A stretch of DNA of 64,000 bases from Fuerstiella sp. (GTDB lineage Bacteria > Planctomycetota > Planctomycetia > Planctomycetales > Planctomycetaceae): assembly GCA_022447225.1 (NCBI GenBank), contig JAKVAZ010000002.1, forward strand, positions 124,001-188,000. Reading direction: 5' to 3'. This document shows positions 1-64,000 of the stretch, one piece after another (position 1 is the first letter of the stretch; each line of letters begins with the position of its first letter). Both the position numbers and the translations under genes were made by a program. The notes beneath the pieces were generated by a model. It was given only the letters and a program-made list of their open reading frames with translations, had not been told where the DNA came from and ran no database searches.

Positions 1-737
1 ATCCCGATGTTCTCATAGGAACCATCTGTGAAATTAAATCCAAGATGACAGCTGTCGCAGGCTGTTTTCTTAAAGAAGATATTGCTCCCGCGCATCGCTG
101 ATGCGGACATAGCGTCTTTGATACCGCTTCTGTAACGGTCGAACGGTGAGTTGCCGGAGACAACGGTGCGTTCGAACGTGGCAATCGCCTTACCCACATG
201 CTCGATCGAAAAATCCTCAACGCCGTAGGCGAGGGCAAACCGAGACCTGTATTCCGGAACGTTATGTAGACGCTCAATGCATGTTTCATGGGCTCGGAAA
301 GGATCTTTTTCATTCGTCATTTCGATTGGATTCGCGATTGGGCCGATCGCCTGGGCTTCCAGTGACGGAGCACGACCATCCCAGAACTGGGCTGTGCTGT
401 AGCCCCGGTTGATTACCGTTGGCGCACTGCGTCCTCCCTTTTGACCATTGATTCCCGTGGAAACAGCTGCACCATCAGTGAAGCCGTTTTTGACACCGTG
501 GCAGGTGCTGCAGGACACCGTACCGTCCGACGAGAGCCGTTTGTCGAAATAAAGCAGTTTGCCCAGATCGGCTCTGTCTTCGGAATAAAGATTGTCTTCC
601 GGGTAGTAGACCGGCGGCAGTCCCAGGAGCGGTTCCGGCTCTTTGTCATTACCCAGGACAATGCTCGGACTGAGCACGAGGGTACAGAACATCAGACGGC
701 CAACAGTATTCTTTGCGAATCGTCGACGCAGCATCAT
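1..737 (-). CDS. Di-haem cytochrome c peroxidase family protein (MauG/CcpA-like), partial
   Basis: A secreted c-type cytochrome of the bacterial peroxidase/MauG family, which uses two covalently bound haems to reduce peroxide or oxidise a partner. 245 residues are visible; the C-terminus lies beyond the left edge. Seen: a hydrophobic signal segment at about residues 13-29, a first haem motif CSTCH (76-80), the family segment around RSAPTVINRGYSTAQFWDGRA (start 104) and a second haem motif CDSCH (227-231). The start ATG at 737 overlaps the stop of the upstream gene as ATGA, so translation is probably coupled; a second ATG follows directly at 734. It acts in the periplasm. The exact substrate (H2O2 or a protein partner) cannot be told from this part. 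Confidence 0.9.
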   Translation of the reverse strand, partial: MMLRRRFAKNTVGRLMFCTLVLSPSIVLGNDKEPEPLLGLPPVYYPEDNLYSEDRADLGKLLYFDKRLSSDGTVSCSTCHGVKNGFTDGAAVSTGINGQKGGRSAPTVINRGYSTAQFWDGRAPSLEAQAIGPIANPIEMTNEKDPFRAHETCIERLHNVPEYRSRFALAYGVEDFSIEHVGKAIATFERTVVSGNSPFDRYRSGIKDAMSASAMRGSNIFFKKTACDSCHLGFNFTDGSYENIG

Positions 738-1288
738 CCGTTCCCACCTGCTGCCTTCAAATACCCCTGAACGTAGATTGCTTTCATTCCGTGAACTTCG
801 GACAGCGATCCATTGACGGTCACGATGTGCGCCATGTGTTCGATTGCCTGTTTTCGGAACTCGGTCAGGCCATCGCGTCGAGAGTTGTGTTCCTCGTCGA
901 TCAGCATATAGATCGTTCCGTCGGCTTCCAGAAGTCCGACCGGCTGTCCGTTAGCCACACACTTCTGGCCACATCCACGATGCTTGTCTCCATGCTTACC
1001 AACCTGGAGATAGCACGACAGGTCAATGATCTCACCCACGACCGATACGGGTTTCGCATCCAGTGGTTTGCCGTCAATGGCTGATGCAACCGTCTCAACG
1101 CTCCATGGTCGTCCCTTCGAAGCTTTCTTGCCAAGCTCTCCGGATGGCTTTTCGTAAGTTCCTGAAGTGGGGCCTGACCAGTCAGGAAACAGAACTTTGG
1201 GGGCGTTAACAGCCGCGATCGATACGCTGCCAACCAGCACAATGATGCCCAGAGTCTTAGGCACTGTCGCAATCCGGTGTGGATTCAT
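734..1288 (-). CDS. Conserved-looking secreted Cys/His-rich protein of unknown function
   Basis: 184 residues from the ATG at 1288, chosen because AGGA lies 8 bases upstream (1300-1297); a further in-frame ATG at 1303 has no such site. A signal-anchor-like hydrophobic stretch covers about residues 9-30. The core carries three Cys and two His between about residues 81 and 101 (pattern DLSCYLQVGKHGDKHRGCGQ, then KC), followed by NGQPVGLLEADGTIYMLIDE. This arrangement suggests metal or haem binding, but I cannot name the family. The C-terminal part (VTVNGSLSEVHGMKAIYVQG) resembles an OB-like strand pattern. The stop overlaps the start of the cytochrome peroxidase gene, so the two are likely co-expressed and may act together in the periplasm (inference). 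Confidence 0.75.
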   Translation of the reverse strand: MNPHRIATVPKTLGIIVLVGSVSIAAVNAPKVLFPDWSGPTSGTYEKPSGELGKKASKGRPWSVETVASAIDGKPLDAKPVSVVGEIIDLSCYLQVGKHGDKHRGCGQKCVANGQPVGLLEADGTIYMLIDEEHNSRRDGLTEFRKQAIEHMAHIVTVNGSLSEVHGMKAIYVQGYLKAAGGNG

Positions 1289-1789
1289 AGTGGTGTTCCT
1301 CATATGCAGGATGTATTGGTACGTCGTGAAACGTGTTCATTTCATATTGCAAGTTATGTATATGAGGTAACATGTGCAAGGAATACGGCTGAGGAACTTT
1401 AGTCGGACTCGCTGACCGGTTGACTGTGTCAGGCAGATCCACTGAGCATCGAAGGCTCGCGGTATCTCTGACTACAACAGCATTGTGAGAGTGCGGCTGA
1501 CCAGTCGGGCTGTTTCGGACGGTTTCTCTAACGGGACGGAAAAGTCGGTGCTGCAGTTTAAACCAGACCAAATCCTAAGAACGAATGTTCCTCGTTCACA
1601 CGGTGATTTCGGGCACTAAGGTTGCGGACCCTGTTGTTTTGAGTCGGCCAGTGAATCTGCGTAGTAAGCATATCCTGCAGTGGTCAATCCCGTGATGAGG
1701 GTTTTGTCTCTCTTGGTCACCGGGCTTGCAAGTTCGGCCTGATCATTGAAACTGTTGGACTCATTTTCAATTTTGCGGGGCATCGTCGA
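1289..1789. other. Intergenic region between divergent genes, no gene seen
   Basis: About 500 bases between the minus-strand Cys/His-rich gene and the plus-strand propeller gene. It must hold promoters for both directions, but I see no convincing -35/-10 pair, tRNA or terminator hairpin. Short ORFs here have no ribosome site and no protein-like composition. Confidence 0.5.
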
Positions 1790-3040
1790 ATGATTCTTCG
1801 TATCGGTTTTCCTGTTGTTCTGAGTTTTTATTTCATCTGTGCTGCAGCTGTGGCGCCGGCCGGTGACTGGCCTCAGATTTTAGGGACTCAACGTGATGGT
1901 GTTGCAGTCGATGAGAAATTACTGAGTCAGTGGCCAAAGTCCGGCCCCGAAGAAATATGGCGGGCGAAGGTCGGTCAGGGATTTGCCGGTGTTGCTGTGA
2001 GCAACGACGTCGTTTATGTATTTCACCGCATCGGTACGTCGGAAATAGTTGAGGCACGTGATGCGTCAAATGGAGATCCTGTTTGGGAACAGAGTTTTCC
2101 GTGTCGATATCGTGGTGGAGTTTCCAGTGATACCGGACCCCGCTGTGTTCCGCTGGTGGCCGATGGTTACGTCTACGTTTTTGGGGTGGGAGGTGCCCTG
2201 CGCTGTCTGAGTTCGAGCGACGGAAAACAAGTCTGGTATCGTGACACCTTAAAAGACTTTTCCCCTCCGGACAGCTATTTTGGAGCCGGCAGTACTCCTG
2301 TACTGTATGACGGAAAACTCATCGTCAATGTCGGGGGTCGAAAGAATGCGGCCGTTGTTGCGTTTTCAGCTGCTGACGGTAAAACGATCTGGAAGAACAT
2401 TTCAGACGCTGCGAGCTACTCATCACCGGTTGTTGCTGACGTGAACGGTACCGCACATGCACTGGTCGTTTCGCGTAACAAGATGCTGTCTCTCAATCCG
2501 ACCAACGGAAAAGTACGAATCAGTTTTCCGTTTGGCATGCGCGGGCCGACAGTTAACGGGGCAACACCGGTTGTTGTCGGTGAACATGTTTTCGTGTCTT
2601 CCAGTTACCGGGTGGGAAGTGTCTGGGCTGCTTTGACGAATGATGCAGCGAAACCTCAACGTTCCGGTGAGAAACTGCTGGCAACGCAGTATGCAACTCC
2701 CATCAGGCAGAATCATCTGCTGTTTGCTGTTGACGGACGGCAGGATGTTGGATCGGCCAGCATTAAATGTATTGATCCGAGACGACAGAAAGTTCTGTGG
2801 GCCAAGACCGGCTTTGACTACGGGACGATGATTCGTGTCAACCAGGAGTTGTTGTTACTGACGTTTGGCGGTGAATTGATTCGTATTGCTGCAGATCCCC
2901 AAAACTATCGTGAACTCCAGCGAGCAGATGTACTCAGTCCGGCGCCCAGAGGTTATCGTCTGCCTGCGATCAGTAACGGACGGTTGTTTGTAAGAGACAG
3001 CAGCGTTCTTAAATGTCTGCAGGTCGGTGAGAGCAGCTAA
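1790..3040 (+). CDS. Secreted PQQ-type beta-propeller repeat protein
   Basis: 416 residues with an N-terminal signal peptide (about 1-24, cut near PAGDW). The mature protein starts with the family signature DWPQILGTQRDG and carries repeated WxxxxG-type blades (for example GVAVSNDVVYVFHR, PLVADGYVYVFGVGGALRCL, SPVVADVNGTAHALVVS), so an eight-bladed BamB/quinoprotein-like propeller is expected. Such proteins are very abundant in planctomycetes. True PQQ binding is not implied, because no alcohol-dehydrogenase active-site motifs are visible. GGGG lies about 10 bases before the ATG. Two paralogues lie at 16601 and 53391. Its role is unknown; it is likely periplasmic. Confidence 0.85.
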   Translation: MILRIGFPVVLSFYFICAAAVAPAGDWPQILGTQRDGVAVDEKLLSQWPKSGPEEIWRAKVGQGFAGVAVSNDVVYVFHRIGTSEIVEARDASNGDPVWEQSFPCRYRGGVSSDTGPRCVPLVADGYVYVFGVGGALRCLSSSDGKQVWYRDTLKDFSPPDSYFGAGSTPVLYDGKLIVNVGGRKNAAVVAFSAADGKTIWKNISDAASYSSPVVADVNGTAHALVVSRNKMLSLNPTNGKVRISFPFGMRGPTVNGATPVVVGEHVFVSSSYRVGSVWAALTNDAAKPQRSGEKLLATQYATPIRQNHLLFAVDGRQDVGSASIKCIDPRRQKVLWAKTGFDYGTMIRVNQELLLLTFGGELIRIAADPQNYRELQRADVLSPAPRGYRLPAISNGRLFVRDSSVLKCLQVGESS

Positions 3041-3248
3041 ACAGTATTACGGAAATACACAACGGCAGCCTGAATGCGATTTGGGTCCGCACCGGAAGTT
3101 TCGCACCGGAAATAACGATTCTGCGGGAACAATTGCAGGCTGGTATCTATGATTACGGTGACCGGGATCACTGGATGTGGTAGCGTTAATCTTTCATGCG
3201 CTCCGTGGCGGTGACCGGCCTTTCAAGACTCCCCACTGTTCCTGGCTT

Positions 3249-4004
3249 ATGATTCAAGTTCACGGACTGACCAGAGAGTTCCAGGACTTTAGCGGGGGAG
3301 TATTTCGTGCGCTGGACAACGTCACGTTTAATGTACAGCCTGGTGAAATTTTTGGCCTGCTGGGTCCCAATGGTGCCGGAAAGACGACCTGTCTGCGAAT
3401 CCTGAGTACGATTTTGAAGCCTACTCGCGGCATTGCCGAAGTCGCGGGCATCAATGTAATGCGTGATTCCGAGGCCGTCCGTCGGCGGATTGGATTTATG
3501 TCGGGGAATACCGGGATCTATGACCGAATGACGGCTCGGGAAATGGTGGAGTATTTCGGTCGTTTGTACGGAATTCGTGAAGATCGTCTGCAGCAGCGCA
3601 TCGATGAAATTTTCGACATCCTGCAGATGCATGAAATCGGTGATCGGCTTGGCAGCAAAATGTCGACCGGCATGAAACAAAAGGTGTCGATCGCTCGTAC
3701 AATCGTACATGACCCTCCCGTTATTATTTTCGACGAACCCACGTCCGGCCTGGATGTGCTTGTGGCACGTAACGTTCTTGAAGCCGTTGAGGTGCTGCGC
3801 GACCAGGGGAAGTGCATCGTTTATTCGACTCATATTATGAGCGAAGTCGACAGGCTGTGCGAACGCATTGCCATCATTCATCGGGGCAGGATTCTTGCCA
3901 GTGGTCATCGCCGTGAACTTGTGAATTTACACTGCCAGCCCAATGTGGAAGAACTTTTCTTTGATCTGATCCGTGAGTTCGACTCACAGCAGTCGGAAAC
4001 TTAA
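3249..4004 (+). CDS. ABC transporter ATP-binding protein (NatA-like)
   Basis: 251 residues from the ATG at 3249 ([11 protein letters not shown]); an upstream in-frame start at 3177 would add 24 residues that do not fit the family. Motifs seen: Walker [10 protein letters not shown] (about 38-46), Q-loop region, signature [12 protein letters not shown] (usual LSGGQ replaced by MSTGM, typical for NatA-type exporters), Walker [13 protein letters not shown] and the switch region [13 protein letters not shown]. It is the cytoplasmic motor for the permease encoded 44 bases downstream, with which it forms an operon. NatA-type systems export sodium ions or other small substrates; the substrate here is unknown. 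Confidence 0.92.
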
Positions 4005-4047
4005 TCAGTATCGTTCGTTTAATGTTATCAAAAACAATCCGGGCGAA

Positions 4048-6432
4048 ATGAACTGGAAAAATATCAGACTGATTTTTTTGCGGGAGGTTCGTGACCAGCT
4101 GCGCGATCGGCGTACGCTGTTCATGATCACGATTCTGCCCGTGCTGTTGTATCCCATGCTGGGCCTGGGTGTGGTTGAGATGATGCTTACATTCAGTGAG
4201 CAGCGTCGCACTGTGGTGATCCTGAACGCCGATGAACTGCCAGGTAATCCTTCTTTCCTGGCAGACGGAGAGATTGATGTTCGCTGGCTGGAATCCGGTA
4301 AGCATGGAACACCTGTAACTGTCATCACTGATCAGGAAAGGTCCGTGTCAGGTTTTCCGGGAGATTCGTCTGATCATGGCCTGAGATCGAATGCCGTACT
4401 TGAACAGGCTGAAATCCTGGCAACCCGTGTTCGAACGTCGATCGCCGACCGGTCGGCAGTCGGTACGGTATACAATTCAGCGGAAATCAGCAGATCGACC
4501 GACAACAACTTGATTTCGCTGTTTAGCGAATCCGGGATTGATGTACTTGTGCTGGTTCCTGACGGCTACTCGGATGCGGTCGCATCGGTTCGACAGCAGA
4601 TTCGCAGTGGTGATGACGCCTCGGCTGTCACACCTGGTGAACCGGGACTGCTTGTCGTTCGCAACAGCGCCGATGATCAGTCGGTCGTTGCATTTTCCAT
4701 CGTACGTTCAGCACTGCGTTCATGGGAAGCAAACCTGCGCAGTTCCATGTTTGATGAAGCTTCCCTGCCTGACGCACTTCAGTATCCGGCTCGGCTGCAG
4801 TGGGTCGAAGTAGCCGGCGGCGAGCAGGTGGCGGCGAATGTATGGAGCAAGTTGTTTCCGGCAATGCTCGTGATCATGACGCTCACCGGTGCCTTTTATC
4901 CGGCAATTGACCTGGGTGCGGGGGAAAAAGAGCGAGGCACGATGGAAACACTGCTGATCAGTCCGGCCCGACGTGTCGAACTGGTTCTTGGAAAATTCTT
5001 CACCATTATGCTGTTCAGTGTTTGTTCTGCGCTGATGAATCTTGCCAGTATGGCGATCACGGGGCAGCAGATGGCTTCATCAATCGGTGCCGGGCTGACG
5101 GAGACTATCAGTCTGCAGTTTCCGCCTGCGTCGGCAATCATGTGGGTTTTGATTTCACTCCTGCCACTGGCAGCACTCTTTAGCGCTCTCTGTCTGGCGC
5201 TGGCTACATTCGCTCGCTCTACGAAGGAAGGCCAGAATTACCTGACGCCTCTGCTGATGGTCACCATGGGCCTGACCATGTTTTGCCTCTGGCCGTCTGT
5301 GGAGATTGTGCCACTGTACAGCGTTCTGCCTGTGGTGAATGTGGCTCTGCTGCTGAAGGGGCTGTTACTCACTTCTACCCAGACCGGCAGCCTGATGGCT
5401 TATGTTGTTCCGGTGATGGTCTCCAGTTTTGGTTACAGTCTGCTGGCGATCTGGTGGGCGATTGACCTGTACAACAATGAAACTGTTCTGTTCCGTGAAG
5501 CTGAAAAATTCAATCTGCGTATGTGGTTGAGGCAACTAATGCGTCCCAAAGACGCCGTACCCGCGTTTCCGGAAGCGGTTTTCTGTTTTGTCATTTTGCT
5601 GGTGCTCCAGCTGGGAGCGATGACCTGGCTTCGTCCGGATCTCAGTGGCACGGAAGAACAGAGAGCCCGAAGCATGCTGCAACTCATCTGTGTTCAGCAG
5701 CTGGTGACCATTGCCTGTCCGGCGTTGTTTATGGGGATCCTGTTGACAACCAGCCTGAGAGCTACGTTTCGTTTGCGATGTCCATCATCAGGAACGCTTT
5801 TGACGTCGGCCGGACTGGCTGTCGCCGTGCACCCGCTAACCCTTGAGCTCAGCCGATTCCTCGCAGAAAACGGGGTGTTTCCCAACGTTCCTGACGCGGT
5901 CACACGGGTTCACCGGTTGATGAGCAGTGAGACACAGTCACTGTGGGTTCTGATTACCGTTTTTGCACTGACCCCTGCAATCTGTGAGGAACTGGCATTT
6001 CGTGGATTTATACTGAGCGGTCTGGCTCGTGGCGGGCGGCTGGCTGTTGCGATCGTTATCTCGTCGGTCATGTTCGGAGTGATCCACATGATTCCTCAAC
6101 AGATTTTCAATGCAACACTGGTGGGACTGCTCATCGGACTGATTGCAATTCACAGTCGCAGTTTATTCCCGGTGATTCTGTTTCATTTTGCCACCAATAC
6201 TCTGGCTCTGCTGCACAGTCGTAACATGTTTCCACTGCCTGAGGGGCTGTGGTTCGGTCGTGATGAATCGGAACTGCTTCAATATCATCCCCCGGTTCTC
6301 GTTGTTTGTGGGATAATTGTGGCGTTCGCCTGCAGAGTTATGATTCGGGACCTGGTGCAACAGCAGGAGGCTCGACGACGGGGAGAACTTGAGCTGTATG
6401 TTGACAGGAACGCTGTGTCAGGATCCCTATAA
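4048..6432 (+). CDS. ABC-2 permease fused to CPBP (CAAX-like) intramembrane protease
   Basis: 794 residues from ATG 4048 (MNWKNIRLIFLREVRDQLRDRRTL, the usual NatB beginning); a GTG at 3973 inside the ATPase gene is a poorer start. Part one is a NatB-type permease: one N-terminal membrane helix, a large extracytoplasmic domain (about 40-270), then five or six helices including the segment GAGEKERGTMETLLISP. Part two is a membrane module with the CPBP motifs EELAFRGF, FGVIH and HFATNT, which are the glutamate and histidine metal ligands of the Abi/CAAX protease family. The fusion suggests that transport is coupled to proteolysis of a membrane or lipid-linked substrate (inference). The 3' end overlaps the end of the convergent rodA by 6 bases. 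Confidence 0.92.
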   Translation: MNWKNIRLIFLREVRDQLRDRRTLFMITILPVLLYPMLGLGVVEMMLTFSEQRRTVVILNADELPGNPSFLADGEIDVRWLESGKHGTPVTVITDQERSVSGFPGDSSDHGLRSNAVLEQAEILATRVRTSIADRSAVGTVYNSAEISRSTDNNLISLFSESGIDVLVLVPDGYSDAVASVRQQIRSGDDASAVTPGEPGLLVVRNSADDQSVVAFSIVRSALRSWEANLRSSMFDEASLPDALQYPARLQWVEVAGGEQVAANVWSKLFPAMLVIMTLTGAFYPAIDLGAGEKERGTMETLLISPARRVELVLGKFFTIMLFSVCSALMNLASMAITGQQMASSIGAGLTETISLQFPPASAIMWVLISLLPLAALFSALCLALATFARSTKEGQNYLTPLLMVTMGLTMFCLWPSVEIVPLYSVLPVVNVALLLKGLLLTSTQTGSLMAYVVPVMVSSFGYSLLAIWWAIDLYNNETVLFREAEKFNLRMWLRQLMRPKDAVPAFPEAVFCFVILLVLQLGAMTWLRPDLSGTEEQRARSMLQLICVQQLVTIACPALFMGILLTTSLRATFRLRCPSSGTLLTSAGLAVAVHPLTLELSRFLAENGVFPNVPDAVTRVHRLMSSETQSLWVLITVFALTPAICEELAFRGFILSGLARGGRLAVAIVISSVMFGVIHMIPQQIFNATLVGLLIGLIAIHSRSLFPVILFHFATNTLALLHSRNMFPLPEGLWFGRDESELLQYHPPVLVVCGIIVAFACRVMIRDLVQQQEARRRGELELYVDRNAVSGSL

Positions 6433-7587
6433 GGATCGGCTATCCGTGTTTTGCAACTGACTGTTTCGTGGGTTACGAAACGGGGCCGGTGCAACGTCGT
6501 AACCGGGTCTCATCGTGATATTCATCAGCAGACCAACCGCGACAGAAAAACTCAGCAGACTCGAACCACCGTAACTGCAAAATGGAAGTGTCATACCGGT
6601 AATCGGCATGAGCCCCACTGTCATACTGGAGTTGATGATCGTCTGTACTCCGATCATTGTCACGATACCTACTGCGACCAGTCGGGCCCAGGGATCCCGT
6701 GTCTTTGCGGCAGTTTTCAGTCCCTGCCACACCAGCACTACGTAAAGCAGTAACACGAAAGATGTGCCTGCCAGTCCGTAACGTTCGCCGAGCACGACAA
6801 GAATAAAATCCGTGCGTGCGGCAGGAAGCTGCCAGGCGGCATCATCGTCAGTCACAGGTTCATCGTTTTGGAAACTGCCGTGAATTCCACCCAGCGCGAG
6901 TACCTGCTTGGACTGATGAAGGTGAAATCCGTCTCCGGCCGGAGCTGTACCGCCGTCAGACTGATTGAACAGTATGACAATGCGGGATTTCTGTTCCGAT
7001 GTCATTTGCTGCCACAGTAGCGGCAGCATGATGACGCCGATCAGAGCGGCGGCAAGGAGGTGTGTCGGTCGTGCTCCGGCAGCAAACAGCATTGCGTACA
7101 GTATCGGCAAAAACAGCATCGCCGTGCCCAGATCCGGCTCTCGGAGAATTAACAGCAGTGGCAGCAGCGTGATGATAAACGGTGGGACAAGGCCGCGTAT
7201 CGTGGTTTGGTTCTCGCGATACATCAGCCAGGACGCTAAAGTCATGATGAGTGCCAGACGGGCCGGTTCGCTGGGCTGGAAATCCATCAGTCCAAGTGGG
7301 ATCCAGCGTCGTGAACCGTTGACAGGCGGCATAAACAGTACCAGCACGAGCAAACCCAGACACACCACAAACAATGCCGGACCGGCATGCTTCAAACGTC
7401 GCCACGAAACAGTTGTCACAAGAAACATTGCCGGCCAGGCCAGCATTGTCCACACGAGTTGACGTTCGAACAGTTGTGATTTTCCATACAGCTGGTCGGC
7501 ACGATGCAGACCGCACAGTCCTGAAATCGTGATCCCGATGCAGCATAACGGGATCAGCAGCGGTATATTTCGGAGCCAGCTGGCCAA
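6427..7587 (-). CDS. rodA: RodA/FtsW family peptidoglycan polymerase
   Basis: 386 residues, about ten predicted membrane helices. SEDS-family marks are the segment GSRRWIPLGLMDFQPSEPARL, the loop LREPDLGTAMLF, QSKQVLALGGIHGSF, and near the C-terminus GMTLPFCSYGGSSLL. The loop usually read as LPE-x-HTDFIF is LPAARTDFIL here: the aspartate needed for glycosyltransferase activity is kept while the neighbouring glutamate is lost. The start is a TTG (7587), preceded by GGAAAA; no ATG lies between the upstream stop and the first helix. RodA polymerises lipid II glycan strands in the elongation complex. It follows the nfeD-like gene by 74 bases on the same strand. RodA rather than FtsW is judged from overall pattern only. 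Confidence 0.85.
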   Translation of the reverse strand: MASWLRNIPLLIPLCCIGITISGLCGLHRADQLYGKSQLFERQLVWTMLAWPAMFLVTTVSWRRLKHAGPALFVVCLGLLVLVLFMPPVNGSRRWIPLGLMDFQPSEPARLALIMTLASWLMYRENQTTIRGLVPPFIITLLPLLLILREPDLGTAMLFLPILYAMLFAAGARPTHLLAAALIGVIMLPLLWQQMTSEQKSRIVILFNQSDGGTAPAGDGFHLHQSKQVLALGGIHGSFQNDEPVTDDDAAWQLPAARTDFILVVLGERYGLAGTSFVLLLYVVLVWQGLKTAAKTRDPWARLVAVGIVTMIGVQTIINSSMTVGLMPITGMTLPFCSYGGSSLLSFSVAVGLLMNITMRPGYDVAPAPFRNPRNSQLQNTDSRSL

Positions 7588-7661
7588 ACCGTTTTCCGAT
7601 CGTTAGGTCTGCATGGACAAAGACATCGCTGAATTTGATGACACCGGAGGCTCAGCAAAAC

Positions 7662-9884
7662 TCAGGTATCAGCGACGGGGCGTACAACCACACGATTACC
7701 GGCAATATGTACAACTTCGATTGCTGTCCCGTGCTCAATGTAAGCTCCTTCACTCACGACGTCGATATAATCGTCGTTGAATGTGGCTTTACCGGCCGGA
7801 CGTAACGTCGACGCGGCCGTTCCAATATTGCCGACACCAACTGCAACTGTCGTCAGGCCGGTGGCTGCTTTCGAAGGATCTGTCAGTTCGTTATCAGAGA
7901 TCTGCCCGGGAGGTGTCAGCATCAGATGCTTAAACACCGGCATGGACGGCAGGAAATGATTCAGGACGGACGCCACCACGATAACTGTTACGAGTGCACC
8001 GGTGACCGTTCCCAGGCTGCCCATGGTTTCATGGAATCGTTCGCCGGTGGTCATTCCGGCGAACGTATTGCCCGCCATGACCAGAGAACCAAGCATCAGC
8101 AGAATACCGCTGACGCCAAAGACGCCAAAACCCGGGATCACAAACATCTCCAGAAGTAACAGTCCCGTACCGAGGACGAACATGACGAGTTCAAGAGTTC
8201 CGGCTGTCCCCCCCAAATACCGACTCCAGAAGAACATAGCGAATAAAGCTGCCGAAAGAATGCCGAAGAATCCACCTGGCAGATGAGCCTCCAGATAGAT
8301 ACACATAATACCCAGGGTAATCAGTGCAAATGCCCCGATGGTCGAATTCAGTACGAACACAAGTGTGTCAACCCACGTGGACGCGCGTGGTTTCATGACG
8401 GTTCCTTCAGGAATTCCCAGACGCAGCTGCAACTCATCCTGTGTGGCACATGGTGCTTCGGCGATTTGCAGTTCATGAGCTTCCACACCGTTTACGGTCA
8501 GTAGGTTTCCCTTGCGGGAGGAGAACACCATGTTTCCACGGACCCACTGGTTCTGTGCTGCATCAATTTCAGCCTGAGTCATGAACGTCCGGCGTCCGGT
8601 ATCTTTGTGAGTAACTTCAAACACCTGAAGGTTTCTGTCGACCATGGCATGGAGCACTCCAACCGGGCGATCTTTTTTCTTTGCCAGAGTTTCCATTGTG
8701 ACCATCAGGGGACTGACCAGCTTTTCGGGCACTCGGTCAAAAGCTCCGTCTTTAGAAAGCTGGATCACACCGATGTCTCCGATCTTGGCATCCGGAGTCA
8801 TTATGATCTGATCACATCCCATGGCCGACAGCGCTGCCCCGCTGAGCGCGTCATGCCGGATCCAGGCGACACTGGTGATTGTTGCTGAATCGAGATCCGC
8901 GATAGTTGTGGCAATTTCTTCACTGGAGGTCAGGTATCCGCCGGGGGAATCGATATCATAGATCAGTAAACCGGCACCCTCTGCCACAGACCTGCGAGTT
9001 TCACGGATGACGAATTCAGCAACAACGGGTGTGATCGTGCCATGAATGGCAATCACCGCGACTTTTACCGGCTTGTCTGATACCTCTGACTGACGGTGTG
9101 CAGCCAGTGGCAGACCCCAGGCGTGTCGCACGTCGTCATCACTCCGAGCCGCATCGGCGATCATAAAATGGAGACGAAGAGCTTCTTCGGTTGTGAACAC
9201 CGCCGGCTGGCCAGGTTCGCGAATTCGGTCTGTGGACGTGACCTCCTGCCCGGCTGCCAGCATTTGCGTCAGTTCATCGGGCGAAACGAACCGATAGTCC
9301 GGTTCACCGGCATTCTGCGGAATGCCGACCCGGACCAGGCCGGCAGACGGATTGAGCATAGCTTCAGCAATTGCAGGAGCCATACGGGGATTTCGACGTT
9401 TGGCCACCAGACGCCGAACGAAGGCTGCTTCGTCGTCCGGTACCGGGCTACCTTTGCCGACGTCACCGAGGGCAGCTCTGGGGGCCATCATGATTTCATG
9501 ACATGCCAGAGCCACGATCGAATGGCTACCCGTAATTCGACTCTGAATCCACGCAACAGTTTTTACAGAAGACGTTTCATCGTCGATGAGCACCCGGGCG
9601 AGGTCCGTTACGTTTCCCACCGTGCTGGCGCCGGGGACCAGTTTCAGGACCATCACGGCTTCTTTTTCCTCCCTCACGGCTCGTCGAGAGAGTTCCAGCA
9701 GCTGATTGCGAACCAGCGTGATCTGCTTGTCGCTGATTTGGCCTGGTAGTTCGATGAACTGACCAGTCCTTTCCTGGCCGGTCAACTGTGCTATGCAGGT
9801 CAGATCAGTTGTCAGAAATTCCAGACAGACAAAGACTGCCAGGAGACGAATTATTTCCGGAAGTTTTGGCTTTGCCTGGTGCAT
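7662..9884 (-). CDS. NfeD-family membrane protein with ClpP-class serine protease domains
   Basis: 740 residues. Order of parts: signal peptide (about 10-32), a first ClpP/SppA-like domain (about 40-215) that looks degenerate, a second ClpP-class domain (about 270-470) with IYDIDSPGGYLTSSEE and the serine-bearing ALSGAALSAMGCD, then four to six membrane helices (about 520-650), and a C-terminal OB-fold NfeD domain (about 670-740, GKATFNDDYIDVVSEGAYIEHGTAIEV). Long NfeD proteins (NfeD1b) cleave hydrophobic C-terminal segments, for example of stomatin, and sit in membrane quality control. No stomatin gene is adjacent here. The doubled protease module is the notable feature. ATG start at 9884, no strong ribosome site. 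Confidence 0.9.
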   Translation of the reverse strand: MHQAKPKLPEIIRLLAVFVCLEFLTTDLTCIAQLTGQERTGQFIELPGQISDKQITLVRNQLLELSRRAVREEKEAVMVLKLVPGASTVGNVTDLARVLIDDETSSVKTVAWIQSRITGSHSIVALACHEIMMAPRAALGDVGKGSPVPDDEAAFVRRLVAKRRNPRMAPAIAEAMLNPSAGLVRVGIPQNAGEPDYRFVSPDELTQMLAAGQEVTSTDRIREPGQPAVFTTEEALRLHFMIADAARSDDDVRHAWGLPLAAHRQSEVSDKPVKVAVIAIHGTITPVVAEFVIRETRRSVAEGAGLLIYDIDSPGGYLTSSEEIATTIADLDSATITSVAWIRHDALSGAALSAMGCDQIIMTPDAKIGDIGVIQLSKDGAFDRVPEKLVSPLMVTMETLAKKKDRPVGVLHAMVDRNLQVFEVTHKDTGRRTFMTQAEIDAAQNQWVRGNMVFSSRKGNLLTVNGVEAHELQIAEAPCATQDELQLRLGIPEGTVMKPRASTWVDTLVFVLNSTIGAFALITLGIMCIYLEAHLPGGFFGILSAALFAMFFWSRYLGGTAGTLELVMFVLGTGLLLLEMFVIPGFGVFGVSGILLMLGSLVMAGNTFAGMTTGERFHETMGSLGTVTGALVTVIVVASVLNHFLPSMPVFKHLMLTPPGQISDNELTDPSKAATGLTTVAVGVGNIGTAASTLRPAGKATFNDDYIDVVSEGAYIEHGTAIEVVHIAGNRVVVRPVADT

Positions 9885-10250
9885 TCAGGAATCTCAGAAT
9901 TGAACCGATTTTGGACCACTGTTGAATTATATGGCGCTGCGTACGGTGATTTAACCCCGTTCGGGCAAATGCGGCTGTTGTGTTCAGTGGTGGCCTTAAC
10001 GGAGTTCCCGGGTGTTGTTCGGTATCTGGTCGTATGGACAGGGGGGGTCGACCGCCATGCCTGTTTGAAACCGGCAGTCAGTCACTGTCTCGAAATTGAT
10101 GGTTGACAACGAACAGGCCGTGCTGACGGATGGGAAGTTTTTGTCAATCAATTTGAAAATAAGTAAAAAGGATGAAATTATTTTTGGATATCTTCCTTTA
10201 TGGCCCCGGATTGTTTCGGCGGCGATGATCAGTCGCCGGGACAACGGCTG
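9885..10250. other. Intergenic region with an AT-rich pocket
   Basis: Between holB and the nfeD-like gene, both on the minus strand. Bases 10135-10200 are markedly AT-rich compared with the surroundings. On the plus strand this pocket contains TTGTCA (10141-10146), 17 bases, then TAAAAA (10164-10169), a fair promoter match with no plus-strand gene behind it. No other feature is seen. Confidence 0.35.
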
Positions 10251-11306
10251 CTATCTGCCCTTCATGGCGGAACGCAGTGTCTGAGCCAGATCGTCGAATA
10301 ATGCGCTGACCGCCAGACTGACCGGGACCATTCCATCAATCTGGCTGGATGCAGTGACTGTCCTTTCGAGCATTGAAGTCAGTAAATCGACCCCATGCTT
10401 TGCCCCCAGTCGCTGAGTCAGCTGGTCTGTCAGGTCGCCGGAAACGAGTGTCCTTAGCCGTTCACGTAATGCATCCGAGACGAACTTCAGAAGCCATTGA
10501 GCGTTTTGTCGCTGTTCGCCGGCGTTACCGGAAATCTGTTCAATCGTGTCCATGACTGCATTTGTTATGGTGAGTGAATTCATCGTTTCCAGCATCTGCA
10601 TTTCCTGAGCGATGATATCACGCAGCTTTCGTAAATCGTCATTCAGCAACTGTTGAGCTGTTTCCACACTTCCTTCGCAGAGTCTGGAGACGGCATCGGC
10701 GGTTTCTTTGGTATCGACGAGTTCATTTTGCAGAAGAATCGAGCCGGTATCAGAATCACTCAAGGGAAAAAATCTAACCTGCTGGCAGCGTGAACGAATT
10801 GTGGGCAGCAGTGTTTCCGGATTGTCCGTGACCAGCAGGATCAGTGCCTGGACCGGTGGTTCTTCAAGTGTTTTGAGGAGAGCGTTGGCAGCTTCGTCAG
10901 TCATTCGATGAGCGTCATTGATCACTGCCACCCGTCGGTCAGACAACTGGGGCTTCATCGACAGGTCACAGCACAGCCCTTCGCGTCCGCGTTTTTCTCC
11001 TTCACCCGCCACCTGGCCGATCAGGATCTCACGTTTTCCACTGAGCAGTCCGACTTCATGAAAATCGGGCCAGGTGCCGGCACTGAATGACCGGCAGGCA
11101 TGACATTCTCCGCAGACCTGGAGTTCCTCAAATAGGTGGTTGCGACAGAAAACGGACATAGCCAGCAACCGGGCAAACTCGCGTTTACCGGTACCAGGAG
11201 GCCCCGCAAAGATGCACGCATGAGCCAGCCGACCCTGCGCAATCGAATGCTGGAACATCTTTCGCTGTTCTGTATGTCCTTTGAGTTGGTTCCAACTGCT
11301 CAGCAT
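10251..11306 (-). CDS. holB: DNA polymerase III subunit delta' (clamp-loader ATPase)
   Basis: 351 residues. N-terminal AAA+ module: Walker A GPPGTGKR (about 35-42), a zinc-binding Cys set (C-x10-C-x2-C-x2-C, ending CGECHAC, slightly longer than the usual x8 spacing), ADP/ATP-sensor segment NDAHRMTDEAANALLKTLEEPP and the sensor-1 / SRC region TIRSRCQQVRF. The subunit works in the clamp loader that places the sliding clamp on primed DNA. It lies 36 bases after trpE on the same strand and is probably read from the same transcript, although there is no functional link. Confidence 0.92.
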   Translation of the reverse strand: MLSSWNQLKGHTEQRKMFQHSIAQGRLAHACIFAGPPGTGKREFARLLAMSVFCRNHLFEELQVCGECHACRSFSAGTWPDFHEVGLLSGKREILIGQVAGEGEKRGREGLCCDLSMKPQLSDRRVAVINDAHRMTDEAANALLKTLEEPPVQALILLVTDNPETLLPTIRSRCQQVRFFPLSDSDTGSILLQNELVDTKETADAVSRLCEGSVETAQQLLNDDLRKLRDIIAQEMQMLETMNSLTITNAVMDTIEQISGNAGEQRQNAQWLLKFVSDALRERLRTLVSGDLTDQLTQRLGAKHGVDLLTSMLERTVTASSQIDGMVPVSLAVSALFDDLAQTLRSAMKGR

Positions 11307-11342
11307 TTAGTTCGGTTGATCCCACCCACTGTTCGTTTCTGT

Positions 11343-12848
11343 TCAGGAGTCTGAAAGCTGAGATTCAGCGACATGAATCGCTTTGAGCAAAGCCCGGGCT
11401 TTGTTCAGTGTTTCTTTGTATTCGAGTTCGGGGACACTGTCGGCGACGATACCGGCACCTGCCTGCACGTAAATGACACCGTTCCGGATCACCAGAGTTC
11501 GAAGTGCGATGCAGGTATCCATATTTCCCGTGAAATCAATATAGCCCACGGCGCCCGCATACGGACCTCGTTTGTGAGGTTCAATTTCATCGATAATTTC
11601 CATTGCCCGAACTTTAGGAGCTCCGGAAACAGTGCCGGCCGGCAAACCGGCTCGCAGTGCCTCAATGGCCGTCATGCCGGGCTTCAATCGTCCTGTGACG
11701 CTGGATGTAATATGCATCACATGACTGTAGCGTTCGACCACCATGACGTCAGCAAGTTCCACCGTACCGAATTCCGCGACTCGCCCCACGTCGTTGCGCG
11801 CCAGGTCAATCAGCATGACATGTTCGGCTCGTTCTTTGGGATCTGCAAGCAGTTCTTCGGCAAGTTGCCGATCTTCCTGACTGGTGCGTCCCCGGCGACG
11901 TGTGCCGGCCAGCGGGCGGATTGTCGTTTCTCCGTCTTCGACGCGAACCATGATCTCCGGTGAACTACCAACCAGATGGACGTCCGGTGTCTGCAGCAGA
12001 AACATGAACGGGCTTGGATTCACCATGCGCAAAGCACGATAAACGTCGATGGGAGCGGCCTGGCTCTCACGAGTAAGACGCTGACCGATCACCACCTGAA
12101 ATACGTCACCCGCCCGAATATATTCCCGGCACGATTCCACGGCCGTCTCGAACTCGGGTTGTGAAAAATTCGATACGGACGCAATTTCCGGTTCGACGGT
12201 CAGGTCGATGTCGTTGAGCGGTATTCCGCCGGGATCGTGACTCAGGCGATGGCACAACTTCTGCAGCCTGCGTTCTGCATCATCACGAGCTTCCTGAAGT
12301 GGGGTTCCCTGGGTATCGGCAAGAGCAACGGCGAGGACCGTTTTGCTGATGTGATCGAAGACAACCATGCTGTCGTACAGAGAAAAACAGAGGTCCGGCA
12401 GTTCTCGATCATCTTCGGGAACATCAGGCAGGTGCTCCGTATAACGTACAACATCGTAGCTGGCGAATCCGACAGCCCCTCCTGAGAATCGCGGCAGGCC
12501 AGGAACGTGGACGCAGGAAAATTCCGCCAGCAGCCGGTCAAGTTCACTCAGCGGATCATCACTTTTCCATTCTTCAAGTGTGCCGTCTTTGCGCCGAATC
12601 TGCACGTCCTGGCCCCAGGCGGACACTGTCAGAAAGGGGTCGCTGCCAACAAAACTGTAACGACCGATTTTTTCTCCACCCACCACACTTTCAAACAGGA
12701 AAGACCACTTTCCTTCGCTCAATCGTTGCCAGGCGGTCACCGGTGTCAGGGAATCGGAAGTCAATTGACGAAAGACGGGCACAAGCCGGCCCTGCTGAGC
12801 ATACTTGGCGAAAGCGTCATGCGGTGGATGGTGGGTAACGGACATCAT
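11343..12848 (-). CDS. trpE: Anthranilate synthase component I
   Basis: 501 residues from ATG 12848 ([29 protein letters not shown], the usual TrpE beginning). GGA lies 5 bases upstream, and in-frame extension to 12983 would add 45 residues unlike the family. The C-terminal chorismate-binding domain is complete: [35 protein letters not shown], the [10 protein letters not shown] motif, [15 protein letters not shown] and [20 protein letters not shown]. It converts chorismate and glutamine-derived ammonia to anthranilate, the first step of tryptophan synthesis. No trpG is adjacent. The leader lacks a run of Trp codons, so I see no attenuator. Confidence 0.93.
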
Positions 12849-13262
12849 GTTTTCCGGATACGGAACGTGAAGGTACCCGACAGCATTGAATAACGGGTGA
12901 TCCGCGTCAACGATTGCCAGACAGGTGATTGTCCAATCAATCAATCTGGAGGCGATTGTCACAACAGGCACCGTGTACTGCAAACATTCAAATTTAGTTT
13001 TGTCGGGATGCCTTTCTAATTCGCCGTCAGAAAACGGGGAGGGGAAGCGTTAATTCGCCTGACTTGTGACTGTGTAACCTGTGTTCTGCCGGACAAGACG
13101 AAGGTGAACCGTGTTCAGAGCTTCGCAGCACGGAAAACAGTGGTTTGGCGGGTTTGTGGAAATAGCTACAATTGCCAGATGTTTACACTCGATTCTGAGG
13201 ATCGGAGTGTGATTTCAATCTTTCCTGGCTGCGGCTGGAACAGGACTACATTCAGGGCGACG
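12849..13262. other. Divergent intergenic region between trpE and the FabI-like gene
   Basis: About 410 bases that must hold both promoters. A short direct repeat (GGCGAATTA, minus strand, within 13015-13060) is visible. I see no clear promoter, no Trp-rich leader peptide and no terminator hairpin. Both flanking genes could be extended into it by in-frame alternative starts, but the extensions do not look like their families. Confidence 0.4.
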
Positions 13263-14063
13263 ATGGACTTTCTGCAACTTGAAGGCAAAGACGTCCTCGT
13301 GCTTGGTGTTGCCAATCGCAAGAGTGTGGCATGGAAAACAGCGCAACTGCTGATAGAGGCGGGTGCAAGGGTGATCTTCAGTGTGCGTTCGAACGATCGA
13401 GCCGACACTGTCCGGAAACTTGCTCCGGACTCACCCGTTTTTGTGTGTGATGTGGAGAACCAGGAAGAAATAGACCGTCTGCGCGACAGCGTTGCCGGGG
13501 TCGCATCGAAACTACACGGGATCGTGCACTCCGTCGCGTTTGCTGATTATTCTTTAGGGTGGTTACCGTTTCATGAAACTCCTCGGGCAGCTTTTTTACA
13601 GGCAATTGACATTTCCTGCTTTTCGTTGACGGCCGTGGTCAATGCCCTGAAAGATCAATTGGATCCGAAGTGCGGCAGCGTGGTGACGATTTCGATTTCT
13701 ACGACACGAATGGCGGCCGAAAATTATGGTTATATGGCGCCGGTCAAGGCGGCTTTGGATTCCTCTGTCTGTTTCCTGGCGAAATCATTTTCGAAATTTT
13801 CTTCGATTCGATTCAATGCTGTGTGTCCAGGTCTTTTGAAAACATCAGCGTCAGCAGGGATCCCTGGATATGCCGACAGTTACCTGTTTGCTGAACAGGC
13901 GACCCTGCGAAAACAGGGGGTGCAGACCGACGAAGTGGCCTCTGCTGTGGTGTTTCTGCTCAGTCCTCGTTCCTCGGCAATCAATTCTCAGGGCATCGTA
14001 CTGGACGCCGGTATGTCCACGAATTATTTCGACGACGAAATTATTGGTCGCAGTGACAACTGA
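13263..14063 (+). CDS. FabI-like enoyl-ACP reductase / SDR paralogue
   Basis: 266 residues from ATG 13263 ([24 protein letters not shown]). The [10 protein letters not shown] segment is the FabI form of the dinucleotide-binding loop, with the Ser-x-Ala-x-x spacing of enoyl-ACP reductases. The active-site Tyr-x6-Lys is present in [12 protein letters not shown], but the second tyrosine ten residues earlier (Tyr146 of E. coli FabI) is replaced by Ile ([16 protein letters not shown]). The substrate loop is also different ([19 protein letters not shown]). A canonical FabI is encoded at 47612-48430, so this copy probably reduces another enoyl or keto substrate (inference). It lies divergent from trpE and 102 bases before a GT39-like gene in the same reading frame. 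Confidence 0.8.
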
Positions 14064-14165
14064 CGTCCTGATTTACGAATTCGGTTCCATCCCAGGTCGT
14101 TTGATTCGGTCAGGGACTTCGAACAGGAGAGCAACATTCGCTGGTCTCAGCAAACCGGTATTATA

Positions 14166-15473
14166 GTGGTGACAGCGGGATTGCTGGTCCTGACACTGGC
14201 CCTGCGGATGACAGTCGTCATGGTTGACGGTGATCGACTGCAAAGTGACCCCGATGCATATGTGCGACTGGCGAAGATGCTGGCTGACGGCAGGGGTTAC
14301 GTTGCAGCAAACGGGTCAGATCCGACAGCTTTTCGCCCCGTGTTTTATCCACTGCTGTTGGCAGCTTTGTTGACGGGAGGGTGTTCACCGGCGGCAGCTG
14401 TTGCCACCTGGAATCTGCTGGCCGGACTTGCGTTCGTTGTCGGTACCGTTCTATTGGCAAAGGAATTTGATCTGCATCCTGCGGCTGTTGTGACTGCTGG
14501 ATTTGCGGCAGCAGCTGACCCGCTGCTGGTTCGGTATACGACTGAACCGATGACGGAAAATGTCTGCGCCGCGATTTTTACGTTGGCAGTCGTTTATCTG
14601 TTGCGCTTTGTTCGGTATGCCAGGCGTTTGGATGCCGGCTGCGGATTTGGCCTGGCAGCAATCGCGGGTCTACTGCTGGGTGTCAGTGCATTATGTCGAC
14701 CAATCGTGATGATCAGCTGCGTGTCGCTGAGTTTGACCATGGTGGTTATGCTATGGAATTCAGTTCGCCCCCGGCGATTGTCCGTCATCCTGCGTCTGGT
14801 ATGGATCGGGATGCCTGCCGCCGTGGCCGCACTTACGGTCGCGCCGTGGGTCATTCGGAATGCCATTCATTTTGGGGCTCTGATTCCTGCGACAACACAC
14901 GGAGGCTATACGCTGTTGCTGGGAAATAACTCCGAATTTTATCACCGTGTGGTATCCGGAAGGCAGTCAACCTGGGACGCAAATTCTCTTCAGGCCTGGC
15001 AGCGAGATTTGCATCGGGGCCTGGAAGAGTCTGGTAAGGATCAGGCCGGTGAGCATGTTGTCGATGGGTGGATGTATCAAAAGGCTGTAGCTGAAATTCG
15101 ACATCAACCGTCAATGGCAGTCCGTGCGGTCATCCTGCGCTGGCGCCGTTTCTGGGCTTTGACGCCGACAGCCAGCGGTGCCTCACTGCCGCGATACCTG
15201 CTGTACGCTGTGGGCATCTGGTACGGACTGACGGGCATCGGTCTTTTGCTCAGCCTGTTGAGACTTTACCGGAATCACTCTGTGATTTTACTCTGGATGA
15301 GTGTCATGTCTTTTCTGGCAGTGCATTCGTTTTACTGGACCAACACACGAATGCGGGCACCGTTGACCGGTGTATTGATCGTCCTGTCCACAGCCGGCTG
15401 GGTTGCGCAGTTACGCCGTTCACCTGTAACACGTACGGATGCCGCTGCAGTCAATACGGACTCACGCACTTAA
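14166..15473 (+). CDS. GT39/ArnT-like multi-spanning glycosyltransferase
   Basis: 435 residues, about ten or eleven membrane helices. After the first helix comes SDPDAYVRLAKMLADGRGYV, the acidic loop position that holds the catalytic Asp in dolichyl/undecaprenyl-phosphate-sugar mannosyltransferase and ArnT families, followed by FRPVFYPLLLAALL. Such enzymes transfer sugars from a lipid carrier to proteins or lipids on the outer face of the membrane. The only start codons are tandem GTGs (14166/14169) without a good ribosome site. The frame is open back to the stop of the FabI-like gene, and the 17 residues before the GTG read like a cytoplasmic tail, so a non-standard start further upstream is possible. 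Confidence 0.75.
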   Translation: MVTAGLLVLTLALRMTVVMVDGDRLQSDPDAYVRLAKMLADGRGYVAANGSDPTAFRPVFYPLLLAALLTGGCSPAAAVATWNLLAGLAFVVGTVLLAKEFDLHPAAVVTAGFAAAADPLLVRYTTEPMTENVCAAIFTLAVVYLLRFVRYARRLDAGCGFGLAAIAGLLLGVSALCRPIVMISCVSLSLTMVVMLWNSVRPRRLSVILRLVWIGMPAAVAALTVAPWVIRNAIHFGALIPATTHGGYTLLLGNNSEFYHRVVSGRQSTWDANSLQAWQRDLHRGLEESGKDQAGEHVVDGWMYQKAVAEIRHQPSMAVRAVILRWRRFWALTPTASGASLPRYLLYAVGIWYGLTGIGLLLSLLRLYRNHSVILLWMSVMSFLAVHSFYWTNTRMRAPLTGVLIVLSTAGWVAQLRRSPVTRTDAAAVNTDSRT

Positions 15474-15682
15474 CGCCGCTGTGTCTGGTTATTACCAAAA
15501 GAACATTTCGGAACCGGAGTGGATACCTCCCGTTCTCCGGTATGTTCCTGCACGTTTGTGTAATGAAGCCGCCCCGACTCTTTCATCGACAATTCCGGAT
15601 CCGGCCCTTGCCGTTTGCAAATCCGGACCACCTTCGCCAATATCTGATCATGCAGCTTCGTGAGTCAGCCAAAGGAAGATCA

Positions 15683-16537
15683 ATGAGTCAGTGGCCGATT
15701 GGTGTTTTTGCTTCTCTGGATGCAGGATTGGGAGTTCACCTCGATGTGGTCCAGGAACTAAATATTCCGTCGATCCAGTTGCACACACCTCGCCCGGAGA
15801 CTCGTACTCAGGAGTCTGCGGATCGTTTTGCTGCGACATGCGCAGACGCAGGGATTACGATTACCTGTATGTTTGGGGGGTTCGACGGTGAAAGTTACGC
15901 CGACATCGCCACTTGTGTTCGTACAGTTGGCCTGGTCCCTCGAGAAACACAACAGGCACGTGTTCAGGAGTTTAAAGAAATCAGCAACTTTGCACGCATG
16001 CTCGGTCTGGATGCGGTTGGCCTGCATATTGGATTTATTCCGGAAGACACGTCATCCGACAGCTATCATACCCTGCTGGATGTGACACGGGATCTGTTGG
16101 ACCATATCGGGAATAACGGCCAGACGCTGCACCTGGAAACTGGTCAGGAATCAGCTGATCATCTGCTTGAATTCATCAAATCAGTCGATCGTGACAACTT
16201 ATTTATCAACTTCGATCCTGCGAATATGATTTTGTACGGAACCGGTGAACCTATCGAGGCTCTTAAGAAAGTGGGACCATACGTTCGAAGTGTCCATTGC
16301 AAGGACGCGACGTGGGCGCCGGAAGACAAGCGAGGAGAGGCCTGGGGGCAGGAGGTTCCTCTGGGAGACGGTGACGTCGGCATCAAAAACTACCTGCAAA
16401 CGCTGCAGGATCTGGGCTATGATGGACCACTGACGATCGAACGGGAAATTCCCGAGGATCGGGATCGACAGAAAGCTGATATTGGACAGGCGGTTGGGCT
16501 GCTTGAAGCGCTTCGCAGCGAGATTCTGTCGTTGTGA
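15683..16537 (+). CDS. Sugar phosphate isomerase/epimerase-like TIM-barrel protein
   Basis: 284 residues. The start at 15683 is decided by AGGAAG six bases upstream; an in-frame ATG at 15542 would add 47 residues unlike the family. A xylose-isomerase-like TIM barrel (AP endonuclease 2 fold) is indicated by the strands GLDAVGLHIGFIPED, LHLETGQES, FINFDPANMILYG, RSVHCKDATW and LTIEREIPED, which carry the usual metal-binding Glu, Asp, His and Glu in order. Function is likely isomerisation or epimerisation of a sugar, inositol derivative or hydroxypyruvate-type substrate; planctomycetes have many such paralogues and the substrate cannot be told. Cytoplasmic, no signal peptide. Confidence 0.85.
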   Translation: MSQWPIGVFASLDAGLGVHLDVVQELNIPSIQLHTPRPETRTQESADRFAATCADAGITITCMFGGFDGESYADIATCVRTVGLVPRETQQARVQEFKEISNFARMLGLDAVGLHIGFIPEDTSSDSYHTLLDVTRDLLDHIGNNGQTLHLETGQESADHLLEFIKSVDRDNLFINFDPANMILYGTGEPIEALKKVGPYVRSVHCKDATWAPEDKRGEAWGQEVPLGDGDVGIKNYLQTLQDLGYDGPLTIEREIPEDRDRQKADIGQAVGLLEALRSEILSL

Positions 16538-16600
16538 ACACTTCGGTACCACTTTGTCCATGCGACGCCTCTGACAAATCCGTGTTCATGAATTGATTCA

Positions 16601-18118
16601 ATGCAGGTTTCGATATTTAGTACGGAATCCGATTCCAGGTCCACTCTTCTCGCGCTGCGCCTGCATTATTCGAGTTTTTCTTTTCTGCGCGTGTTCGTTG
16701 CGATGTTCTTTCTGGTTTTTGGCGACTCTCCGCTTAGTGAAGCGGAAGACTGGCCGTGGTTTCTTGGTCCTCGACACACCGGTATCTCAGGTGAAACGGA
16801 TCTGGATCTCGACTGGTCCGAAAACAAGCCACCACTCCTGTGGAAACAACAGGTCGGTACAGGGTACAGCGCACCGTCCGTTCTTGGTGACCGACTGGTT
16901 GTGCATCACAGGAAAAAGAGAGTGGAGATTGTGTCATGCCGTTCACTGACGGATGGACAGGAAATCTGGCGGTATGCATACACAAGCGATTTCTCTGATC
17001 CCTACGGATACAACAACGGGCCACGTTGTTCTCCGATTCTGGATGCCGGCCAGTGCATCACGCTGGGTGCCGAAGGCATGCTGACATGTCTGAATTTCGA
17101 CGATGGTCAACTGGTTTGGCAGCATGATCTCAGGAAAAAATTTGAACTGCCGGAATGGTTTTTTGGTGTTGGCTGTTCTCCGATTCTGGATGGCGATCGA
17201 GTGATCGTGCTGGTGGGTGGCCAGCCGGATTCCGGGGTGGTCGCGTTCAACCGGCACGATGGCAGGGTGGAGTGGCAGGCCGGCGGGCGGTCCACCTGGG
17301 ACGGTGAAGTTGACGCGAACAGCAGCGAACCTCACAAATGGACCGGCAGTGAAATGGTCGTCAGTTATTCGTCGCCCATTATTGCCACCATTCACGCTCG
17401 TCGCCATTTGCTGTGTCTGATGCGACAGGGACTGTTGTCACTGGATCCGCAGACCGGAGCAGAAAATTTTCATTACTGGTTTCGCCCGCGCGTTCACGAG
17501 TCCGTGAATGCGGCACGGCCGGTTGTGATCGAAGATCAGATTCTGTTGTCAGCTGCTTACAAGGCCGGTTCCGCTCTCATCAAAGTCAACGCGGATGGCA
17601 AGTCGTATCAGGAGGTCTGGCGAAACAAACGCAACCTTCTTGCCCACTGGTCGACTCCGATTCACACCGATGGTTTCGTCTATGGTTTCAGCGGTCGGCA
17701 CGAGAACGAGGGGGAACTTCGCTGCATTCGACTCAGCGACGGCGAAGTTATGTGGAAGTCGTCCGGCTTTAGCGGCAACCTGGAGGATTTCACCCGCGAC
17801 CCGGAAACCAGGCGAATTATCGATGTCAGGACGCGTGAATTCGTGCCGTTTCCGTACTACGGACGAGGTTCCCTGGTACTGGTGGGTGATCGTTTCGTGG
17901 TACTGGGTGAGCGTGGAACACTGGCCATCGTTGTGGTTGATCCCGAATCTTTTCAGGAACGCGGAAGGTTTTCGATGCCGGAAATTCACTATCCGGCATG
18001 GGCCGCTCCGGTCATTTCCGGTGGAAAATTGTTTCTTCGCAGTGAAGACTGGTTGATCTGTCTGGACCTTCAGAACGGATTGAAACGGGCCGTTTCTCAA
18101 AGGTTCGTCACTGATTGA
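16601..18118 (+). CDS. Secreted PQQ-type beta-propeller repeat protein
   Basis: 505 residues. The N-terminus is long, with a hydrophobic segment at about 24-42 (RVFVAMFFLVF) and probable cleavage before EDWPWFLGPRHTG, the same mature start as the paralogues at 1790 and 53391; an alternative ATG at 16703 would give a shorter signal peptide. Propeller blades are seen, e.g. CSPILDAGQCITLGAEGMLTCL, CSPILDGDRVIVLVGGQ, SSPIIATIHARRHLLCL. The paralogue at 1790 has the motif RCVPLVADG where this one has RCSPILDAG, so the two are close relatives. Role unknown; it precedes the DUF1080-ThuA gene on the same strand by 122 bases and may be co-transcribed. Confidence 0.85.
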   Translation: MQVSIFSTESDSRSTLLALRLHYSSFSFLRVFVAMFFLVFGDSPLSEAEDWPWFLGPRHTGISGETDLDLDWSENKPPLLWKQQVGTGYSAPSVLGDRLVVHHRKKRVEIVSCRSLTDGQEIWRYAYTSDFSDPYGYNNGPRCSPILDAGQCITLGAEGMLTCLNFDDGQLVWQHDLRKKFELPEWFFGVGCSPILDGDRVIVLVGGQPDSGVVAFNRHDGRVEWQAGGRSTWDGEVDANSSEPHKWTGSEMVVSYSSPIIATIHARRHLLCLMRQGLLSLDPQTGAENFHYWFRPRVHESVNAARPVVIEDQILLSAAYKAGSALIKVNADGKSYQEVWRNKRNLLAHWSTPIHTDGFVYGFSGRHENEGELRCIRLSDGEVMWKSSGFSGNLEDFTRDPETRRIIDVRTREFVPFPYYGRGSLVLVGDRFVVLGERGTLAIVVVDPESFQERGRFSMPEIHYPAWAAPVISGGKLFLRSEDWLICLDLQNGLKRAVSQRFVTD

Positions 18119-18240
18119 GAGTCGTACGGGCCGTATACCTGACTAATAACTGTTGCCAGAATCAGCCGGCTGTTGTTGCGGGGAGATGTTTCCGAACACT
18201 TAGTCCTTTTTGTCGAGATTCCGTCTGGAGATTGATTGTT

Positions 18241-19839
18241 ATGAAGTTTTGTACCCGTCTGTTGATTCTTCACGTGCTTGCCGTTGCCGGCTGCTTTGCA
18301 TCGGCTACTCGTGCCGACGACGAATGGCAAAATCTATTTGACGGCAAAACACTCAGCGGCTGGGATGGAGATCCTCGGCTGTGGTCAGTCGAAGATGGAG
18401 CGATCACCGGTGAAACAACACCGGAAATCAGTCTGAAACGAAACAGCTTTATCATCTGGCGCGGGGGTGATGTCGACAACTTCGAGCTCGAACTTGAGTA
18501 CCGCATCATTGGTACCACCGATCCCGGTTCCGCTAATTCGGGTATTCAGTACCGCAGCTTTGAAATCCCGGATTCGAAATGGGGGATTGGCGGTTATCAG
18601 GCTGACTTCGAAGCCGGCGACACGTACTCGGGCATTTTATACGGAGAACGATATCGAGGCATTCTGGCCGAACGAGGACAGTCAACAGAACTGACAGAAC
18701 GCAGAGGGAAATTTGTAAAAACAGTTGTGCAGCAATTTGCCGACAGTGCTGAGCTGCAGAAAAAAATCCGCAAAGACGACTGGAACAGCTACCGCATTGA
18801 AGCCAGTGGATACCGATTCAGACATTACATCAACGGACACAAAACCTCTGAATGTGTTGACAACGACCTCACACAGCGTCGTGCGTCGGGAGTGCTCGCA
18901 TTTCAGATTCATGTTGGTAAGCCGATGAAAGTACAGTTTCGTAACATTCGCCTTAAGAAACTGCCGGCAACGAAACGAGTCGCCATGATTTCCGGGACAC
19001 CCAGCCATGGATTCGGGTCGCACGAACACCGTGCCGGCTGCCTGCTGCTGGCACATGCTCTGAACAACAGCGAGCTTGATATCGAGGCCAGGGTTTATAC
19101 CAATGGCTGGCCAAAAGATGAAAGAGTCCTGGACTATGCGGACGCCATTGTGATCTACGCCGATGGTGGCGCAGGACACCCGGTCAACCAACATCTCGAA
19201 CGACTGGATCAGATTCAGAATCGCGGAGTAGGAATGGCCTGTATTCACTATGGTGTTGAGGTTCCCATCGGGGATTCAGGGGATGCCGTTCGAGACTGGA
19301 TCGGCGGATACTTCGAAACACACTGGTCGGTGAATCCGCACTGGACCGCCAGTTTTGACGGACTGCCCCGTCATCCGATTGCGCGAGGCGTCAGGCCGTT
19401 TACGATTCGTGATGAATGGTATTACCACATGAGATTTGTAAATGAGCTGACCGGTGTCACGCCGATTCTCAGCGATCTTCCTCCGGCTGACTCGCTGATC
19501 CGTAAAGATGGTCCACACAGCAACAATGAATACGTGAGAGCCGCTGTGCTTCAGCGGCAGGAACCACAACACGTGGCATGGGCGCACGAACGACCGGATG
19601 GTGGCCGTGGATTTGGTTTTACGGGTGGCCATTTCCACTGGAACTGGGGCAATGCCAATTTCCGCAAACTCGTACTGAACGCCATTGCATGGACAGCTCA
19701 CGCTGAAATCCCGGCCGACGGGATCTCGTCCAGGCAACTGTCAATTGATGATTTGATTGCTAACCAGGACTATCCGGTTCCGGGCGACTTCAACAAGGCA
19801 CGCATTGAAGCACTGTTGCGGGAGTGGAACGGATCGTAG
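18241..19839 (+). CDS. Secreted DUF1080 (3-keto-disaccharide hydrolase) - ThuA-like fusion protein
   Basis: 532 residues from ATG 18241, preceded by GGAG about 10 bases upstream; a signal peptide covers about 1-25. Domain one (about 28-235) is DUF1080: it begins NLFDGKTLSGWDG and has the concanavalin/laminin-G-like core (SANSGIQYRSF, WNSYRIEASGYRFRHYINGHKT, IHVGKPMKVQFRNIRLK). Domain two (about 240-490) is ThuA-like (glutamine amidotransferase-fold): MISGTPSHGFGSHEHRAG, DAIVIYADGGAGHP, GMACIHYGVE, HPIARGV, GRGFGFTGGHFHWNW. DUF1080 members hydrolyse 3-keto-sugars and ThuA is involved in trehalose/3-keto-disaccharide use in rhizobia, so the fusion fits a periplasmic 3-keto-glycoside pathway. 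Its end lies 5 bases from the end of the convergent next gene. Confidence 0.88.
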   Translation: MKFCTRLLILHVLAVAGCFASATRADDEWQNLFDGKTLSGWDGDPRLWSVEDGAITGETTPEISLKRNSFIIWRGGDVDNFELELEYRIIGTTDPGSANSGIQYRSFEIPDSKWGIGGYQADFEAGDTYSGILYGERYRGILAERGQSTELTERRGKFVKTVVQQFADSAELQKKIRKDDWNSYRIEASGYRFRHYINGHKTSECVDNDLTQRRASGVLAFQIHVGKPMKVQFRNIRLKKLPATKRVAMISGTPSHGFGSHEHRAGCLLLAHALNNSELDIEARVYTNGWPKDERVLDYADAIVIYADGGAGHPVNQHLERLDQIQNRGVGMACIHYGVEVPIGDSGDAVRDWIGGYFETHWSVNPHWTASFDGLPRHPIARGVRPFTIRDEWYYHMRFVNELTGVTPILSDLPPADSLIRKDGPHSNNEYVRAAVLQRQEPQHVAWAHERPDGGRGFGFTGGHFHWNWGNANFRKLVLNAIAWTAHAEIPADGISSRQLSIDDLIANQDYPVPGDFNKARIEALLREWNGS

Positions 19840-19843
19840 ACGT

Positions 19844-21340
19844 TCAGTTGCCAAATTGCAGGGCGAACAGATCCGCATCTTTCAGGCTGCATTTTAACCG
19901 CAGCGGCTGTCCTGCCAGTGCGGACAAATCGGAGCCCGACTTCCAGTGAACGACACGAGAGATTTCATTGCCAATGATTTCAGTACAGTCGTCCAGAGCA
20001 AACCCAGGGAGAGTCTTCCCGGATGAGTCCTGCAGTTCGAAACGGACATCACCAGCAGCTGATGTGGCGAAATTTATCCTGAGTGAGCGACCGGAGAACG
20101 TCAGCAGTCTGGTCACAAATTCACCGGCAACTGCAGTTGCGCGTACAGAGGCGAAGCCGTCGAGTCTCATACTGTAACGTTTCAGGTGAGCCGTCGGCTG
20201 GGCATAATGGTGATTCACGTACAGTGACATTTCAGTCGGACCGGTTTGAACGACGTTCAACGCCGGATAGTTGGCTCGAGACACCCAGTTGCCCAGGCCA
20301 ATCCCAGGCTTCAAAAATCCCTCCAGAAAAGTGCGGTCGTAGACATTACCACCTCGTGATGTCATGAAAACTGAATCCGATGTGTCCTGATAGTATCCAG
20401 GATTGACGTTAAGTTTCTTCGCCTGCCTGTTGGAAACTACCTGCCTTCCCGGAAAGAATCTGGCGGCTGTCGCGACATACAGATGTGGGGCCCGAAAGTA
20501 AGCTGAAGTCTGATTCGTGTATAGATGTTCTTCCGGTGCCGGATGCGGCCCGTGCTGGCCGTCATTATGTATCTGCTTCATCAAAACAGCGGGTGTCCAG
20601 GTTCGAAAGTCAGTGCTGGTCGTGCGGCCGATTCTGCGAAAGCCGTCCGAAACACGGAAGTAACAGACATAACACTGTTCCGATTCCGACCAGAAGGCCA
20701 GATTCTGTGAATCGAACAGATGGGTGTTTCGAAGTTGAACTTCGACCGATGACAGAAAGGCTTTGTCCTGCATTTTTTTCCAATGCAGCCCATCTGCTGA
20801 AACAAGCGCGTGCAGGCCTGTATCGATCCCTCCGACACCCTTGAAGCGTTCACTGGCCGGGGTGTCAGGATTTGTGTCAAGAAACGGAGTGAAATTATGG
20901 GTGACGCCTGGCAGATCGGACAGGACAATGTTGTTGGCCGTACTGCCGTTGAATTCAAACAAACCAAGTTCTGGTTTTGTCCAGTTGATCCCGTCTTTGG
21001 ACTCGGCATAGCACGTGTGCTCTTTTGTACCACCTTCCTGAGAGGTCTCGAAGGTCCCTCGGTAATACATCCTCAGCAAATTCCCGTCACAAATAATGGT
21101 TGTGTAGCCGGCAAAGGGGCCTTCATAAGGTTTGTCGAAGCGGAGCACAATTCCTTCGTTGCGAGGCTGATGCAGCTGTAGACGGCAGTTTGTCATTGTG
21201 TCGATCAAATGTCGGTCGACAAACAACTCACGTCGGGACCCAATATTTATCAGACGACATTCCTTCTGATTCTCCGCATGACTGGATGTTCCGGAAAATA
21301 AAAAACAACATAGCAGTACCTGCGCGTACGGCCGAAGCAT
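19844..21340 (-). CDS. Secreted five-bladed-propeller glycosidase-like protein
   Basis: 498 residues with a signal peptide (about 1-22). Starts RRELFVDRHLIDTMTNCRLQLHQPRNEG, then has repeated blade-like segments (YTTIICDGNLLRMYYRGTF, CYAESKDGINWTKPELGLFEF, HALVSADGLHWKKM, SDGFRRIGRTTSTDFRTWTP), which is the pattern of GH43/GH32-type five-bladed propellers with Asp-box-like D-G-x-x-W motifs. The C-terminal 100 residues form a beta-rich domain. Planctomycetes carry many such secreted proteins. I cannot assign a GH family or a substrate and do not identify the catalytic acids. It lies convergent to the DUF1080-ThuA gene and may belong to the same carbohydrate-use context (inference). Confidence 0.75.
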   Translation of the reverse strand: MLRPYAQVLLCCFLFSGTSSHAENQKECRLINIGSRRELFVDRHLIDTMTNCRLQLHQPRNEGIVLRFDKPYEGPFAGYTTIICDGNLLRMYYRGTFETSQEGGTKEHTCYAESKDGINWTKPELGLFEFNGSTANNIVLSDLPGVTHNFTPFLDTNPDTPASERFKGVGGIDTGLHALVSADGLHWKKMQDKAFLSSVEVQLRNTHLFDSQNLAFWSESEQCYVCYFRVSDGFRRIGRTTSTDFRTWTPAVLMKQIHNDGQHGPHPAPEEHLYTNQTSAYFRAPHLYVATAARFFPGRQVVSNRQAKKLNVNPGYYQDTSDSVFMTSRGGNVYDRTFLEGFLKPGIGLGNWVSRANYPALNVVQTGPTEMSLYVNHHYAQPTAHLKRYSMRLDGFASVRATAVAGEFVTRLLTFSGRSLRINFATSAAGDVRFELQDSSGKTLPGFALDDCTEIIGNEISRVVHWKSGSDLSALAGQPLRLKCSLKDADLFALQFGN

Positions 21341-22040
21341 TAGGACGACTCCTGCTTAATATGCGGGATCTGAAGATTCTCGGACGCCGCCGGACGTTCC
21401 ATTCGTTGCCTGCGATGTCTCGTTTCTGTTTGTGCGTTACGGCAATTGCGGGCTGAATTCTTTGTAAATCGGGACTCGTCTGATTCACAGAGAGTTGATG
21501 TTTGGGGTGTTTTCCTGCTGCCTGCCGTGCGAATCGACTGTATTTGGAGTGATTGTGGTATGCAATCAGGAAACTCAAACCTGTCAGTGTTCGGCTTCGC
21601 GAAATGGTGTTCTTCTGCCAGGCTGCCCGCAGCATGTCTGCTTCAAATCCGCAACAATCGGTACTGGCTGCAGGAAATGCCGTCCCGTATCCGTATGGGT
21701 AATGGTCACTACCACTGCGGTTTCCTGTTTTCCAATATCTTCTTCCTGCATCTGCAGGCGTCGTCACATTGTTCAATGTCATACGCAGATGCGCCGGGCC
21801 ATGACAGCTCTTCATTCCTGGTCAGGAAATGATTGATATCCTCAGCTGTTTTTACAGGTGCGACCAGCGAACGACGCTGATAAGGAGCAATGTGAGCCAC
21901 TCGTTGTGCGTGAATTTAAGAGAATCATTCAGAAGCTGATATTGCTGTGGTGTTGTGATGCCGGCTCCTCTTTGTCCGATCTTTGCTTCGGCCACAGTCT
22001 TCCCGGGATCTCTGCATCCCGGGAGTTCTCTCACGCAGTC
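21341..22040. other. 700-base region without a convincing gene
   Basis: Lies between two minus-strand genes (glycosidase-like and PspA-like). Several overlapping ORFs of 60-130 codons exist on both strands; none has a ribosome site and all are rich in Cys, Trp or Arg in a way typical of non-coding frames. The stretch 21709-21900 (minus, 63 codons, GTG start) is the most protein-like but unsupported. A 9-bp hairpin at 22001-22024 is listed separately. Confidence 0.4.
22001..22024 (-). terminator. Hairpin just after the PspA-like gene
   Basis: Perfect inverted repeat TCCCGGGAT - 6 bases - ATCCCGGGA, 17 bases downstream of the PspA-like stop. No T-run follows on the minus strand, so it may be a 3'-end stabilising hairpin or a weak/factor-dependent terminator. 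Confidence 0.35.
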
Positions 22041-22586
22041 TCAGTTTTCCAGCTGTCTTCGGAGTGCTTTGAGTTCTGCTTCGACCTCGTGTTGTCGAGC
22101 CAGTTGTGACCGGGCAACCGCATGGACAGTTGTTCCCGATTCCTGATGAATTCCAGCCGGTGAACCGGTGACATCGTTCATTCGTCGCAGCGCTTCACTG
22201 TGGCGCGCTTCCAGAGCTTTTTGAATTCGCAGCATATGTTCATGCGTTTTTGCTGCTGCATCGAGTTCAGGTCTGAGTCCGTTAAGAAGGTCTTCCAATT
22301 CGACTTTGCGGGTCAGAGCGTCCCGGGCATCATCTTCCCGACCCGATTCCAGGGCCTGGCGGGCCCGACTGACCCATTGTTCAATCTGTGCATTGTGTTC
22401 ATCGATATCTCGCTGAATTCGGACTCGGTTACGGTCGGCAGTTTGAGCGCTTCGCTGAGCGCCTGATAACCCCTGTTCCATTTCCTGAATTACTTCTCGC
22501 AGAGTGATTTCGGGGTTTTCGGCTCCGTCCAGAATCTCTGTCAGACTGCAGGTCACGATATCGGTCAGACGCGTGAAATAGGGCAT
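22041..22586 (-). CDS. Short PspA/IM30-like protein
   Basis: 181 residues, almost entirely alpha-helical and charged. The beginning (MPYFTRLTDIVTCSLTEILDGAENPEITLREVIQEMEQGLSGAQ) matches the amphipathic helix and first coiled-coil of PspA/IM30, which normally run to about 220 residues, so this copy is short at the C-terminus. Long coiled coil at about 30-125, a short linker with Gly-Ser-Pro, then a last helix (ARSQLARQHEVEAELKALRRQLEN). PspA proteins bind stressed membranes as ESCRT-III-like assemblies. It follows an ECF sigma factor on the same strand after 194 bases, which could point to stress control (inference). Confidence 0.75.
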   Translation of the reverse strand: MPYFTRLTDIVTCSLTEILDGAENPEITLREVIQEMEQGLSGAQRSAQTADRNRVRIQRDIDEHNAQIEQWVSRARQALESGREDDARDALTRKVELEDLLNGLRPELDAAAKTHEHMLRIQKALEARHSEALRRMNDVTGSPAGIHQESGTTVHAVARSQLARQHEVEAELKALRRQLEN

Positions 22587-22780
22587 AGTTGAATCTCAAC
22601 AAACGATGGGTGAGGGCAGGGACGTCCTGCCGTTCGTATGTCAGGGCCAGCGGCAGATAAGAAGACACCAGTCCGAAATACAGGTAGATTTAATCATTTG
22701 ATGCTTCCGCCGGGACCGTCCGCTCGCTGATCCGGTCCTGCTTTCATATGCAGACCCAACGTGGCGGCCGGACAAATGGA

Positions 22781-23398
22781 TCATGTCATTTTTGAAGTCG
22801 TTCCTTCACTGAAGCCGCGACACGACAATTGGTATTTTAGCTTTTCTTTGGCCAGTCGCAGACGACTCTTGGCGGTTGGTAATGTTGTGTGCATCGCATC
22901 AGCGATTTCCGAGAGAGTTAGCGAATTAAAATGATGCAGATGAAAGGTTTCTCGCTGTTCTTCAGGTAATTCGTTCAGGAGATCGTTAACCATGTCTCCC
23001 AGTTCCGACTGAGAGGCTCGATCGGCTGGTGAGACAATCTCAGCAGGCAGCAGTGATAAAATGTCCGTTGTGCTACTATCAGCGGAATCGGACTTGATGT
23101 GTACTCGGCGTACCAGAGCATCTCTGTACGCGCGTCGGGTGTGATCGATCACCAGATTACGGGCGATCCGAAACAACCAGCCACGAAACTGTCCTGTTGG
23201 CAGATAATCCCATGCAGCGCGGTACAGGCGGAGCAGGGTTTCCTGGACCAGATCTTCACTCAGCGTGCGATCGCGGGTATTTCGCAAAAAAAAACCAAAG
23301 AGGGGTCCCTGCCACTCTGTTACAAGTTCGTCGAACGCACGGCTATCGCCCTGTTGCAGGCGGATCATTCGCTGGTCGTCATCGGAGTGTTGAGTCAT
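22781..23398 (-). CDS. ECF-family RNA polymerase sigma factor
   Basis: 205 residues. Region 2 is at about 20-90 (AFDELVTEWQGPLFGFFLRNTRDRTLSEDLVQETLLRLYRAAW, then GWLFRIARNLVIDHTRR), region 4 at about 135-190 (LNELPEEQRETFHLHHFNSLTLSEIADAMHTTLPTAKSRLRLAKEKLK), including the helix-turn-helix. The linker holds a 35-residue variable stretch. It directs RNA polymerase to a small regulon. No anti-sigma factor is encoded next to it: the downstream gene is PspA-like and upstream is the aminotransferase, separated by a strong terminator. Start at ATG 23398, no clear ribosome site. Confidence 0.9.
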   Translation of the reverse strand: MTQHSDDDQRMIRLQQGDSRAFDELVTEWQGPLFGFFLRNTRDRTLSEDLVQETLLRLYRAAWDYLPTGQFRGWLFRIARNLVIDHTRRAYRDALVRRVHIKSDSADSSTTDILSLLPAEIVSPADRASQSELGDMVNDLLNELPEEQRETFHLHHFNSLTLSEIADAMHTTLPTAKSRLRLAKEKLKYQLSCRGFSEGTTSKMT

Positions 23399-23609
23399 GC
23401 GCTGGCGAAGCGAGAGAACATGTCACAGACGTGATTAAGTTTCAACAGCATAACCACTTCTTCCCACAGTGGCACCTGACGAATATTCAGGGTTCTATCC
23501 AGGCTGAACGGTGAAAGCAGATCAATCGGTCATTCACCTTCGGATTCGGATACCGCAGTTTCCCACCGGTCGTCGACGCGGACAGGGTACCACATGACAA
23601 CAAACCATC

Positions 23610-23646
23610 GGGACCTTGTCAGAGTCAAGGACTCTGACAAGGTCCC
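23610..23646 (-). terminator. Perfect 17-bp hairpin terminator after the aminotransferase gene
   Basis: GGGACCTTGTCAGAGTC (23610-23626), loop of 3 bases, and its exact reverse complement (23630-23646). It begins 36 bases after the stop of the aminotransferase gene and is followed on the minus strand by a T/G-rich tract (GATGGTTTGTTG). The plus-strand side ends with TGATTCTATTT, so it could be bidirectional, but no plus-strand gene ends here. Confidence 0.6.
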
Positions 23647-23681
23647 TGATTCTATTTCGGTCACTCATTGTCCTGCAGTGG

Positions 23682-24872
23682 CTAGCTGCTGATGAATCCT
23701 TCAAGGGCATCCAGACCGGATTTTATAATGTCCATACTGGTCGCGAACGATAGACGTACGTAGCCTGGGGCTCCGAATGCATCACCGGTAACGAGGGCGA
23801 CATGGGCCTCATCCAGGAGAGCCGTGCAGAAATCGGAACTGTTATCAACACTGACACCCCCTGGTAACTCGCGTCCAAAATGGCTGCTGACGTTAAAAAA
23901 CGCATAGAATGCACCGCCAGGATCCGCGAAACTCAGACCGGGCATCGATCGAAGACGATTGAGCACGTATTCGCGACGTTCCTGAAACTGCTGCAGCATT
24001 TCGCCGATAGCATCCTGCGGACCATTTAACGCTGCGATGGCAGCATGCTGACTGATACTGCAGGGATTGGATGTCTGCTGACTTTGCAGTCGAGTGATGG
24101 CGGCCGTGACGTTTTGCGGAGCGAGTGTCCAGCCGATGCGCCATCCGGTCATTGCCCATGCCTTACTGACCCCGCCGACAATAATGGTTCGATCTTTGAC
24201 GTCGTCTCCGAAAGACGCAAATGTACGAAACGTGTGGCCTTCGTAGATGAGTTTGTCATAGATTTCATCGGACATCACGATGACATCTTTCTCTACGGCC
24301 ACTCGCGCCAGTGACTCGAGACCATCGACCGAATACACGGCCCCTGTGGGATTTCCGGGACTATTCAGCATCAGCAGTCGGGTTTTATCGGTGACAGCTC
24401 CGCGAAACTGATCCGCCGTCATACAAAACCCGGACTCTTCAGTGGTTTCAACCAGTACCGGTACAGCACCGACGAGTTCTACCAGGGCGCTGTAGCTCAC
24501 CCAGTATGGAGTTGGAATGATGACTTCATCACCCGGTTCACAAACAACTGACAATACGTTGTGAATGGCATGTTTGGCGCCATTGGAAACGGCCACTTCC
24601 TGGGGCAGCCACGTGATGCCATAGTCCCTTTCGAATGCATCACAGACAGACTGCTTCAGTTCCGGAATTCCTGTAGCGGCGGTGTAGTGTGTGTGTCCGG
24701 CTTCGATGGCCTTTTTTGCGGCTTCACATACGTGTGGCGGCGTTGTGAAATCAGGCTCACCGAGCGTGAATTCGAGGACATTCACTCCTTGAGACCGCAG
24801 TTCCCGGGCTTTGGCTGCGGCAGCGATGGTGGCGGACGGTTTGAGCTGATTGACGAGCGTCGACGTGTACAT
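23682..24872 (-). CDS. aspC: Class I pyridoxal-phosphate aminotransferase (aspartate/prephenate type)
   Basis: 396 residues, full length for the I-beta aspartate aminotransferase group (about 390-400). Seen: EFTLGEPDFTTPPHV near the N-terminus, NGAKHAI, PTPYWVSY, NSPGNPTGAVY, MSDEIYDKLIY, the PLP-lysine motif GGVSKAWAMTGWRIGW (Lys about 237) and GYVRLSFATS with the carboxylate-binding Arg. It transfers amino groups between aspartate or glutamate and 2-oxo acids; members also act on aromatic or prephenate substrates. Cytoplasmic. Monocistronic, closed by the hairpin at 23610-23646. The symbol is by family only. Confidence 0.9.
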   Translation of the reverse strand: MYTSTLVNQLKPSATIAAAAKARELRSQGVNVLEFTLGEPDFTTPPHVCEAAKKAIEAGHTHYTAATGIPELKQSVCDAFERDYGITWLPQEVAVSNGAKHAIHNVLSVVCEPGDEVIIPTPYWVSYSALVELVGAVPVLVETTEESGFCMTADQFRGAVTDKTRLLMLNSPGNPTGAVYSVDGLESLARVAVEKDVIVMSDEIYDKLIYEGHTFRTFASFGDDVKDRTIIVGGVSKAWAMTGWRIGWTLAPQNVTAAITRLQSQQTSNPCSISQHAAIAALNGPQDAIGEMLQQFQERREYVLNRLRSMPGLSFADPGGAFYAFFNVSSHFGRELPGGVSVDNSSDFCTALLDEAHVALVTGDAFGAPGYVRLSFATSMDIIKSGLDALEGFISS

Positions 24873-25240
24873 AGATCAAGCTGATGTCTGTGTGAGGTGT
24901 TGACAGATAGATGAAACAAAACTGCACCAGGATATTCCAGTGTTCCACGAGCCCGTCTGAAAGCCCAGTGCCTCAGAAAGCTGAATTTCTTAGGAGTCAG
25001 ACTGTCGTTCGACGTCTGAGAAGACGCGGGTTGTTACTTAGTGCGATGCTCGAATGCTCAACCCTTTACAGGTTAATGATTTGCGATTGACCCGTTTTTC
25101 GAAACCAGCCTAAACTACGAGAAGCGGACGACCGTCCTGAAACGGGGGAATCCGCACTTGTGTTATTGGGGCGGGGAGATTTTGCACAGCGATTCGCCCT
25201 TCACACCTGAGTGCTACTATGTCTCACGGAGGAGCCGAGA
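24873..25240. other. Divergent intergenic region, aminotransferase / H1-like gene
   Basis: 368 bases. Contains the promoter listed at 25087-25116 for the plus-strand H1-like gene and an imperfect hairpin at about 24999-25020 (CAGAC...GTCTG with inner GTCG/CGAC) with no T-run. No gene seen. Confidence 0.4.
25087..25116 (+). promoter_or_regulatory. Sigma-70-type promoter for the H1-like gene
   Basis: TTGACC (25087-25092), an 18-base spacer, then TAAACT (25111-25116). This is 5/6 and 4/6 to the consensus, giving a leader of about 115 bases before the H1-like start. Planctomycete promoter rules are not well known, so this is an inference from the general consensus. Confidence 0.45.
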
Positions 25241-25696
25241 ATGGCTACCAAAAGCACTTCTCGAACAAAGTCGGCTGCTAAGAAGTCAACAGCAAAACGC
25301 TCAACAGCAGCCAAGTCTACCAAAGCCAGGTCGGGCGCGGCGAAGTCCGGTGCCGCCAGGTCGACCGCAAAAAGGGCGACGGCAGCTAAGTCGACCAAGG
25401 CAAAAAGTGGAACAGCAAAGCGAAAGGTTGCCGCAAAGTCAGCGGTGAAGAAGAGCGCTGTAAAATCCACGCCTGCCAAGTCGCCTAAAGCGAAATCAGC
25501 TGCCGCTAAGAAGGTGACCGCCAAAAAGTCAGGTACCGCTAAGAAATCAACCGCTGTCAGGTCCACGAAGGCAAAGAGCGGAGCTGCGAAAAAGACTACG
25601 GCACGTAAGAGTTCATCAGCAAAGAGAGCGACGACGAAGCGAACAACTGCGTCCCGGTCGACCAAGGCCAAATCTGCTGCGTCAAAGAAAAAGTGA
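25241..25696 (+). CDS. Histone H1-like lysine/alanine/serine-rich DNA-binding protein
   Basis: 151 residues from ATG 25241, preceded by GGAGGAG at a good distance; an in-frame start at 25211 lacks this. The whole protein is low complexity: Lys, Ala, Ser and Thr make up nearly everything, in AKKST/AAK repeats like eukaryotic H1 tails and the bacterial HctB/AlgP-type proteins. A longer unit STKA(K/R)SG(A/T)AK recurs near residues 26, 51 and 108, with a variant at 140. There is no acidic residue, no hydrophobic core and no folded domain. It probably coats or condenses DNA, which suits the compact nucleoid known in planctomycetes (inference). It has its own promoter, and a distant terminator at 25880. 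Confidence 0.85.
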   Translation: MATKSTSRTKSAAKKSTAKRSTAAKSTKARSGAAKSGAARSTAKRATAAKSTKAKSGTAKRKVAAKSAVKKSAVKSTPAKSPKAKSAAAKKVTAKKSGTAKKSTAVRSTKAKSGAAKKTTARKSSSAKRATTKRTTASRSTKAKSAASKKK

Positions 25697-25731
25697 GGCG
25701 ATTGCCGGACAGTCGCGCGCCAGCAAAAATG

Positions 25732-25854
25732 TTACAGACCGACGCTGGCCGCGTCACTGATGTTGGTTGTTGTTTCGATGATCCGGGGTGTTATTTCTAC
25801 CGGTTGTTTCATATGCAGCATATTGCACTGCAACACCGTTGATACCCGAATCAT
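25732..25854 (-). CDS. Possible 40-residue micro-ORF
   Basis: ATG at 25854 with GGAAGG four bases upstream, reading MIRVSTVLQCNMLHMKQPVE and on to a TAA at 25732. The codons look ordinary. It lies antisense to the 3' leader region of the H1-like transcript. Too short to prove, no family recognised, and chance ORFs of this length are common. Confidence 0.2.
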   Translation of the reverse strand: MIRVSTVLQCNMLHMKQPVEITPRIIETTTNISDAASVGL

Positions 25855-25879
25855 GTTGCCTTCCGACAATGAAGTTCGA

Positions 25880-25912
25880 AAGCGACTGAGTATCTCAGTC
25901 GCTTTATTTTTT
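25880..25912 (+). terminator. Rho-independent terminator of the H1-like transcript
   Basis: AAGCGACTGAG (25880-25890), loop TAT, CTCAGTCGCTT (25894-25904), then a T-rich tract TATTTTTT. A perfect 11-bp stem. It lies 184 bases after the H1-like stop, so the transcript would have an unusually long 3' tail. Confidence 0.8.
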
Positions 25913-26648
25913 GTGCAAAGCAGAATGCGACGATGCACAAATATGCGGCCGTGTGATTCGGCACTGTGAACCGTGGTTGCTGCATATTATGCACTGGTGA
26001 AAAAAATATCCGCTGATCAGGACGTTCTCACGGACCGGCTTGGTTTAACTGTATGGTAATGTCTCGGTCGAGAGTGGTTCCAACAGAAAACTGTCTCCGT
26101 TCTGTCGGCAGGGCTCCGGAAGCCGGCGCACCAGCCAGTCGTGTTTCCTGGGGCCATTAAACTTCTGACGCAGCGGGACCCTGGATATCGAGGTTTCCCG
26201 CAAGCAGCGATTAATGATGCTCTGACCCCACATTGCAGAAGATATGCCGTATGAACAACGGTCTTAGCACAGACCGTAACGGTGATGTGTCGGTTTTTCT
26301 GTAGATTGTTGTCACAGCAGATCAGGATTCTGACCGGGCGTTTGAGCACATTGATAACGTTGATGTTACCGCGTGCTCAAAGGAGCGGATTCACAAATCA
26401 ATGAAGTTTGCCGGAGGATTTAGTAAACAACAGGTTGGAGCCGACGGTGCAGGTGCTACGTGGGGTCGGGAACGCATTCTTCGTCAAAGCTGATTATTTC
26501 CGTGTCAGTGCTCTGGTCGAAGGTTCCCCCCCGTCATCCGAACTCTCTCTGTTTGGTTCGCGATTATTCTGCCTGTTTATGGACTGTGGCCTGGTTACTC
26601 GATTACCTCACATGTACCGATTTCGGTGGATGGAGCGATCCACACGAG

Positions 26649-27134
26649 TCACCTCACCGCAACAATTGCCCTCGCTTCACCAATTGATGTCCAGCTTGCC
26701 TTGTGAGTCTGCACAAGATGACTCATCAACCCCATTGCTTGATCGGGATCAGTTGCCAGACCAGCTGTAACGATATCGCCAGTCCTCTGTGGCCCGACAT
26801 TGTAAACCAGACGTTCGAGATTTTGATGGGCTGACACGACGTCCAGATTGGATTCAGACTTTGGTTTATCCTGACCCGGATCACGAGCCGGTATTTCTCC
26901 GGAAGATTCAACGCTTTGCTTTGTTGAGTTTATCGAACCCGCGTCGGTGCCGAGTACGTCATGGATTATGTTGTTTGCGGCGTGAATCGACAGAACAGCC
27001 ATGCGAATTCGGTTTGCGTCCGATTTGTTTGTCCCGGATTCGTGAAGATGAGCCAGTAACTCGATTGCCGCGTCCATATGGCTGTCGATGCTAGTGACCA
27101 TCGCTTTGAGGTTTTGTTGTTTCACTTGATTCAT
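26649..27134 (-). CDS. Orphan hypothetical protein, helical
   Basis: 161 residues from ATG 27134, chosen because GGAG lies 8 bases upstream; an in-frame start at 27179 is poorer. No family recognised. The N-terminal 70 residues are polar and alpha-helical (MNQVKQQNLKAMVTSIDSHM, IRMAVLSIHAANNIIHDVLG), a middle linker (about 75-105) is rich in Ser, Glu, Pro and Lys, and the C-terminal 55 residues again look helical (NLERLVYNVGPQRTGDIV, DQAMGLMSHLVQTHKASW). No signal peptide or membrane segment. Codon choice looks like a real gene. It stands alone in a gene-poor stretch, pointing toward plus-strand non-coding sequence. Confidence 0.6.
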   Translation of the reverse strand: MNQVKQQNLKAMVTSIDSHMDAAIELLAHLHESGTNKSDANRIRMAVLSIHAANNIIHDVLGTDAGSINSTKQSVESSGEIPARDPGQDKPKSESNLDVVSAHQNLERLVYNVGPQRTGDIVTAGLATDPDQAMGLMSHLVQTHKASWTSIGEARAIVAVR

Positions 27135-27358
27135 TAGTCCGGCTCCAGTTCTGATACATTCGTACAGATCCTGTTGCAACAGCCGGAAAACTTCGTTTAT
27201 TCTGAGCTGTTCAGTTCATACGAATCGGGACGTCGTACAACCGGGATTCATTATAGAACGGGCAAGCGTTCCTGTGGTTACAGCTGCTGCTTCCTGGTGA
27301 AAAAATCCAGTTGGTTTCGTTTTATCCTGCTGAATTCTGAAGTGCTCCCACTGTGATT

Positions 27359-27391
27359 GCCTGACCGGATTTGCTGCATTGCCGGTCAGGC
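27359..27391. repeat. 10-bp inverted repeat
   Basis: GCCTGACCGG (27359-27368), 13-base loop, CCGGTCAGGC (27382-27391). No T-run on either side. Could be part of a small RNA, an operator or chance. Confidence 0.4.
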
Positions 27392-27675
27392 CTTCATCCG
27401 GACCTCTTTGCATCTGTGTCATTTTCAGGCGGAGATTCTGCCCAGGGGACAATTCGGAGGGCGATCATGGTTTGCGAATGGGTACTTCAAATACTGCTGT
27501 ACTGCAGACCCCTGATTTCTTTCAGATCGGATCTTTTCTGCTGTTTGATATTCGACACGTGGTCGGTATGAATACCAATCATCCGTCCGGGGGACGCGGT
27601 GATACGTCACATTTATTCGGGCCCGTTACCTTGGCTGTCCCGTTTGTGGACTCTTTCACTTTTAGAACATTCTGT

Positions 27676-27813
27676 TCATCCTGAGGTATTTCGCATCCAA
27701 ATCTCACCTCTATCGAATTCTAAGACGCCGTTTTGCTGCCGAGGTGACTCTAAAACGATGCACCATTGTCCTGCTTCCTTGACTGGCTGGAACGCTTGAG
27801 TTGTCATAGACAT
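27676..27813 (-). CDS. Possible 45-residue micro-ORF with good ribosome site
   Basis: ATG 27813, with AAGGAAG at a usual distance upstream. Reads MSMTTQAFQPVKEAGQWCIV, then VLEFDRGEIWMRNTSG, ending TGA at 27676. Mixed charged and hydrophobic residues and ordinary codons. No family recognised. It is divergent from the DUF1549/DUF1553 gene. Confidence 0.3.
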   Translation of the reverse strand: MSMTTQAFQPVKEAGQWCIVLESPRQQNGVLEFDRGEIWMRNTSG

Positions 27814-27909
27814 CCCTTGTCTTCCTTTGTTGACCTCGCTGTGGACTTGTAAACAATCCTGCGTATTCCTGATAGAATTTCTTGCGTTCAATGTATTAAA
27901 CCGCAGTTC

Positions 27910-30900
27910 ATGACCAGCGATCCTCACACTATGTCTCAACATAATCTCATGCGATGTTTCCTGCTCTCACTGATTTGTGTGCTAACAACCAGCCTCGTTC
28001 GAGCTGACGAAGTCAAAGTCCATTTCGATCGGGATATCCGCCCGATTCTCTCGGACAACTGTTATACGTGCCACGGGCCGGATGAGCAGGCCCGTGAAAG
28101 CGAGTTGAGGTTGGACATTCGTGATGAAGCGATGGTTGAAATTGATGGTCACTTTGCTCTGGTCCCGGGTAAGCCAGAGGAAAGTGAGCTGGTTCGACGG
28201 ATACTTTCCGACGATCAGGACGAAATCATGCCTCCTGCCACTCATCGCAAAAAACTGACTCACCAACAAAAGCAACTGCTGGTGACGTGGGTCCGGCAGG
28301 GAGCCGTCTGGTCTGATCAATGGGCCTGGTCTTCCCCACAGCGATCGATCCCACCCGTCGTCAAGTCTGGTGATCACGTTCACAACTGGATTGACCAGTT
28401 CATTCAGGCCCGCCTCGAGAATGAAGGGATTGAACCGTCTCCCCGGTCGGATCCACGAATCCTGATTCGGCGGCTTTCATTCGATTTACTCGGCCTGCCT
28501 CCGACAGCTGACCAGGTGGAAGCATTTGTGGATTCCGGCGACCGGAATTCATGGTCAACGTTGGTCGATGAACTGCTGCGGTCACCTCGGTTTGGCGAAC
28601 GGATGGCGGTTCACTGGCTGGATTTGGTCCGCTATGCGGACAGCGTTGGCTACCACGGCGACCAGGATGTCAGTATCTCACCGTACCGTGATTATGTCAT
28701 TGATGCTTTTAATTCGAATCTGCCGTTTGATCAGTTCACCCGGGAACAAATCGGAGGAGACTTGCTGCCGAACCCGACACAGGATCAGCTGGTGGCGTCC
28801 GGGTACAACAAACTCGGAATGATGTCGGCAGAAGGTGGCGTACAGCCAAAGGAATATCTGGCTAAGTATGCTGCCGATCGTGTACGTACCGCCGGTTCGG
28901 TATGGCTGGGATCAACGATTGGCTGCGCTGAATGTCACGATCATAAATTCGATCCATTCACGACCAAAGATTTTTATCGATTTGCTGCATTCTTTGCGGA
29001 CATCAAGGAAAAGGGACTGGCTCAGACCGGAAACTGGGGACCGTCGATCAAAGTTCCGGACGATGAACTGCCGACTCTTCTCGGACCAGTTCATGAACAG
29101 ATTGAAACACTCAACCGGGTTCTTGCAGATCACACAGCTGAACTCACAGATGCTCAGCGTGACTGGGAGGAGTCTTTGCTGAAAACCCGAACGAACTGGC
29201 AACAGGTGGAGGTCGTTTCTGCTGCTGCGATGCACGGGAGTAAGCTCACAATTCAGGACGACGGATCAATTGTCTCATCGGGGCCTGTCGGCAGCGGCAA
29301 TACTTATTCGGTCGTGGTGAAAACATCACTGGAAGAAATCACCGGAGTTCGTCTCGAAGTCCTTCCACATGAGTCATTGCCCCATTCGGGACCTGGTCGG
29401 TCCCAAGACGGTAACTTTGTATTAAGTGAACTTCGTGTCCGGACTGACGAGGCACCGGTTGCCCTTCAAAACGCACAGGCTGATTTTGAACAAACCACCG
29501 ATGCCGATCAGAATCCTTATAAAGTGTGGAATGCAGCCAGTGTGATTGACGGGGACGAAAAAGGCAGTAACTGGGGCTGGGCTGTTGCGCCTCAGTTCGG
29601 GCGTGCTCACAATCTGATTGTGGAAACGAAGGAGCCGTTTTCGGCTCCGGAATTCACGTTTGGACTCGAACAGAATCACGATGCGGCGTCTGACTTCAAT
29701 ATCGGACGTTTCCGTCTGTGGGTGACGACGGCACGGCAGCCACTGCAGGTCGATCCCATTATGAAACAGCCTTTAGACATTCGCGACATTCTGCTGATTG
29801 CGGTGGAGTCACGGACTTCCGAACAACACACACGCCTGGCCGCCCATTTTCGATCCATTGCGCCACAGCTCGATTCGGCCCGCGAGCAGCTGGCGAAGCT
29901 GATGGATCAGCAACGGGAACTGACGCAGAAACACACTCGCACAACTCTGATTTCTGTGGCCGTCGAACCCCGGGAGATGAGAGTTCTCGGCCGGGGTGAC
30001 TGGATGGATATGAGCGGCGAGGTTGTACAACCGGGGGTGCCAGGCTTCCTGCCTCAGATCGATTCGGTCGGTCGATCGACCCGGCTAGATCTGGCGAACT
30101 GGCTGGTCTCCGAACGTAACCCACTCACCGCACGTGTCTTCGTGAATCGATTGTGGAAGATGTTTTACGGAACCGGAATCTCTCGAGTCCTGGATGATGT
30201 GGGATCACAGGGTGAAGCTCCCGTGTATCCGAAACTGCTGGACACGCTGGCTGTCGAATTCATGGAAAGTGGCTGGGATATCAAACACATGATTCGGTTG
30301 ATGGTCACATCAGCAGCGTATCAGCAGTCATCGCTGATGAGGGATGATCTTCGGGATTTTGATCCCAACAACCGACTGCTGGCCCGTCAGTCGCGTTACC
30401 GCCTGGATGCCGAGTTCGTGCGTGACAACGCGCTGAGTGTCAGTGGCCTGCTGGTGCACAGGCTTGGAGGACGCAGTGCCAAGCCTTATCAGCCGGTGGG
30501 CCTGTATCGTCATTTGAATTTTCCGGCACGCAAATACCAGTCGGACAGCGGTACGAATCAGTACCGGCGTGGTCTGTACACGCACTGGCAGCGACAGTTC
30601 CTGCATCCGGCCATGAAATCATTTGATGCTCCTCCGCGGGAAGAATGTACGGCCGAACGTCCTCAATCCAATACCCCGCTTGCCGCGCTGGTGTTGCTGA
30701 ACGATCCGTCTTATGTGGAGGCTGCCCGAGTCTTCGCGGAGCGAGCGATTCGTCAGGGTGGTCCAGCCGACACAGGGCGTCTTGACTGGATCATGCGGGG
30801 GGCGCTGTCCCGGTCTGTCCGGCAGGACGAAGTTGTGGTTCTGCAGTCTCTACTGGAGTCACAGCGTCAGCACTACACAAACCAGTCTGAGGCGGCCAAA

Positions 30901-31020
30901 CAGTCTGTGTCTGTTGGGTTGTATCGCGTTCCGGATGATATCGATGAGGCAGAGCTTGCGGCGTGGACAGCCGTGACACGTGCTGTCTTTAATATGCACG
31001 AGTTTATTACACGAAACTGA
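27910..31020 (+). CDS. Planctomycete cytochrome / DUF1549 / DUF1553 secreted protein
   Basis: 1036 residues. Signal peptide (hydrophobic core MRCFLLSLICVLTTSLVRA), then the planctomycete cytochrome-like domain with FDRDIRPILSDNCYTCHGPD (haem motif CYTCH about 52-56) and a second CAECHDHKFDPFTT motif near residue 338. DUF1549 follows at about 155-370 (WIDQFIQARLENEGIEPSPRSD, RLSFDLLGLPPT) and DUF1553 at about 700-960 (RLDLANWLVSERNPLTARVFVNRLWK, FGTG-like YGTGISRVLDDVGSQG, HPAMKSFDAPPREEC). A beta-sandwich-like insert with a coiled coil lies between. The family occurs in large numbers in planctomycetes, always with a DUF1501 partner, as here 27-42 bases downstream. Function is unknown; redox and sulfated-polysaccharide roles are proposed. 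Start could also be ATG 27931 or 27949. Confidence 0.93.
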   Translation: MTSDPHTMSQHNLMRCFLLSLICVLTTSLVRADEVKVHFDRDIRPILSDNCYTCHGPDEQARESELRLDIRDEAMVEIDGHFALVPGKPEESELVRRILSDDQDEIMPPATHRKKLTHQQKQLLVTWVRQGAVWSDQWAWSSPQRSIPPVVKSGDHVHNWIDQFIQARLENEGIEPSPRSDPRILIRRLSFDLLGLPPTADQVEAFVDSGDRNSWSTLVDELLRSPRFGERMAVHWLDLVRYADSVGYHGDQDVSISPYRDYVIDAFNSNLPFDQFTREQIGGDLLPNPTQDQLVASGYNKLGMMSAEGGVQPKEYLAKYAADRVRTAGSVWLGSTIGCAECHDHKFDPFTTKDFYRFAAFFADIKEKGLAQTGNWGPSIKVPDDELPTLLGPVHEQIETLNRVLADHTAELTDAQRDWEESLLKTRTNWQQVEVVSAAAMHGSKLTIQDDGSIVSSGPVGSGNTYSVVVKTSLEEITGVRLEVLPHESLPHSGPGRSQDGNFVLSELRVRTDEAPVALQNAQADFEQTTDADQNPYKVWNAASVIDGDEKGSNWGWAVAPQFGRAHNLIVETKEPFSAPEFTFGLEQNHDAASDFNIGRFRLWVTTARQPLQVDPIMKQPLDIRDILLIAVESRTSEQHTRLAAHFRSIAPQLDSAREQLAKLMDQQRELTQKHTRTTLISVAVEPREMRVLGRGDWMDMSGEVVQPGVPGFLPQIDSVGRSTRLDLANWLVSERNPLTARVFVNRLWKMFYGTGISRVLDDVGSQGEAPVYPKLLDTLAVEFMESGWDIKHMIRLMVTSAAYQQSSLMRDDLRDFDPNNRLLARQSRYRLDAEFVRDNALSVSGLLVHRLGGRSAKPYQPVGLYRHLNFPARKYQSDSGTNQYRRGLYTHWQRQFLHPAMKSFDAPPREECTAERPQSNTPLAALVLLNDPSYVEAARVFAERAIRQGGPADTGRLDWIMRGALSRSVRQDEVVVLQSLLESQRQHYTNQSEAAKQSVSVGLYRVPDDIDEAELAAWTAVTRAVFNMHEFITRN

Positions 31021-31062
31021 ACTCAGGCGGACGACTGCTGTCGCTCCTTGATGGTCTTAATC

Positions 31063-32496
31063 ATGAATCCGATCCAAGCAATCCGAACAGATGCCTGTCG
31101 CCGTACGTTTCTGCAACGGGGGGCCGCCGGTGTTGGCGCTGCGGCGCTTCACTCGATCATGAATCGAACAGAGGCAGTCGACCGATCTGATGTTTCTGTG
31201 CCGCGGTGGGATGGAGTCGTGCAGCCTCTGCACCGCACACAGCGAATTCGTCGGGTGATCCATTTGTGTATGGCAGGGGGGCCTTCGCATCTGGAAACGC
31301 TGGACCACAAGCCGAAGCTTGCGGAAATGGATGGCCGGCCAATGCCTGAATCCTTCACCAAAGGACGTCAGATTGCGCAACTCCAGGGACGAGAACTCAA
31401 ATGTCTGGCGCCCCAGCATCCGTTCCGACCTCATGGCGAATCCGGACAGCTGTTGAGCGATGTGTTTCCACATATCAGCACACTGGCTGACGACATCTGC
31501 ATCGTTAATTCGCTGCAGACCGAACAGATTAATCATGATCCGGCGCACACCGTGATGAACACCGGCACAAGTATTCCCGGGCGGCCCTCGATGGGTTCCT
31601 GGGTGCTTTATGGCCTGGGCAGTGAGTGCGATGACATGCCGGGATATGTCGTGCTCACATCGGTTGGCGGTGGCCAGTCGCAACCCATTGCTGCTCGACA
31701 GTGGCACAGTGGATTTCTACCCAGCAGGTTTCAGGGGGTCGAATTTCGGTCACAGGGAGATCCGGTTCTCTACGTAAACAGTCCCCAGGGTGTCGGTCTT
31801 GCAAATCAGCGGGAAGTAATATCGGCCGTGCAGCAATTGAATCGCATTGGCAACGAATCATTTCACGATCCGGAAATTGCGACTCGTATCAGCCAGTATG
31901 AGCTGGCGTTTCGCATGCAGTCGTCAGTGCCGGAGCTGATGAATGTTTCGGGGGAGCCGGACCATATCCTTAAAATGTATGGAACCGAAGGTGGTGACGG
32001 ATCGTTTGCTTCAAACTGTCTGCTGGCACGCCGACTGGCGGAACGCGGTGTGCGGTTTATTCAGCTGTACCATCGTGGCTGGGACCATCATGGCGGCGTC
32101 AAAGATGGAGCCAGACGAACGGCGAGTCTTGTGGATCAGGGGACCACTGCACTGATTCAGGATCTCAAGCAACGAGGAATGCTGGATGATACGCTGATCA
32201 TCTGGGGTGGAGAATTTGGACGTACTCCAATGGCACAGGGATCTGGCCGCGATCACCACATCATGGGATTTTCCATGTTCCTGGCCGGGGGAGGAGTGAA
32301 GGGGGGGCTGACCTGGGGGGCGACCGACGAACTGGGATACGAGGCGGTCGAGAACAAAGTGCATGTTAATGATTTGCATGCCACCCTGCTGCATTTGTTG
32401 GGGATCGATCATGAACGGTTGACACATCGCTTCCAGGGACGGGATTTCCGCCTGACCGATGTGTCCGGACATGTGCTGCACGATATTCTGACATAG
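31063..32496 (+). CDS. DUF1501 (sulfatase/alkaline-phosphatase-fold) secreted protein
   Basis: 477 residues from ATG 31063; ATG 31051 and TTG 31048 are also possible. Twin-arginine-like leader CRRTFLQRGAAGVGAAAL (about 12-29) suggests folded export. Core motifs of DUF1501: HLCMAGGPSHLETLDHKPKL, GREL...FRPHGESGQLLSDVFPH, INHDPAHTVMNTGT, GRPSMGSWVLYGLGSE, WDHHGGVKDG, and IIWGGEFGRTPMAQGSGRDHH. These carry the Asp/His/Glu positions of the alkaline-phosphatase superfamily metal site, although enzymatic activity of the family is unproven. Pairs with the preceding DUF1549/DUF1553 gene as one operon. Confidence 0.93.
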   Translation: MNPIQAIRTDACRRTFLQRGAAGVGAAALHSIMNRTEAVDRSDVSVPRWDGVVQPLHRTQRIRRVIHLCMAGGPSHLETLDHKPKLAEMDGRPMPESFTKGRQIAQLQGRELKCLAPQHPFRPHGESGQLLSDVFPHISTLADDICIVNSLQTEQINHDPAHTVMNTGTSIPGRPSMGSWVLYGLGSECDDMPGYVVLTSVGGGQSQPIAARQWHSGFLPSRFQGVEFRSQGDPVLYVNSPQGVGLANQREVISAVQQLNRIGNESFHDPEIATRISQYELAFRMQSSVPELMNVSGEPDHILKMYGTEGGDGSFASNCLLARRLAERGVRFIQLYHRGWDHHGGVKDGARRTASLVDQGTTALIQDLKQRGMLDDTLIIWGGEFGRTPMAQGSGRDHHIMGFSMFLAGGGVKGGLTWGATDELGYEAVENKVHVNDLHATLLHLLGIDHERLTHRFQGRDFRLTDVSGHVLHDILT

Positions 32497-33056
32497 TCAG
32501 TCTGCCTGAGATGACGGTTTCTGCGACCAGCTTTGACTGATTCGGGGTTCTCGTGAATCGTTCCACCACTCACTCCTGCTGTTGTGAGTTGTGCTGATGG
32601 CATCTGTGGTCGCCATCGGGCGATAATATTGGCAGCGTGAGTATGGATCGGGGTAACGACCCGATCGAAGCTGTGTTCAACGAAGCTGAGGAAGACATAG
32701 AGCGAATCATTATTTTGTATTCGCCCGGCGACGTGAATTCCCACAAGCTATTCTTATAAATTATTAAGCATGCTGGTCTGCCTTCGTAGCTGAAGCTCAT
32801 AGAAAACCTGAGAGCGTCCTGAGAAACCGAATGGCTTGACTCAGGAATGTCGGCTGATGTGGTGACTGCCTGGATCGGGCATTCCGTCAAAGTTCAGAAC
32901 GACAGTTACGCTCAGGTTGATGACCACCGCTTCGGTCAGTTCAGCGATATGCAGTTGAAATTGGTGGCAACAAAGGCATACGAAACAGTGACAACTCCAG
33001 AAAAACAGGTTGCCATATAAATTGTCACCGACGTGTAGAATTCCGTCAGGCCAATA
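32497..33056. other. Intergenic region between DUF1501 gene and tRNA-Leu terminator
   Basis: 560 bases. Small ORFs on the minus strand (for example 32570-32890) have no ribosome site and a Ser/Arg-rich non-coding look. No hairpin for ending the DUF1501 transcript was found. Nothing else seen. Confidence 0.4.
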
Positions 33057-33086
33057 AAAAAGCACGGTCTTCTGACCGTGCTTTTT
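33057..33086 (-). terminator. Rho-independent terminator of tRNA-Leu
   Basis: Stem AAAAAGCACGGTC / GACCGTGCTTTTT with loop of 4 bases (33070-33073), directly abutting the tRNA 3' end; T-run on the minus strand. Also symmetric enough to work from the plus strand. Confidence 0.9.
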
Positions 33087-33170
33087 GCCCCGGAGAGGAG
33101 TCGAACCTCCACGCCCATTACGGGCACATGAACCTGAATCATGCGCGTCTGCCAATTCCGCCACCGGGGC
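33086..33170 (-). tRNA. tRNA-Leu (anticodon CAG)
   Basis: 85 bases. Acceptor stem GCCCCGG/CCGGGGC, D-arm GCGGAATTGGCAGACGC, anticodon stem CATGA/TCATG around loop TTCAGGT (anticodon CAG, reads CTG), a long variable arm (GTGCCCGTAATGGGCGT, the class II feature of tRNA-Leu) and T-arm GGAGGTTCGACTCCTC. Discriminator A; CCA is not encoded. It is the only tRNA seen in the window and has its own terminator. Confidence 0.96.
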
Positions 33171-33509
33171 TTGATGGGGAGAATTCTCAACGGGAATCCA
33201 CCAGCAACTGAACCCTTCAGGCTCAGAATTCGCGAATTTTACAGAGGTCCGACAAACCTGACAACCGCGAGGTTCGGATTCCGGTTTACACAAGGCAGTT
33301 GATGTCGAAACAACAGGGATGATTGACAAGCTGATTTCCTGAAATAACGGTTTCACTTGTTCCGAAGAAATCAGCTGATTTCGGATTCAAGGCCGGAGCA
33401 TACAAATCTTTTACAATGTTCTGACAGCTGTCTGACCACCTGATCGGGCGTTCGACGTCTAATTCGCAGTAACCCATGACCTCTCAAACTGAAACGAGGA
33501 GTTTTTGCG
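33171..33509. other. Intergenic region with AGCTGATTTC repeats upstream of the VWA gene
   Basis: 339 bases. AGCTGATTTC occurs at 33329-33338 and again at 33373-33382, and its reverse complement at 33367-33376, so 33367-33382 is a 16-bp perfect palindrome GAAATCAGCTGATTTC. It lies about 130 bases before the VWA gene start. No gene seen. Confidence 0.45.
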
Positions 33510-34874
33510 ATGAGAAATCTCATGTTGACTGTGATGAGCTGTGTGATTGCTGCTGGAACTCAACTCATAGTGGCTGATCAAATCAAGCTGAATGTGTCAC
33601 CCGTACATTCGGTGCTCAAGGCCGGCGAAAAACAGATGACGTGGTTTCGAGTCGGACTGGACGGATTTCATCTGGCATCAGACGCGCCACGGTCAGCTGC
33701 CAACGTGACGATCGTACTGGACAAGTCCGGGTCCATGCAGGGAGAAAAGATAACACGTGCCCGTGATGCCGCGATCGATGCACTGCATCTGCTGGGTCCG
33801 GATGACATCATTTCGATCGTTACCTATGACTCCACCGTGAATGTGCTGGTTCCTGCGACGAAACTCACCGATCGAAAATCGGTGATTGCCAAGATCCGGG
33901 CAATTACGGCTGGTGGAAACACAGCCTTATTTGGTGGTATCAGCAAAGCCGCAGCTGAGATTCGTAAATTTCTGGATAAAGAACGCGTGAACCGGGTTAT
34001 TCTGCTGTCTGACGGGCTGGCCAACGTGGGGCCTTCGTCACCCGGAGAACTGGGGGCTCTGGGAGCGTCATTGCTTAAAGAGAACATCAGTGTGACGACT
34101 TTAGGTCTGGGGTTGGGTTACAACGAAGACCTGATGGCTCAGCTGGCGGGACGGAGTGGTGGAAATCATTATTTCATTGAACAGGCGTCTGAACTGGCCG
34201 ATATTTTCCGACGTGAATTCGATGACGTGTTATCGGTGGTTGCCCAGGAAGTCGATATCAGCATCAGCATTCCCGACGGCATTCGACCGGTTCGTGTGCT
34301 GGGCAATGAAGCCGACATTAACGGGCAGCAGGTCGTGACTCGACTTGCTTCGATCTACAGTGAGCAGCACAAACATATGGTGATCGAAGTTGAAACTCCG
34401 TCATCCGATCCTCATACAGATCTGGAGCTGGCCACTGTGACGGTTTCGTATTCGAATATGAAAACACACCAGACGGATCGTTTGTCGGGGACAGCCAAAG
34501 TGGAATTCAGTGAATCCGCACAGGTTGTCGCGGCCAGCCTGAACAAAACGGTTCTGGCTGACGTGGTCGCTCTGGTTTCCAGTGAAAAGAGTAAGCTGGC
34601 GACGAAATATCTGGACGAAGGAGATCTTGAGATGTGTCGGCTAACATTGAAGGAAAACGCCGAATACCTGGCAACCAACGCGAATGAGATTCCGGAAGCC
34701 CGGGACCGGCTGTCTCAGCTGGCCGGTTCCAACAGAATCCAGGCTTTTCAGCTTGAGGGCGTGACGAGCAACACAGATAAGAAAGCAATCTCAGTTCGTA
34801 AGGGCGTTCGGGCCTATCAAAATGAGGTTGATATTCAGCAACGAGCCGTGCGGCCGGTTGACTCATCAAAATGA
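33510..34874 (+). CDS. Secreted von Willebrand factor A domain protein
   Basis: 454 residues, signal peptide at about 1-22, GAGGAG ribosome site 8-10 bases before ATG. VWA domain at about 65-235 with a complete MIDAS: DKSGSM (about 71-76), the Thr in ITAGGNTALF and the Asp in LLSDGLANVGPSS. A beta-rich region follows (about 245-340, EVDISISIPDGIRPVRVLG, the usual companion of YfbK/inter-alpha-trypsin-inhibitor-like proteins) and then a helical C-terminus. It probably binds a protein ligand via a divalent metal ion at the cell surface or in the periplasm. Monocistronic: a terminator follows at 34906. Confidence 0.88.
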   Translation: MRNLMLTVMSCVIAAGTQLIVADQIKLNVSPVHSVLKAGEKQMTWFRVGLDGFHLASDAPRSAANVTIVLDKSGSMQGEKITRARDAAIDALHLLGPDDIISIVTYDSTVNVLVPATKLTDRKSVIAKIRAITAGGNTALFGGISKAAAEIRKFLDKERVNRVILLSDGLANVGPSSPGELGALGASLLKENISVTTLGLGLGYNEDLMAQLAGRSGGNHYFIEQASELADIFRREFDDVLSVVAQEVDISISIPDGIRPVRVLGNEADINGQQVVTRLASIYSEQHKHMVIEVETPSSDPHTDLELATVTVSYSNMKTHQTDRLSGTAKVEFSESAQVVAASLNKTVLADVVALVSSEKSKLATKYLDEGDLEMCRLTLKENAEYLATNANEIPEARDRLSQLAGSNRIQAFQLEGVTSNTDKKAISVRKGVRAYQNEVDIQQRAVRPVDSSK

Positions 34875-34905
34875 CAATTCGTTCCAAACCCGTCAGACTG
34901 CTCTC

Positions 34906-34941
34906 GAAGCCCGGTGTTTTGGACAATACCGGGCTTCTTTT
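34906..34941 (+). terminator. Rho-independent terminator after the VWA gene
   Basis: GAAGCCCGGT (34906-34915), 12-base loop, ACCGGGCTTC (34928-34937), then TTTT. It starts 31 bases after the stop. Confidence 0.8.
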
Positions 34942-35164
34942 GCTTTCTAAGGACTCCGATCGACTCGCAGTTTGTGCTGCAGGTTTATTCAGAAACCAAC
35001 AGCATGTGACAGCGGCTTGTCCGGGGTTTCCTGCAGAGATGAACTTCTTATTTCAGTAAACTTGTTCCTGTGGTGTTAAGTGCCCCGAGTGAACAGCGGA
35101 GTTCCGGCGTGACGGGACGTGTGAGCTTTGACGATTTGAGGCGTTGCCTCGTGAGACGGTCAGC

Positions 35165-36841
35165 ATGAAACCTCGTTCACTCATTTTGATGTTGCTGATC
35201 GTGGGGATTCCCTGCGCAGTGCTGGTGTGGGCTGCCGTACGGATTTCCCGCAGTGAGCAGGTCGTGGTTGAGCAGCAGTTCCACGATCTGATGCGACAAA
35301 GGTTGTCTGACGTTAGTGACGGCGTCGATCGCTATTTTCAGCAGATCGAAGCTCGGTTGCAGGACCTCACGTCACTCAACAATCCGGATATCTCAACGCT
35401 TCGGCAGCTTGGACGCACCGAGCCATTACTGATGCAGATGTTTCTTGTGACACCGGAAGGCCATTTACAGTATCCGGATCCTGAGGATGCGCTGAATGGC
35501 GATGAACGACGCTTTTTGCTCAAAGCGTCGAAAATATTCACAGAAAAGCATCTCAGCATCGCTTCGGTTAATACCGAAGCGAGAAATTCGGTGCAGGCAA
35601 CTGATCTGAATGCTCAGGCTCATACTGACCAGGTCGTGGAACACACAGCCGAGCTGAGTACCCCCGCCGTTCAGGAGTCTGGGTTTGTGCGACCACTGAA
35701 TACTTCGGACACAGGTTGGTTTGTGTGGTACTGGGACAGCGGCCTGAATCTGATTTACTGGAACCGTCGTCCGTCCGGTCAGATCGTTGGTGCGGCACTG
35801 GATCGTTCGCGCTGGATGGCTGATCTGATCGGTCGGCTTCCCGACAGTTCGGCACAGCATGCGTCTCCCAGTGGAGATAACAGTGAGCCCCGAATTCGTC
35901 TGGTGAATGCGGCATCGTATCCGGTGTACCAGTGGGGGCGAACGGCGGACGACGCTGCTGAAACGGTGTGTGAGATTGCGCTGACCGCACCGCTGTCGTC
36001 CTGGCGATTGCAATGTTTGATTGTTGCCGGTCAGCATCCAGCCCGCTCCCGAGGCACTTTGTATGGCCTGGCCGGTGGCGTGATGGCTGTTGGCGTGGCT
36101 GTTGGCCTGCTTGCATTCGTACTGATACGTGACTTCGCGCGTGAGATGAATGATGCACGTCGACAGGTCAGTTTCGTCAACCAGGTGTCGCATGAACTCA
36201 AAACGCCACTCACGAATATCTGTCTGTATGCCGAACTGCTGGAAAAGGACATGGAACGGCTTCCCGAAGACAGCACACAGCAGCCACGAAAGCGTCTGGA
36301 CGTGATTCTTTCAGAAGGCCAGCGGCTCAGCCGGCTGATCGGTAATGTCCTTACGTTTGCCCGACAGGAACGTCGATCGTTGCGACCTACGTTCTCCCGA
36401 TGTGTTCCGGACGAAATCATTGCACAGGTACTGAGACATTTTTATCCCGTCCTGGCAGCGCTTGAAATCCGGATTGATGCCCGATTGAACGCAGCCGAAT
36501 CACGAACGTTCGATACCGACTTCCTGGAACAGATTCTGGGTAATTTAATCAGTAATGTCGAAAAATATGCGGCTGACAGCGAATCACTGACTGTCAGCAG
36601 TCATGTCCGGGATGGAACTCTCGTTGTTGAAGTCATTGACGACGGGCCCGGTATTGCGGACAACGATCGCGATCGGATATTTGAACCGTTCGTGAGGCTG
36701 TCTCAGGATGTCAGCAGTGCTGCGGGCACCGGGATTGGATTATCGATCAGTCGCGAATTGGCTCGACTGCACGGCGGCGACGTGGCACTCCTGAACAGCA
36801 GCTCGGGATTGCACTTTGTGATCACACTGTGTTTGTCCTGA
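35165..36841 (+). CDS. Membrane sensor histidine kinase (orphan)
   Basis: 558 residues from ATG 35165; a TTG at 35144 is less likely. First membrane helix about 5-24, an extracytoplasmic sensor region of about 270 residues with no recognised domain, a second helix about 298-320, then HisKA with the phospho-acceptor H-box FVNQVSHELKTPLTN (His about 343) and a HATPase module: N-box LEQILGNLISNVEKYAA, G1 DDGPGIADNDRDRIFEPF, G2 GTGIGLSISRELARLHGGD. It autophosphorylates on His and passes the phosphate to a response regulator. None is encoded nearby, so it is an orphan kinase. The downstream acyltransferase starts 82 bases later and may be co-transcribed. Confidence 0.92.
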   Translation: MKPRSLILMLLIVGIPCAVLVWAAVRISRSEQVVVEQQFHDLMRQRLSDVSDGVDRYFQQIEARLQDLTSLNNPDISTLRQLGRTEPLLMQMFLVTPEGHLQYPDPEDALNGDERRFLLKASKIFTEKHLSIASVNTEARNSVQATDLNAQAHTDQVVEHTAELSTPAVQESGFVRPLNTSDTGWFVWYWDSGLNLIYWNRRPSGQIVGAALDRSRWMADLIGRLPDSSAQHASPSGDNSEPRIRLVNAASYPVYQWGRTADDAAETVCEIALTAPLSSWRLQCLIVAGQHPARSRGTLYGLAGGVMAVGVAVGLLAFVLIRDFAREMNDARRQVSFVNQVSHELKTPLTNICLYAELLEKDMERLPEDSTQQPRKRLDVILSEGQRLSRLIGNVLTFARQERRSLRPTFSRCVPDEIIAQVLRHFYPVLAALEIRIDARLNAAESRTFDTDFLEQILGNLISNVEKYAADSESLTVSSHVRDGTLVVEVIDDGPGIADNDRDRIFEPFVRLSQDVSSAAGTGIGLSISRELARLHGGDVALLNSSSGLHFVITLCLS

Positions 36842-36923
36842 CGAAAAATTCACAGGATGCCGGAACCCCACGTCCAGTTTGTTCTGGCTGAATCCCGGAT
36901 CCACGGGTAGTCTGCGGCGTGTT

Positions 36924-38189
36924 ATGGTTCGCTCAGCACGAATTCGTCGTCGAGTCTTTCGGACACACCGACCTCCATCGGTGGTGGTTGCCGATGCGGC
37001 CTACGAGTTTATTCCTCCGCATCACGGGAAAATATGGCCGAGGCTGCTGAACATCCTGACGCCGTATTTTCTGAATACTCGCTATGGTGTGACAAAGGTT
37101 GAACTTCGCGGAGAGGATTCTCTGCGGTCGCTGCATGGGGCAGGGCACAGTATTCTGTTGGCGCCGAACCATTCGCGGATGGCTGATCCCGTTGTGCTGC
37201 TGCAGATGGCCCGACGACTAAAGCAGTCGCTGTTCATCATGGCCAGTTCGCATCTGTTTCACAGTAATCGTTTGATGTCGTTTACTATGAGGCGTGTGGG
37301 CGCGTTCAGCGTGTACCGGGAAGGCGTTGACCGGACGGCGGTCCGGACAGCGATTGACATTTTGGTGCAGGGCCACCGGCCACTGGTCATTTTCCCGGAG
37401 GGGGCCCTGAGTCAGGCGAACGATCACCTGAATGCACTGATGGACGGCGTCGGGATGATTGCCCGTTCGGCGCAGCGGCGAATCCGGACCGATTCCGGTG
37501 GTTCGGATCGTCGAGTGGTCGTATTGCCCGTGGGGATCAAGTATCTGTTTCAGGGAGACGTCCTGTCCACTGTTTCTCCGATTTTGTCTGACATCGAAGA
37601 ACGTCTGTTGTGGGGAGCTCGGCATGATCGACCCCTGATCGAGCGCATCATTCGCATAGGCAGCGCATTGCTGAGTCTCAAAGAGATCGAGTATCTGGGA
37701 CGATCTCAGTCCGGATCGATCGAAGAACGTCAGGTCCGGCTGATCGATGGTGTTTTGCATCCGATCGAACGTGTCTGGCAGCAAACATCATCGGGATCGG
37801 TGATTGAACGTGTTCGCGAACTGCGACGGCAGATCATTCCGGAAATGATTGATGGGGAATTAGGCACACCGGAGCTGCAACGTCGACACAAGCAACTCAG
37901 CGACCTGGAACTGGCCCAGGCCATCAGTCTGTTTCCGCCGGAATATGTGCAGTCGCGACCCACCGTTGATCGAATTCTGGAAACAGTGGAGCGTTTTGCC
38001 GAAAACCTGACTGGTAAGGAACAGACTCACCGGCCACTGCATGTCGTGGTCCAGATTGGTGAACCAATTGACGTCGAACCGGGACGCCCGCGCGATGCAG
38101 CGGAGGACCCGCTCAATGGAAACATCGCCACACAGTTGCGAGGGATTCTGGGGAAACTGGCGACCGAGTCCCGTCTGTATGAGTCTTAG
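36924..38189 (+). CDS. PlsC-type 1-acyl-glycerol-3-phosphate acyltransferase-like protein
   Basis: 421 residues from ATG 36924; a TTG at 36879 is possible. The PlsC domain covers about 50-200 with the catalytic HX4D box NHSRMAD (His83, Asp88), FSVYREGVDR (acceptor-binding block) and FPEGALS (about 157-163). The C-terminal 220 residues are not part of the usual domain; they look helical and polar (ELRRQIIPEMIDGELGTPELQRRHKQLSDLE). A substrate other than lysophosphatidate, for example an ornithine-lipid or glycolipid precursor, is possible. No clear membrane helix; likely membrane-associated. Confidence 0.82.
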   Translation: MVRSARIRRRVFRTHRPPSVVVADAAYEFIPPHHGKIWPRLLNILTPYFLNTRYGVTKVELRGEDSLRSLHGAGHSILLAPNHSRMADPVVLLQMARRLKQSLFIMASSHLFHSNRLMSFTMRRVGAFSVYREGVDRTAVRTAIDILVQGHRPLVIFPEGALSQANDHLNALMDGVGMIARSAQRRIRTDSGGSDRRVVVLPVGIKYLFQGDVLSTVSPILSDIEERLLWGARHDRPLIERIIRIGSALLSLKEIEYLGRSQSGSIEERQVRLIDGVLHPIERVWQQTSSGSVIERVRELRRQIIPEMIDGELGTPELQRRHKQLSDLELAQAISLFPPEYVQSRPTVDRILETVERFAENLTGKEQTHRPLHVVVQIGEPIDVEPGRPRDAAEDPLNGNIATQLRGILGKLATESRLYES

Positions 38190-38222
38190 CACGAATTCAG
38201 CCGTGTGACCGCTTCTGCGAAT

Positions 38223-39803
38223 TCAGCTTTTGCCAGACTGTCCGGCTGATGGCGCCGGAAACAGAAACCACGGGTATGTTCGGCACTCGATTGCTGCCTG
38301 TGTTTCGGGTGTCAGATTCTGGAGAACAGTGAGCTGTTCGCTGAACGTGTCGTTGACTTTGGTTTTGATTGCGTTGGACAGCAACTGAATTCGGTGTCCG
38401 ACATCTTTGGCTGATTGTCCGGTGTTCTGTGCGAACCTGAGCTGCGCGACTTCGGCTTCCTTTTGCACACACAATCTTTGCAATTCGGCTTCCACGGGTT
38501 CGCTGAAGACTCCGGTGCCGAATTGTCGCTGAGGATTGAACTGCATGTCACGCAGTTTTTCATTTAATGACTGACACGTTCGCAGTTCCGTGTGACGTTC
38601 TTCATACAGGAATCGCGACGCACTGGCGACCACGAACGGCGGTGGTTCCACGTTCCACCAGGAACGCAGAAATTCCGTCGTAAACTGATCATAGTGACCA
38701 CCGCCGGTGCCGTGTACGAATAGGTCAGCGAACAGCAGACGCAGGAAGCCGGTGATCATTGCGCCTCGAGGAATTAGCTGAATTCCCTGCCGCAGCAGAT
38801 TTTTCAGAACTTCTACGGAACCACCCGGCGGGAAAGTTTCAACAGACCTGCCATCGGCAAACAGAGTCATCGCGCCCCGAATTCTACGAACTACTGCCCG
38901 ATGGCGAGTCTGACTGCTGTCATCGAGCACCCAGAACGGGAGTTCCGTTCCTTCCGGGTCGGACTGCAGTTCCGGAAACGGGTTGGCCTGATTTCGGATT
39001 CCGTGAGTGTTACGATAGTCGGCCAGGCACCCGTTATAGGCCTGGGCGAACAACTCGTGTTTTTCAAGGATACTTGCCGTCAGTTCCAGCACTTCCGGGA
39101 AAACACAAATCTCAGACAAGGGCAGTTCGAGAAGTCTGCATCCCATTCCTTGTGACCAGCGTACGATTGTGTTTGCTTCAGCGGCTTTTACGTCGATTTT
39201 TGCCAGCCGGCAATAGTCCGCTGAGATATCGCAAAACTGTGTTTGAGTGCCTGATGTTGCGGTCGACTTCAGTTCCGCGGTGACGAGCTGTGTTTGCTGT
39301 GCAATCTGTTCTGCAGGCAGGAGTTCTACCGACCTGTACAGACCTGTCGAAGACGCGAATGTCGCTGAAGTCAGTACCAGTTGATTTGATTCTGACTGCC
39401 TGGTGTCAGGAACTGTCTGTGGATACCGGAACATTCCCGGGTCACCTGTATCGGTATCGATCGTGACAGACACACCAATTGCTGATCCGTCGGCCACCTG
39501 TTCCGTACACTCATATTTGAACGTGATGCCACTGTGAAAAATGATGGGCTGATGGCCTGTCATGATGATCGGCCGAATTTGGGAGTCACTCCCGAAAATC
39601 CTGTTCTCCGGAACGTTCACACCGGCTGACTGAGCGGCGTTACGGAGTCGCAATACGTACTGTTCGGCTGCTTCGGTGAGTCGTCGACGGGCCGTACGGC
39701 GCTGATGTGCCAAATGGCTGTTCGAATCGAACGGATGACGGGGTATGAGAACATCGGACCATTCTGTGACATCCGGGCTGGTAACGATGTCTGTCCAGTG
39801 CAC
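38223..39803 (-). CDS. BshC-like conserved protein (putative cysteine-adding enzyme)
   Basis: 526 residues. The pattern PIIMTGHQPIIFHSGITFKYECTEQVADGSAIGVSVTIDTDTG resembles the early strand of BshC, the bacillithiol-synthase cysteine ligase (which has GQQ-x-G in the same place), and the length agrees with BshC (about 540). The C-terminal coiled coil (EAELQRLCVQKEAEVAQLRFAQNT) also fits. Planctomycete proteins of this type form their own branch, so bacillithiol synthesis is only a suggestion: neither bshA nor bshB is present in the window. Cytoplasmic. The start ATG at 39803 has no strong ribosome site. The upstream pseudouridine synthase gene ends 84 bases before it on the same strand. Confidence 0.55.
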   Translation of the reverse strand: MHWTDIVTSPDVTEWSDVLIPRHPFDSNSHLAHQRRTARRRLTEAAEQYVLRLRNAAQSAGVNVPENRIFGSDSQIRPIIMTGHQPIIFHSGITFKYECTEQVADGSAIGVSVTIDTDTGDPGMFRYPQTVPDTRQSESNQLVLTSATFASSTGLYRSVELLPAEQIAQQTQLVTAELKSTATSGTQTQFCDISADYCRLAKIDVKAAEANTIVRWSQGMGCRLLELPLSEICVFPEVLELTASILEKHELFAQAYNGCLADYRNTHGIRNQANPFPELQSDPEGTELPFWVLDDSSQTRHRAVVRRIRGAMTLFADGRSVETFPPGGSVEVLKNLLRQGIQLIPRGAMITGFLRLLFADLFVHGTGGGHYDQFTTEFLRSWWNVEPPPFVVASASRFLYEERHTELRTCQSLNEKLRDMQFNPQRQFGTGVFSEPVEAELQRLCVQKEAEVAQLRFAQNTGQSAKDVGHRIQLLSNAIKTKVNDTFSEQLTVLQNLTPETQAAIECRTYPWFLFPAPSAGQSGKS

Positions 39804-39887
39804 TTGTTCGATTTTCGTTGTTCGACGGGAAAGGGATGGTGATTTCAGTACAGTTGAGGCAGCTCAGCAACAGCTTAGCGAACTGCG

Positions 39888-40805
39888 TCAGTCCTTTGGA
39901 TGTGACCGGTGACGTACAGAACCGCGTTTTGTCGAAGTGGCTTTACCAGTTTTACGGGGACCACCTTGGTGACGACTGTTGGCGTTGCGGTTTGGATTCC
40001 TGTTTGTGGACCGTTCATTCGGACGTCCTGACACGAAATCATGCAGTTCACGGACTTCGGCGGACCGCAGTTCCCGACACTGACCGGGCTTCAGGCGACC
40101 AATTCGCAGTGGACCAAATGCGACTCGCTGCAGTTGAATGACTTTATGTCCGCACCGGGCCAGCATGCGGCGAACTTCACGGTTCTTTCCTTCCCGAAGC
40201 TGAATCTCAAGAAACGCACTGTGTCCCCGACGTTTGAGGAATCGAACTTCGCGAAATCGAAAAATGCCGTCCGAAAAGTGCATTCCTTTACGGAGTTCTG
40301 TCAGTGTTTCCTGAGTTGGTACACCAGCCACCTGCGCCCGATATTCTCTGACGACTTCATAACGCGGGTGAGCCATATGTTCGGCCAAATTCCCGTCATT
40401 TGTCAGCAGGAGTAAACCTTCCGTATGTTCATCGAGTCGCCCGACAGTGAACAGTCGGTCAGCATCACCTGGAACGAGATCGATTGCCCGGGGGCGTCCG
40501 GATGGATCACGATTCGTGCACAGAACACCCTTTGGCTTGTTCAGCAGATAGTACTTCGGCTTTGGCAGATGCAGACGTTCTCCATCCATCAGAACAATAT
40601 CCGTAGCCGGATCAACGGTATGCGCGGGGTCTGTCACTGTTTGGCTGTTAACCGTCACGCGACCCTCACGGATATAGCTTTCACATTTCCGGCGGGAATC
40701 AATGCCTGCAGTTGCAATGAATTTTTGCAGACGTTGTCCACCGCCGGAAGCTGCAGTCATGGATCGCTGGCGGGAGCGATGTTTTGACGGCGTGCGGCGC
40801 GGCAT
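39888..40805 (-). CDS. rluB: RsuA/RluB-family pseudouridine synthase
   Basis: 305 residues from ATG 40805, preceded by CAGGGA; an in-frame start at 40892 is less likely. N-terminal S4 RNA-binding domain (about 24-75, QRLQKFIATAGIDSRRKCESYIREGRVTVN) and the RsuA/RluB/RluE catalytic domain with KPKGVLCTNRDPSGRP, the catalytic-Asp motif GRLDEHTEGLLLLTNDG (Asp125) and EGKNREVRRMLARCGHKVIQLQRVAFGP. It isomerises uridine to pseudouridine in rRNA; RluB acts on 23S helix 93. The C-terminal 45 residues are basic and low-complexity (NERSTNRNPNRNANSRHQGG), an unusual tail. The symbol is by similarity; RsuA or RluE specificity cannot be excluded. Confidence 0.85.
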   Translation of the reverse strand: MPRRTPSKHRSRQRSMTAASGGGQRLQKFIATAGIDSRRKCESYIREGRVTVNSQTVTDPAHTVDPATDIVLMDGERLHLPKPKYYLLNKPKGVLCTNRDPSGRPRAIDLVPGDADRLFTVGRLDEHTEGLLLLTNDGNLAEHMAHPRYEVVREYRAQVAGVPTQETLTELRKGMHFSDGIFRFREVRFLKRRGHSAFLEIQLREGKNREVRRMLARCGHKVIQLQRVAFGPLRIGRLKPGQCRELRSAEVRELHDFVSGRPNERSTNRNPNRNANSRHQGGPRKTGKATSTKRGSVRHRSHPKD

Positions 40806-41510
40806 AGCAGGCGTCCCTGAAACGTGGGGATTCTGTGGGTGACGGGAACAGCAAGGAATTGTACCGTTGCCAAACGCTGTGATCGCCAGCAATCATTGAA
40901 ATTCGTTGTCGAATACTTTTCCTGTTTTACAGTCACCGGTACAGATACATCCGGACACGACTGATATGTCATGAAGTTTCTGTTTTCACAGACAGAACGG
41001 TGTAATTGGCACAGCGTGTTGATCAGATCCTGGCGTTCGAATGACTAAATTCGATCTTATCAGTGTTGACGCACGACCGGGACAGCGAACGGAGTCCGGA
41101 ATACTTCCCGGTCAGTGGATGCAAATCCTGTCAGTCGAAAAACCAGGACAGGAGCGGTGACGATGGGGGTATTCCTGAAGAGACTGACCGTTTGAACTTT
41201 ACACCGGATCGAGTCAGGCCGGTTTTGATTTTGCGACCCTGCTAATCGTTACAGTCTGACCCGGACAAACCGTTTCGGTGCTACAAACCGGCAGAGACCG
41301 ACCAAAGGTACGTTGCTGAACAGCAAATTTTGCAGGAATTCAGCATCAAATGTCGAAGTACCGACTTAGAGTCCATGCGACAGACGGAATGTGTCCGCAT
41401 TTGGACATTGCGTTATTTGGCAAGGCTTGCCCCTGCCCCTGCCCCTTTGCCTCGGGCTCGAATGGACGGGCGGCAATCGTTCAAGATGAAAGATTGACCG
41501 GAGACTTACA
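40806..41510. other. Divergent intergenic region between rluB and csrA
   Basis: 705 bases. Contains a small CCCCTG triplication (about 41430-41447) and the csrA leader. Short frames on both strands have no ribosome site. No tRNA or terminator found. The csrA promoter should lie in the last 150 bases, but no convincing match is seen. Confidence 0.4.
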
Positions 41511-41696
41511 ATGCTTGTACTCAGCAGAAAAAAAGACGAGAAAATCGTCATTGGTGAAAACATCACACTCATGGTGATTGAGATCCGTGGGGACAAAGTT
41601 CGACTTGGAATTGACGCTCCTCGTGACGTTGCTGTTCACCGTGAAGAAGTCTTCGACGCGATCAGGCGTGAGTCAGAACAGAAACAGGCAGACTGA
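41511..41696 (+). CDS. csrA: Carbon storage regulator CsrA
   Basis: 61 residues, normal length. The whole protein fits CsrA/RsmA: MLVLSRKKDEKIVIGENITLMVIEIRGDKVRLGIDAPRDVAVHREEVFDAI, with the RNA-binding residues of strand 1 (Leu4-Arg6 region) and strand 5 (GIDAP...V-H-R) intact. It works as a dimer that binds GGA motifs in mRNA leaders and blocks or helps translation. Its own ribosome site is GGAG (41500-41503), itself a possible CsrA target. In FliW-carrying bacteria CsrA controls flagellin; no flagellar gene is adjacent here. Monocistronic as far as can be seen. Confidence 0.96.
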   Translation: MLVLSRKKDEKIVIGENITLMVIEIRGDKVRLGIDAPRDVAVHREEVFDAIRRESEQKQAD

Positions 41697-41820
41697 TTTT
41701 GCGACAGACCCACATTGACTGCGGGATGCAGCCGTATGTTGCTTTTACTGTGATCCTGCGTCCGGCTTCCGATCTGCTGAACCTTCAACGGTCGTTTTTG
41801 GTTGACACAAACCGCCTCTG

Positions 41821-44223
41821 TCATGTTTCCGAGGTGGCGACGGCCTCTGACTGGTAACCTGCGAGACGGCTAAAGACTCCCAGCCGTCCCTGAGCCAGCA
41901 GAATTAGAAAAGACGGGACCATCACCGGCCGTACAAGAAATGTATCCAGCAGCACCCCGGTGGCCAGAGCAAACCCAAGCTGGTCCATCCCCACAAGGCT
42001 GCCGGCCAGAAGTGATGCGAATGTCCCTGCCATAATGATGCCGCAGCTGCTGATGATGCTGCCGGTCTTCTGCAGAGCGACAGTAATGCCCTGGATGTTA
42101 CCGTACGTGGCAGTTTCTTCCTGAATCCGCGTCATGAGGAAGATGTTATAGTCCTCACCAACGGCGATCAGAATCGTGAACAGGAACAGCGGTACTTTCC
42201 AGTCGAGCCCTGCGAAAGTGTCAGGTTCCATTGCCCAGAACACCATGAATGTGAATCCGAGTGTTGCGAGGTAACTCAGAAACACGGTAAACATCAGATA
42301 GCTGCACACGCCGGGACGTTTGAGCAGTACGACCAGAATAAGAAACACACCCAGCATCACGAGTGAATCGATGCGAATCTGGTCCCGGTCGGTAACCTCT
42401 TTAAGATCACTTAGACTTGGTGTTGCTCCCAGGAATGATAATTTCGCGTCCCGAATCTCCTCCGGGAGATACTGTGCGAATCGATCCTGCAGTTCACGGA
42501 ATTCTTCGATGCTGTCGCGGTCAAACGGATCCGAATGCAGGATCAGTTCGAGGCGGGTGATCGAACGATCGGACCTGCTGGCAAATAATCTGCGGCCAAG
42601 TGTTTTAGCCGTGATTCTGGCCATCGGACTCTCCAGCGGTCGCTGACCGGCCGGATGTGTCATCGAACGGACTGTATGCAGACCCAGTGTTTCCCTGGCG
42701 TTCACCAGATTCTCAGTTAACTCACGAACAATCCGGTTTCCTTTGATGCTTCCGGCTGCATAAAAATCAACATTTTCCGCTTTGACCAGTACATTCAGCA
42801 TACCGCTTTCACCAGCCGGGAAATGTTTGGTGAGTGCTCGGGCCCCCTGGACTGACGGGGATGAATCAGGTAACTCCGTCAGCAGTCCGTAGCTCAAATG
42901 GCCGAACCACGCGATACCGGCTGCTGCAAACGGCAACAGCAACAGGATACTGCCTGCCAGGAAGGTCAGTGGTCTTAGTGTGAGCAATTGCCCGATTCGA
43001 CCCCAGCCTCGCTGAATCAGGTTAGCCTGTGCAATCCGGGTTGGCATATCTGACCGTGCGATCCACCCTGTGGGACCGGTCAGAGACTGCCTCGCGACAT
43101 TGGGCCAGAACGCCCAACGTCCTAACAATCGCAACAACGCAGGTGTGAGTGTCAGCGATGCAGTCAGACAAATTGCCAGTCCAAATGTAACTGCGATTCC
43201 GGCCTGTCGAAATTTTCCGAATTCAGCAAACACCATCATCCCGATGCCGCACATGACCGTACCTGCACTGGCAGTGAGAGCGGCTCCGACACGTTCGAGT
43301 GTCCGTGCGACTGCTTCTTCAATCGTAGCCCCGGTGTGAAGTTCTTCACGATAGCGAGCAATCAGGAACAGACAGTAGTCGACACCGGCACCGTATAAGA
43401 TCACGGTGACGTAAGTTTCAATTCCATTGAACAGCGTGATCCAGTTCTCTCCGGCTGCTGTGGCCAGCAGCGACAGTGATGTCACCGTCGCTGTCACGAC
43501 TGTTACCAGTGGAATGAAAGCGAGCAGCGGAGCGCGGTAGATGATAATCAGCAGGACCACAACCAGAATCACAGTCCATTTTTCCGTGGAACGTGCACTC
43601 AGTTTGGATTCTCGCATCATATCGCGGCCAAAGGTGGCTGAGCCGCTGAAGGAAATGTCGAGACCCGCCGGAATTTCTCCACTTGTCCGGTGTGGTGTGC
43701 GACGAATATCTTCCAGCATCGATTCGACGCTGGCGATCAGAACGGCATTGTCCTGATCAAGGAACTCTGTAGCGAGCTGAAGGACGATCAAGGTTGCCTG
43801 TTGATCTTCACTGATGAACAGACTTCCCGTGCCCCGTGTCCCGAACCAGTGCAGACGTGATACTTTATGTTCGGTATCATCGTCGTGTGAGTCCTTTCCT
43901 GGACTTAGTTCAGCCACTTCGCGAAGTTTGGGAATCAGTGTCTCACGAATAAACTCTTTGTCTGAGTCTTTGAGACCGGCCGCTGATGTTTCCCGTCGCA
44001 CAACCAGAACAACGTTGCTGGAAAGCGTATCATCGAATGCAGCTGCAAACTGTTCTTCAGCTACGAGGCTGGGAGATCCGGGAGGCAGGAATGCAAATTC
44101 CCCGTTTTCTGCAACTTCGTTCCACTCAGGGGCCAGCATGAGCGAACCGACGAGCAGTACGATCCAGATTGGGACCACGAACCCGGCGTGGCGTGATGAA
44201 AGTCGCCCCAGAAACTGAAACAT
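41821..44223 (-). CDS. MMPL-family RND transporter
   Basis: 800 residues from ATG 44223 (MFQFLGRLSSRHAGFVVPIWIVLLVG, the usual beginning); an in-frame start at 44295 would add a basic tail. Two repeats of one helix, a large extracytoplasmic loop and five helices give twelve membrane helices. The MMPL G-x-x-x-DY-x-x-F motifs are seen in both halves: GAGVDYCLFLIARYREEL (about residue 280) and AVGEDYNIFLMTRIQEE (about 690), which carry the proton-relay Asp-Tyr. MMPL proteins export lipids or hydrophobic molecules, for example hopanoids or surface lipids, using the proton gradient. No periplasmic adaptor or outer-membrane gene is adjacent. Confidence 0.9.
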   Translation of the reverse strand: MFQFLGRLSSRHAGFVVPIWIVLLVGSLMLAPEWNEVAENGEFAFLPPGSPSLVAEEQFAAAFDDTLSSNVVLVVRRETSAAGLKDSDKEFIRETLIPKLREVAELSPGKDSHDDDTEHKVSRLHWFGTRGTGSLFISEDQQATLIVLQLATEFLDQDNAVLIASVESMLEDIRRTPHRTSGEIPAGLDISFSGSATFGRDMMRESKLSARSTEKWTVILVVVLLIIIYRAPLLAFIPLVTVVTATVTSLSLLATAAGENWITLFNGIETYVTVILYGAGVDYCLFLIARYREELHTGATIEEAVARTLERVGAALTASAGTVMCGIGMMVFAEFGKFRQAGIAVTFGLAICLTASLTLTPALLRLLGRWAFWPNVARQSLTGPTGWIARSDMPTRIAQANLIQRGWGRIGQLLTLRPLTFLAGSILLLLPFAAAGIAWFGHLSYGLLTELPDSSPSVQGARALTKHFPAGESGMLNVLVKAENVDFYAAGSIKGNRIVRELTENLVNARETLGLHTVRSMTHPAGQRPLESPMARITAKTLGRRLFASRSDRSITRLELILHSDPFDRDSIEEFRELQDRFAQYLPEEIRDAKLSFLGATPSLSDLKEVTDRDQIRIDSLVMLGVFLILVVLLKRPGVCSYLMFTVFLSYLATLGFTFMVFWAMEPDTFAGLDWKVPLFLFTILIAVGEDYNIFLMTRIQEETATYGNIQGITVALQKTGSIISSCGIIMAGTFASLLAGSLVGMDQLGFALATGVLLDTFLVRPVMVPSFLILLAQGRLGVFSRLAGYQSEAVATSET

Positions 44224-44541
44224 AAATCGGCGAATGCGACGATAAAAAGTGACAGGGCAACCCGAATTCCCGCGTTTGCTTACCCTGGTGGTCAAAGTGA
44301 CGGGTTTGCGACACTATCCACCCCGCCGTGTGAAATCAACGCTGAACACCAGCTTCGACGGTATCGAACCAAACGGTATCGCAGACACCGTACTAATCTG
44401 CCCAAAAAGTCCGGACCACTGTCAGGGCAGGCATACCGGTTTTCCTCGTGGATACATTGTTCAGAACAGTCGGTGGTTCTTGCGACGGTGTTCAGGACTC
44501 GTAAAAAAAGTAGTGCACCGTTGCTTGACGAAGTTTGCTCC
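44224..44541. other. Intergenic region between lipoprotein gene and MMPL gene
   Basis: 318 bases between two minus-strand genes. No promoter, terminator hairpin or small gene stands out. Confidence 0.35.
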
Positions 44542-45261
44542 TTAGGTGCCGCTGCCGACATCGTCTCCGGATCCGTACGGGTAAAACATACGGCCGATTT
44601 CATCGCTGATCCGCAGCAGATACTCCGAACGAAAGCTGTCATAACTGATTTCTGAAGCTGATCGAGGAGTTAATCGAGGAAATTCTGACATTAATTCATG
44701 ATGGAAGATCCTCTGACCTTCTCCGTCAGCCTGCATCTCATAAACGCTCACGGTTGCTTCCGCGCGTCCTCTAAATAAGTGTCGGCTGTCGTGTTCGTAC
44801 AGAGAGAAATCGCTGAGGTCGATATAGACCACGAATGTCGTATCGAACTGAGCGCCCACTTCATCGGGAGTGTCCCAGTCTGGGTTTTCTTCCAGCCAGA
44901 CTCGCACGGCTTCAGAATTGACGACAGCGACGTGATTTTGTTTCAGGCGGGCGGAGACTCCAACGGCAATCAGATGATCGACGCTGTCGTACTGATATCT
45001 GAGTTCGTCCGGGGCATAGCAGACGACGGCCACTCGTACTCCGCGGTCGGTGAATGACTTGTTTGTCGCCTTTTCGAATGCGGGTTCCAGCTGAGGCGGA
45101 CCGCCAAGTAGATATCCAAAGAAAATCAGATAGTTGCACCCTGACAGACAGCTCAACATCCCGGTCAGGACAGTCAGACGCAGCAGGACCTGTATGTGGT
45201 GTCCGGGTGTCCATCGGACCATACCAGTCAGTGGGTGATTCGAAACAAAACGGGGTATCAT
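44542..45261 (-). CDS. Lipoprotein of unknown function, tandem paralogue 2
   Basis: 239 residues from ATG 45261, with AGGAT eight bases upstream; an in-frame start at 45324 would overlap the previous gene. Lipobox LSGC (about residue 39-42) after a hydrophobic segment. The core is closely related to the product of the gene at 45299: FVVYIDLSDFSLYEHDSRHLFRGRAEATVSVYE here against YVAHVSLRTFSFLEPESNSLLRGRSEGTVRVYE there. Both have an early strand with VAVVCYAPDE / LLIICTAPHH and a W-x-x-x-x-x-W-G/DT motif region. Probably a membrane-anchored periplasmic protein. I do not recognise a named family. Confidence 0.72.
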   Translation of the reverse strand: MIPRFVSNHPLTGMVRWTPGHHIQVLLRLTVLTGMLSCLSGCNYLIFFGYLLGGPPQLEPAFEKATNKSFTDRGVRVAVVCYAPDELRYQYDSVDHLIAVGVSARLKQNHVAVVNSEAVRVWLEENPDWDTPDEVGAQFDTTFVVYIDLSDFSLYEHDSRHLFRGRAEATVSVYEMQADGEGQRIFHHELMSEFPRLTPRSASEISYDSFRSEYLLRISDEIGRMFYPYGSGDDVGSGT

Positions 45262-45298
45262 GTTATCGATCCTGTCGTCGAACAGTTTGCACCGTGTA

Positions 45299-45985
45299 TC
45301 AAAATATCGTTTCACGTAAACCATGATCGTGAAACAACTGACTGGTCTGCAGCGCTACCCGGTTAATAAGTTTGTTGACAAACATGTCGTCAGAACCGGA
45401 TTCTCGCGGCACCGGATGAATTTCCGGAAACTTCACGCGGAGATCTCGTTCGAATGTTTTAAAGACGGGTACTGAATTCCTTCTGTCGATTTCGTAGACC
45501 CGGACAGTTCCTTCACTGCGTCCGCGAAGCAGACTGTTGCTCTCCGGTTCCAGAAAGCTGAATGTTCGAAGACTGACGTGTGCCACGTACTTTGCGTCGA
45601 AATGTTCAGCCAGTTCTGAGTAGTCACCCCATTCACCATGGTCGTCGTACCATGCTGCCACATCATCCGGTGAAACGACCTGAATCTCACGGCGTTCCAG
45701 GTTCTGCGAAATTCGGTCCAGTAACTCAAGCTGAACAGAGGGGAATTCAACCAGGACATGGTGTGGAGCCGTGCAAATAATCAACAGGCGGTCTTTCGAT
45801 TCGCTGAGTTTTGTACCTGTGATCTGCTCAAACGACGATGGGCTTTTGGATTCACCCATGATCATTTTTCCTGCGGTGATGATTAATCCGCAGCCGCAGA
45901 GGCCTGGCAGCAGAACCGCCGCTGTCAGCAGCAGGCTGATTCTTAACAAACCAGGCTGTTTGAATCGTTCACTGTCATTCAGCAT
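45299..45985 (-). CDS. Lipoprotein of unknown function, tandem paralogue 1
   Basis: 228 residues, ATG 45985. Hydrophobic signal (about 13-30) with lipobox LCGC (about 29-32). The segment YVAHVSLRTFSFLEPESNSLLRGRSEGTVRVYEID is shared with the following gene, so the two arose by tandem duplication. They are 37 bases apart and form an operon. The C-terminus lacks a second domain. No catalytic motif is seen. The family appears to be an uncharacterised periplasmic one; an accessory role in envelope transport alongside the MMPL exporter is only a guess from position. Confidence 0.72.
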   Translation of the reverse strand: MLNDSERFKQPGLLRISLLLTAAVLLPGLCGCGLIITAGKMIMGESKSPSSFEQITGTKLSESKDRLLIICTAPHHVLVEFPSVQLELLDRISQNLERREIQVVSPDDVAAWYDDHGEWGDYSELAEHFDAKYVAHVSLRTFSFLEPESNSLLRGRSEGTVRVYEIDRRNSVPVFKTFERDLRVKFPEIHPVPRESGSDDMFVNKLINRVALQTSQLFHDHGLRETIF

Positions 45986-46701
45986 GCTGCACCACTCACA
46001 CCTGCACCGTCATTCGGATTATGCTTTACAGAATGCCAGATCGAGTTAGCCAGGCCACGATCATGGTGGCCGGACAGGTTCCCGTGATGCAGGTCTTTAC
46101 GAAAGACGGCTGACCGGTCAGTCCGGCCGTGATCGTTGGCAGAAACAGATTCAACGGCAGAACATCCGCCTAACCAGCCCGGCTGCAGACGATGTATGCA
46201 AAGTTTTTCGTTATTCCGCACGGTCGACATCTCCAATCCGTCAGTTTGATAAACCGACTTTCCGGAAGACTCAGCTGCTGATGAGTTGCTTTCCCCAGAG
46301 GATCCGGTTGCAGGCACACAGCGATTCCTGCGGCAACGGATGTTGCGATCAGTCAGGTCTGTCAGCTGATAGCAGAAGGGTAAGAACACATGGGCACCTG
46401 CGCTGTCGAGACAAGTACCAGTGACTCTGTGTCGACTCAAGACCAGAAACAGAGCCATCCGGTCCAATCAAATACAGGTGCGCCGATTGTGCCGAAGCGG
46501 TATGTGGAATTCGAACATCCCAGCAGTATCTGCCGGAAGACACCCGGGGCCGGATCCGATGGTCATCTGAATCCGGCGCGCACACATACAAATTGGTTCC
46601 TCGCCTCAAGTCACCGGTCTGCCGATGTCGTGTTTGCTCTGCTGCGACCTGGTCTGACGCCGATTTGCTGATGTTCCGATTTCGGGGCGGCAGGTCAACA
46701 T
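45986..46701. other. 716-base region without a convincing gene
   Basis: Between the lipoprotein pair and the CbiX-like gene, all on the minus strand. Long frames (46349-46609 minus, 45979-46467 minus, 46390-46671 plus) are unsupported: no ribosome sites, high Cys/His/Arg and overlapping each other. The length suggests a lost gene or a long 5' region for the lipoprotein operon. No hairpin with T-run seen. Confidence 0.4.
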
Positions 46702-47097
46702 TTAGCTGCGGAGTGATTCACTGATCCGTTCAGCAATGATCTGCATCATGCCATCGTGAATTCCGAACGGAGCGGTTACCCGCCATTTGATTTCGGGACT
46801 GGATTCAGCGGCTTCTGTGACAAGTTGCGGGATGTCCTGTTTCCAGTGGCGTCCCGGGGACAAAAAATACGGAAAAACGACAATCTGTGAGGCGCCTCTG
46901 GCGACACAGCGAGCGAACGCTGTACCAATGTCCGGTTGAGCGAGTTCCATGTGTGCCGGTTCAACAATTGCATAATGATTGGTGTCAGCGAATCGTTGAG
47001 CGGCAACCAGCAGAGTCTCGTTGCTTTCTGCCCTGCGGGAACCGTGATCCACAATAATGACCCCGGTCGCCAGGTCCGTCACGATGATGATCCCCAA
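46702..47097 (-). CDS. Sirohydrochlorin chelatase / CbiX-like protein
   Basis: 131 residues, the size of short CbiX(S)/SirB forms. The two metal-ligand histidines are in VDHGSRRAESNETL (about residue 18) and VEPAHMELAQPDI (about 49); FPYFLSPGRHWKQDIP is also typical. It inserts cobalt, nickel or iron into sirohydrochlorin for cobalamin, F430 or sirohaem. The start overlaps the end of the NUDIX gene by 19 bases, so translation is likely coupled. An internal GTG at 47082 would almost remove the overlap. No other tetrapyrrole gene is near. Confidence 0.85.
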   Translation of the reverse strand: MGIIIVTDLATGVIIVDHGSRRAESNETLLVAAQRFADTNHYAIVEPAHMELAQPDIGTAFARCVARGASQIVVFPYFLSPGRHWKQDIPQLVTEAAESSPEIKWRVTAPFGIHDGMMQIIAERISESLRS

Positions 47098-47516
47098 GTA
47101 TTTTTCAGGAGTTTCAGTGCTTCCGCGTTGCCTGACGGAAAATCAGTGACACACAGAGAGTTGAACGGAACCCAATGGAACGGATCTGTTGCTTCAGCAA
47201 GATCCGGCAGGTCCGGACTCAAACCGCACCGCCAGAAATCGAGTTCAATTACGCCGTGTTTGTATTCCTGTGTGGTGGTGATCAGATGACTTCGGGGAAC
47301 AACCAGCAGGCCGGTTTCTTCGCGACATTCCCGGACGACACAGGTACGTGTGGTTTCATCTGACAGACACTTGCCCCCGGGCAATTCGGTCATTCCGCCC
47401 AGAGGAACACCTTCGGGACGCGTGCCGATCAGCACGTGTCCGGCGGATTCGACCACACCGACGGCAACTTGAACGGGATCCGACAAAACAAACTCAATGG
47501 AGTGAAACAGGTTCAT
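47079..47516 (-). CDS. NUDIX hydrolase
   Basis: 145 residues. The complete Nudix box is G-x5-E-x7-RE-x-x-EE-x-G-L, read from GGKCLSDETTRTCVVRECRE and then ETGLL (about residues 47-70), with the PGG before it. Lines QVAVGVVESAGHVLIGTRPEG and TQEYKHGVIELDFWRCGL resemble MutT-type enzymes that clean 8-oxo-dGTP, with WVPFNSL at the end. Substrate unknown. It lies just upstream of the CbiX-like gene with overlap. Confidence 0.88.
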   Translation of the reverse strand: MNLFHSIEFVLSDPVQVAVGVVESAGHVLIGTRPEGVPLGGMTELPGGKCLSDETTRTCVVRECREETGLLVVPRSHLITTTQEYKHGVIELDFWRCGLSPDLPDLAEATDPFHWVPFNSLCVTDFPSGNAEALKLLKNTWGSSS

Positions 47517-47611
47517 GGGAATTATGATGCCACTCGATCCAAACTCTATGTCGTCAACTGAAGATGTGGTGGGTAGAAGGATGGGCGGCAGAGCCAGGAG
47601 ACATCAACACC

Positions 47612-48430
47612 TTATTCGCCATCGCCAGTTCCGTAAACAGCTGGTGCTCCCATTTTACTGAAACCACAGTCGACGTGAAGGACTTCCGCACTGATACCAC
47701 TTGCCAGATCGCTTAGCAGGAACATGCCGCTCTTACCGACTTCTTCTGCCGTGATATTGCGTCTCATCGGCGCGACCCCGCTGTAAAGATCCAGCATTTG
47801 TTTAAAGTCGCCAACGCCCATGGCACTGATCGTGCGAACCGGACCGGCACTGATTGCGTTGACACGGCACCCATCCGGTCCCAGTTCGCTGGCCAGATAA
47901 CGCACACCACACTCGAGAGCCGCTTTGCAGAGTCCCATCAGGTTATAGCCTGGAATGACTTCTTCACCACCGAAGTAGCTGAGTGTGAGAATGCTGGAAT
48001 TTTTACTGAGGATATCCCGCCGTTTCGCTGCTCCGGCGACTGCCAGCAGACTGTAAGCACTGATTTCCATCGCTTTGCCGAAACCGGCCCGACTACTGTT
48101 CCATGTGGGACCGGTCAGGTCTTCCGGCGGGGCGAATGCGATGCTGTGCAGGATAAAATCCAGCTTGCCAAAGTCGGCTGCGGCTTTGTCCATGACTTCG
48201 GCAATCTGACCATCATCACAGACATCACAGGGAACCAGAAAGCCTGCATCCAGTGGTTCAACCAACTTACTTACTTTTCGCTGGTTTTTTGGACGATCAC
48301 CGGTGTCAGGCAGGTGAGTAAACGCGATCTCTGCACCCTGCTCGTGGAGCTTCTGAGTGATGGCCCAGGCGATTGAACGCTCATTGGCGATTCCCAGAAC
48401 CAGTCCCTTTTTACCTTCGAACAAACCCAT
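47612..48430 (-). CDS. fabI: Enoyl-[acyl-carrier-protein] reductase (NADH)
   Basis: 272 residues from ATG 48430 (MGLFEGKKGLVLGIANERSIAW, the normal FabI beginning); an in-frame start at 48556 adds an unrelated 42 residues. Active site: SYFGGEEVIPGYNLMGLCKAAL holds both tyrosines (equivalent to 146 and 156 of E. coli FabI), Met159 and the catalytic Lys. Cofactor loop, and the end GISAEVLHVDCGFSKMGA, are also typical. It performs the last step of each fatty-acid elongation round. A paralogue at 13263-14063 lacks the first tyrosine, so this gene is the likely housekeeping enzyme. Confidence 0.94.
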   Translation of the reverse strand: MGLFEGKKGLVLGIANERSIAWAITQKLHEQGAEIAFTHLPDTGDRPKNQRKVSKLVEPLDAGFLVPCDVCDDGQIAEVMDKAAADFGKLDFILHSIAFAPPEDLTGPTWNSSRAGFGKAMEISAYSLLAVAGAAKRRDILSKNSSILTLSYFGGEEVIPGYNLMGLCKAALECGVRYLASELGPDGCRVNAISAGPVRTISAMGVGDFKQMLDLYSGVAPMRRNITAEEVGKSGMFLLSDLASGISAEVLHVDCGFSKMGAPAVYGTGDGE

Positions 48431-48892
48431 AGCGCTCACTTTTGGAGAATTCAAACAGGTCTTTGATCTGACAAACACACAATGATCAGACAATTCTAAC
48501 AGGGTAGGAAAGCCGGACTGCATTCTGCAAGTGTCAGGAATGCATTGTAATGGCACGGATCCTCTGATCCTGATTCAGCATTATCTGAAGTCAGATCCTG
48601 CAGGGAATCACCGGAGGTCTGTTAGATGAACAGCCAGCAATGATTGATCCGGTGACTCGGAGACGTAAGTTGTTTGTCACCGTGTTTCGAGATCAAATCC
48701 CGAGATTTGATACCTCCGGCATGATATTGACGTGTATTACATCCCCATCGTGATAGTTCTGAGTGATTTGAGGTACCTGGCAGTTGCGTGGCATCAGTAA
48801 ATCTAAATCAACTTCTTAATAATGACGGATTTCGAGCTGTTTTTCTCGTATCCAGTGAAGGAAGTCTTCGTTTCCGGTAAACAGGTATTCCA
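48431..48892. other. Divergent intergenic region, fabI / squalene-cyclase-like gene
   Basis: 462 bases holding promoters for both genes. TTGACG (48727-48732) and TGATAG (48751-48756), 18 bases apart on the plus strand, are a weak match for the promoter of the downstream gene. No gene or terminator seen. Confidence 0.35.
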
Positions 48893-50467
48893 ATGTCCTC
48901 ACGATCGGACGAATTTTCACCCGATGAGGATCTGCCGGTGGACGGTACCCGTTCCGTTCTGCTGAACGTTGCGTCATGCAGACGTGCTCGTCGGTTACGG
49001 CCGGTCTGGGTGTCGTCCGTGGGGCGGACTTTCAGTCGACTGCGACTGTTGATAACCCGGACGATGCCGGAATGGGCTCGGCAGAATAGACAGCAGCTGG
49101 TGACTGCGTCGATCAGCTTCGTTTTGCATGTGGTGACTGCGATCCTGATGGCGCTGTGGGTGATGCCGGCGGATCCCACGCGATGGATGCCGGCACTGCT
49201 GGCAGTACCGGTTCCAAAGGAAGACGTGCAGGCTGTGGAGCTGGTCGAAGTCATTCAGCCGGAACTGCTTGACAAACAGGAACTGGAAAACACGATGCAG
49301 CAGGTTCTTGAAGTGGTTGATGATACAACCACAGATCTTGCTGCCTTTGATGCCGAAAAAAAATTCGAACTGGATCTGGAGCCTATAGAGCGGGACCTCG
49401 CCTTGCTCTCCCGACTCGGAGAATTCGGAGGGCGTTCTTCATTCGGTAAACAGGCGGCGATCCGGAAATACGGTGGAACTGCAGAGAGTGAACGCGCGGT
49501 CAATCTGGGACTGATGTGGCTTCGTAAGATTCAGCAGTCCGACGGGTCCTGGAGTTTTCGTCATCCAGGCGAGGAGGCGAAACGCGGATATTTACGTTCA
49601 ACGAGAATGGGCTCAACGTCTCTGGCGTTGCTGTGTTTTATGGGAGCCGGGCATACTCATCTTTCCGGTGGTGAGTATCGTTCCGTTGTCTCGGAAGGGC
49701 TTGACTATCTGATTGAAAATGCTGCCGGAGATCGAACGTCTGCCGATATGCGCGGTGACTACGAAGGCAATTCCGGGATGTATGTTCAGGGGCTGGCAAC
49801 CATTTGTCTGTGCGAGGCTTATGTGCTGGAACCGAATGATGCCCGATTAAAGAAAATGGCTCGCAGAGCCATTAGGTTTATTGAGAAGACACAGAACAAA
49901 CGCGGTGGCGGCTGGCGTTACGAACCGGGCGAGCCTGGCGACACGTCGGTAGTTGGATGGCAGGTAATGGCTCTGCAAAGTGCAAAGGCAGGCGGTATTT
50001 CTGTGTCGAGACAAACCGGCCGGAGGGTGAAGCAGTTTCTTGACTCTGTCCAGACAAATAACGGTGAACGCTACAAGTACATGCCGGGTGGCAGTGCCTC
50101 ACCTGCAATGACATCAGTGGGGCTGTTGTGCCGGATGTACCTGGGCTGGCGACGTGATCATTCTTCACTGCGACAAGGTGTCGATTATCTGTCAGCACTG
50201 GGGCCGCACGGGCAGGATATGTACTACAATTACTATGCAACCCAGGTCATTCATCACTGGGGCGGTAGCCAGTGGCGCAGGTGGAATGCAGTGATGAGGG
50301 AACAGCTGGTGTCACGACAGATTACAGAGGGGCCTGCGGCCGGCAGCTGGATGCCCCGCGATCCGCACGCCGGTTCCGGTGGACAGATTTATGAAACAGC
50401 GCTGAGTCTGTTGACACTTGAAATTTACTACCGGCACCTGCCAATCTACCGACAGATAGAGGACTGA
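48893..50467 (+). CDS. Membrane-anchored squalene-cyclase-like (prenyltransferase-repeat) protein
   Basis: 524 residues. A single membrane helix lies at about 68-95 (ASISFVLHVVTAILMALWVM), then a variable acidic linker (about 105-195) and an alpha/alpha-barrel repeat region (about 200-520) with QW-like repeats such as GLMWLRKIQQSDGSWSF, AIRFIEKTQNKRGGGWRYEPG and GVDYLSALGPHGQDMYYNYYATQVIHHWGG. The aspartate-rich DxDD motif of true squalene-hopene cyclases is not present; the matching position reads EPGDTSVVGWQVMAL. So it is unlikely to cyclise squalene. Related planctomycete proteins are common and of unknown role, possibly extracytoplasmic binding or a protease-like scaffold. Start ATG 48893 is the longest one; no strong ribosome site. 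Confidence 0.75.
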   Translation: MSSRSDEFSPDEDLPVDGTRSVLLNVASCRRARRLRPVWVSSVGRTFSRLRLLITRTMPEWARQNRQQLVTASISFVLHVVTAILMALWVMPADPTRWMPALLAVPVPKEDVQAVELVEVIQPELLDKQELENTMQQVLEVVDDTTTDLAAFDAEKKFELDLEPIERDLALLSRLGEFGGRSSFGKQAAIRKYGGTAESERAVNLGLMWLRKIQQSDGSWSFRHPGEEAKRGYLRSTRMGSTSLALLCFMGAGHTHLSGGEYRSVVSEGLDYLIENAAGDRTSADMRGDYEGNSGMYVQGLATICLCEAYVLEPNDARLKKMARRAIRFIEKTQNKRGGGWRYEPGEPGDTSVVGWQVMALQSAKAGGISVSRQTGRRVKQFLDSVQTNNGERYKYMPGGSASPAMTSVGLLCRMYLGWRRDHSSLRQGVDYLSALGPHGQDMYYNYYATQVIHHWGGSQWRRWNAVMREQLVSRQITEGPAAGSWMPRDPHAGSGGQIYETALSLLTLEIYYRHLPIYRQIED

Positions 50468-50616
50468 TTCGGATTATGTTCGGTCCGGGAGAAACGCTGA
50501 CTGTTTTTGGCAGTCAATGCTGTTTTGTTAACAGTAAGTCAGTCCGGACACTTTACTCTTTTTCCGGATGTTTCAGACAGAGGTGATCCCGGGAACGAGG
50601 TCTCAGTTCGTCTGGT

Positions 50617-52179
<1,563 letters not shown>

Positions 52180-52275
52180 GGATGCCTCCTGAGTGCCTGA
52201 ACATTTGACCGTGCTGTGCCAGTGCGGAACCGAACTGAACAACCAGCTTCTTCGGTTGTCTGAATCAATATCAAT

Positions 52276-52305
52276 AAAAAAAACCTGAGACCGTCGGGTC
52301 ACAGG
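52276..52305 (-). terminator. Leader terminator of the leuA attenuator
   Basis: Minus strand: CCTGTGACC (52305-52297), loop CGAC, GGTCTCAGG (52292-52284), one T-T mismatch in the 9-bp stem, then eight T (52283-52276). It lies between the leader peptide and the leuA start, about 100 bases before the ATG. A copy of GTCTCAGG at 52342-52335 can pair with the same left arm and so prevent the terminator. Confidence 0.8.
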
Positions 52306-52347
52306 CTGGTAGGAGTGATTTCACTGCGGACAGACCTGAGACTCGCT

Positions 52348-52425
52348 TCATGCCGGAAGGACCGGTAGATTCAGGTTGTTCAACAGATTGTGGTTCACGG
52401 GACCGGATTCCAGTTGAATCTTCAT
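52348..52425 (-). CDS. leuL: leuA leader peptide (leucine attenuator)
   Basis: 25 codons plus stop, ATG 52425 to TGA 52348. Six leucines, most in the second half: HNLLNNLNLPVLPA (Leu at 5, 14, 15, 18, 20, 23). The Leu18 CTG codon sits inside ACCTGA (52376-52371), which can pair with TCAGGT (52339-52334), six bases after the stop. Ribosome stalling at Leu codons would then free that segment to pair with the terminator arm. No good ribosome site is seen before the ATG. Identification rests on architecture and composition, not on any known homologue. Confidence 0.7.
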   Translation of the reverse strand: MKIQLESGPVNHNLLNNLNLPVLPA

Positions 52426-52444
52426 GGAGTGGCTGACTAATTGC

Positions 52445-52473
52445 ACTCTATCCATGCGTCCAAGTGACTTCAA
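52445..52473 (-). promoter_or_regulatory. Sigma-70-type promoter for leuA leader
   Basis: Minus strand TTGAAG (52473-52468), exactly 17 bases, TAGAGT (52450-52445): 4/6 and 4/6 to consensus. The expected start near 52438 is about 13 bases before the leader-peptide ATG. Confidence 0.45.
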
Positions 52474-52592
52474 GGGCTGTTCCGTTGGCAAAAGGTTGTG
52501 GGATCCGGGAATTTCTGTCATTCGGCATTGAAGTCAAAACTGACAAAGGTTGACATCGACACCGGCACGATTTCTTTCTTTCAGGTTCAGTG

Positions 52593-53171
52593 ATGCCTGC
52601 TCCGTTCATTTTGATCGATGGTTACAATCTGATGCATGCGATCGGGTTTGCGCGGAGAAGTTACGGGCCAGGTGATCTTGAGGTCTGTCGGAATCGGCTG
52701 TTGCAACAACTCGTCCTGCGTCTCAACTCAGCTGCCGTCGATCGTACAACAGTGGTTTTCGATGCCTTCGGTTCTGACGATGATTCCGGCCGACACCAGA
52801 AGTGCCAGGGAGTCAGTGTGATTTACGCACCGGCAGGAACCGACGCAGACAGTGAAATGGAACGGCTCATTGCAGATCACAGCTCTCCCAGGCAGCTGAT
52901 GGTGGTATCCAGTGATCATCGTCTTCATCGGGCAGCCCGTCGCCGCAAAGCGAATGTCATTGACAGTCACGATTTTTGGAACAGTCTGGATCCGGAATCC
53001 GTTTCCCTGCTGAAGCGGGACCGTCCTGCAGAGACGAGAAACGAGACCGCCTTCCGCTTTGACGAATTTGTTGATACCGAAGTGATAGTCGACGAAGCGG
53101 TGATGCCGGCGGACGATGACGTCTTTGATTCGGACTATTTGTCTGACCTGGAATCAGAGTTCGATGACTGA
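52593..53171 (+). CDS. NYN-domain (PIN-like) ribonuclease family protein
   Basis: 192 residues from ATG 52593; the preceding GTG at 52590 is an alternative. NYN/YacP-like domain at about 5-130: ILIDGYNLMHAIG with the first catalytic Asp, VVFDAFGSDDDSG, DADSEMERLIADHS and VVSSDHRLHRAARRRKANVIDSHDF. These Asp residues would bind the metal for RNA cleavage. A very acidic tail follows (ADDDVFDSDYLSDLESEFDD). YacP-type proteins (Rae1 in Bacillus) act in ribosome-associated mRNA decay. Stands alone, divergent from leuA. Confidence 0.82.
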   Translation: MPAPFILIDGYNLMHAIGFARRSYGPGDLEVCRNRLLQQLVLRLNSAAVDRTTVVFDAFGSDDDSGRHQKCQGVSVIYAPAGTDADSEMERLIADHSSPRQLMVVSSDHRLHRAARRRKANVIDSHDFWNSLDPESVSLLKRDRPAETRNETAFRFDEFVDTEVIVDEAVMPADDDVFDSDYLSDLESEFDD

Positions 53172-53390
53172 CGGGTCTGCTGCATCAGTCAGATCCGTCG
53201 AGGTGAGCAGTGTGTCAGACATTTACTCTTTTCGGTGAATTCACGGGCGTATCAACGGGATGTCGTTAATGTGTGACTTTTCAGATCAATCCGATCGATG
53301 CCAGGACGGTTTTCCCGTTGGTTTTCATTCCGCTACGCTAAAATGTGCTGTTGAGTGTCGCTAACTGTGTCGGTCTGTCCGGAGAGAATT

Positions 53391-54773
53391 ATGCGCTGTC
53401 GTCTGCTGCCTGCCGTCCTGTTCCTGATCGCTGTGTGTTCGCGGTTTTGCTCAGCAGCCGACTGGCCACAGTTTCGGGGTTTTTACGGGAATGGAATTAC
53501 GGAGGATGAATTTCCACTAAAGTGGGATGCTGAAACAAACGTGCGCTGGAAAGTCGATATCCCCGGCGAAGGCTGGTCGGCGCCTGTTGTCTGGGATAAC
53601 AAATTGTTTCTCACGGTTGCCATTATGACGAAGAAGCCACCGGCGGAGCCGCAGCCCGCTCCGGATCGGGCACTTCAGAGAGGTCGCGGAAATCGACCAC
53701 AGGGAGGTCGACGAGGTCGACGAGGTCGATACAAAAATAATATCTCCAGTGCGGAATTCCGCTGGGAGATCCGATGTCTGGATACAGACACCGGTGACTT
53801 GATATGGAAACGAGTTGTACGTGAAGGAAATCCGACGCAGGGGCATCATTTACAGAACACCTATGCAACCGAGACGCCGATTACGGATGGAGAGCGTGTA
53901 TATGCCTATTTCGGTATGAACGGGCTTTACTGCTGCAACATGGATGGTGAGCCAGTCTGGGAAAACGATCCGGGCAGCTTTGTCATGCGAAATGACTGGG
54001 GAACATCCAGTTCACCCGTCCTTTACGACGACATGCTGTACCTGCAGATTGACAGTCAGGAACAGTCGTTTTTGGCAGCGTTTGATGCAGAGACTGGTGA
54101 TCAAATCTGGCGAATGGACCGGGATGAACCTTCTCAGTACAGTTCGCCTGTGATCTGGCGAAACAGTGTTCGCGCTGAACTGGTGACCAGCGGAAAAGTT
54201 GCACGTTCCTATGATCCGGAATCGGGCAAACTTTTGTGGCAGCTTGATCTGAGTGGCGGACGGAGTTCGGCAACACCGCTGGCTGTCGGCGATCGACTGT
54301 ACGTCGGGTCTGAAGTGAGGAATCGTGGAAGCGAGGGCGGTGGCGGATATCTCTTCGCGGTCAAGGCCGGAGCAAAAGGAATGATCGTATCCGGTGACAC
54401 GAACAGTGTGGCCTGGTCGCAGCCCCGATCCGGGATTCAGATGGCATCCCCTGTTCTTTGCAAAGGGCATCTGTATCTCTTCGAAAGACGACGCGGAGTA
54501 CTGCACTGCATCAGTGCTGACACGGGAGAAATGGTTTACGAGGAACGCGTTCCCGGAGCTCGCGCATTTTGGTCGTCCCCATGGGTGTTACGGGACAAAG
54601 TCTTCTGTCTGGACGACGAAGGGGCGACCCACGTTATTCAGGGCGGTTCGGACTTTCGTGTGCTGCACACCAATCAACTCGATGAACAGGTCTGGTCAAC
54701 ACCCGCGATTGCCGATGGTGCTGTTTTCATTCGGACCCGTGAGTCACTGTACTGCATAGCTTCGCGAAGCTGA
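53391..54773 (+). CDS. Secreted PQQ-type beta-propeller repeat protein with Arg/Gly-rich loop
   Basis: 460 residues from ATG 53391, preceded by GGAGAG at about 5 bases; an in-frame start at 53355 has none. Signal peptide about 1-22, mature start ADWPQFRGFYGNGITEDEFP. Propeller blades such as SAPVVWDNKLFLTV, TPITDGERVYAYFGMNGLYCC, SSPVLYDDMLYLQIDS, ATPLAVGDRLYVGSE, SSPWVLRDKVFCLDDEG. Between blades one and two (about residues 80-113) is a Pro- then Arg/Gly-rich insert (DRALQRGRGNRPQGGRRGRRG), encoded in part by a tandem AGGTCGACG repeat. The other two propeller proteins of this window lack it. Role unknown. Confidence 0.87.
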   Translation: MRCRLLPAVLFLIAVCSRFCSAADWPQFRGFYGNGITEDEFPLKWDAETNVRWKVDIPGEGWSAPVVWDNKLFLTVAIMTKKPPAEPQPAPDRALQRGRGNRPQGGRRGRRGRYKNNISSAEFRWEIRCLDTDTGDLIWKRVVREGNPTQGHHLQNTYATETPITDGERVYAYFGMNGLYCCNMDGEPVWENDPGSFVMRNDWGTSSSPVLYDDMLYLQIDSQEQSFLAAFDAETGDQIWRMDRDEPSQYSSPVIWRNSVRAELVTSGKVARSYDPESGKLLWQLDLSGGRSSATPLAVGDRLYVGSEVRNRGSEGGGGYLFAVKAGAKGMIVSGDTNSVAWSQPRSGIQMASPVLCKGHLYLFERRRGVLHCISADTGEMVYEERVPGARAFWSSPWVLRDKVFCLDDEGATHVIQGGSDFRVLHTNQLDEQVWSTPAIADGAVFIRTRESLYCIASRS

Positions 54774-54821
54774 TCGGGGCGGCTGCCGATAGATCAGTAT
54801 TGTTCAGTCACGGTTCGTTGT

Positions 54822-55871
54822 TCAGAATTCATCTGTCCGACAAAGTTGCAGGAGTGCATCTCTCAGCACCGGATAATGGACGTGAATACTGTAATGCTCA
54901 CGCACAAAATCGTGGCCGTTCCTGCCCATCTGGCAACGAAGATTGTCGTTCGTCAACAGGATTTTCAGTGCTTTTCTCCATTCGTCGGGTGAACGGGCAC
55001 TGAATCCGTTTTGTTCATGATTCAGAATGTCGATATTCACACCAACAGGGGAAGCAATTCCGGGGACCCCGGCAGCAAGGTACTGAATCAGCTTCATTCC
55101 GCATTTGAATCGATCCCATTCCTGATCTGAATACAGCGGCATCAGTCCTATGTCGATTGACTGCAGCTGTTGTACCTCTTCCTGTGCCGACCACGGTCTG
55201 TGCACGATTTTCACTCCGGTGAGGTCGATGTCATCAAGTCCGCTCAGTTCCGGTACAAACAGATGAAGTTCAAATTCAATTTCTGCTGCAACACTGCGCA
55301 GTGCTTCAGCGGCCGCACTGAGATACTGCAGGTTGCCGGTTGTTCCCATCCAGCCCACTGCCGGGGGAGTAGAAGTCTTCGCCGGGCCCGGAGTCAGGTA
55401 TTTTTCAATGTTGACGCAGGTCGGAATCTGCAGCGTATTCGGGTTCCATTGTTCAATCCGTTCCTCCAGAAAGCGATTTCCACAAACCACCAGATCTGCC
55501 ATTGGCAACAGTCGCTCAAATTTCTGTGGGTACCGCAGGAAAACCGCGTCATCAATATCGAGAACCAGACGACCACAGGCCCGCCGAAAGCGTTCTTCCA
55601 TATCAGATGTGGAATCATCAAAGATTTCACGTTCGACATAAACCAGGTCGTACCGGCCAAGAAATGCCCGCAGCCAGTGCCACCACCGGACACTCCGTTT
55701 TAGCAGCTGGCTCGGTCGAAATCCCATCCACGGAAAGTAGTCATATTTCTGCGGAAAACTGTTGGCGATGGTGCACCGGTGACCGTCCTCCCTGAAATGT
55801 TTCAGATAGGGAACAATTCGGAAGCGTGTTGACGGAGCCAGACGACCGGATGCCAGGAAGAGAATTTGCAT
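54822..55871 (-). CDS. Glycosyltransferase family 4
   Basis: 349 residues, last gene of a minus-strand sugar-transfer cluster. GT-B fold: N-terminal domain beginning MQILFLASGRLAPSTRFRIVPYLKHF, the middle LVLDIDDAVFLRYP segment, and C-terminal nucleotide-sugar domain with PAVGWMGTTGNLQYL, IVHRPWSAQEEVQQLQSIDIGLMPLYSDQEWDRFKCGMKLIQYLAAGVPGIAS containing the E/K-x7-E-like donor-binding element, here KLIQYLAAGVP. Transfers a sugar to a lipid or polysaccharide acceptor in the cytoplasm; donor unknown. Ends 48 bases before the convergent propeller gene end. Confidence 0.88.
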   Translation of the reverse strand: MQILFLASGRLAPSTRFRIVPYLKHFREDGHRCTIANSFPQKYDYFPWMGFRPSQLLKRSVRWWHWLRAFLGRYDLVYVEREIFDDSTSDMEERFRRACGRLVLDIDDAVFLRYPQKFERLLPMADLVVCGNRFLEERIEQWNPNTLQIPTCVNIEKYLTPGPAKTSTPPAVGWMGTTGNLQYLSAAAEALRSVAAEIEFELHLFVPELSGLDDIDLTGVKIVHRPWSAQEEVQQLQSIDIGLMPLYSDQEWDRFKCGMKLIQYLAAGVPGIASPVGVNIDILNHEQNGFSARSPDEWRKALKILLTNDNLRCQMGRNGHDFVREHYSIHVHYPVLRDALLQLCRTDEF

Positions 55872-56139
55872 TCGTTTGTTCCTGGTTAGGCCACCGGATG
55901 TTTGTGGTGTGGTCGTCAGAAAAAGTGAGAAATCCGAACGGGAATATCACAGTTCTGCGTTTCCGGAACCTGCAGACTCCATGTCGGCAGCCGGAAATCC
56001 GCAGTGAAGCAACCGGCAGCTACCCGCTATCCTGAACCGGATACTTCTATGTTGTCGGGTTTAATTTGTGGACGCGAGAGATGAGAAGCCTGACTTGTTC
56101 AAAAAGACGGGTTTCCTTCCCGAAATCCCACCTGGTTAT

Positions 56140-57249
56140 TTAATTCCGTTGCTGCCCGAGACATCGATACAGAAGTTGAATAATCCGGAGATCTGCGAAT
56201 TCATGTCGCGACTGCAGTTCCGGCAGGAGCGACAGGACATCGGTTACCGGCATCGTATAGGTGTCGTGCGGTGCTCCACTCGAAATGTCACGAATAAGTT
56301 GAAGAATATGCGGGTCACTTCGTCGGATAAGTCTGCGCAGCTTTCTCTGTACTCGCCTTGCCGCACGAATGATCCCCAGCATTGAACGAATCGGCCAGCC
56401 GGCACCGGATGACTCGTGAGAAATTGCAAGTATGTCGGGAGACAGATGATCCCTGAATGCTTCTTCGGCGACTTCCTCGAATTCTGATCCCGACACAGTG
56501 ACCATGATCTCCCGCTGTTTTTGTTCTATGATTCGACGGTATTCGTGATGTGATTTCTGTCTGTCGGTCAGCAGAATCGGGTCCGCGGGTACCCGGAATT
56601 TTGATGTGACTTCCTCAACACAGCCGATTGGTTCATTACTGAAGTAACGCATCCACAGATGCCAGTCTTCCAGGTTGTCGAGTGCCGGATCCAGCCCGCC
56701 ATACTGCTCAAATAACCTTCGATCGAACAGGCAGGCCTGAATCGGGAACGGGGTCTCACGCCACAGCCTCCATCTGCTGAACGGCTTCGTTGGTGTTTCC
56801 CGGGCAGGGGACTCGCTGTAACTCAGCGGAGTCAGTGAATGAATGTCGGTGGGGACCTCGAGAGAGATGCCGTAAACACCCTTTAATTGAGGTCTGAGCC
56901 GAATGTGTTCAACGAGATGGCGGAGGTGACCGGGAAGGAACTGGTCATCGTCATCCAGAAAATTAATCCACGAGCCCTCAGCGGCAGCGAGGCCGGCATT
57001 ACCCGCGACGCAGCGACCGGATGGCGAGAGACTCAGGTAGTTCAGGACGATTCCGTTGATATTCCTGAATTCATCAGCAACTGTTGATGAATGATGCCCT
57101 CCATCTTCAACGACATTGATTTCCAGGGGCCGGTAGTCCTGACTGACGATCGAGTGCAGACACTCTCGCAGCAGATTCCCGCGCTGACCGTGGGTTCGCA
57201 CGATAACGGAAACAAGCGGGCAGTCAGTTTCGGATGGTGATTGATTCAT
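56140..57249 (-). CDS. Glycosyltransferase family 2
   Basis: 369 residues from ATG 57249; a GTG at 57255 is also possible. GT-A fold with VSVIVRTHGQRGNLLRECLHSIVSQDYRPLEINVVEDGG, the CVAGNAGLAAAEGSWINFLDDDDQFLPGHL segment carrying the DxD-like DDDD, then GVYGIS, SRWRLWRETPFPIQACLFDRRLFEQYGGLDPAL and DWHLWMRYF. The C-terminal 130 residues are helical and of unknown function. Probably acts on the same cell-surface glycan as its neighbours. Confidence 0.88.
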   Translation of the reverse strand: MNQSPSETDCPLVSVIVRTHGQRGNLLRECLHSIVSQDYRPLEINVVEDGGHHSSTVADEFRNINGIVLNYLSLSPSGRCVAGNAGLAAAEGSWINFLDDDDQFLPGHLRHLVEHIRLRPQLKGVYGISLEVPTDIHSLTPLSYSESPARETPTKPFSRWRLWRETPFPIQACLFDRRLFEQYGGLDPALDNLEDWHLWMRYFSNEPIGCVEEVTSKFRVPADPILLTDRQKSHHEYRRIIEQKQREIMVTVSGSEFEEVAEEAFRDHLSPDILAISHESSGAGWPIRSMLGIIRAARRVQRKLRRLIRRSDPHILQLIRDISSGAPHDTYTMPVTDVLSLLPELQSRHEFADLRIIQLLYRCLGQQRN

Positions 57250-57357
57250 GGTCACGCGGGATTACACATGTCCGATAACAGTCATGACCGGCGACGCCTC
57301 TGCCTCATGACTATGATTTCGTCCTGCACACGGGATTGAGTACAGTTTTGCGTGTCG

Positions 57358-58521
57358 CTAAATATATTGTCTGAGCCAAAGATAGAATCGGTACAGAAGG
57401 AACTGTTCGATGCGAAACAGCTGGGCGGACTGCTGTTGCAGTACATTGATGGGTTGACCATAGAGTCTTTCCACATGACGCAGTCCGGGACCTTCGGCAG
57501 AGGTCAGCCATCCGTAGAAGCTGTGGGGGCCGTCAGCAAACGGATGGGGAAAGCGTTGCTGCAGTTCAGGATCGCTGCGATAGTAAACGCGGTGCGAATT
57601 CATGATAGGTCTGCCGTTGTCATACCGGGCGTAATGCCATTCCGCCTCCCGGCACTCTGCTTCGCCGTTTTGTTCACACCGTGTCAAATACCACTGGATC
57701 AGCTTGGTTACGTTGGGTGTGTTGATTCCGGGGTAAGCTTTGACTCCCAGGGTCTTTGGATCCTGTACTCCTGAAAAATGATAAAAGCACAACGGCTGAC
57801 CGTCCACCAGTAACTCGCCAGAGGGTGTGCCGGAAACAGTACGCCGGGTGATGTTCCACGTTGCAGCATTGTAGACAGGAGAACGCAGGATTTTGACCCC
57901 TTCAAACTGACCGGGGACGAGGTCAATCCACCGCTGGTCAGTAAACAATCCACGTGGTTTGTCGTCGTGACAGAAATGGTGAAGCCGCTTTCGCCACCAG
58001 CTCGCGAATCGTCGTCCTTCTTCGCTGGCAGCAATACCAAGAAACCCCAGATTGTAGGTGCCGTGTGCCAGACTGGAGATCTCATTTCGAATGATCAGTT
58101 CCGGATCGTTTTCCGCAGACGGACAGTGTGGCGTCAATAGAATTGAAGACGTATTCAGGTGCGCAAACAGCGGATCGAGCGGACTGAATACAACGATGTC
58201 CGGGTCAAGATACAACACCTGATCTTCGGATCTGTCTTCGAACAGGTGCATGAGAGCTGCCGCCTTGACCGCCGTACAGGCTTCCACAACGTCATGCTGG
58301 AAGATCCAGCTGTCCCGGTCTGGAATATCGAGATCCTCGGGAGTCAGTACATGATCAAACGGTTCCGAACTGTCCTCAATCCCTCTCCGCAGATCGTTCG
58401 GTACGGGATCAACCAGCACCAGGTAGAGTGTCGTGTCAGGATTATGCCTCCTGACGGATTCCGCCAGAGTGCGGGCTTTTGCCAGATAACGGAGGTTGGC
58501 CGAGGTGTAGACTGCGGTCAT
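57358..58521 (-). CDS. GT8-like glycosyltransferase
   Basis: 387 residues, ATG 58521. GT-A type with VYTSANLRYLAKARTLAESVRRHNPDTTLYLVLVD at the start, the VLYLDPDIVVFSPLDPLF metal/donor site (DPD) and an acceptor region with NLGFLGIAASEEGRRFASWW and WNITRR. The last 100 residues are specific to this protein. It resembles GT8-like enzymes that act on surface polysaccharide. The start ATG overlaps the TGA of a small ORF (58518-58757) as ATGA, which indicates coupled translation. Confidence 0.75.
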   Translation of the reverse strand: MTAVYTSANLRYLAKARTLAESVRRHNPDTTLYLVLVDPVPNDLRRGIEDSSEPFDHVLTPEDLDIPDRDSWIFQHDVVEACTAVKAAALMHLFEDRSEDQVLYLDPDIVVFSPLDPLFAHLNTSSILLTPHCPSAENDPELIIRNEISSLAHGTYNLGFLGIAASEEGRRFASWWRKRLHHFCHDDKPRGLFTDQRWIDLVPGQFEGVKILRSPVYNAATWNITRRTVSGTPSGELLVDGQPLCFYHFSGVQDPKTLGVKAYPGINTPNVTKLIQWYLTRCEQNGEAECREAEWHYARYDNGRPIMNSHRVYYRSDPELQQRFPHPFADGPHSFYGWLTSAEGPGLRHVERLYGQPINVLQQQSAQLFRIEQFLLYRFYLWLRQYI

Positions 58522-58757
58522 GCTGCTACTCCGTACGACTGCCGGGTATGGTCAACGCCGGGATGCAGCTGAACGCTTTCGTGAATGAGACGACAGTCCG
58601 ACCCTGACTGTGCCGGTAGTGAAACCAGGCTGTTTGCCACGGCACTCTTCCGGGACTGAGTCGTCTGTAGAAACACCGTGGTGGTCATCGTGAACACCTG
58701 CTTTTCGGAGGCTGCCGGAACCAAAGGTACGTTGGCGAAGTCTTGGCAATTGCTCAT
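58518..58757 (-). CDS. Small protein coupled to the GT8-like gene
   Basis: 79 residues, ATG 58757, TGA overlapping the ATG of the next gene (ATGA at 58521-58518). Sequence begins MSNCQDFANVPLVPAASEKQ; an internal ATG 58688 would leave 56 residues. Mixed, soluble-looking composition with no signal peptide, and ordinary codons throughout. No family recognised. A tight ATGA overlap with a glycosyltransferase gene is the main reason to believe it is real. No clear ribosome site precedes the ATG. It could be a small regulator or subunit of the transferase, or only a leader frame. Confidence 0.45.
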   Translation of the reverse strand: MSNCQDFANVPLVPAASEKQVFTMTTTVFLQTTQSRKSAVANSLVSLPAQSGSDCRLIHESVQLHPGVDHTRQSYGVAA

Positions 58758-58808
58758 GGTTATTTAAATCAATTCCGGATTTATCAACTTTCAGAAAGCC
58801 GAAGTCGG

Positions 58809-61646
58809 TCAGTACCATTGCTTACGTGTGCGTGGTGGAAATGCGGGGCGATAATCGACGTGACTGATGCTGACATTCGGATTCATATTCGGATCAGCAG
58901 CAATTCGGCCGGACCATCGCCGTCTCAGGGTGTCACGCTCGTGACGATCCCGCTCAGATTCCTGAGCTGTGACCGTTTTTCCCAGGCTTGCGGATTCGTG
59001 ATGGTACAGTTGCGCATACGGAGTCCAGACAATTCGGTATCCGGCGGAAATGATACGCAGACAAAGATCCACATCGCTGTATCCGATGGGGAAGTGGAGT
59101 TCATCAAACCCGCCCACTGCACGGTAAACGGATTTTCGCAGCACCATGCAGGCTGCAGTCACGCAGGAGACGTTCTGAATCAGGTTCAGTCGACCGAACG
59201 CGACAGGTGTATCTGCCGGGAGACCTGCAAAAGCATGTCCGGTCGCACCACCGGTTCCAACAAGCACTCCGGCATGCTGAATCGTATCATCCGGATACAG
59301 CAGTTTGGCCCCGACAGCACCGATTTGATTGCGCATCGCGTGTGAAACCATTTCCCGAAGCCAGCCCGATTCCGTAACTTCGGTATCATTGTTGAGCAGA
59401 CAAATCACCTCCCCGTTCGCGGATTCCACTGCAAAGTTGTTAATTGCTGAATAATTGAAGGCTGAATTGTAATCCAGAATCCGTATGCCGTTACGGGAAC
59501 GTACAGATTCAAAATACGTATGTGTCTCTGCCTGAACACTGTTATTGTTGATGATAATAATTTCCAGATCTGGATAGTCAGTCCCGTTCAGCAGGCCGTC
59601 GACACAGCGTTGCAGGAGAGTCGCCTGGTCTTTTGTCGGAACAATAACGCTGACCAGCGGTGGATTGTCGAGTCTGTATCGGACCCGATACAGAGGGCGG
59701 TCCGGTGTCGGCCGGTATTCAACATCAGCACTCACTCCCTTTCGGGACAGATGCTCGTGAATTAACCGGCGACCGGATTCAACGAATGTCTCTGCGCAGT
59801 CTGTACCCGCACTGACACTCAGTGAACGATGTCCCCGGTGATAGAGTACCGTCGGGATGTGTTGAATCCTGTTGCCTGATGTGGCTTCAATACATCGTAG
59901 TGTCAGATCATAGTTCTCGTATCCCTCGAACCCTGCTCGATAGGACCCGGCATCCAGTACAAGCTGCCGGCGAAGCAAGGCCAGGTGGCCGATCATATCG
60001 CAGGACAGCATCATGTCCGGATTCCAGTCTGTCTTAAAAAACGGATCGATGCTGCGGCCGTTGCGGTCGCGTTGGTCTTCATCGCTGTAGATGATATCGG
60101 ATTCGGGATTTCTGTTGAGTTCTTCCGCAACCAAATACAGGGCATGTTCGGCAAGTTCATCATTGTGGCCAAGAATCGCCACGAATTCACCGGATGCCAT
60201 TGCCAGTGCAGCATTTGAGGATACCCAAAGGTGTTTGCGCTCCTGATGAAAGCAGCAATCAATTCGAGGATCCGACTTCTGATACTGCTTCAAAATTCTG
60301 CGAACACCCGATTGGTCCGGTGCATTATCCACAATGCACAATTGCCAGTTCGTATATAGCTGGTTCCGTACTGATTCGATGGCCGTCTTCAGTGTGTTTG
60401 CGGATGGTTGGTCGATGGTCATCAGCAGCGATACTGTTGGCCGGTTCTCCAGTGACTCGGTACGCTGCAGGATCGTCGTCTTGTCAGCATCTGTCAGCGT
60501 GTCAAACTTTCGAATCCATCTGGCGTATTCCTGTCTGCTGATACTGAACAGATATTCCAGCACCCGGTATTCGCTGTTGAAGCCCGCCGCTCCGCGACTG
60601 ATCATCGATCGTCCGATCTTCAGGAACCAGTCAGGATGACGAAGCAGGGTGGTGGCCAGGAATGCAGCAAACGGTGGACTTTGCTTACAGGCGACGGCCA
60701 GTTCGAAGCAGCGAGCGGCGACTGAATGTAGTCTGCCACACGGACGTATCGTGTAGGAAATTTTTGTCTGCAGCGGTAGTTTTGACTTCCAGCGTCCGTA
60801 GAGAAAGCACAGTCGACGGTGTCTGTCTGCGTCCTCGGTTCGATACTGTTTTTCCAGTTCATCGCTGATCTTGAGGTGATTCCGGGAGAGTTTGGCCGTG
60901 ATCTGCCTGGCGTACGGAGTTCCAAGTCTCCTCCGCAGTCGACACAGGATCCTGTTCAGGTTCCGGTAGTGAAGGGATTTGTCTGTGGGGGCAGTTTGCC
61001 GGCCGGTACGCAACACAACAGTTGCCATGGTTTCGTCGATATATCCGATGTCACTACAGGTCCCATAGAGTACCAGCCAGTCCAGTACCGCATTTGCTGA
61101 AAGCACGAGCGGCCAGTCCGGTGCCGGACTGATCAGGTCCCGACGTACGACTGCCGAACATTGTGTGATGGAATCGATCTTCAGCAGATCATCTGCGGAA
61201 AGTGTGGAATGGTCAGAACTCCGAACGACTGATGTCAGGTTGGTGTCTGATTCGTCGACACATTGAACATCATGGCAGCATACGGCACACGATGGATTTT
61301 GCTCCAGATAGTCGATCTGCCGGCTCAGCTTGGATTTCACCATCCAGACGCTGTCACAATCCAGTACGGCAACAAACGGAGCGGAGCACTCTTTGAGTAC
61401 CGCGGCAAACGTGTGATTGGGGCCGACGTCTCTGCCGGTATGAACGATGCGCACCGTATCTGAATGTTTGGATGCGAGTTCTTTAAGTTTTAGGTGACGG
61501 CCTGAGACCGGATTATTGATGCCCACTACAATTTCTACGGCGAATTCCGTTTGCTGTCTGAGTACGCTGTCGATAGCAGCCGCTGCGGACGGGTGATCGT
61601 CGTCGTAGAGCAGGGCCACACTGACTTTGGGAACCTGAGGCTGCAT
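58809..61646 (-). CDS. Large glycosyltransferase with three GT2 modules
   Basis: 945 residues from ATG 61646; TTG 61649 is also in frame. Three GT-A (family 2) modules: the first at about 8-230 (VSVALLYDDDHPSAAAAIDSVL, FVAVLDCDSVW), the second at about 400-620 (VSLLMTIDQPSANTLKTAIESVRNQLYTNWQLCIVDNA, EFVAILGHNDELAEHAL, SDIIYSDEDQRD), and the third at about 665-900 (VSVIVPTKDQATLLQRCVDGLL, VICLLNNDTEVTESGWL, VGGFDELHFPIGYSDVDLCLRI). A helical linker of about 150 residues separates modules one and two. Modules two and three have good DxD-like sites, the first is more divergent. Such proteins build repeating surface polysaccharides. First large gene of the cluster. Confidence 0.88.
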   Translation of the reverse strand: MQPQVPKVSVALLYDDDHPSAAAAIDSVLRQQTEFAVEIVVGINNPVSGRHLKLKELASKHSDTVRIVHTGRDVGPNHTFAAVLKECSAPFVAVLDCDSVWMVKSKLSRQIDYLEQNPSCAVCCHDVQCVDESDTNLTSVVRSSDHSTLSADDLLKIDSITQCSAVVRRDLISPAPDWPLVLSANAVLDWLVLYGTCSDIGYIDETMATVVLRTGRQTAPTDKSLHYRNLNRILCRLRRRLGTPYARQITAKLSRNHLKISDELEKQYRTEDADRHRRLCFLYGRWKSKLPLQTKISYTIRPCGRLHSVAARCFELAVACKQSPPFAAFLATTLLRHPDWFLKIGRSMISRGAAGFNSEYRVLEYLFSISRQEYARWIRKFDTLTDADKTTILQRTESLENRPTVSLLMTIDQPSANTLKTAIESVRNQLYTNWQLCIVDNAPDQSGVRRILKQYQKSDPRIDCCFHQERKHLWVSSNAALAMASGEFVAILGHNDELAEHALYLVAEELNRNPESDIIYSDEDQRDRNGRSIDPFFKTDWNPDMMLSCDMIGHLALLRRQLVLDAGSYRAGFEGYENYDLTLRCIEATSGNRIQHIPTVLYHRGHRSLSVSAGTDCAETFVESGRRLIHEHLSRKGVSADVEYRPTPDRPLYRVRYRLDNPPLVSVIVPTKDQATLLQRCVDGLLNGTDYPDLEIIIINNNSVQAETHTYFESVRSRNGIRILDYNSAFNYSAINNFAVESANGEVICLLNNDTEVTESGWLREMVSHAMRNQIGAVGAKLLYPDDTIQHAGVLVGTGGATGHAFAGLPADTPVAFGRLNLIQNVSCVTAACMVLRKSVYRAVGGFDELHFPIGYSDVDLCLRIISAGYRIVWTPYAQLYHHESASLGKTVTAQESERDRHERDTLRRRWSGRIAADPNMNPNVSISHVDYRPAFPPRTRKQWY

Positions 61647-61649
61647 CAA

Positions 61650-62436
61650 TTTCGCTTCGTTGCTGTTAGTGAGGTATCAGCTGATGGGAACGATCTGTGT
61701 GGGAGCCATTTCACGATACGATGGTTGAACAGCAACAATACCAGCATCGTATGCCGGATGACTGTACTTCTGCGCGGTAAGACTGTCCGGCAAATCGGGC
61801 TGAGATTTGGAATATGATGCACGGAGGGCATCGAGCAGAGTCCTGGCTTGTGATGACATAGAACAAGATGACGGATTCGACGTGAAGAGAACGGCGTATA
61901 CGAACATGCCGGGAGCTGTGAATGTCAGCTTCCGGGTTGACTGCTGTCGCAGAAACAGGCGATCCTCCTCGCCTGTTCCGCATGTGAATCTCTTCTGCTG
62001 TTTTCCAGAACCGGTTCCCACCGGTTGAAGTCAAATCAATAAGCAGTTGCTGTCGGTCCTACGTTTGATCAGATAAGTGAATAGAAATAAATTTCCGCTG
62101 AAATCAGCCCGACAGCAGAACGTCGCCTGCCAATCGCGGTTTGTGCGGCCGTATCGCAATCGAATTCAGACGAATGCCTGAAAACACTTCCGATGTGTCG
62201 CTCTGAATATCGGCAAAAATTCGTCAGAATCCGCACCGAAAGATACTGAACCTGCCAACACTGTGACTTGATTCCGTATTCGGAATTAGACCTGATTGAG
62301 TCAGGTCACTCGTTGGTGATCTTGGATATGCTGAGTCATTGACACCACCTTGCCGGAGTGTGGAATTGAGAGTTGGCCTGGATAACCGATCGATTTGCCT
62401 TCACCGTCAGAGAATTATGTCGAGACAGGGCAAGTT
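61650..62436. other. Divergent intergenic region upstream of the glycosyltransferase cluster
   Basis: About 790 bases between the cluster and a plus-strand lipoprotein gene. A possible small gene lies at 61677-61859 (listed). The remainder shows no clear promoter, hairpin or gene; a fairly AT-rich pocket lies near 62075-62100. Confidence 0.35.
61677..61859 (-). CDS. Possible small protein ahead of the glycosyltransferase cluster
   Basis: 60 residues from ATG 61859, MSSQARTLLDALRASYSKSQ and on to YREMAPTQIVPIS, stop at 61677, 30 bases before the large glycosyltransferase. The same frame is open upstream to 62021 with an ATG at 61907. Codon use and composition are protein-like, but no ribosome site is clear and no family is recognised. 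Confidence 0.35.
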   Translation of the reverse strand: MSSQARTLLDALRASYSKSQPDLPDSLTAQKYSHPAYDAGIVAVQPSYREMAPTQIVPIS

Positions 62437-63150
62437 ATGACTGTCATTCGCTGCATCGTTGTTTTTCTTATCTGCTTTTCCATTACCGGATGCCATCGAC
62501 CGAATCGCGATACTGTCTCCCCCAGTTCAGCCGGTGATCAAGCTTCAGCTTCTGCAGATTCGAAGAACCGTGATTCTGATAAGACGGCAGACCAGGATCA
62601 TAGCCAGGCAGATGAATATGCAGAAATGGAAGCCGTGTTGCCACTCTCAAATAAAGAAGTGAACACTCTCAAAGCGGCATTCCAAATGCGTCAGGCAGCG
62701 GTGTCTTCTTGGATGGAATCCAATGGAGCCACGCTTGCACAGCTTGAAAAGCAAATGGCGGCTGCCGCCAGGTCTCGCAATCTTGCCGGCGTCAGGAGAG
62801 CGAAAGCAGAGGCCACTCCATTGCGCAACGAATTGAGAGAACTCATTGACACGCATGAACAATCGATTCTCCGAGCGCTCTCAGTCGAGAACGCAACAGC
62901 ATGGAATGCTCATCAGTTAAGTCAGCGAGTTCTGGATTCGATGAAAACGCTGGATTTAAACAAGGAACAAATCGGTCAAATCCAGATTGCGGCAGTGACC
63001 GTTGTTGAGTCCGTAATGAACAAAAAAAATCCTGATGCTGCCGGGTTTCTGATGTTGGAGAAGACGGCTGAGTCACAGGTGCTTACGTCAGCTCAGCGTG
63101 CCGCTTATCAGGTAGAAAAGAAAAAGAGCCCGCTGAGATTACTGCGTTGA
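62437..63150 (+). CDS. Hypothetical lipoprotein
   Basis: 237 residues from ATG 62437, with AGGG six bases before; an in-frame start at 62395 is less likely. Signal peptide with lipobox ITGC (about 16-19). A Ser/Asp-rich linker follows (about 22-60), then a long helical region (about 62-225, LKAAFQMRQAAVSSWMESNG, LEKQMAAAARSRNLAGVRRA, LDLNKEQIGQIQIAAVTVVE), probably coiled-coil. No family recognised. Possibly an envelope protein with a binding helix bundle; nothing in the sequence reveals more. Confidence 0.7.
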   Translation: MTVIRCIVVFLICFSITGCHRPNRDTVSPSSAGDQASASADSKNRDSDKTADQDHSQADEYAEMEAVLPLSNKEVNTLKAAFQMRQAAVSSWMESNGATLAQLEKQMAAAARSRNLAGVRRAKAEATPLRNELRELIDTHEQSILRALSVENATAWNAHQLSQRVLDSMKTLDLNKEQIGQIQIAAVTVVESVMNKKNPDAAGFLMLEKTAESQVLTSAQRAAYQVEKKKSPLRLLR

Positions 63151-63469
63151 CAGTCATTGTCAGTGATGAACGGTACAGTGCTTCACAGATGTGATCTGTG
63201 GGTGGGCTTATCTCTGTTTTTGTGGTTGCCCCGATGGCATATGTTTTGGGGAACGTTCGAGCATTCTGATTCAACCAATGCTGCAAAGTGCGACACCGTT
63301 GCTTTCCCTGAGCTATGGATGTTTCACTGAGATGGTCAGCAATTTGCTGATGCTTTCGGAGATCACTTCAAATCTTCGGCCATGACTGTTTGTGGTACTG
63401 CATTTGCGTGTATGTCCTGTCCTTTCTTTGATACCTCCGATTTGGCTTCACCGGCAGGAGAGGAGACGT
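63151..63469. other. Intergenic region before the kinase-like gene
   Basis: 319 bases. No promoter, terminator or small gene stands out. AGGAGAGGAG directly before the kinase-like ATG is its ribosome site. Confidence 0.4.
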
Positions 63470-64000
63470 ATGGTTGCATCAGACCAGCTGTCCAACGTCA
63501 TTCCCGATCGTTGCTTTTTGTGTGGTAAACCATTTCGTGTTCACCCGTCTGTTAACTGTGGTGATGCGGTCTGCCCTCACTGCGGGGTTTTGGTATGGCC
63601 GCTCAAAGAACGAAAAACATTTGCCTTTGTCCCGCGATCTCAGTTTGGAAATGTTTATCTGTGCAGGAGTTCGGCCAATGGCAGGTTATGTCGTGTACTC
63701 AACCTGGCACCAATTCGTTGTCAGGATCAAAACCTGACAGATCTGATTGTGCGCAATGCGGGACTGTTCAAAACAATCCGGCACGAAAATCTGCTGAATG
63801 TTGTCGCCGTTGGTTCCACGGATGAACGACCTTTCGTTGCCATGGAACATGAGGACGGACTCTCTTTGTGGAGTTGGCTGCAGCGTGTCCGTCGACTGTC
63901 AACCGGAGACGCGGTCAATGTCTTACTTCAGTGTGCGAATGCTCTGAAGGCCATTCATGATGCTCGGCTCATTCACCGGTTTGTCAGTGTGGACAATGTC
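63470..64000 (+). CDS. Zinc-ribbon / protein-kinase-like protein, partial (possible pseudokinase)
   Basis: 177 residues visible; the frame is open to the right edge. Start ATG 63470, preceded by AGGAGAGGAG. The N-terminus has a zinc-ribbon-like pair (CFLCG and CPHCG, about 15-39). A Ser/Thr-kinase-like N-lobe follows: NAGLFKTIRHENLLNVVAVG (alpha-C and beta-4) and PFVAMEHEDGLSLWSWLQ (hinge), then LQCANALKAIHDARLIHRFVSVDNV. The catalytic loop, normally H-R-D-x-K-x-x-N, reads HRFVSVDN: Asp and Lys are both absent. I also do not see the ATP-binding Lys of beta-3. So it may be a pseudokinase, but most of the C-lobe is outside the window. Confidence 0.7.
   Translation, partial: MVASDQLSNVIPDRCFLCGKPFRVHPSVNCGDAVCPHCGVLVWPLKERKTFAFVPRSQFGNVYLCRSSANGRLCRVLNLAPIRCQDQNLTDLIVRNAGLFKTIRHENLLNVVAVGSTDERPFVAMEHEDGLSLWSWLQRVRRLSTGDAVNVLLQCANALKAIHDARLIHRFVSVDNV

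Follow-up and report, generated by a model that had tools for sequence, protein, structure and literature searches.

The closest described counterpart of the element reported here is leuL of Escherichia coli, a 28-codon leader of the leuABCD operon with CUA among its control codons. In Actinobacteria, leuA is preceded by the LEU element, which forms a pseudoknot and has no reported terminator (Seliverstov et al., 2005; PMC1262725). Its Leu codons pair with the Shine-Dalgarno box of leuA, and the effect of Leu-codon mutation did not fit classical attenuation (PMC1262725). A preliminary description of the DNA analysed here had counted the Actinobacteria among the hosts of classical leuA attenuators, a view that this terminator-less element contradicts. 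For the Planctomycetes, a 2016 paper reported short leader ORFs before genes and no amino-acid attenuator (PMC4833913). The preliminary description knew of no planctomycete case, which agrees with Rfam and with the searchable papers, the literature coverage being incomplete. Full-text searches, with partial coverage of the literature, retrieved no planctomycete leu attenuator, and a prior prediction in the survey of Lopatovskaya et al. (2010) is possible. Here, we describe a leader before a planctomycete leuA that would act as a classical ribosome-mediated transcription attenuator, adjusting the expression of leuA to how much charged tRNA-Leu is available; we give this reading a probability of about 0.93.

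The site is located in a 64,000-nucleotide stretch of DNA (the window, referring to the whole stretch analysed) from a 5.43-Mb genome near Fuerstiella. Among the named genomes of the species collection, its nearest relative is a metagenome-assembled genome of Fuerstiella, with a LeuA identity of 96%. The assignment of the gene to 2-isopropylmalate synthase was clear, and its product has the allosteric LeuA_dimer domain. No same-strand gene follows leuA, the next long ORF being on the opposite strand. The divergent neighbour (52590-53171, plus strand) encodes a YacP-like NYN-domain protein, and the convergent neighbour (48893-50467, plus strand) showed a weak match to a squalene-hopene-cyclase-like domain. 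The window has one tRNA gene, for tRNA-Leu (anticodon CAG), at 33086-33170 on the minus strand. The coordinates of the features are listed in Table 1.

Table 1. Features of the leuA leader region, in window coordinates.
Feature	Position	Strand	Remarks
-35 element TTGAAG	52468..52473	-	relatives carry TTGAC[C/G]
-10 element TAGAGT	52445..52450	-	17 nt from the -35 element
Longer leader reading from ATG, 25 codons, 6 Leu	52348..52425	-	preliminary description; N-terminal part unconserved
Leader ORF, best-supported start GTG: (M)NHNLLNNLNLPVLPA, 16 codons, 5 Leu	52348..52398	-	stop TGA 52350-52348; frame common to the nearest relative, L005
Segment 1 (AACCTGAATCTA, Leu codons)	52366..52377	-	protector 1:2 with segment 2
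Segment 2 (GAGTCTCAGGTC)	52333..52344	-	partner is segment 1 or segment 3
Segment 3 (GCCTGTGACC)	52297..52306	-	antiterminator 2:3 or terminator 3:4
Segment 4 (GGTCTCAGG)	52284..52292	-	terminator 3' arm
Terminator U-tract (T8)	52276..52283	-	
AGGAGG, leuA ribosome binding site	52185..52190	-	
leuA, 2-isopropylmalate synthase, 520 aa, putatively regulated gene	50617..52179	-	NF002086 and TIGR00973 above cut-off; HMGL-like and LeuA_dimer

The whole element, comprising the promoter, the Leu-rich leader ORF, the competing segments and the terminator with its U-tract of eight, occupies positions 52473-52276 of the minus strand, and the leader and terminator stand ∼97 nt before the leuA start. When the sequence was re-checked, all of the elements listed in the preliminary description were found where it had placed them. 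These were the promoter with its 17-nt spacing, the motif AACCTGA (from 52377) within the Leu codons and able to pair with segment 2 beyond the stop, an exact 9-mer repeat, the terminator stem followed by T8, and an antiterminator (2:3) that overlaps the 5' arm of the terminator, so that only one of the two can form. The 1:2/2:3/3:4 set is complete, and its reading as a classical attenuator was supported by class-wide conservation. In the window, the terminator stem has an energy of about -13.6 kcal/mol, the 2:3 pairing about -12 kcal/mol and the 1:2 pairing about -9 to -10 kcal/mol. The weak points of this species are a single mismatch (U-U) in the terminator stem and a promoter below the family consensus. 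The folding energy of the whole window leader was ordinary (z -0.5), single-sequence folding being uninformative, and a generic promoter and terminator scan listed neither the promoter nor the terminator of the leuA leader; conservation is the decisive evidence.

The Leu-rich frame that had been claimed for the leader was borne out, together with its TGA stop at 52348, whereas the start at ATG 52425, with its 25 codons and six Leu, probably was not. The nearest relative, L005 (96% LeuA identity), has no ATG at the position equivalent to 52425 and carries upstream indels relative to the window, and both sequences have the GTG (52398) and the 16-codon frame (VNHNLLNNLNLPVLPA, 5 Leu). In other Fuerstiella-like genomes the leaders are 15-16 codons long. 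Given the shared GTG, the absence of the ATG in L005 and this usual length, GTG 52398 rather than ATG 52425 is probably the start of the leader, and this would change both its length and its Leu count. Only 3 nt separate the end of the stop codon from segment 2, most of which would therefore be covered by a ribosome that had reached the stop. An equally Leu-rich leader ORF was found in none of 100 dinucleotide shuffles of this leader region. A Shine-Dalgarno sequence precedes 21 of the 95 leaders (7 in shuffles), and most leaders are without an obvious one. In 10 of the 72 leaders with a called promoter (L009, L078, L088 and others), the -10 element ends 6-9 nt before the start codon; the leader mRNA would therefore begin at or beside the AUG, as a leaderless message.

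Conservation was analysed in the leuA upstream regions of ∼70 relatives of the same class and in 80 loci with organism names. The set was extended by 40 leuA loci of organisms that do not belong to the class and by 20 loci from other families within it. Under a strict automatic criterion, which required a Leu-rich leader with a strong hairpin and a U-tract behind it, the arrangement was present before leuA in 62 of 70 members of the Planctomycetia; several of the eight failures were truncated, masked or had a short U-tract. All nine sampled families contained it, counting the Gemmataceae and a Pirellula genome of family f9 (L121), and the named genomes with the arrangement range from Fuerstiella to Aquisphaera and Gemmata. 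A typical leader of the relatives has ∼20 codons, as in MQIHNLLSLSLLLNLLTQARS (L023), with a TAG stop inside segment 2 (AGGTCCTAGGT), and a typical segment 3 is CCCTGAGACC, while segment 4 (GGTCTCAGGG) is followed by at least six T. The stop codon usually lies inside segment 2 and is mostly TAG (TAG 63, TGA 23 and TAA 6 over 92 leaders). The frame, Leu codons, stop position, pairings, terminator and promoter were kept class-wide; the lack of a conserved leader frame or stems in relatives, named beforehand as the observation that would speak against the attenuator, was not borne out by this comparison.

Some lineages outside the class also have similar leaders before leuA (L229, L246, L247, L252, L253, L262, L263 and L265), and the covariance model matched L262 (E 8e-9) and L247 (E 2e-4). 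This model performed well for the Pirellulales and Isosphaeraceae and weakly for distant classes, where most low-scoring matches resemble ordinary terminators; the distant loci were therefore judged by inspection anchored on leuA. The arrangement was absent before leuA of Thermogutta (L126) and in the Brocadia loci, which have no terminator of note upstream of leuA. Four Pirellulales-type loci carry a tRNA-Leu gene (anticodon TAA) on the leuA strand, downstream of leuA (L118:3582-3668, L120:3594-3679, L102:4192-4278 and L121:4285-4372); the distance is ∼100 nt in two of these loci, and the two genes may form a leucine-related pair. Three loci labelled Gammaproteobacteria (L117, L135 and L136) share a different hairpin before leuA (CCCCGCACC...GGTAGCGGGG, with a T-tract), with an MLLLLL-type ORF before leuA in two of them; these may represent a distinct leu attenuator that is likewise uncatalogued, or the contigs may be mis-binned.

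The same parts could be read as a constitutive terminator or the end of a small RNA, with the Leu-rich ORF incidental or coding for a functional small membrane peptide, as intergenic terminators are common and short Leu-rich peptides look like membrane segments. The codon usage of the leaders has no role under this reading. Leu makes up 35% of the residues over 92 leaders, and the rare codon CUA is enriched 19-fold: CTA accounts for 63 of 401 leader Leu codons (15.7%), against 17 of 2029 (0.8%) within leuA at these loci (p 5e-36). This enrichment is the signature expected of control codons. The peptide sequence apart from Leu is poorly conserved, which speaks against a membrane peptide. Against 100 dinucleotide shuffles per region, the leader score was higher than 95 or more in 58 of 64 regions, and higher than all 100 for the window site. 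The promoter pattern TTGA[C/A]-N15-19-TAnnnT occurs within 90 nt upstream of 66 of the 95 leaders, compared with 1.4 in shuffles, and its spacing is exactly 17 nt in 63 of 72.

Cognate pairing likewise exceeded what a peptide would need. Segments 2 and 3 paired with a mean of -15.6 kcal/mol in their own leader and -12.6 ± 0.27 kcal/mol with permuted partners (z -11.0 overall), and segments 1 and 2 with -25.0 against -21.3 ± 0.37 kcal/mol (z -10.1 overall). These permuted-partner tests do not fully remove relatedness; within the family alone, z was -6.7 for 2:3 and -7.0 for 1:2. A synonymous redraw of the leader codons weakened the 1:2 pairing from -25.0 to -21.8 ± 0.38 kcal/mol, and the pairing is therefore no by-product of the peptide. 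In a 50-sequence alignment, the terminator columns were 97% paired with two-sided changes in 8 of 11 pairs, and the 2:3 columns were 87% paired with 22 two-sided cells, against 10.0 in shuffles. The 1:2 columns were 78% paired, with two-sided changes in three pairs, no more than in shuffles.

The arrangement was also restricted to leuA. The covariance model (R1) found a single site in the host genome, the leuA leader (E 6e-14; next best 9.6), and the same pipeline detected no such leader upstream of ilvB, trpE or hisG in ∼30 relatives each. In the window itself, no strong terminator or Trp leader was observed upstream of trpE (11373-12758, minus strand). A constitutive terminator gives no role to this restriction, nor to a stop codon fixed in or beside segment 2, and we consider such an element very improbable. 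The features by which a classical attenuator is recognised were found instead: a leader with Leu codons, an intrinsic terminator before the first gene, an exclusive 2:3 pairing, and a 1:2 protector within the control codons with a stop that lets the terminating ribosome cover segment 2, the covariation of the 1:2 columns being weak.

Control by the leader at the level of translation, or via Rho, in place of intrinsic termination has been considered for the terminator-less leader peptides of Actinobacteria, and it would suit the weak U-tracts that follow the hairpin in the Gemmataceae and in some Isosphaeraceae. In nine of ten further Gemmataceae genomes, a Leu-containing leader and hairpin were present with weaker U-tracts. 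In L297-L305 of this family, a very stable hairpin follows the leader (CGGCCCCGGAAC...GTTCCGGGGCCG) and the T-tracts are mostly broken (TTTCTGTTT), as though termination, or some other read-out, were different in these genomes. In the window genome and nearly all of its family, however, 6-8 U follow the hairpin, which stands ∼20-200 nt before leuA (97 nt in the window genome), and we give this alternative an even slimmer chance than the constitutive terminator. Just as remote is a ligand- or protein-binding element (a Leu riboswitch, a T-box or a repressor-bound leader) that switches the terminator with the ORF secondary, as the antiterminator and terminator alone would fit it too, but no Rfam T-box or riboswitch model matched the window or 31 related loci, and the leader outside the stems and coding frame varies in sequence and length.

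For the attenuator, the parts, their conservation, the cognate pairing, the rare-codon enrichment and the thermodynamic consistency are present in the sequence itself. What we infer is where transcription starts, that ribosomes translate the leader and stall on it, and that termination and a response to leucine occur. Transcription would start just upstream of the 16-codon Leu-rich leader. When Leu-tRNA is plentiful, the ribosome would reach the stop codon and cover segment 2, leaving segment 3 free to pair with segment 4, and RNA polymerase would terminate at the U-tract. When Leu-tRNA is scarce, the ribosome would stall on the Leu codons and cover segment 1, so that segments 2 and 3 could pair ahead of the synthesis of segment 4; no terminator would form and leuA would be transcribed. 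In the case of no translation, the 1:2 protector could favour termination.

The mechanism was checked by folding the nascent RNA of 92 leaders minus the part covered by the ribosome. With the best Leu codon occupied by the ribosome, the 2:3 antiterminator was dominant in 84 of the 92 leaders; this number fell to 15 when the ribosome was placed at the stop and was 38 in its absence. All 92 leaders formed the terminator when the ribosome was at the stop. For the window, the leader was taken from ATG 52425; its antiterminator values were 0.8 when stalled, 0.35 at the stop and 0.8 with no ribosome, and its terminator value at the stop was 0.8. Because of the no-ribosome value, the prediction for the naked RNA in this species is an equilibrium in favour of the antiterminator, the main thermodynamic blemish of the model.

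Planctomycetes have internal membranes, and Gemmata has a nucleus-like body. A 2008 review called the coupling of transcription and translation in planctomycetes unknown (PMC2478661). Since attenuation of this kind requires translation of the nascent RNA, an attenuator spread across the class, including the Gemmataceae, argues for coupling, as indirect evidence from sequence. We see an even chance that the leaders form an undescribed leuA attenuator family, ancestral to the Planctomycetia including the Gemmataceae and with partly leaderless leader ORFs, in which ribosomes would closely follow RNA polymerase. If true, this close following would extend to planctomycetes that have been said to separate transcription from translation. 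Classical amino-acid attenuation would also be extended to a phylum for which no described case was found, the large alignment could seed an Rfam family, and the class-wide attenuator offers a ready reporter for testing coupling.

Compared with known systems, the kind of attenuator is textbook, and its phylum-wide occurrence appears undescribed within the searchable papers. No Rfam family matched the window site or the 31 related loci, permissive thresholds giving only chance matches. The trpL, hisL and ilvL leaders, and the ilvB leaders of Corynebacterium and Staphylococcus, share the same logic of stalling at control codons and differ in the amino acid and gene. The terminator ∼97 nt upstream of leuA speaks against an actinobacterial LEU element; in contrast to that element, the planctomycete site has a terminator and the full 1:2/2:3/3:4 set. 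The search with the Rfam Leu-leader model that had been proposed as a check came out negative: RF00512 matched neither the window nor the 31 related loci, whereas it scored 145.8 bits on E. coli leuL, and the planctomycete covariance model did not match E. coli leuL, leaving no sequence-structure match in either direction. The planctomycete leaders also differ in having mostly 15-25 codons, a stop usually inside segment 2 and a leuA with no following same-strand gene. They resemble leuL in the short leader of Leu codons including the rare CUA, which recalls the control codons of E. coli, and in the competing antiterminator and terminator before leuA. As RF00512 finds E. coli leuL and not the planctomycete loci, the planctomycete leuA leader is one that would work like leuL yet stands outside its Rfam family.
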